Both the position numbers and the translations under genes were made by a program. From a virus, in the IMG/VR virus record IMGVR_UViG_3300045963_000153, positions 64,001 through 85,679 of that record: 21,679 bases of DNA, one strand, 5' to 3'. Positions 1 through 21,679 of this stretch are shown piece after piece (positions within the stretch are counted from its first letter, which is position 1; the number at the start of each line of letters is the position of its first letter). Below the pieces are notes generated by a model. It did not search any database, was not told where the DNA came from, and saw only the letters and a program-made list of their open reading frames with translations.

Positions 1-32
1 CAATTAATAACAATAATATTTCTCCGAGGTAA
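1..32 (+). CDS. 3' end of an upstream virion gene (partial)
   Basis: Reading frame 3 gives an Asn-rich tail (I-N-N-N-N-I-S-P-R) ending at TAA 30-32, seven bases before the next start. The composition resembles the Asn-rich protein that follows, so this is probably the end of a structural gene. Frame 1 is also open and ends at a TGA overlapping the next ATG (40-42), so the frame choice is a judgement. Too little is present to assign a function. Confidence 0.35.
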   Translation, partial: INNNNISPR

Positions 33-38
33 TAAATT

Positions 39-1145
39 ATGAGTGGTAGTAGAGTAGCAAGTGGTGCAGTAAGTGGAGCAGCAAGTGGAGCCGCTATTGG
101 TGGTCCTTGGGGTGCTTTAATTGGTGGAGCTATTGGTGGTATTGGTGGAGCTTTATCTCCAGACGATGTTCCAACAGATCAATTTAATAATATTGCAATT
201 CCAGATTTAGTAGATGCAGCTAAAAAAATTCAGTATCAAAAATACATGGCCGGAGATACTTATAATCCTCAATTGCTATCAAGACAGGCAGTTGAAGATA
301 GTTTAGTTAATCAAATTAATGAAAATCCTGAAAATAAACAAAAACAACAAGTAGCATTAAATGCATATCAACAATTAATGAATAATGGTCTTGGTGGTTC
401 TCAAGGTAAACTTGATTTAGAAACTGCCAGAACTCTTGCCGCTCAAGATGCTACAGCTCGTAACGCATCTTTAATGCAAAAATTTCAACAAATGGGGCAA
501 GGGCCAGCTTCTGGTGCATCTCTTGCCGCTCAATTAGCTTCAAATCAAAATTCAAATCAGAACGAATATATGCAAAATCTTCAAGCATCTGCAAATGCAG
601 CAAATGCTCGCCAAGGCGCAATTGGTCAATATGCACAATTAGCTTCGGGTATTCGTGGTCAAGATTATAATACACTTGCAGCAAATACCGCAGCAAATAA
701 TCAAGCTCGTATGTTTGATATTGCAAATAGTACTCAAAGAGATCAAGGAAATAAAAATATGATTAATATGGGTAATATGGCAAATATTAATCGTAGTTGG
801 CAACAACAAGATAGAAATGTTGATCAATATAATAATCAACAAAATCTTGGATTTAATGCATTACAACAAAATTTTGCAAATCATATGGGATTAGCTAATG
901 CACAATATGGTGCAGCTAATAATCAAAACCAAGCAAATGCTCAAAACTTCTCCAATATTACTGGAGGAATTACTCAAGCTGCTGGCGCATATGGACAATA
1001 TCAAAATAATCAAGACCAATTAGCGGCATATAATAATAGAACAAATGCAATAACTAGTGGCAATCAAATAAATGCATTAAATAACATGAGAATAAGAAAT
1101 AATAATCTTCCAAATATGAATGATAATACGGAAGCTGTTGTTTAA
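39..1145 (+). CDS. Asn/Gln-rich internal virion protein with glycine zipper
   Basis: A 368-residue protein, start ATG with GAGG nine bases upstream. Residues 8-38 form a Gly/Ala glycine-zipper segment (repeated small-xxx-small pattern, G-A-L-I-G-G-A-I-G-G), the kind of sequence that inserts into or packs within membranes. The rest is low-complexity and helical in character, and unusually rich in Asn (about 58) and Gln (about 47) by hand count, mostly AAT and CAA codons. No enzymatic motif is visible. It heads a tight run with a transglycosylase-containing protein and another glycine-zipper protein. This matches the layout of podovirus core/ejection proteins (T7 gp14-gp15-gp16 or P22 gp7-gp20-gp16), which leave the capsid ahead of DNA and build a channel across the envelope. 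The role is inferred from composition and neighbours, not from a family signature. Confidence 0.7.
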   Translation: MSGSRVASGAVSGAASGAAIGGPWGALIGGAIGGIGGALSPDDVPTDQFNNIAIPDLVDAAKKIQYQKYMAGDTYNPQLLSRQAVEDSLVNQINENPENKQKQQVALNAYQQLMNNGLGGSQGKLDLETARTLAAQDATARNASLMQKFQQMGQGPASGASLAAQLASNQNSNQNEYMQNLQASANAANARQGAIGQYAQLASGIRGQDYNTLAANTAANNQARMFDIANSTQRDQGNKNMINMGNMANINRSWQQQDRNVDQYNNQQNLGFNALQQNFANHMGLANAQYGAANNQNQANAQNFSNITGGITQAAGAYGQYQNNQDQLAAYNNRTNAITSGNQINALNNMRIRNNNLPNMNDNTEAVV

Positions 1146-1162
1146 TTTAAGGATAAAATAAA

Positions 1163-4100
1163 ATGGCAAAAACACTTTACGATTACTTTAGTGGTTTACA
1201 AGATTTGGGAATGCCTGACGAAGATATTGTTAGTCATGCTCATGATACATTAAGTAATATTGTTGGAAAACAAGTTCCAACAGAAGATCTTCCTTTATCT
1301 TCTAGTGATTTGTCTGGTGTTTCTTCGCCAGAATTGGATTTAGCAAAAGCATCTGCAAATAGATTAAATAAATACGGTGATAATAAATCATTTAATAATA
1401 TTTTTAATAAAAATGATTATTCTTCTCCTGCAGATATTTATAATAAAATTAAAGAAAATTCTACTTCTAAACTTCCAGAAGAAGTTCTTTCTGATGAAGT
1501 ACAACGTTATGCTGCTGGTAGAAATACAAAAAGTCCAATTATTCCAGCAAAAATGGATGCAAAAGTTAAATCATATATTCCAGAAGAATTAGATGCATTA
1601 AAATCTAAAATTGCAGAACTTGGAAATAAAACAAAAGAAGCTGTAAAACCAATTATTGATACAGCAGCAGAAGATGCTAAATATGCTAATGTTAAAGATA
1701 TTGAAGATCCTTTAACTGCAGCAATGAATAAAATTAAAGGTCTTAGTGGTGATACTTTAGAATCATTTAAATCTGGTCTTGGTAAAGGCGCAAATGCTCT
1801 TGGTGAATATTTACCTTCCGTTGGTAGTGCTTATAGTTATGCTAAAAGTACTCAGGATGCGAATAATCTTTTAAATCCAGAACAAGACGAAACATGGCAA
1901 GAAAAACTTGGACATGGTATGAGAATGGTTGGTCATGCTGGTGAAGCTGCTTCTGTTCCCATTGCTGTTGGAACTGGTGGATTTGGTACTCCTGCGGCTT
2001 TGGTTTCTGGTATTGGTGGTGGCGCATTAGATCTTGGTGGTAGTTTATTAGAATCATATGGAAAAAATCAAAGACCACAACAAATTGATAAAAAAGTTTA
2101 TAATGGTCCAGTTGGTCCTTTTCCAAAAAATCCAAATGATATAGATGTATTGGAAGGTAGATCTTTAGAAGATTTAAAAAAAGAATTGGCTCCTAATCGT
2201 GGTCCTGCTGGTGAATTTGATAAAGAAGATGCAATACCAAAACCATCTCCAGCAGAATTTAAATCCGCTTTAATTGATGCTGCAAAAAAACACGGTAGAG
2301 ATCCTGCTGAAGTTTTATCACACGCATTTGTAGAATCTTCTTTAGATCCAACAGCAGAAAATAATGGTGCATATGGCCCATTTCAAGTTAGAAAAGCGGC
2401 TTTTAGTGATTTACAAAAAGCATATCCAAAGAAATATGGAAACCTATCTGTAGAAGATCTTAGTAAACCAGAAAATATGAAAACTGGAATTGAAGCTGGT
2501 ATGGATTATTTTGATTTATTAAAAAAACAAAATCCAAACCTTCAACATGATGAAATTTTAAGAGCATTTAATCAGGGTGCTCGTGGTAAAGATAAAGATG
2601 ATGCTTTTGATTATTTAGATAAAGTTCAAGGAAATATTCCTAAATTTCAAAAACTTTTAGCAAGTAATCCTAATCGTGGTCCTGCTAGTACAGAAAATCC
2701 AAATCAAATTACGGATGATCAAATTGAAGAACTAAAAAAACAAGGAAAAATTCCTAATATAGAAGAAAATGAATATGCAGATAATGAATCTTCACAAAAT
2801 TCTGAAGAATCTGATGAAGAGGCACAACCAAATAAAGAATTGAGCAAGAATGAAAAAATATTGGCCTTTCTTCGTTCTGGGAATGATGTCAGCAATTTGG
2901 GTGATAAAGCACCATTGCGTTTTGGTCCTTCCGCTAATCCAGTCGAATATGCTAAAAATCAAGATGACATGGGTAAATTGATGGCATTAAAATCTGCATA
3001 TGATAAATCGCAATTACCACAAAAAGAACCAGCTATTCCTGTAGATGCTGAACAAGAAATTCAAAAACAATCTCAACCAGATATTCTTCAAAAATCAATT
3101 GACGGACAAGTACAGCAAGCTAAAAGTAATCGTGAAGATTATTTAAATGCTATGAAAGCTTCAAATAATAATAAATTTATTTCTGGTCTTCTTCGTGGTG
3201 CTCAACAAGCATCTACTGGTTTAGCTGGTATGGGTTCACATGCTGTTGCTAAAAATGAATCAGATAAAGCACTAGCCGATTTACAAGAATCTTCAAATGC
3301 TCCAATTGATCAACTTAAAAACAAAATGGCGTTTGATAAAGAAGATCCGGCTAATCCACAAGCTGAAAATTTAAGACAAATTATTAAAGCTACTTTTGAA
3401 AAAGCAGGTTTAAAATCTCCAGATTTATCTGCACTTGGATATAATGATATTGTTAAAAATAATTCTCTATTTGAAAAAATTGCGGATAGAGAACTTGATC
3501 GACAATATAAAACTAGTTTATTAAGTCAGCAAATGGCTTTAAAACAAAAAGCTGCTCAAGATAAATCTGCAGATAAAGAAGATTATACAAAACAAAACCA
3601 AGTTAAAGATTTAGCTGGATTTGCTAATGGATCTTCTCGTGGTGCTCAAGAAATTAGAACTTTACATCAACAACAAAACCGTATTAATAATTTATATGGT
3701 ACTTTTAATTTACCAGAAGGATTTAATTTAGCAGAAGCAGCTAAAGATCCAAAAGCTATGCAAATATTAAAAGATCAATTAGCAAATAAGAATATGGCTC
3801 AAGTTAATGAAGCTGCAATTCAGATTTCTGGGGTTTTAAATCAAGGAAAACCTTCAGATAAAACAGTTGGCATGTTGGCACAACAAAATTTACAAAGTAC
3901 TTTAGCTAAATATAAAGGTATGTTATTTAGTGATTTACCACCAGCAAATCAACAAGATATTATTTTAAATGTAATCAGAATGGCAAATACTGCAAATAAA
4001 ATTACAGATAATCAATTAAGACAACGTATTGAAGATCAAGCTGGTTCTTTAAATATCGATCCAGAAAAACATCCTAAAGCGTATGCTGATTATCAATCTG

Positions 4101-4249
4101 TGGCAAATCAGTATGGATTAAGAAGTAATCCAAAAGAACTTCAAATTATTAAAGCTCTTATGAGTGGTGTTAAAGGTAAAAAATATACAAGGGAACAAGC
4201 TGAACAAATTTTAGATAATGGTTTAGCTAGTGGTGATATCCAACTATGA
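1163..4249 (+). CDS. Internal virion protein with lytic transglycosylase domain
   Basis: A 1028-residue protein; ATG preceded by AAGGA at nine bases. Residues about 364-490 form a soluble lytic transglycosylase (SLT, goose-lysozyme-like) domain: the catalytic Glu is E391 in F-V-E-S-S, followed by G-A-Y-G-P-F-Q-V and the F-N-Q-G-A-R-G segment equivalent to the family's YN-G motif. This domain cleaves the MurNAc-GlcNAc bond of peptidoglycan. The domain is bracketed by two copies of the linker P-N-R-G-P-A (344-349 and 503-508), encoded by identical 19-nt DNA. A Gly-rich hydrophobic segment lies at about 255-300. A strongly acidic linker lies at about 520-560, and the C-terminal half is helical and Gln/Lys-rich. 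Size and architecture resemble T7 gp16-type ejection proteins that open the cell wall during DNA entry. The stop overlaps the next start (ATGA). Confidence 0.82.
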   Translation: MAKTLYDYFSGLQDLGMPDEDIVSHAHDTLSNIVGKQVPTEDLPLSSSDLSGVSSPELDLAKASANRLNKYGDNKSFNNIFNKNDYSSPADIYNKIKENSTSKLPEEVLSDEVQRYAAGRNTKSPIIPAKMDAKVKSYIPEELDALKSKIAELGNKTKEAVKPIIDTAAEDAKYANVKDIEDPLTAAMNKIKGLSGDTLESFKSGLGKGANALGEYLPSVGSAYSYAKSTQDANNLLNPEQDETWQEKLGHGMRMVGHAGEAASVPIAVGTGGFGTPAALVSGIGGGALDLGGSLLESYGKNQRPQQIDKKVYNGPVGPFPKNPNDIDVLEGRSLEDLKKELAPNRGPAGEFDKEDAIPKPSPAEFKSALIDAAKKHGRDPAEVLSHAFVESSLDPTAENNGAYGPFQVRKAAFSDLQKAYPKKYGNLSVEDLSKPENMKTGIEAGMDYFDLLKKQNPNLQHDEILRAFNQGARGKDKDDAFDYLDKVQGNIPKFQKLLASNPNRGPASTENPNQITDDQIEELKKQGKIPNIEENEYADNESSQNSEESDEEAQPNKELSKNEKILAFLRSGNDVSNLGDKAPLRFGPSANPVEYAKNQDDMGKLMALKSAYDKSQLPQKEPAIPVDAEQEIQKQSQPDILQKSIDGQVQQAKSNREDYLNAMKASNNNKFISGLLRGAQQASTGLAGMGSHAVAKNESDKALADLQESSNAPIDQLKNKMAFDKEDPANPQAENLRQIIKATFEKAGLKSPDLSALGYNDIVKNNSLFEKIADRELDRQYKTSLLSQQMALKQKAAQDKSADKEDYTKQNQVKDLAGFANGSSRGAQEIRTLHQQQNRINNLYGTFNLPEGFNLAEAAKDPKAMQILKDQLANKNMAQVNEAAIQISGVLNQGKPSDKTVGMLAQQNLQSTLAKYKGMLFSDLPPANQQDIILNVIRMANTANKITDNQLRQRIEDQAGSLNIDPEKHPKAYADYQSVANQYGLRSNPKELQIIKALMSGVKGKKYTREQAEQILDNGLASGDIQL
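2191..2209 (+). repeat. 19-nt direct repeat, left copy
   Basis: The 19-nt sequence beginning TCCTAATCGTGG is identical to 2668-2686 and encodes P-N-R-G-P-A at residues 344-349 of the virion protein. It lies immediately before the SLT domain. The flanking bases differ on both sides, so the identity stops sharply. Confidence 0.9.
2668..2686 (+). repeat. 19-nt direct repeat, right copy
   Basis: Exact copy of 2191-2209, encoding P-N-R-G-P-A at residues 503-508, just after the SLT domain. The two copies are 477 nt (159 codons) apart, in the same frame, so recombination between them would remove the catalytic domain cleanly. Confidence 0.9.
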
Positions 4250-6015
4250 AAGAACTAGAACATTTATCATCTAAAGATTTAGACCGTTTATTAAATTCTG
4301 GAAAAGAAGAAGCTCCAAGTATTGCACCAGTTGTAATACCCGAGCATTCTGAATTACCAACACCAGAACAAAAAGATCCCGGTCTTGTTCATGATCTTTT
4401 ATTAAATGCTGGTCAGGGTGCTACTCTTGGATTTGGTGATGAAATTTTAGGTGGAGTACAGGCTCTTGCTAATACTGCCAGTGGTAAATCTAAATTAGAA
4501 AATTTACTTGATACATATCGTAAATACCAAAAAGAAAATGAGAAGGGTGTTGAAGAATCTTTACAAAGACATCCAGTATTAGGAACTGGAGCACAATTAG
4601 CTGGTGGATTACTTATTCCCGGAGCAGGAACGCTTGGAGCAATTGGTGAAGGTGCTACAGCATTACAAGCAGCAAAAACTGGTGCCAAAGCTGGAGCTGT
4701 AATGGGCGGTCTAGCTGGTATTGGTGGATCTAAAGAAACTCTTGGTAATATTCCCGGTTTATTAGAAGAGGGAGCTAAAGGTGCTGGTATTGGTGCTTTA
4801 ACTGGTGGAGCATTAAGTGGTATTTCTAGAGGTATTGGAAATTATGCAAGCAAAGTTGTTTCTGATAGTCCAGAATTAGAAAGAGATGTTACCGCTTTTA
4901 GAGAAGGATTAGCTGGAAATAAAACTTCAGGAAAAACTGGACCACAAACAATATTAGCTGATATTCGTGATAAAGTTAATAGTGCATCAGAACAAATTTT
5001 AAAACCAGCAAAACAAGCAGCAGAAGAGTATGGTAAAGCTGTTGAATCTGCTACAGGAACATTAACTGGAGATAATCTAGATAATTTTACAAATACTTTA
5101 ATTGATAATATTGATGTATTGCCAACAAAATTTAAACCAAAACAAACTGAAGATGGTGAATTTATTGTTAGGGGATTACCAGAATTAGAAAATATTCTTA
5201 ATGGTAACGGAACTGCTCGTGATTTAAAAACTCTTCAAATTAAATTGAGAGATCAACTTGGTAGCATGGAATATGGTGATGCCAATAAAGGTAAGTTAAA
5301 ACAAATTTTAGAAGAAACTTCTAACGGATTACAATCATTAATTCCACCAGAAAAACTTGCAGAATTAAATCAAAAATATTCTGGAGCATTTTCTATCCCA
5401 GAACAATTGTTAGGTAAAAAATTATCAGGAATTAGTTATAATGATAGAGCACCCGAAGTTCAAGATGCTTTAAATCAACTTGTTGGTAAAGTTGGATATG
5501 GTAACGTTCCAGGTCACGAAGCAAGACAAACACTTAATGATATTATTAAAACTGGTGTAGATTTTGCAAATAAAAATCCAGAATATCAATTTGATTCTAA
5601 AGGTGTAAATGATTTAATTAGTCAAGCTGGTAGAAAAATGGCAGCAATTGGGGCAAGTAGTGGTTTATCAGGTAAACTTGGTGCTGAGACTGGTAAAGTC
5701 AATCCATTTGAAGCAGTAGCAAATCTATCTAGTAATCGTGCTGGTTTTGCAAATACTATAGGTAGAATTGCATCAAGTCCAGTTAGTCCATACGGTATGG
5801 CTACGGCGGCAGAACCGACTTTACTTTCTGCAGCAAATACATTAAAAAATGTTCCGGGATTAAGTAAACTTGGACAAACTTTGGAAGATTCAATTAATAA
5901 CAAGAGCAGCGTTGCTAAAAATGCTGCAATGATGGCAATTATGCAAAATCCTGCAGCAAGAAAAGCTTTGGGAGTAAATATTAAAGAACAAGAACACGAA
6001 GAAGGAACTAAATGA
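4246..6015 (+). CDS. Glycine-zipper internal virion / DNA ejection protein
   Basis: A 589-residue protein whose ATG overlaps the previous stop as ATGA. Near residues 55-72 is a G-x-T-L-G-F-G-D-E-I-L-G-G segment, a pattern I associate with phage internal virion and DNA-transfer proteins. Residues about 115-200 are a long series of Gly/Ala-rich hydrophobic stretches (for example G-A-G-I-G-A-L-T-G-G-A-L-S-G), strongly glycine-zipper-like. The C-terminal two thirds is mainly helical with no recognisable catalytic motif. Together with the two proteins before it, it forms a three-protein set expected to be ejected and to assemble across the cell envelope. It could instead be a tail-tube or scaffold component. 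The membrane-active segments and gene order favour ejection. Confidence 0.68.
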   Translation: MKELEHLSSKDLDRLLNSGKEEAPSIAPVVIPEHSELPTPEQKDPGLVHDLLLNAGQGATLGFGDEILGGVQALANTASGKSKLENLLDTYRKYQKENEKGVEESLQRHPVLGTGAQLAGGLLIPGAGTLGAIGEGATALQAAKTGAKAGAVMGGLAGIGGSKETLGNIPGLLEEGAKGAGIGALTGGALSGISRGIGNYASKVVSDSPELERDVTAFREGLAGNKTSGKTGPQTILADIRDKVNSASEQILKPAKQAAEEYGKAVESATGTLTGDNLDNFTNTLIDNIDVLPTKFKPKQTEDGEFIVRGLPELENILNGNGTARDLKTLQIKLRDQLGSMEYGDANKGKLKQILEETSNGLQSLIPPEKLAELNQKYSGAFSIPEQLLGKKLSGISYNDRAPEVQDALNQLVGKVGYGNVPGHEARQTLNDIIKTGVDFANKNPEYQFDSKGVNDLISQAGRKMAAIGASSGLSGKLGAETGKVNPFEAVANLSSNRAGFANTIGRIASSPVSPYGMATAAEPTLLSAANTLKNVPGLSKLGQTLEDSINNKSSVAKNAAMMAIMQNPAARKALGVNIKEQEHEEGTK

Positions 6016-6016
6016 G

Positions 6017-6286
6017 ATGAAAAACACGGAAGAGTTTTTTGTAAAACTAGATAATAAAATTGATAGGCTCGAAGTATCATTAAGTGAAAACAATAAAACT
6101 CTTGCCGTATATAATACTCATCTTGAAAATCATATTAAAAGAACAGAAATCGCAGAACTGCGTTTGAATAAATTTGAAGATGAAGTGAAGCCAGCATTAG
6201 ATGCGTATAAATTTGTTGCATTTTTTTGTAAAGCGATTATTCCTGTTTGTGCTATTATTGGCATTTATCTTAGATTTAAAAATTAA
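6017..6286 (+). CDS. Small coiled-coil protein with C-terminal membrane segment
   Basis: An 89-residue protein one base after the previous stop; GAAGGA lies about ten bases upstream of the ATG. Residues 1-60 are charged with a heptad-like pattern (L-D-N-K-I-D-R-L-E, then L-R-L-N-K-F-E-D-E-V). Residues about 65-85 are a single hydrophobic segment (F-V-A-F-F-C-K-A-I-I-P-V-C-A-I-I-G-I-Y-L) followed by R-F-K-N. This amphipathic-helix-plus-one-transmembrane plan resembles XhlA/haemolysin-type holin-associated proteins, and such genes commonly sit after structural genes in phages. No endolysin lies beside it, so a lysis role is only a suggestion. It is the last rightward gene. Confidence 0.62.
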   Translation: MKNTEEFFVKLDNKIDRLEVSLSENNKTLAVYNTHLENHIKRTEIAELRLNKFEDEVKPALDAYKFVAFFCKAIIPVCAIIGIYLRFKN

Positions 6287-6721
6287 TTATTTTTTGACAA
6301 TATTACCTTTTTTATTAAGATAACCAAGCTGTTTTAAAGTATCTAAATTTTCAAATTTAATAATATTATCATCTTCAATTGTCTTCCCCATTGCATCTTC
6401 TAATGTAGAATCATCGTTCATTGCTTTTTTTCTAGTCAGAATATCTCTATTCCTTGCATTATTTCTATCACCACAATCTTTTTTTAATGCTGGTGTATTA
6501 TGTAAATTGTTACTTAAATCTTCTCGATCTAGTGTATCGTGTACATACTCAGATGTAAATTTATTAAGCCACTCTAATTCTTCATATGTAAGTTTATGGA
6601 GATAATCAAAATCTAATAAATCTGTTCTAGTCTTTAAATTAACTCCCGGATTTAAAGCTGAGAATTTTGTTAATTCTCTCTTATTCGGGGTTTTCTTCTT
6701 TTTTCTTTTTGCTTCGTGCAT
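6287..6721 (-). CDS. Conserved-looking phage protein of unknown function
   Basis: A 144-residue, very charged protein; ATG with GAGGA about nine bases upstream. The N-terminus is basic (K-R-K-K-K-K-T-P-N-K-R). It is followed by A-L-N-P-G-V-N-L-K-T-R, then D-F-D-Y-L and E-E-L-E-W-L-N-K-F. These segments look like a compact helical domain I have seen in uncharacterised phage proteins but cannot name. The C-terminus is lysine-rich. It overlaps the 3' end of the upstream gene by 41 nt and is the last leftward gene. Its stop codon directly abuts the stop of the convergent gene. Confidence 0.6.
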   Translation of the reverse strand: MHEAKRKKKKTPNKRELTKFSALNPGVNLKTRTDLLDFDYLHKLTYEELEWLNKFTSEYVHDTLDREDLSNNLHNTPALKKDCGDRNNARNRDILTRKKAMNDDSTLEDAMGKTIEDDNIIKFENLDTLKQLGYLNKKGNIVKK

Positions 6722-7358
6722 TATTAAATTCCTCGTTGTTTAATAGCATCATGCTACCAACATTATTAAAATACTTCGCAACACTTTCATCTACACAATA
6801 ATATTCTAATTCTTTGTCGTACTTAAATACATTTTTATGATCGATAAATAAAACCATTAATTGATCAAAAATTACATAAGAACAACTAGACTTTGATTTA
6901 GAATAACACCATTTGTCATATAGATTATATAAGTAAACTTTTTTTAAATTGTATTTACCAGACTTAATATTAAAAGCATCCATAAACGCTTTGATATGTT
7001 TTTGATAATGTTTACTTTTTGTTGGATTTTTAGATTTTTTAGTATTATCTGCAATCAATTTAATAATTATTGCTAGATTTTTATTGATATAAAATTTATT
7101 ATATTTACAAGGTAGGAATCTTTTAATCCTTGTAGTAACATTTTTATCGGTAAGTTTTAAACTACTTTTGTTTTTATAAGACCATTTACGAAATAGTTGT
7201 GTTAAAGCACTTGCTGTTATTTCATTATCGCCAGATTCAAGATTAAAATTAACAAGGAATGACATTACAGGATCTTCAACTTCAATAGTTTCAGAAGATA
7301 TGCCACTTATTGCATCTAATAACTCTGCTTCCGAATAAAGTTGCCGTTTATTATTCAT
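6681..7358 (-). CDS. Protein with two tandem winged-helix-like repeats
   Basis: A 225-residue protein not assignable to a named family. It contains an internal duplication: residues 34-66 and 125-157 align without gaps (F-L/M-x-x-F-N-L/I-x-S-G, then L-x-x-L-F/Y-x-K-W-x-Y), with 11 of 33 positions identical by eye. The L-Y-x-L-Y-x-K-W-C part resembles the winged-helix module at the C-terminus of P4-type and D5-type primases, which suggests DNA binding; this is inference. The C-terminal tail is basic (R-S-K-K-K-K). The start ATG overlaps the stop of the upstream homing endonuclease by 8 nt and lacks a clear Shine-Dalgarno sequence, so translation may depend on coupling. Confidence 0.6.
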   Translation of the reverse strand: MNNKRQLYSEAELLDAISGISSETIEVEDPVMSFLVNFNLESGDNEITASALTQLFRKWSYKNKSSLKLTDKNVTTRIKRFLPCKYNKFYINKNLAIIIKLIADNTKKSKNPTKSKHYQKHIKAFMDAFNIKSGKYNLKKVYLYNLYDKWCYSKSKSSCSYVIFDQLMVLFIDHKNVFKYDKELEYYCVDESVAKYFNNVGSMMLLNNEEFNNARSKKKKEENPE

Positions 7359-7860
7359 ATATAATTTTATTTGGAAAATTTAAACAAGCAAATTCCTTAA
7401 AAAATTCAAATGCAGCTTTATCATAAGCAATTGCCGCTTCTTCTGGTGTATTAAAATAACCCAAATGTTTGTTTATTAATCTAGCTTGCCAAGGTTTTTT
7501 TCTGTGCGTATCATTTTTTTTTCTAACACCTTTATACCCACTACTATTATCTTTTCTTTTTTTACTATTTGCGCTATTTTCCGAAGTAGTTGCTTCTCTT
7601 AAATTATTCCATTTGTTATTAGATCTGTTTCTATCTTTATGATCTACAGTTTTAGGCATTGATCCAGTCATATATAAAAAAGCCAATATATGTGCTGGAT
7701 ATCTTTTACTATCAATTGATATGGTAATATAATCACGGTCAGTTTTATAACTACAAATTTTTCCGGTATTTCTTCGTGTAAAAATACCAGTATTAGAATT
7801 ATAATCAATAACTTGTTTTAATCTTTTTTGTGTTAAATCATTTTTAGAATTGTATTCCAA
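7351..7860 (-). CDS. HNH homing endonuclease with AP2 DNA-binding domain
   Basis: A 169-residue protein when started at TTG 7860, which has a perfect GGAGG five bases upstream (7866-7870). An in-frame TTG at 7902 would add 14 residues but has no ribosome binding site. The N-terminal half is an HNH nuclease (HNH_3-like): H57, D73-H74, then N-N-L-R-E-A-T and further Asn residues. Residues about 107-163 are an AP2-type domain (S-G-Y-K-G-V-R, W-Q-A-R-L, G-Y-F-N-T-P-E-E-A-A-I-A-Y-D-x-A-A). HNH-AP2 proteins are mobile endonucleases that cut alleles lacking them and spread by repair. It overlaps the 3' end of the upstream gene by 17 nt and the next start by 8 nt, so it sits within a translated run rather than in an intron. 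Confidence 0.88.
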   Translation of the reverse strand: MEYNSKNDLTQKRLKQVIDYNSNTGIFTRRNTGKICSYKTDRDYITISIDSKRYPAHILAFLYMTGSMPKTVDHKDRNRSNNKWNNLREATTSENSANSKKRKDNSSGYKGVRKKNDTHRKKPWQARLINKHLGYFNTPEEAAIAYDKAAFEFFKEFACLNFPNKIIYE

Positions 7861-8287
7861 ACGAACCTCCAATTGTTTTATTGTTAAGCCCCCAAACTCC
7901 AAAAATTATTGGACCAATTAAATTTCTACTAATACTTGCACCATAAACTAACGTTGTAGTTCCTGCATCAATTCCTGCAAGTAAACTAATATTAAGGCTT
8001 GGTGTCATTGCAATTGTAACTTTACTACTATCTTGTTTAATATCAGTTTTAGTGGTAGAATTATCTTTTGTGCTAATATCCGTTTGCTTTGTAATAATCT
8101 TAGTACCATCTTTTTTAATAACAATGGTGGTTTTAGAATGATCTTCAGTTTGTTTTGTTTCTACTTTAATTTCTTTTTCAACAGTTACAATTTTAGTTTC
8201 TACACGAGCTGGTGTCATATATCGACCAGTAGCATAGGCAGCCCCAAGCAATGTAATACCTAGTAGTATATATAGTTTACTATTCAT
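7844..8287 (-). CDS. Membrane-anchored coiled-coil protein
   Basis: A 147-residue protein; its ATG overlaps the upstream stop (ATGAATAG) and AAGGA lies eleven bases upstream. Residues 4-20 (L-Y-I-L-L-G-I-T-L-L-G-A-A-Y-A) are a signal anchor. Residues about 27-90 are a charged, Thr/Lys-rich, periodic region (V-E-T-K-I-V-T-V-E-K-E-I-K-V). The C-terminal 50 residues are Gly-rich with beta-like hydrophobic strands, ending G-G-S-F-G-I-Q-F. The N-terminal anchor plus periplasmic coil recalls i-spanins (Rz), but the beta-rich ending is not typical. A role in envelope or lysis functions is possible. Function unknown. Confidence 0.6.
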   Translation of the reverse strand: MNSKLYILLGITLLGAAYATGRYMTPARVETKIVTVEKEIKVETKQTEDHSKTTIVIKKDGTKIITKQTDISTKDNSTTKTDIKQDSSKVTIAMTPSLNISLLAGIDAGTTTLVYGASISRNLIGPIIFGVWGLNNKTIGGSFGIQF

Positions 8288-8633
8288 CTTGTTTCTTTTC
8301 CTTTAACTTTGCTCGGCTTTCTTTTCTTGAACTTGCCTCTGCTGAAGTTTTAGTACTATGACATCTATCACATAATGCCATTAAATTTTCTTGTGGGCAA
8401 AAAAGTCTTTCAACAAACGAATCATATCCTTGCCAACCAAGGACAGTATCAATAACTGGAACTGTATGATCTACAGAAACTTTTTCTGATAATCTTGAAC
8501 ATTTTTTACAACGATAAAAGTCACCTTCCTTGGCTTCTTTTATTGCCAATGCCCTTGTCCCTTGATAAAGCCACAAACGCCTCAATGCACTTATGATTTT
8601 AGATTTGGGGATAAGTGGTTTTTTCTTAGGCAT
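8280..8633 (-). CDS. HNH nuclease with zinc-binding cysteines
   Basis: A 117-residue protein from ATG 8633, which overlaps the upstream stop as ATGCCTAA; a longer in-frame reading to 8684 is less likely. Basic N-terminus (M-P-K-K-K-P). Motifs: C42-x2-C45, D55-H56, C79, N83, and C88-x2-C91-H92, the ββα-metal HNH fold with a structural zinc site. The C-terminus is Lys/Glu-rich. This free-standing HNH type occurs in many phages near packaging genes, where some act with terminase (HK97 gp74 is the known example). It also resembles mobile HNH genes. No terminase is in this window, so the packaging role is untested. Confidence 0.8.
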   Translation of the reverse strand: MPKKKPLIPKSKIISALRRLWLYQGTRALAIKEAKEGDFYRCKKCSRLSEKVSVDHTVPVIDTVLGWQGYDSFVERLFCPQENLMALCDRCHSTKTSAEASSRKESRAKLKEKKQDE

Positions 8634-9147
8634 ATTTATATGTCTCATTATTAACCAAACGTCGAATACAATCTCTACCGACATTATATTCTCTAGCTAA
8701 AGATGCTTTATTTTTTCCATTTTTAAATTTTTGTCTAATTTCATTAGCTTGATTATTTGTTAATTTTGCGTTAGCACTATTTTCCCCTCTACTATGATTA
8801 TTTTTAAATAATCCAGTAGACATAGCATGTTGCATATTTTTTTTTCGATCGCACCATTCTAAATTTTCTAATCTATTATCAGACTTTATACCATTTTTAT
8901 GATTTACTTCTTTATATTTATTATTAATACCAAGAAAAGTAAAACAAACTAAACGGTGAATATATATTCGGTTTCTTTTATTATTAGAAAAAACATTAAC
9001 CCATAAATAATTTGATATATTTTGTATTGGTTTTAATACTTTAATTATCCCCGTTCTTTTATAATTCAAACTTCTAATATTTCCAAAATTGGAAGCTTGA
9101 TAATTTTCATAACCGGGAATGTTTTTCCATATTTCATTTTTAGCCAT
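8626..9147 (-). CDS. NUMOD4-HNH homing endonuclease
   Basis: A 173-residue protein; AAGG lies nine bases before ATG. Residues about 6-50 are NUMOD4-like (I-W-K-x-I-P-G-Y-E-N-Y-Q-A-S-N-F-G-N-I-R-S-L). The HNH core follows (H64-R-L-V, V-N-H83-K-N-G, N-x-L-E-N-L-E-W-C). Residues about 121-170 are a helix-turn-helix-like specificity domain (A-K-L-T-N-x-Q-A-N-E-I-R, L-A-R-E-Y-N-V-G, I-R-R-L-V). This is the standard layout of phage T4 SegA/MobE-like or SPO1-like mobile endonucleases. Both ends overlap neighbours by 8 nt at near-identical junctions (ATGGCTAA upstream, ATGCCTAA downstream), so the gene is inserted without disturbing the reading of its neighbours. Confidence 0.9.
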   Translation of the reverse strand: MAKNEIWKNIPGYENYQASNFGNIRSLNYKRTGIIKVLKPIQNISNYLWVNVFSNNKRNRIYIHRLVCFTFLGINNKYKEVNHKNGIKSDNRLENLEWCDRKKNMQHAMSTGLFKNNHSRGENSANAKLTNNQANEIRQKFKNGKNKASLAREYNVGRDCIRRLVNNETYKYA

Positions 9148-9418
9148 TTTTTAAAACCTTTCTTGCTTCCTTGCAACCGTTTGAACAACTAATTAAACTT
9201 TTAATTCCCAAATTATTAATAATTAAATTTCCAGTTTTACAAATATTACAGTTTTTACTATCAGCTATAATTTCTTCTGTGGGTTCAATTTTCTTATTAG
9301 TTAGTTTTTGAAGCTCTCTTCTAAGATGTTTATTTTCAGATTTAAGTTTTTTAAATTCATTTCGCAAAACTCGATCTGCTTCAGTACTTGTACTACAAGG
9401 TTTCTTTTTCTTACCCAC
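9140..9418 (-). CDS. Small coiled-coil zinc-ribbon protein
   Basis: A 92-residue protein starting at GTG, with AGAGG five bases upstream. Residues 12-45 are a basic coiled coil (L-R-N-E-F-K-K-L-K-S-E-N-K-H-L-R-R-E-L). Residues 57-83 form a C4 zinc site (C-N-I-C, then C-S-N-G-C). No named family is recognised. A DNA- or RNA-binding accessory role is plausible. It is the first gene after a consensus-like leftward promoter. Its stop overlaps the homing endonuclease start as AATGGCTAA. Confidence 0.68.
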   Translation of the reverse strand: MGKKKKPCSTSTEADRVLRNEFKKLKSENKHLRRELQKLTNKKIEPTEEIIADSKNCNICKTGNLIINNLGIKSLISCSNGCKEARKVLKNG

Positions 9419-9436
9419 AATTACCTCTACATATAA

Positions 9437-9464
9437 TTTATAATAATAAGTAATAAATTGTCAA
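9437..9464 (-). promoter_or_regulatory. Leftward sigma70-type promoter
   Basis: On the minus strand TTGACA (9464-9459, 6/6 match) is followed after 16 bases by TATAAA (9442-9437, 5/6). It lies in the 59-base gap after the dUTPase gene and points at the gene starting at 9418. Predicted transcription start is near 9430, only about two bases before the AGAGG ribosome binding site. In AT-rich DNA a TATAAA alone means little; the full -35 match in a noncoding gap supports it. Confidence 0.6.
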
Positions 9465-9477
9465 GAATTATTTTTAA

Positions 9478-9936
9478 TTATCTTCCTGAACTACCAAAAC
9501 CATTATTACCACGAATTTTAGAAAAAAACCCATCTTTACTAAATTCTTTTACATTTTGAATACTTGGAGCTTTATAGTTAGCAATAATTAATTGAGCAAT
9601 TTTGTCACCTTTATGAACTCTATAACCATATTTTTTTAACTCAGCATGCCATTCTGATTTATTTGTTAGGTTATTCATAACAATTTTAATCTCACCCCGG
9701 TATCCTTCATCAATCACCCCACCTGCCGTTTTAAGCCCCTTTGATGCCATTGATGACCTATCTTCAATCTTTCCATATGTGCCTTTAGGCAGCTTTATAG
9801 CGATTCCTGTAGTGATTAAGGTCGTTGTTCCTTGTTCGATGAATATATCTTGATCTGTATATATATCCAATCCAGCGTCAGTTTTATTGTTTCTGGTGGG
9901 TAATGTTGCGTTTTGATGTAAAAGTTTGATTTCCAT
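9478..9936 (-). CDS. dut: dUTP diphosphatase (dUTPase)
   Basis: A 152-residue trimeric-type dUTPase, which hydrolyses dUTP to dUMP and pyrophosphate, keeping uracil out of phage DNA and supplying dUMP. All five motifs are present: A-G-L-D-I-Y (21-26), R-S-S (60-62), G-V-I-D-E-G-Y-R-G (73-81, catalytic D76 and stacking Y79), G-D-K-I-A-Q (110-115) and R-G-N-N-G-F-G-S-S-G (142-151). The glycine-rich C-terminal arm is intact, so the enzyme should be active. The SD is AAGGAG, only three bases from the ATG. An intrinsic terminator lies just upstream, so expression depends on read-through or a promoter not obvious here. Confidence 0.97.
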   Translation of the reverse strand: MEIKLLHQNATLPTRNNKTDAGLDIYTDQDIFIEQGTTTLITTGIAIKLPKGTYGKIEDRSSMASKGLKTAGGVIDEGYRGEIKIVMNNLTNKSEWHAELKKYGYRVHKGDKIAQLIIANYKAPSIQNVKEFSKDGFFSKIRGNNGFGSSGR

Positions 9937-9951
9937 ATACTCCTTAATAAC

Positions 9952-9986
9952 AAAAAGAGGGAATTATGTTATTTTACATAATTCCC
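9952..9986 (-). terminator. Rho-independent terminator (leftward)
   Basis: Perfect 10-bp inverted repeat (9959-9968 with 9977-9986, GGGAATTATG) around an 8-base loop. In the leftward transcript it is followed by TCTTTTT (complement of 9952-9958). It ends the unit containing the small coiled-coil gene at 10000-10185. On the plus strand no T-run follows, so it is directional. It stands only 15 bases before the dUTPase start, so it may also attenuate that gene. Confidence 0.8.
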
Positions 9987-9999
9987 CCTAACATTTGTT

Positions 10000-10185
10000 T
10001 TATTTAGCTTCTAGTGCTGCTTGTGGTGCTTGTGGTGCTTGTGGTGCTTCTGCAGGTTTAGCTGCTTGTTTTTGTTTAGCTAACTCCTGTGCAATAGTTT
10101 GATTTACTTGTTGAAGCTGGGCTTGCAAGTATTCAATCTGAGCCATTGTATCATATGCAATTACTTTTAGGTCTTTGATTTCCAT
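10000..10185 (-). CDS. Small coiled-coil protein with Ala-Pro-Gln repeats
   Basis: A 61-residue protein with a strong ribosome binding site (AAGGAG, seven bases from ATG). Residues 1-40 predict a coiled coil (I-E-Y-L-Q-A-Q-L-Q-Q-V-N-Q-T-I-A-Q-E-L). The rest is a flexible tail with A-P-Q repeated three times (residues 47-55), encoded by a perfect 9-nt tandem repeat. No family is recognised. The strong SD and private terminator suggest high expression. It may be a small scaffolding or binding partner. Confidence 0.68.
   Translation of the reverse strand: MEIKDLKVIAYDTMAQIEYLQAQLQQVNQTIAQELAKQKQAAKPAEAPQAPQAPQAALEAK
10021..10047 (-). repeat. 9-nt tandem repeat, three copies
   Basis: Three perfect head-to-tail copies of TTGTGGTGC (plus strand) at 10021, 10030 and 10039, each encoding Ala-Pro-Gln on the minus strand. 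Copy number could vary by slippage without shifting frame. Confidence 0.9.
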
Positions 10186-10201
10186 TTGTTTTCTCCTTTC
10201 T

Positions 10202-11020
10202 TTAAATTTTAGTTAATAATGATTTCTTTTTTGATTTTGTCAATAAATTTAATTTACCTGTAAACCAAGATCCACAAGATAAACATGTAAATTTTTGATA
10301 TTTACCAACTTTAGTGTAATGAAATCCACGTTTTTGAATTTTAGTTGTTCCACAATTACATTTAATATCAGTATCATCAGAGTATAATGAGAAGTTTAAA
10401 GTAGAATCCCAAGGTGATAGGTGGTGATATAATTCTTCTAATGATAAAACGTCCATTTCATTATAAGCTTGCATTTCTTTAAATGCATCTTGATTACCAG
10501 CAAGACATTCTTTCCAAAGATCAAATCCTTGAAACTTTTTTGTCTTCATTTTTTTATTCTTTGTACAAAGTTTTTTTGTCATCCACTCAAGTTTATTACT
10601 TGTAAATGCAAAATGTTTTTTAGCAATTTTTAAAGTATCAATATTTTTATGTGGGCTTGGTGGTTTCATGCCGTTCATAATAAAACGAGCATTAAGCTTT
10701 TTTAAATCAAAAGCCACGCCATTTTGGGTAAGTGTAATATCAGAATCATTTAATAAGTCCCAGATTCCTTGCAATAATTTTTTATCATTACGAATATCTT
10801 TTTCATTTCTTTGGTCTTGATACATAATTTTATTATGAGGACCATAAGTTACACCACTTTTATCTGTATAATATTTAGCAGACCAAGATAAAACTGACCA
10901 CTCGCTTTCAATTTGATTTAACGCAATGTTTTGATCAAATAATCCCCAAGTATAAGATACCAATGGACTAGTTTCAATATCAAGTACTAAAATCTTTAAT
11001 CCAGTATATTCTTTTTTCAT
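10202..11020 (-). CDS. DEDDy 3'-5' exonuclease with C-terminal zinc ribbon
   Basis: A 272-residue RNase H-like exonuclease. Exo I is D14-I-E16-T; Exo II is N100-G-V-A-F-D105 with L-N-A-R-F; Exo III is Y186-N-E-M-D190, the DEDDy variant found in DNA polymerase proofreading domains and in YprB-type nucleases. After residue 215 a zinc ribbon follows (C221-N-C223 and C246-L-S-C249). It is separate from the split polymerase's own intact proofreading domain, so it is an additional nuclease, perhaps for recombination, host DNA degradation or RNA processing. The ATG overlaps the upstream stop by one base (TAATG) with GGAG five bases before it, so it is co-translated with the metallopeptidase-like gene. 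Confidence 0.85.
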   Translation of the reverse strand: MKKEYTGLKILVLDIETSPLVSYTWGLFDQNIALNQIESEWSVLSWSAKYYTDKSGVTYGPHNKIMYQDQRNEKDIRNDKKLLQGIWDLLNDSDITLTQNGVAFDLKKLNARFIMNGMKPPSPHKNIDTLKIAKKHFAFTSNKLEWMTKKLCTKNKKMKTKKFQGFDLWKECLAGNQDAFKEMQAYNEMDVLSLEELYHHLSPWDSTLNFSLYSDDTDIKCNCGTTKIQKRGFHYTKVGKYQKFTCLSCGSWFTGKLNLLTKSKKKSLLTKI

Positions 11021-11349
11021 TATTTCTCCCCTATTAGTGCTGAAAACATTTCGTAAAATGATTCAAATTTATTTTCAAATGCCAATACTTCACTTTCAGT
11101 TAAATGCATACGTTTATAAAGTTTAAATGTATGTAAATATTCATGCCAAAATGTTTTTACAGCTTCTTTATCATCAAGATCTTTAAAGATTCTGATTTCT
11201 TTTGGGTCATACGAAGTTTCTCCATAATGCGGTCTACCATTTTTAGAAGATCCAATATGATCTGACCATACTATTTTAAATGTGTGCTTTTTACCAATAC
11301 TAACTTTTTCTGGAATGTTTGCTCGGAGCTGGCTCCAATTAATTTTCAT
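11020..11349 (-). CDS. HExxH metallopeptidase-like protein
   Basis: A 109-residue protein; AGGGG five bases before ATG. The signature is W68-H69-E70-Y-L-H73, the zincin motif in which two His bind zinc and Glu activates water. E85 or E87, 12-14 residues further on, could be the third ligand, as in gluzincin or SprT-like folds. Upstream is a beta-rich segment (F-K-I-V-W-S-D and K-E-I-R-I-F). The size is close to the minimal metallopeptidase core of uncharacterised phage and bacterial families. Target unknown; proteolysis of a host factor or virion protein maturation are both possible. It lies in a tight unit with an exonuclease and RNA ligase. Confidence 0.7.
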   Translation of the reverse strand: MKINWSQLRANIPEKVSIGKKHTFKIVWSDHIGSSKNGRPHYGETSYDPKEIRIFKDLDDKEAVKTFWHEYLHTFKLYKRMHLTESEVLAFENKFESFYEMFSALIGEK

Positions 11350-11361
11350 TTAAACCCCTAT

Positions 11362-12489
11362 TTAGTGAAAGTCAGAATTGTCTTTATCTAGATAATCCTC
11401 TGATAAATATTTTAATACTTTTTTTCCAAGAAAGCAAACAGGTTCTTTTGGATCACGAATAACAATACCTTCACGGATCTTTTGTTTTGGTGCTAATACA
11501 GAATCGCCTTTGGTATGTTTGTGCGCCAATTCTTTAGAATGCGCTCCACGATAAATAACTGGAACCATCGGTAAGCCCCGTTCAATACAAAAAAGAACTA
11601 ATTCATCGTGAGTAAGCCAGCGTGTTGATTGTTTATCGTCTGCTAAGATTTTGACATCAAATACAACAATTTTATTTTCGCCATCTTTGCAACCATAAGT
11701 ATAATTTTTTTGAATACCAGAACCATAAATTTCATAATACACGGTTTCGTTTGGTTTAATTTTGTTTTCTAAATCGTATTCTTTAACCATTCTAGCATAT
11801 ACATTTTCCTCATACCAACCAGTATATTTTTTAGATTGCAATTGAACACAATTACTTCCATATGTGAATTGATATTTAGGAAGAAGTTTAAAGAATGATA
11901 ATACTTTTTCAATTAATGTTTTTGGAACTCGTGGTAAAAGTCCACAACGACCATTTGTACCATGAATTTTCTCTGTATACACGACTTCTTGACCTTCTTC
12001 AAAAAGATCAGGATACCATTTAACAGACTCTAACCCATTATACTCATGAAAATATGGATTTTCGTGTTTTTTGTTACGTTCTTTTTTAACCCTTGGCCCA
12101 TTAGCTTGAAAATCTGGTGCTGGTGGTTCGTATTTTGTAATGCCAAGTATTGTAGATACATCATCGCCTTCGGAAATTTCTCCAGTTAATTTATCTTTAA
12201 TATCTGGAATTTCTACAATCATTCCTTGTGATGGAAATTGACGAATACGAATTTGTTTAACTCGTGATTTATTTAATTTAATCTTACTTTCTGCGGTAAA
12301 TAAACGTTCTTCTAGCCATAAAGGAAGAACAGAATCAATTGGAACATAAAGAACCGTATCCCCAATTTTATATTTACCCTTTTGTGTAACAATATTAAAA
12401 TCAAAACATTTAACAATATCTAAACGGTCTGCGTTTGGATGTGAATTGACATCTTTAATAATTGTAATTGGTGTTCTAAATGTTGACAT
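11362..12489 (-). CDS. RNA ligase, Rnl5 (DraRnl)-like
   Basis: A 375-residue ATP-dependent RNA ligase of the Deinococcus DraRnl architecture: an N-terminal OB-fold region (residues 1-120, with S-H-P-N-A-D-R-L as in tRNA-binding OB folds) ahead of a nucleotidyltransferase domain. Motif I is K174-I-H-G-T-N (adenylated lysine), motif III V-V-F-D-V (275-279), motif IV E-G-I-V-I-R-D (340-346), and the motif V lysines are in G-K-K-V-L-K-Y (355-361). All catalytic positions are present. DraRnl seals 3'-OH/5'-phosphate nicks in duplexes whose 3'-OH strand is RNA. Likely role: repair of RNAs, such as tRNAs cut by host defences. No kinase/phosphatase partner is seen here. GGAG lies six bases before ATG. 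Confidence 0.9.
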   Translation of the reverse strand: MSTFRTPITIIKDVNSHPNADRLDIVKCFDFNIVTQKGKYKIGDTVLYVPIDSVLPLWLEERLFTAESKIKLNKSRVKQIRIRQFPSQGMIVEIPDIKDKLTGEISEGDDVSTILGITKYEPPAPDFQANGPRVKKERNKKHENPYFHEYNGLESVKWYPDLFEEGQEVVYTEKIHGTNGRCGLLPRVPKTLIEKVLSFFKLLPKYQFTYGSNCVQLQSKKYTGWYEENVYARMVKEYDLENKIKPNETVYYEIYGSGIQKNYTYGCKDGENKIVVFDVKILADDKQSTRWLTHDELVLFCIERGLPMVPVIYRGAHSKELAHKHTKGDSVLAPKQKIREGIVIRDPKEPVCFLGKKVLKYLSEDYLDKDNSDFH

Positions 12490-12490
12490 T

Positions 12491-12763
12491 TTATTCTCCC
12501 GTTACCAAAAGTTCATATGTTGAAGTTACTGTTTTAAATTTAATCATTTTATCATCATTTGAAATAATTTCTTGTACTGGCGAAGTTTTAATCATATCAT
12601 AAAATCCTTTACCACTAACATAAAGCATTAATTCATTTCCGTATTCTAGTAAAGTCATGTTACCAGTTACAGAATCACCAACTTTAACCATAGAATAGTC
12701 TTTCATTGATGTTTTAGTTAATTTAACTTGTTTATCTTCAAATTTTTTAAATGTTTCAATCAT
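12491..12763 (-). CDS. Small beta-rich protein, unknown function
   Basis: A 90-residue protein with alternating hydrophobic strands (S-V-T-G-N-M-T-L-L-E-Y-G-N-E-L-M-L-Y-V) and no cysteines or catalytic motif. No family recognised. A consensus-like promoter lies immediately upstream, and the gap between its -10 box and the ATG is only 8 bases, so the transcript may be leaderless. A GGAG 13 bases upstream is too distant for efficient use and overlaps the promoter. It is the first gene of the unit with RNA ligase, metallopeptidase-like protein and exonuclease. Confidence 0.6.
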   Translation of the reverse strand: MIETFKKFEDKQVKLTKTSMKDYSMVKVGDSVTGNMTLLEYGNELMLYVSGKGFYDMIKTSPVQEIISNDDKMIKFKTVTSTYELLVTGE

Positions 12764-12771
12764 ACAGTACT

Positions 12772-12799
12772 ATTATCTCCGTTTAAATTTACTTGTCAA
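12772..12799 (-). promoter_or_regulatory. Leftward sigma70-type promoter
   Basis: Minus-strand TTGACA (12799-12794, 6/6) is followed after 16 bases by GATAAT (12777-12772, 5/6). It lies in the 36-base gap after the methyltransferase gene. The predicted start (12765-12763) coincides with the ATG of the next gene. The spacer matches the other two promoters proposed in this window. Confidence 0.68.
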
Positions 12800-13363
12800 C
12801 TATAATTTTTGTAATACTAATTCTATTTCATATTGACCACGACCATGCTGTTCTGGTGGGTCTGTATAAAAATGTCCTTTATCATTATCTCTCATATGTC
12901 TAACCCTAAAACTATTAATTGGTAATGCATCTTCAAATTCTTTTAAAAGTGATGCTGGAGTAAAAAATACCTTATGATCTTCATTAAACCGACTGGGTTT
13001 GTCAAGTTTCTTTTCATATAAATCTCGATGAGGAACAACACAAATTATGTATGCCCCAAATTTAAGTACTCTTAACCAATCTCTAATTACCGCAGATCTG
13101 TTATCGATGTGTTCTAAAACATGTGATGAATAAACATAGTCTTGGCTATTATCTTCAAATGGTAAAACAATTCCATCATAATCGTCTAAAGTTATACCTT
13201 TTGCAGTGGGAAGAATGGGATGTACATTTTCAAGATATCCTTTATATCCAATATCTAAACCATTACCAAACATATATTCAGCAAAAAATCCATTTTGATT
13301 TTTATTTGCCCAAGTTTTTCTAGATTCTTGACCGACATTTAATCCCCAATTTTCATTTATCAT
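12800..13363 (-). CDS. Class I SAM-dependent methyltransferase
   Basis: A 187-residue protein of the Methyltransf_11 type. The SAM-binding glycine motif is G-N-G-L-D-I-G-Y (33-40). An acidic pair follows at D60-D61 after the second strand (G-I-T-L-D-D), and the post-II motif is S-H-V-L-E-H-I (80-86), common in small-molecule, glycan and ubiquinone-type methyltransferases. It lacks NPPY/DPPY or PC motifs of DNA methylases, so it is probably not a restriction-evasion DNA methylase. Its ATG overlaps the glycosyltransferase stop (ATGA), so the pair is coupled and may act on the same glycan. It ends its transcription unit; a promoter follows. Confidence 0.85.
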   Translation of the reverse strand: MINENWGLNVGQESRKTWANKNQNGFFAEYMFGNGLDIGYKGYLENVHPILPTAKGITLDDYDGIVLPFEDNSQDYVYSSHVLEHIDNRSAVIRDWLRVLKFGAYIICVVPHRDLYEKKLDKPSRFNEDHKVFFTPASLLKEFEDALPINSFRVRHMRDNDKGHFYTDPPEQHGRGQYEIELVLQKL

Positions 13364-14307
13364 TTTAATATCCTGTTAATTTGCTCTATCCATTTATTAG
13401 AAATTAATTGATCATTACATAAATAATCTTGATATGCACAAGTAGTAAAAGAATGTTCGTTTGGTGCAAAATTCATATTTGATTGACAATAACGACATTT
13501 AAGAGATTCATCTGGAACTACGGTATAACAACCTTTGCCCAAAATTCCATCTCTGTATGGTAATCTGTGGTACGGATCTACACTAGTAAATCCAACAATA
13601 ATTGGTGCTTTGCCCATTCCAGCTAAATGGATAAGACCATTATCTACACCAAGTACTCCAGTAGAATTATTCATAATAGCATGAGCTTGGAACAAATTTG
13701 TTTTATCAATTAAATTAATTCCATTTGAATAGTCGGCTTTAAAAGTTCCAATGATTGCTTGTTCTTTATATGATGGAGTATATGATTTACCAATATAAAC
13801 AGGCGTATATCCAATACTAACACAATAATCACTAACTTGTTTTACAATTTCTGGTTTAAAAACTCTAGTATCGCTAGTGTATCCTGTTGTAATAACAAAA
13901 TATTTTTCTGGAAGATTAAATTCAGAAACATCGATTGGATCTAATTGAATATAGTTTTTATACTTGTCTTCAACTGATCTACCAACAATTGATAAAAATC
14001 CTTGATCTGTAAGGTGTGATGCTAAATTTGTAATTTTGTGAACATATGGGCTACGAGCTAATAATTCGTCATTGTATTTACCTTCAGAGTTATTTAAACT
14101 TTCAACAGTAATCATATTATAATCTTCAAACACTTTTTTCGCCAAAGGTTTAAAATATTCATGTGTCCAAAGTTTTATTTCAATATGAAAATGATGATCT
14201 AATACAAATTTAACTGCTGGCAATTGTGCAATAGCATCGCCCAATCCACCTTGATGAAGAACAAAGTTAAAAGGCACTACTTCTAGTTTTGTTCCACTGC
14301 GATACAT
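13360..14307 (-). CDS. Glycosyltransferase family 9-like (heptosyltransferase-like)
   Basis: A 315-residue protein with GT-B fold signatures: N-terminal L-H-Q-G-G-L-G-D-A-I-A-Q-L-P-A (17-31), the GT9 pattern G-x-G-D, and C-terminal D222-N-G-L-I-H-L-A-G-M-G followed by P-I-I-V-G-F-T-S (235-242), the nucleotide-sugar site of ADP-heptose:LPS heptosyltransferases. Near the C-terminus is a cysteine cluster (C-R-Y-C, then C-A-Y and C-N-D), possibly zinc-binding. In a phage it may modify host LPS to block superinfection, glycosylate virions, or act on modified DNA; the sequence does not decide. The SD AGGAG lies 24-30 bases after the tRNA-Gln and is perfectly complementary to the 5' end of tRNA-Asn. 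Confidence 0.83.
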   Translation of the reverse strand: MYRSGTKLEVVPFNFVLHQGGLGDAIAQLPAVKFVLDHHFHIEIKLWTHEYFKPLAKKVFEDYNMITVESLNNSEGKYNDELLARSPYVHKITNLASHLTDQGFLSIVGRSVEDKYKNYIQLDPIDVSEFNLPEKYFVITTGYTSDTRVFKPEIVKQVSDYCVSIGYTPVYIGKSYTPSYKEQAIIGTFKADYSNGINLIDKTNLFQAHAIMNNSTGVLGVDNGLIHLAGMGKAPIIVGFTSVDPYHRLPYRDGILGKGCYTVVPDESLKCRYCQSNMNFAPNEHSFTTCAYQDYLCNDQLISNKWIEQINRILK

Positions 14308-14310
14308 AGT

Positions 14311-14319
14311 TCTCCTGTA
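14311..14319 (-). promoter_or_regulatory. Ribosome binding site complementary to tRNA-Asn 5' end
   Basis: In the leftward transcript this is TACAGGAGA, containing the AGGAG of the glycosyltransferase, four bases before its ATG. Its exact reverse complement TCTCCTGTA is the first nine bases of tRNA-Asn (14475-14467). In an unprocessed transcript the two could pair over 9 bp and mask the site. Confidence 0.5.
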
Positions 14320-14321
14320 AC

Positions 14322-14396
14322 TGGTAGGGGATGATGGACTTGCACCACCGTAGCTGGCATCAAAAACCAGTGTATTAGCTGCTATACGAATCCCCT
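14322..14396 (-). tRNA. tRNA-Gln (anticodon UUG)
   Basis: 75 nt with encoded CCA (14322-14324). Acceptor AGGGGAT/ATCCCCT pairs in 7 of 7. D stem GTAT/ATAC, anticodon stem CTGGT/GCCAG with loop TTTTGAT placing TTG at the anticodon, T stem GGTGG/CCATC. It reads CAA, and CAG by wobble. The elbow is unusual: the D loop (AGCAGCTA) lacks the GG pair, and the T loop is TGCAAGT, with G at position 55 in place of the usual U. Four bases separate it from tRNA-Asn, so both are probably cut from one transcript. Confidence 0.9.
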
Positions 14397-14400
14397 AAAA

Positions 14401-14475
14401 TGGCTCTCCCGATTCGGATCGAACGAATGACCTACTGGTTAACAGCCAGTTGCTCTACCTCTGAGCTACAGGAGA
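14401..14475 (-). tRNA. tRNA-Asn (anticodon GUU)
   Basis: 75 nt with encoded CCA (14401-14403). Acceptor TCTCCTG/CGGGAGA (one T-G pair), D arm GCTC-AGAGGTA-GAGC with the GG pair, anticodon stem ACTGG/CCAGT with loop CTGTTAA giving GTT, T arm ATTCG-TTCGATC-CGAAT. All canonical features are present. It reads AAC and AAU. It begins six bases after the stop of the polymerase C-terminal gene, so it is probably transcribed with it. Confidence 0.96.
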
Positions 14476-14481
14476 AAACTT

Positions 14482-15171
14482 TTATAATTCTACCAATAAT
14501 TTTTGATTTTTCTTTAAAGCATAATTAGGAAAAATCTCTTTAACTGGAAGAAAAGTTTCAAATCTTTTAGTAATCTTGAAAAGTTTTTCCAAGTACTTAC
14601 TAGGATTATATTGTCCTGAATATCTTTCTGTCAAGCACAAATCTTCATTTGGTAAAATAAAAACATATATTCTATCACCAGACCTATATTCAGATCCTTG
14701 AATAGCATCAATAATCTTTGTTTCATTTGTTCGTTCTGAATTAAAAGTAGTTGGGCTTAACTGGATCTTTTTACTCCACTGTTTAATGTCTTTTATTCCA
14801 TCTCGAACTTCTCTAATGAATTCATTATAAATATTCACCATCTCTGGTATTGGTTCATCTTTATACATTAAAGTATCTACCATTCGATTTAACATAACTT
14901 TTAATGCTGGTTCTAATGAAGCAGATTTAAGACTAGACCCTTTAATTTTAAGTTTACCTTTTTCATCTAACATTGCGTAATTTTTAGCTTTTAAAATCAA
15001 TACTTTAGAAAATACACCATCATTAGCAAATTTAATATGCTCAGGTAATAGACTATTAATTTCATTAATGAGCAATTGTTGTTCTTCTTTATCAAATGGA
15101 GTTTGATCTGGTTTACAGAACATAATGGAATCTGTATCTGCGTTTGTAATTACAAAATTATGTTGATTCAT
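14482..15171 (-). CDS. DNA polymerase family B, C-terminal part (motif C and thumb)
   Basis: A 229-residue protein starting just before motif C: T-N-A-D12-T-D14-S-I-M-F, the YxDTDS equivalent that supplies a catalytic aspartate. It continues with the K-x-Y motif K63-N-Y65 (I-L-K-A-K-N-Y-A-M-L), then I-K-G-S-S and a helical thumb region. It has no exonuclease, motif A or motif B; these are in the gene at 15441-16970. It must combine with that product for activity. The ATG overlaps the end of the zinc-ribbon gene by 14 nt. The split resembles the two-part polB of Methanothermobacter and the split gene 43 of some T4-like Aeromonas phages. Confidence 0.92.
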   Translation of the reverse strand: MNQHNFVITNADTDSIMFCKPDQTPFDKEEQQLLINEINSLLPEHIKFANDGVFSKVLILKAKNYAMLDEKGKLKIKGSSLKSASLEPALKVMLNRMVDTLMYKDEPIPEMVNIYNEFIREVRDGIKDIKQWSKKIQLSPTTFNSERTNETKIIDAIQGSEYRSGDRIYVFILPNEDLCLTERYSGQYNPSKYLEKLFKITKRFETFLPVKEIFPNYALKKNQKLLVEL

Positions 15172-15448
15172 TTAATACCTCTACCAGACCATCTGGAAAT
15201 TTAATTCTAACATGTTTATATTTATGCGGTCCAGTTTTCTTTTTTGGTTTCCATTTTAAATTTTCTTTTCTCTTTGCTGTATTTTGATTAATTTCCCAAT
15301 CGTGGCTTCCAGCATCGTCAAACCATAAACATTCAGCGCAACGTGGGCATCTATAAGTTACACCAATACCTACCCATCCACTAGCATAACCATAGCCATA
15401 ACCAGTTTCTAATTTTGTTACTTTTACATGACCGCAAGTATCAGACAT
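15158..15448 (-). CDS. Zinc-ribbon protein between the polymerase halves
   Basis: A 96-residue protein from ATG 15448, which overlaps the stop of the polymerase N-terminal gene (ATGTCTGA). Possible zinc ligands are C5-G-H7, C34-x2-C37-x2-C40 and H49. A Gly/Tyr stretch (G-Y-G-Y-G-Y-A-S-G-W) separates the first from the rest, and the C-terminal half is basic (K-W-K-P-K-K-K-T). It does not look like polymerase sequence and lacks HNH, GIY-YIG or LAGLIDADG motifs, so it is not an evident homing endonuclease. It may be a passenger, or a clamp or DNA contact helping to join the two halves. Function unknown. Confidence 0.72.
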   Translation of the reverse strand: MSDTCGHVKVTKLETGYGYGYASGWVGIGVTYRCPRCAECLWFDDAGSHDWEINQNTAKRKENLKWKPKKKTGPHKYKHVRIKFPDGLVEVLNEST

Positions 15449-16970
15449 TGACTTCTTCCTCAAATTCTGTAACTTCCATAAAATCACTTAACTTTTTTTG
15501 TGCTGCCCAATTAATAGTAAATTCAAGAATCTCTCTACCTTTAGCGGTAATAAATTCAGCACAAGGCATACTATTGAATAGCAAGCCAGAAGCCCCCATA
15601 AAGCCATAAAAGCTGTTTAGAATACCTTTAGCTGTTGTATCCATCTCTTTCCAATAGTTATCTCCAGTTTCTGCTGCAAGCTTTTTATACTCTAACCGCT
15701 TCTCTCTAAAAATCTTGACCATTTGAAGTAGATATGCTTTTGGATCTTTGTCGCTATCATATACTTCATATTGAATCATAATAGATGGATATAGTGCTGC
15801 CAAATCGATCTTAAAACAATTTTTATAAAGCCCCGGAACACCAAACGAAATTGCTCCTTGAAACTTCTGTGCTTCATCTGCCTTTGGTAACGAGTGACCA
15901 TCTTGTAAATATGCTCTTACCATCATTCCATTAATTTTACTACCACTTGCGGATAGAAGAATTTCTGTAAATGGTTTTGGCATCATTGGAGCCATATTAA
16001 AATATAGTGGCCCCATATAATCCCAAATTTTTACTGCATCTTCAGCATCTTCAACTGCATATTGTTTAATTTTAGCCCACTCTGTAGGATTTTTATAATG
16101 ATCCCTAATTGATCCGGCATCATAATATTGTCTGCCTTCTTTTTCAAACCCAAGCTGTTTGATCATCGGTTTCAAAGCATAACTTTCAATGCTTTTAGAA
16201 ACATCAAAACTACTTGCTAGAAAAAATGTATCTACAATTTCTCTACCATATATAGTTACACCTTTATATAAAAGTTCTCTGGTTCCATCTAAACGAAATT
16301 TAGAATCATAATTATTAAATTGTATTGTAGAATTATCTCTCCCCATTTTAAGTTCAGTTTCCAATGTATCACATCTGTTTTGCAAATATGGAAAGTCGAA
16401 AGTTAAAATATTATGACCAACAATTAAAGATGGATTACATTTTCTAACGTATTTACAAAAATCAATAATCATATCTTTTTCAGAATTATAATTATCATAT
16501 GCAAATAATTTATTTACTTGTGAGTTTTTATCTCTAAATGTTGTTGAAATTAATAAAATTTTGGCATCTTTATCTAAACCATCTAATCCTGTAGTTTCTA
16601 AATCGAAAGATAATAAACTAATCTCTTTAAATGTTAAATCTCGGAAAAAAGTAATTCCATCTTTTAGCATGAATGCTTCTTCATTATTATAACAAGAATA
16701 GATATCATTATTTCTGTTTATAGCACGAAATCTTTGCCAATCAGCCTTTTCTTTAAATTGATAACCATATTTATAATAAAGATTCCCACTCATACGAGCA
16801 GCATTCTTACTTAATTTATTATGAGATAAAACCCAATACCGATTGTCTCTAATTTCAGAATTGATATTACCATCTATATCTTGTATAAAGATTTCAGCAG
16901 TACCATCTTTAACTTCAAGACCAACAACTCGCCTTAAATTTGATTTACCATAGATAAGTGAATCATTCAT
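15441..16970 (-). CDS. DNA polymerase family B, N-terminal part (exonuclease, palm A, fingers)
   Basis: 509 residues from ATG 16970, which overlaps the upstream stop (ATGA) and has GGGAG eight bases before it. The proofreading exonuclease is intact: Exo I D123-L-E125-T, Exo II G-H-N187-x4-D192, Exo III Y304-x3-D308. Polymerase motif A is K-I-D389-L-A-A-L-Y394-P-S-I; motif B is K448-G-I-L-N452-S-F-Y-G. The protein ends about 50 residues after motif B, before motif C, which is in the gene at 14482-15171. The catalytic metal site therefore needs both chains. The last about 17 residues (from K-L-S-D-F) are acidic and may be a new tail. Replicative polymerase of the phage. Confidence 0.94.
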   Translation of the reverse strand: MNDSLIYGKSNLRRVVGLEVKDGTAEIFIQDIDGNINSEIRDNRYWVLSHNKLSKNAARMSGNLYYKYGYQFKEKADWQRFRAINRNNDIYSCYNNEEAFMLKDGITFFRDLTFKEISLLSFDLETTGLDGLDKDAKILLISTTFRDKNSQVNKLFAYDNYNSEKDMIIDFCKYVRKCNPSLIVGHNILTFDFPYLQNRCDTLETELKMGRDNSTIQFNNYDSKFRLDGTRELLYKGVTIYGREIVDTFFLASSFDVSKSIESYALKPMIKQLGFEKEGRQYYDAGSIRDHYKNPTEWAKIKQYAVEDAEDAVKIWDYMGPLYFNMAPMMPKPFTEILLSASGSKINGMMVRAYLQDGHSLPKADEAQKFQGAISFGVPGLYKNCFKIDLAALYPSIMIQYEVYDSDKDPKAYLLQMVKIFREKRLEYKKLAAETGDNYWKEMDTTAKGILNSFYGFMGASGLLFNSMPCAEFITAKGREILEFTINWAAQKKLSDFMEVTEFEEEVNV

Positions 16971-17353
16971 GATATTGGCTCCCAACGTAAAATCGTAATT
17001 CTTTTTAATTCTTCGTCTGTAAATACTTCTTCATGATCCATGCAATGGTCTAATGGACCAAATTTTTTAGCACATTCTAAATATGCTTGTCTATAACAAT
17101 AAACTCTCCATTTTCCAATTAATTTACCAAAAACTGGAGTAAGAAAATAATAATCAATAAATCTACACCATTTTGGAAGTCTATAATAATAATGCATAGG
17201 ATAAAATATATCATTTAAAGAAAAATCATAAGTTAAATGAGCATACCACCTAGTATCACCCCATTTTTCTTTAATTTGACCAATAATCATTCCACGTTTA
17301 GCCCATTTATAAAAAATATTTAATGCTGCACCTATATTATGATTAGGTTTCAT
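16967..17353 (-). CDS. Uncharacterised aromatic-rich phage protein
   Basis: 128 residues from ATG 17353 (GGGAA upstream); an earlier in-frame ATG at 17386 lacks a ribosome binding site and would lengthen the overlap with the previous gene. It contains Q-I-K-E-K-W-G-D-T-R-W-Y, resembling an I-K-E-K-(F/W)-G-x-x-R-x-Y motif I recall from small uncharacterised phage proteins. The middle is rich in Tyr, Phe and Trp (Y-P-M-H-Y-Y-Y-R-L-P-K-W). Cysteines at C-R-F, Y-C-Y and L-E-C could bind metal. No function can be given. It is coupled (ATGA) to the polymerase gene. Confidence 0.65.
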   Translation of the reverse strand: MKPNHNIGAALNIFYKWAKRGMIIGQIKEKWGDTRWYAHLTYDFSLNDIFYPMHYYYRLPKWCRFIDYYFLTPVFGKLIGKWRVYCYRQAYLECAKKFGPLDHCMDHEEVFTDEELKRITILRWEPIS

Positions 17354-17567
17354 TTTCTGATTCCCAAGTAAAAAAGTAAACTGCATTATTTACAACTTTT
17401 CTATCATCATTATCATGATGACAATAATTCTGTTCATTGATTGGAGGATACATTCCTATACTTTCTAAAGTTTTTAGAATAGAATCTGCTAATTCGTATG
17501 CTTCTACTGAATTTGGGTTTGTGGGTAATTTACCAACAATTAAATCTAAAGCTTCCGATCTTTTCAT
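17343..17567 (-). CDS. Small acidic helical protein, unknown function
   Basis: 74 residues; GGGAG five bases before ATG, and the ATG overlaps the upstream stop (ATGA). Mainly helical (A-Y-E-L-A-D-S-I-L-K-T-L-E-S-I), with a His/Asp-rich segment (Y-C-H-H-D-N-D-D). No family is recognised. It is part of the tightly overlapped run of small genes between primase-helicase and polymerase. Confidence 0.65.
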   Translation of the reverse strand: MKRSEALDLIVGKLPTNPNSVEAYELADSILKTLESIGMYPPINEQNYCHHDNDDRKVVNNAVYFFTWESENET

Positions 17568-17755
17568 TTTTGCTCCCTTTCTAAAACTAATTCTCTCTTA
17601 TTACAATTTAACATATCTCCATCTTCAAGTAAAACAACAACCATATTATCTGCTAAGATTTGAACAATCGTACCAACTAATAAACCGTCAATCTTTTTTG
17701 TTCTTACCTTTTGATCCAATTTTGTTAGAATTACTACTGTGTCGCCCAATTTCAC
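17564..17755 (-). CDS. Small KOW/SH3-like protein
   Basis: 63 residues if started at GTG 17755, which has AAGGA eight bases upstream. An ATG three codons earlier (17764) directly abuts that AAGGA, leaving no spacing, so the GTG is the better start. The sequence is a compact beta pattern: V-K-L-G-D-T-V-V-I-L, then G-L-L-V-G-T-I-V-Q-I-L, then M-V-V-V-L-L-E-D-G. This resembles KOW/SH3-like barrels seen in nucleic-acid-binding proteins. Function unknown. Its 5' end overlaps the 3' end of the previous gene by 68 nt in another frame. Confidence 0.6.
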   Translation of the reverse strand: MKLGDTVVILTKLDQKVRTKKIDGLLVGTIVQILADNMVVVLLEDGDMLNCNKRELVLEREQK

Positions 17756-17906
17756 GTTGTTCATTCCTTCTATATTTTAACATCTCATGTTCCATTGCAC
17801 AATATCTATTACAATATTCTTTTTTGTGAATAGATTGTTCATACATCTTTCCACAAAACATGCAAGTACCACTAAATAATTTTGTTTTTTTAGTTAAAGG
17901 AGGCAT
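17688..17906 (-). CDS. Small zinc-finger protein
   Basis: 72 residues. Zinc site C15-x2-C18 ... C32-x3-C36 (T-C-M-F-C-G-K, then E-Y-C-N-R-Y-C), the pattern of small treble-clef fingers in phage proteins. The C-terminal about 25 residues are low-complexity and basic (H-S-S-N-S-N-K-I-G-S-K-G-K-N-K-K) and are encoded where the next gene's start overlaps. The ATG overlaps the upstream gene end by 17 nt and has only weak AGAG next to it, so translation probably depends on coupling. Likely nucleic-acid-binding; role unknown. Confidence 0.62.
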   Translation of the reverse strand: MPPLTKKTKLFSGTCMFCGKMYEQSIHKKEYCNRYCAMEHEMLKYRRNEQREIGRHSSNSNKIGSKGKNKKD

Positions 17907-18219
17907 CTCTTTTTGGATTCTTAAGAAGTTCTTTTAGTTTATCTGAATCAGATTTAGGTTCTTCAATTTCTTCATTGTGAATTTCTACATGCACAATAAA
18001 TTCTTTTTTAATAGCTTGATGAACTTCATCTGCGCTATGACCCAAATATAAATAAGTTTCATCTTGCTCTAAAAGATATCCAACTGCAATCATTGGTGTT
18101 TTATTTACTTCCGTCATTTCTACACTTGCAACTGTATTTTCTGTATCTTTATTTAAAACAATAATTACATATTGTCCTGCAAAAATATCAAAAAACATAT
18201 CGCTACTCTTTTTTGCCAC
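17890..18219 (-). CDS. Small protein of unknown function
   Basis: 109 residues from GTG 18219, chosen because GGAG lies eight bases upstream, inside the end of the primase-helicase gene. ATG 18198 (102 residues) is the alternative. The N-terminal 75 residues are beta-rich (Q-Y-V-I-I-V-L-N-K-D, A-V-G-Y-L-L-E, T-Y-L-Y-L-G), followed by a helix and an acidic, then basic tail (E-E-I-E-E-P-K, K-N-P-K-R). The strand pattern might be an Sm-like barrel, but this is weak. No family is recognised. It begins five bases after the primase-helicase stop and is probably co-expressed with it. Confidence 0.6.
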   Translation of the reverse strand: MAKKSSDMFFDIFAGQYVIIVLNKDTENTVASVEMTEVNKTPMIAVGYLLEQDETYLYLGHSADEVHQAIKKEFIVHVEIHNEEIEEPKSDSDKLKELLKNPKRDASFN

Positions 18220-18223
18220 GATG

Positions 18224-20140
18224 CTATCTCCATTGGTTGTCTGTTTGTTCACTATCTCGTTCTTCTCTAATTCCTTGTAATTCTTGTCTATCTTCATCAG
18301 TAAGAGTAGAAAACGTACCAGATAATCCATGCCAACCAAAATCAAGAGAAAATAATTTACCCATACGATTCTTTAAACAAGAAACTGTAGCAAATTTATC
18401 CATTTCTGGATTTCTTGGATTATATCCCGGTCGGTTCATTCCAAGCATAGCACTAACAGATTGAGCAATTGCTCCAGATCCTTTAGCACTATTATAAGAT
18501 TTAACTTCATCACTTGGAGAACCTAATAGCTTATTAGGTTGAAATAAACTGAATACACAAATATCCATACTTTGAGCAATCTCACGCATTTTTTGAGCAA
18601 CATGAGCACTTGATTGAGTAGGATCTGAATAATCAGTAATAACCAATTCGTTATAATCCATAACCATAAATTTTACTTTCTGGCCTGTGGTATCTTCTGC
18701 CTCTTTAATAGTATCAATAATGTCTGGAACATTTTGTCCAGTCTTAAAACAGAAATTAACGTTCTTATATTCTTGGCTAATTTTTTCTTTAACAATATCA
18801 CGGAAGTTTTTTTCATGTTTAAATTTATGAAACATGACTTCGGGTGTAATGTTAAAATGTTTTTGAACTAACTTTTGATAAACAATAGGTGCATACATAT
18901 CATACGAAAAGAATACACTACTATTGTTTTGATTACTCATGTTGTTTAGAATTTGTAATGATAGAGAAGTTTTACCAACTCCGGGACTAGCAACAAGACC
19001 AGAACTCATACCGACAGTTAAACGTAAATTATCATCTAGCTCTGGAATACCAGTTTTAATTGTCAAATTATCAATGTTGGTAGCATAGTTTTCAAAACTA
19101 TCAAATGCTGTGCTAACACTTGTAATATTTGCGTCAGTCAGATTATTCCAACGAATCTTATGCTTTTCACAAAACTTAGCAAGCCAAGGATTATTCTTTG
19201 GAGAATATGATCCACCCTCCCAACGATCAGAGTAAATTGAACCATGAATAATATCTTTCCAAAGTTCTTCTTTATCGAACTCTGAGCTTCCTGTACGCCC
19301 AGCCTGAGCCTTTAAACTCTTTTTACATAGGTAATATGTGGCTTCCTTATCAAACCCCATGCTACGGCATTTTGCGGCTAATACCATTAGAGCATTATGA
19401 CGTTCGCCACTTTCATAATGACCTTCAAGAATTGCATAAACATAATCTTGCCATCCTTTAGGTTTCTTTGAAAAATCTAAAGCTGGAGAAATAATTGAAG
19501 ATGCTTCTTTCTTTTTTTCTACAGTAAATAGTGTTTCGGGTAATTTATTAGCAGTGACATCAAAATTATTGTTAACTTTAGTTTTTGCTAAAGCTTTAAT
19601 TTGATCTACAGTCATTTCGTCAATTTCAGCAATATGAAGTGGAATTTTGTATAAACCAGATTTTGGATTTAAAGAATTATCAATTCGTACAATTCTAGCT
19701 GGATCTGAAACGCTTGGATCATAAGTATTTAATCCTTGTGCAATAAGCCCCGTTGCTTTTTTAAATTGTTCTGGATTGATCTTTTTGTTTAATTTGATCG
19801 AAGCGTGGAATCCTTTATTACCAGAGAAAGCACAAATAATATTATCTGGTTCAATTCCATATCCATCAATAAGTCTAGTGCAAAGTTCAATGGTATCTTT
19901 TTTTGCAGCTTCAATATTATCTTTTGAATCAAAATCCCAAACTAATGTATCTGTAAGAACATCAGTAATCCCTGCAATAGATCCGGTTGATTCGACCTTT
20001 TTCTTTTGTTCTTCTGTGTAAGCAAAAATTGATTGGTATGCTTCTTTACCGTCGTTGAGTTTGTTAATTTCTTCTTGAGTTAAAAGTTTTGGCTTATCGT
20101 TTACTTTATTCTTAAAGTTGTAATACATGTTGTTATTCAT
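18224..20140 (-). CDS. Primase-helicase fusion (AEP primase + DnaB-like helicase)
   Basis: 638 residues; AAGGA nine bases before ATG. The N-terminal third is an archaeo-eukaryotic primase: D69-F-D71 metal site, S106-G-N-K-G-F-H112 nucleotide site, and R-I-V-R-I-D154-N-S-L-N-P-K-S-G carrying the third acidic residue. Residues about 225-335 are a helical linker. The C-terminal part is a RecA/DnaB-like ATPase: Walker A S-P-G-V-G-K390-T, Walker B F-M-V-M-D495-Y, then a Gln-containing strand (S-L-F-Q-P-N) and G-S-G-A-I-A-Q. One protein would thus unwind and prime at the fork, as T7 gp4 does, but with an unrelated primase fold. It follows a terminator, so read-through or an unseen promoter is needed. 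Confidence 0.9.
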   Translation of the reverse strand: MNNNMYYNFKNKVNDKPKLLTQEEINKLNDGKEAYQSIFAYTEEQKKKVESTGSIAGITDVLTDTLVWDFDSKDNIEAAKKDTIELCTRLIDGYGIEPDNIICAFSGNKGFHASIKLNKKINPEQFKKATGLIAQGLNTYDPSVSDPARIVRIDNSLNPKSGLYKIPLHIAEIDEMTVDQIKALAKTKVNNNFDVTANKLPETLFTVEKKKEASSIISPALDFSKKPKGWQDYVYAILEGHYESGERHNALMVLAAKCRSMGFDKEATYYLCKKSLKAQAGRTGSSEFDKEELWKDIIHGSIYSDRWEGGSYSPKNNPWLAKFCEKHKIRWNNLTDANITSVSTAFDSFENYATNIDNLTIKTGIPELDDNLRLTVGMSSGLVASPGVGKTSLSLQILNNMSNQNNSSVFFSYDMYAPIVYQKLVQKHFNITPEVMFHKFKHEKNFRDIVKEKISQEYKNVNFCFKTGQNVPDIIDTIKEAEDTTGQKVKFMVMDYNELVITDYSDPTQSSAHVAQKMREIAQSMDICVFSLFQPNKLLGSPSDEVKSYNSAKGSGAIAQSVSAMLGMNRPGYNPRNPEMDKFATVSCLKNRMGKLFSLDFGWHGLSGTFSTLTDEDRQELQGIREERDSEQTDNQWR

Positions 20141-20181
20141 TTAATTTATTCCTTTCATTTAATAAATTAGTTCTTTCTTAT

Positions 20182-20219
20182 AAAAAACCCCCCTACGCCA
20201 GAAAGGTAACGTAGGAGGG
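20182..20219 (-). terminator. Strong rho-independent terminator (leftward)
   Basis: GC-rich 10-bp stem (20188-20197 with 20210-20219: CCCTCCTACG/CGTAGGGGGG in the leftward strand, one G-T pair), 12-base loop, then six T (complement of 20182-20187). It closes the ERF unit and precedes the primase-helicase gene by about 40 bases. The rest of the 113-base gap (20141-20253) holds only the AAGGA ribosome binding site of the next gene; I see no convincing promoter. Confidence 0.92.
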
Positions 20220-20253
20220 AAGGCGAAGTACAAAAGGATAATCTCCCCCGAAA

Positions 20254-20565
20254 TTATACGTCTTGTACTAGAGTGACCGTTGCAATAACAAAGTCTTGCG
20301 ACACAAGATCAATAATCTTGTCTGCCACAGTTTCAGATAATTTACCAGCAGCTTTTAATGATTCAAGTTCTGCTACCTTGTTCTTTTGTGTGGTGAATTG
20401 GAGGTAATCACCAGCATTAAGAACAATACTTTTTCCATCTTTAGGGTTTAAGCTAACACGAATTGATGCCTTAGCTTCTGAAGGATCTTTATCTGGGAAA
20501 CGCTCCTTGAATTGTTTCAAGTTTGGTTTACAATAAAGTCCGATATCTGTATATTTCTTAGCCAT
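20254..20565 (-). CDS. Small protein in the ERF unit, unknown function
   Basis: 103 residues; the ATG overlaps the upstream stop in the junction AATGGCTAA. The first half has beta-like segments (A-S-I-R-V-S-L-N-P, G-K-S-I-V-L-N-A-G-D-Y-L-Q-F), followed by a helix (V-A-E-L-E-S-L-K-A-A-G-K-L) and a last strand (F-V-I-A-T-V-T-L-V). No family recognised. Its place between an annealing protein and primase-helicase makes an ssDNA-binding role worth testing, but no OB-fold signature is clear. It is followed by a strong terminator. Confidence 0.65.
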   Translation of the reverse strand: MAKKYTDIGLYCKPNLKQFKERFPDKDPSEAKASIRVSLNPKDGKSIVLNAGDYLQFTTQKNKVAELESLKAAGKLSETVADKIIDLVSQDFVIATVTLVQDV

Positions 20566-20923
20566 TTTCTGTTTCTTCTTTCTTTGTTTTGTTTAATTCT
20601 TCAATTTGTTCTTGAATTACTTCCTGCATAACGAAGTCTCTCATAATCATCTTAGCATCCATTAAACGCTTTGACAATTGAAAAGCATTTTTTGCATTGA
20701 TACCATTAAAAGATTCATCAATATCTTCTAAAGGATATGCCATTAAAGCTACAGCTAAACGACGAGCATCTTTATTTGATAAACCTTTAGTCAATGCAAC
20801 AAATACAGGATATCCTTCAGTCCATACACGAACAGCAGCATCTTCTGGTGAAAGATTTGCATTTTGTTCTGCAATTTCTGTAACTTCTTCTACAGAAGGA
20901 ATATTATTTAATGTTTCTTCCAT
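20558..20923 (-). CDS. Helical acidic protein in the ERF unit, unknown function
   Basis: 121 residues; starts two bases after the ERF stop with only a weak GGG upstream, so it is probably translated by reinitiation. The predicted structure is all helical: N-terminal acidic helix (V-E-E-V-T-E-I-A-E-Q), central S-N-K-D-A-R-R-L-A-V-A-L-M, and a charged C-terminal helix (I-Q-E-Q-I-E-E-L-N-K-T-K-K-E). No catalytic or metal motif. It may be a partner of the annealing protein; function unknown. Confidence 0.65.
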   Translation of the reverse strand: MEETLNNIPSVEEVTEIAEQNANLSPEDAAVRVWTEGYPVFVALTKGLSNKDARRLAVALMAYPLEDIDESFNGINAKNAFQLSKRLMDAKMIMRDFVMQEVIQEQIEELNKTKKEETENG

Positions 20924-20925
20924 AA

Positions 20926-21558
20926 TTATACCCAGTCTGTAGGTGTAGTTACTGCTTCACCGTTTACAATTGGTGCAGTATTAACTACCTCTTTTTTGGG
21001 TTTACGGAAATTAGAAGTTTTACCTGCAAGACTTGCTGGACTATTAGTAGTCGTAGCTTGTGATGCTGGAGTTTCTACTGCAACCTCAGTTTGTGGAGGA
21101 GGTGGGGGTGAAGCTGCTGCGACTTTTGCTGCTGGTGCAACATAAGTTTTTGCTGGAGCTTGGCGACCAGATGCAGTATTACCATCATCATCTTCTGCTG
21201 GAATGAATAGCATAGATTGTAATCCGAAACGACGAGCATACGTTTGTGCTGCTCCAAAAGATTGAGGATCATTTTGTTTTGCACAAATAACTTCAGTTTC
21301 ACTAACCAACATTTCTCCAGTATTAGAATGTACTAATGCAGTAATAATAAAATTTTTACCATCACGATGAGAAGCTGGTTGTAATACAACAATACCCTCT
21401 TCGTTTAGTGGTTCTTTTACTACTTCCATGACTGTAGGAAGATCCGCATAGCTAGATTTAAAAAATGGATTTTTTGCACCTTTAACTGCAGCACCCATTT
21501 TAACTTGAGCTTTTAACAACGCTTTTGTCAAATTACTAATATTTTCACTTGTTTTCAT
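20926..21558 (-). CDS. erf: ERF-family single-strand annealing protein
   Basis: 210 residues; AAAGG five bases before ATG. The ERF core spans residues about 5-127: N-P-F-F-K-S-S-Y-A-D-L-P-T-V (30-43), I-T-A-L-V-H-x-x-T-G-E (72-82), and D-P-Q-S-F-G-A-A-Q-T-Y-A-R-R-F-G-L (97-113), then A-E-D-D-D-G-N. ERF (P22 Erf-like) proteins form rings on ssDNA and anneal complementary strands for phage recombination and genome circularisation. The C-terminal 80 residues are a flexible Ala/Pro/Gln tail with P-P-P-P-P, common as partner-binding tails. It leads a three-gene unit from a promoter at 21578-21605 to the terminator at 20182-20219. Confidence 0.93.
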   Translation of the reverse strand: MKTSENISNLTKALLKAQVKMGAAVKGAKNPFFKSSYADLPTVMEVVKEPLNEEGIVVLQPASHRDGKNFIITALVHSNTGEMLVSETEVICAKQNDPQSFGAAQTYARRFGLQSMLFIPAEDDDGNTASGRQAPAKTYVAPAAKVAAASPPPPPQTEVAVETPASQATTTNSPASLAGKTSNFRKPKKEVVNTAPIVNGEAVTTPTDWV

Positions 21559-21577
21559 ATTTGCCTTTCTTGTTTTT

Positions 21578-21605
21578 ATTATAGAACATCTAAACCATTA
21601 GACAA
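21578..21605 (-). promoter_or_regulatory. Leftward promoter of the ERF unit
   Basis: Minus-strand TTGTCT (21605-21600, 4/6) is followed after 16 bases by a perfect TATAAT (21583-21578), which overlaps the stop codon of the upstream gene. The predicted start near 21571 leaves a short leader with AAAGG before the erf ATG. The 16-base spacing is shared with the other two proposed promoters. Confidence 0.62.
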
Positions 21606-21679
21606 GAGAATTACATGTAATCTTTCTTGAATAATGAATTTATCTGTATTGCTTTCAATGATACGGATCTCACCCGTTT
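21579..21679 (-). CDS. C-terminal fragment of an upstream gene (partial)
   Basis: The frame entering from the right edge reads T-G-E-I-R-I-I-E-S-N-T-D-K-F-I-I-Q-E-R-L and continues to V-L-stop at TAA 21581-21579, 32 residues in all. The amphipathic beta/helix pattern looks like real coding sequence. A second open frame ends earlier and is less protein-like. The 5' part is outside the window, so no function can be given. Confidence 0.55.
   Translation of the reverse strand, partial: TGEIRIIESNTDKFIIQERLHVILLSNGLDVL

What the first reader, a model, noticed from the sequence alone, without database searches (positions are those of the whole stretch)
14482..16970. Replicative DNA polymerase split immediately before motif C, with a zinc-ribbon gene between the halves
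Seen: the gene at 16970-15441 carries Exo I-III, motif A (D389) and motif B (K448). The gene at 15171-14482 begins nine residues before D12-T-D14-S (motif C). Between them is a 96-residue Cys-rich gene; all three overlap by 8-14 nt in different frames. Known: PolB catalysis needs the motif A and motif C aspartates in one metal site. Split polB exists in Methanothermobacter, and split gene 43 in some Aeromonas T4-like phages. Inference: the active site is assembled from two chains, and the intervening protein, which has no homing-endonuclease motif, may be a relic, a passenger or an assembly factor.
Basis: partly seen in the sequence, partly recalled or inferred. Interest (0 to 1): 0.75.

Follow-up and report, generated by a model that had tools for sequence, protein, structure and literature searches.

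The report
Phage DNA polymerase split before motif C
This phage makes its DNA-copying enzyme as two separate proteins whose cut lies in the catalytic centre, and dozens of related uncultured phages show that the same spot is repeatedly split, often by selfish homing-endonuclease genes, so the extra gene found there is probably a passenger in a mobile slot.

Summary
A family B polymerase is encoded as an N-half (exonuclease, motifs A and B) and a C-half (motif C and thumb), with a 96-codon Cys-rich ORF between them. The three genes overlap by 8 and 14 nt.

It is not an error or a one-off. I found 24 non-redundant polymerases (29 contigs, window included) split at the same loop, and 33 fused relatives. 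The catalytic aspartates, glutamate and lysine are intact in all split forms aligned. Split and fused forms interleave on the tree; one clade of split forms is rejected (p-AU 3e-46).

The gene between the halves differs from phage to phage: a homing endonuclease in 7 of 24 (3 GIY-YIG, 4 HNH/endonuclease VII-like), unrelated small ORFs in 8 (the window among them), nothing in 9. Two phages 93-98% identical on both sides differ completely over about 1 kb holding the 3' part of the N-half, the insert and the first 50 codons of the C-half, as co-conversion at a homing site would leave.

Best reading: a two-chain polymerase, split at a recurrent homing-endonuclease site; the Cys-rich gene is replacement cargo. 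Split phage polymerases with homing endonucleases are known (Aeromonas phage 25), but cut between motifs A and B. New variant of a known kind.

The parts
15441..16970 (-). N-half of the split family B DNA polymerase (509 aa): exonuclease domain, motif A (D389), motif B (K448)
   Evidence: Pfam DNA_pol_B_exo1 1.6e-16 and DNA_pol_B 2e-13; 40-50% identical to the N-halves of relatives; catalytic residues conserved
15158..15448 (-). Intervening 96-codon Cys-rich ORF of unknown family, in the slot that holds homing endonucleases in relatives
   Evidence: Open frame overlapping both halves by 8 and 14 nt with its own ribosome site; no homologue found
14482..15171 (-). C-half of the split polymerase (229 aa): motif C (D12-T-D14), KxY motif (K63, Y65), thumb
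   Evidence: Pfam DNA_pol_B positions 221-420, 2.6e-8; residues 4-119 align with KOD polymerase 532-647; 37-48% identical to the C-halves of relatives
15441..15448 (-). 8-nt overlap ATGTCTGA: start of the Cys-rich ORF and stop of the N-half
   Evidence: Read from the sequence
15158..15171 (-). 14-nt overlap: start of the C-half and stop of the Cys-rich ORF
   Evidence: Read from the sequence
15178..15182 (-). Likely Shine-Dalgarno site AGAGG of the C-half
   Evidence: Anti-SD pairing -7.1 kcal/mol in the 20 nt upstream
15456..15461 (-). Likely Shine-Dalgarno site GAGGAA of the Cys-rich ORF, coded within the acidic C-terminal tail of the N-half
   Evidence: Anti-SD pairing -6.2 kcal/mol in the 20 nt upstream

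Best explanation
The window encodes a replicative family B polymerase made of two translationally coupled polypeptides. The N chain brings the proofreading domain, motif A and motif B; the C chain brings the motif C hairpin and the thumb. The two assemble one metal site (inferred). The split lies at a recurrent insertion site of free-standing homing endonuclease genes just 5' of the motif C codons. Homing, or the gene conversion that goes with it, cuts the gene in two at a permissive loop. Later the endonuclease can be lost, leaving overlapping halves, or be replaced by another small gene. The window's Cys-rich ORF is such replacement cargo, or less likely a worn-down endonuclease, expressed with the polymerase operon but not needed for catalysis. 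Shown: the split, its recurrence, its position, endonucleases in the same slot of relatives, and one clean cassette swap. Inferred: activity of the two-chain enzyme, homing as the cause, and the dispensability of the Cys-rich protein.
For: Same split point in 24 non-redundant polymerases, 33 fused relatives. Catalytic residues conserved in split forms. Homing endonucleases between the halves in 7: GIY-YIG in L038, L057, L114 above Pfam cut-off; HNH/endonuclease VII-like in L021, L047, L065, L067. Split state needs 15 changes on the exonuclease tree, at least 7 forced by supported branches; monophyly of split forms rejected, p-AU 2.6e-46. L038 and L049: 93-98% identical DNA flanks, no similarity over L038 2200-3337 / L049 7167-8001, which spans the join and carries different inserts. 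Close pairs lose identity around the join only when one or both are split. C-half starts have stronger SD pairing than the equivalent place in fused genes, P=0.0018. Split maps to a helix-strand loop in a pLDDT 91 model of fused L014, which matches 9N/KOD polymerases. The window's phage carries three HNH genes of its own. Precedent: gp43A/gp43B of Aeromonas phage 25 co-purify and are active (PMC2988022).
Against: The window itself has no endonuclease between the halves, and its closest relative L020 is cut off before the split. Trees do not fix the direction (splitting versus re-fusion). The clean cassette swap rests on one pair; a second mosaic, L013, is not significant by AU test (p=0.33). 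Endonuclease cleavage at this site is untested. The SD test is not corrected for kinship, and a few C-half starts (L043, L049, L069) show no SD.
Confidence: 0.68

Rival explanations
1. The split arose by another event (stop-start overlap, frameshift or faulty removal of an element), once or a few times, and homing endonucleases and other genes later used the ready-made gap between the halves. Fused forms are partly re-fusions; the fused forms with a 30-45 residue linker at the same point would be their scars. This is the caution raised for Aeromonas phages 25 and 44RR.
For: Nine split loci have no insert, with halves overlapping by 4-14 nt. Seven fused relatives carry an in-frame linker at the same point (L018, L040, L056, L116, L119-L121). 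PMC2988022 notes that the seg endonuclease of phage 25 may have invaded an already split gene.
Against: Split and fused forms interleave with close fused kin such as L026/L042 and L024/L015, and outgroup polymerases are fused, so very many exact re-fusions would be needed; three short-linker fused sisters show no scar.
Confidence: 0.22
2. The Cys-rich protein is a dedicated third subunit or assembly factor of the split polymerase.
For: It is tightly coupled to both halves and has its own ribosome site. L037 and L069 share another Cys-rich ORF in the slot (39% identical).
Against: No relative has this protein. Nine split polymerases have no gene there and others have unrelated genes or endonucleases.
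Confidence: 0.06
3. The insert is spliced out: an intron, an intein or a translational bypass restores one polypeptide.
For: Introns and split inteins in phage and archaeal PolB genes are known (PMC10189870, PMC2993671, PMC6892783).
Against: No intron family matches in the window region (E<=1) or in 12 relatives at gathering score. No intein domain at the split; the only one found is elsewhere, in L069. Nine split loci have almost nothing between the halves. C-halves have their own starts and SD.
Confidence: 0.03
4. Sequencing or assembly error, or a dead gene in the window.
For: All sequences are uncultured metagenomic contigs.
Against: The same split occurs in 29 contigs from many datasets, with intact catalytic residues and start codons. 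The window and L020 N-halves show dN/dS about 0.10, although dS is near saturation.
Confidence: 0.01

Closest known systems
Split gene 43 (gp43A/gp43B) of Aeromonas phages 44RR and 25, the latter with the homing endonuclease seg43 between the halves
   Same: Phage family B replicative polymerase in two adjacent genes, with a homing endonuclease in one relative and not in another; the two chains of phage 25 co-purify and are active (PMC2988022; records).
   Different: The 44RR cut lies between motif A (in 43A) and motif B (in 43B, residue 47); here A and B stay together and only motif C is separated. Unrelated lineage. Here the split is recurrent, interleaved with fused forms, and its slot also holds non-endonuclease genes.
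Genes split by free-standing homing endonucleases: nrdA of Aeromonas phage Aeh1 (mobE), topoisomerase gene of T4 (mobA)
   Same: An endonuclease gene inserted in an essential gene, leaving two separately made chains that form a working enzyme (PMC2988022).
   Different: Different enzymes; here three endonuclease types and several unrelated genes occupy one site in a single polymerase family.
Split-intein PolB such as PolB16 OarG, and the split PolB of phage MIJ3 with an intein and HNH endonuclease
   Same: PolB gene broken near motif C, with mobile elements (PMC10189870, PMC6892783). PolB16 extein residues are SGDTD/S.
   Different: Those are rejoined by protein splicing; no intein domain is present at this split, and the cut is 11 residues upstream of the motif C aspartate.
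Split PolB of Methanobacteriales (Methanothermobacter thermautotrophicus) and Nanoarchaeum equitans
   Same: Two-gene archaeal PolB, thought to derive from faulty intein excision or joined by trans-splicing (PMC4104785).
   Different: Archaeal cellular polymerases; exact cut site of the Methanothermobacter enzyme not checked here; no homing endonuclease cassette.
Split DNA polymerase of OM43 phages MEP401 and MEP402
   Same: Phage DNA polymerase split in two with a small unknown ORF between (PMC10580990).
   Different: Unrelated, Zobellviridae-like phages; polymerase family and cut site not compared here.

Membership tests
Family B DNA polymerase (replicative, proofreading) | Exo I-III acidic residues, motif A Asp, motif B Lys and motif C DTD all present across the two chains | tested here: met
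   All present in the window; D123, E125, D192, D308, D389, K448, D12 and D14 invariant in 23 split and 33 fused forms
Family B DNA polymerase (replicative, proofreading) | PolB fold | tested here: met
   Model of naturally fused relative L014, pLDDT 91.4, matches 9N/KOD polymerases, Foldseek E 3e-34; the window's two chains were not modelled together
Family B DNA polymerase (replicative, proofreading) | Polymerase and exonuclease activity | not testable with these tools
   Needs protein
Enzyme split by a free-standing homing endonuclease | Homing endonuclease gene between the two halves | tested here: not met
   Not in the window; present in 7 of 24 relatives at the same site, so the claim is about origin, not about the present content of the window
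Enzyme split by a free-standing homing endonuclease | Uninterrupted alleles in related genomes | tested here: met
   33 fused relatives, several sister to split ones
Enzyme split by a free-standing homing endonuclease | Co-conversion of flanking sequence | tested here: met
   L038/L049 replacement tract around the join; one clear pair, L013 only suggestive; not testable for the window itself
Enzyme split by a free-standing homing endonuclease | Endonuclease cleaves the uninterrupted allele near the insertion site | not testable with these tools
   Needs cleavage assay
Split-intein polymerase | Intein fragments at the break | tested here: not met
   No Hint/intein match in the window's N-half, middle ORF or C-half
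Intron-interrupted polymerase gene | Group I or II intron between the exons | tested here: not met
   Rfam negative for the window region at E<=1 and for 12 relatives at gathering score
Zinc-ribbon protein (middle ORF) | Match to a zinc-ribbon family or a confident zinc-ribbon fold | tested here: inconclusive
   Cys-rich but no significant family match; model pLDDT 36

The most novel reading that the evidence does not exclude
In this uncultured phage lineage the join between motif B and motif C of the replicative polymerase is a dedicated mobile slot. Homing endonucleases and their replacements move together with about 0.8-1.1 kb around the join, so that selfish elements keep re-splitting the active site, shuffle its catalytic segment between phages and load new small genes into a tightly coupled essential operon.
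Probability: 0.45. Interest if true: 0.72.

Novelty: new variant of a known kind. Interest (0 to 1): 0.6.

Why it matters
It gives a natural series of about 24 polymerases cut at the same place in the catalytic palm, some with close kin in one piece. That makes two questions directly testable: how an active site tolerates assembly from two chains, and how homing endonucleases reshape essential genes. The natural split, fused, linker-bearing and insert-bearing forms are ready-made material for studying split polymerases.

Tried and rejected
Frameshift or sequencing error: rejected by recurrence in 29 contigs. Intron: Rfam empty. Intein or trans-splicing at the split: no intein domain there; the only intein found sits elsewhere, in L069. 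Identity of the Cys-rich ORF: Pfam, PHROGs, NCBIfam, PDB, phages, plasmids, IMG/VR and the fetched loci gave nothing; its single-chain model is useless (pLDDT 36). Cellular or prophage relatives: only 21-24% identical hits in species genomes. The closest relative L020 is cut off before the split and its record holds no C-half. L013 as a proven conversion tract: reduced to 'suggestive' after the AU test (p=0.33). L048 looked split but is a frameshift elsewhere (between motifs A and B) and was left out. dN/dS was mostly saturated and says little.

Full report
Observation. The three genes are as described. N-half 16970-15441 carries the exonuclease domain, motif A (D389) and motif B (K448); C-half 15171-14482 begins MNQHNFVITNADTDS; a 96-codon Cys-rich ORF 15448-15158 lies between, with overlaps of 8 and 14 nt. 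Pfam puts the N-half on the exonuclease and first part of DNA_pol_B and the C-half on the remainder (positions 221-420). Small corrections: the C-half starts 11, not nine, residues before the first motif C aspartate, and 'zinc ribbon' is a guess from Cys spacing that no library supports.

Relatives. Named phages offer only remote, fused homologues (Salinibacter phages, 27%). IMG/VR holds the real family. After removing copies I compared 24 split polymerases (29 contigs with the window) and 33 fused ones. The cut is always at the same point: the N-half ends after the helix following motif B (mostly ...WA[ST]GK...) and the C-half begins about 8-12 codons before DTD. The acidic and lysine catalytic residues are invariant in the 23 split forms aligned; N187 differs in one, and Y455 is F in a few split forms and one fused form. 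No relative above 24% identity appears in species genomes.

Slot contents. Of 24 split loci, 7 hold a homing endonuclease between the halves: GIY-YIG in L038, L057, L114 (Pfam above cut-off); HNH/endonuclease VII-like in L021, L067, L047, L065 (best PHROGs E from 4e-17 to 1e-9). Eight hold one or more other ORFs (window 96 aa; L004 71+52; L034 48; L037 three ORFs; L043 46; L049 113; L069 three ORFs; L070 77). Nine hold none: eight with halves overlapping by 4-14 nt, and L053 with a 32-nt gap. The inserted genes mostly overlap the halves by a few nucleotides, endonuclease or not. Homologues of these endonucleases also lie elsewhere near these polymerases (14 other places by my count in the fetched loci), and the window's phage has three HNH-type genes at 7351-9147. 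L069 is the extreme: its C-half is cut a second time by a GIY-YIG gene, and its N-half has a LAGLIDADG intein.

Evolution. Split and fused forms are interleaved. On the exonuclease part alone, away from the join, the split state needs 15 changes, at least 7 forced by well supported branches, and one clade of split forms is rejected at p-AU 2.6e-46. Close split/fused kin include L026/L042, L024/L015, L013/L014+L029+L031 and L009+L034/L036+L068. The trees do not fix the direction; fused outgroups favour repeated splitting.

Cassette exchange. L038 and L049 come from nearly the same phage: 93.5% DNA identity upstream and 96-98% downstream. In between, L038 2200-3337 and L049 7167-8001 share no detectable similarity. 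That stretch starts near motif A in the N-half, includes the insert (GIY-YIG in one, a 113-aa ORF in the other) and ends 50 codons into the C-half, after which the proteins are again identical. Holding L038 and L049 together in the A-B segment tree gives p-AU 0.043. In close pairs generally, fused-fused identity stays 0.89 just 5' and 0.70 just 3' of the join, against 0.62 and 0.49 for split-fused (few pairs, not all independent). A similar mosaic in L013 has 99% branch support but AU p=0.33, so I count it as suggestive only. This is the pattern expected of homing with co-conversion; ordinary recombination at a hotspot is not excluded.

Mechanism. C-half starts have stronger Shine-Dalgarno pairing than the equivalent place in fused genes (P=0.0018, not corrected for kinship; window -7.1 kcal/mol), and in the window the ribosome site of the middle ORF is coded in the acidic N-half tail. 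So separate initiation by translational coupling is likely. A model of fused relative L014 is confident (mean pLDDT 91.4) and matches 9N/KOD polymerases. The split falls in its loop 492-494, between helix 468-491 and strand 495-500 leading into D500-T501-D502, so the C chain would bring the whole motif C hairpin to a palm sheet whose motif A strand belongs to the N chain. Assembly itself is inferred; the precedent is gp43A/gp43B of Aeromonas phage 25, which co-purify and are active (PMC2988022).

The Cys-rich gene. No homologue was found in any search. Nine split relatives do without any gene there and others have unrelated ones, so an essential structural role is unlikely. I read it as cargo that replaced an endonuclease; a decayed endonuclease is possible but unsupported. 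L037 and L069 share a different Cys-rich (CxxCxG) ORF in the slot (39% identical), which shows that non-endonuclease genes can settle there and persist or move.

Known versus new. Split phage polymerase genes and genes split by homing endonucleases are known (Aeromonas 25/44RR, Aeh1 nrdA, T4 topoisomerase; PMC2988022), as are split-intein PolBs at motif C (PMC10189870) and split archaeal PolB (PMC4104785). In 44RR the cut is between motifs A and B. I found no report of this lineage, of a coupled split between motifs B and C without an intein, or of repeated splitting with cassette exchange at one polymerase site; the literature library used is open-access only, so this is not proof of priority.

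Noticed in passing
L004 (contig IMGVR_UViG_3300045391_004184), e.g. 5628-5843, 6860-7135, 7334-7609: Six small ORFs within 13 kb end in the same C-terminal tag F-N-[ND]-K-M-[ED]-x-L-L, including the 71-aa ORF between the polymerase halves. The tag's DNA pattern matches 18 places in the 87.6 kb contig (5 exact, the rest with 1-2 mismatches), 17 of them on one strand; the backward control matches once. Not seen in the other related loci. Function unknown.
   Followed up: partly
L069 5980-11655: A polymerase in three pieces: LAGLIDADG intein in the N-half, three small genes at the motif C join, and a GIY-YIG gene cutting the C-half a second time.
   Followed up: partly
L018, L040, L056, L116, L119, L120, L121: Fused polymerases with an in-frame linker of about 17-45 residues at exactly the split point; possible scars of re-fusion or ancestors of split forms.
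   Followed up: partly
window 7351-9147 (- strand): Three HNH endonuclease-like ORFs (7351-7902 with an AP2-like domain, 8280-8684, 8626-9147) close together in the same phage.
   Followed up: no
window 10202-11020 (- strand): A separate 'DNA polymerase exonuclease subunit' gene (PHROG 403, 2e-93) in a phage whose polymerase has its own exonuclease domain.
   Followed up: no
window 12800-14307 (- strand): A glycosyltransferase family 9 (heptosyltransferase-like) gene next to a methyltransferase gene, in a replication region.
   Followed up: no
window 14322-14475 (- strand): tRNA-Asn and tRNA-Gln directly downstream of the polymerase C-half.
   Followed up: no
L013, L018, L030, L043, L049, L056, L120, L121: A divergent motif A to motif B segment, with sequences such as VDIKSxYPS in L013 and L018, is shared by these split and linker-bearing polymerases and groups them in the segment tree (99) although their exonuclease parts differ.
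   Followed up: partly
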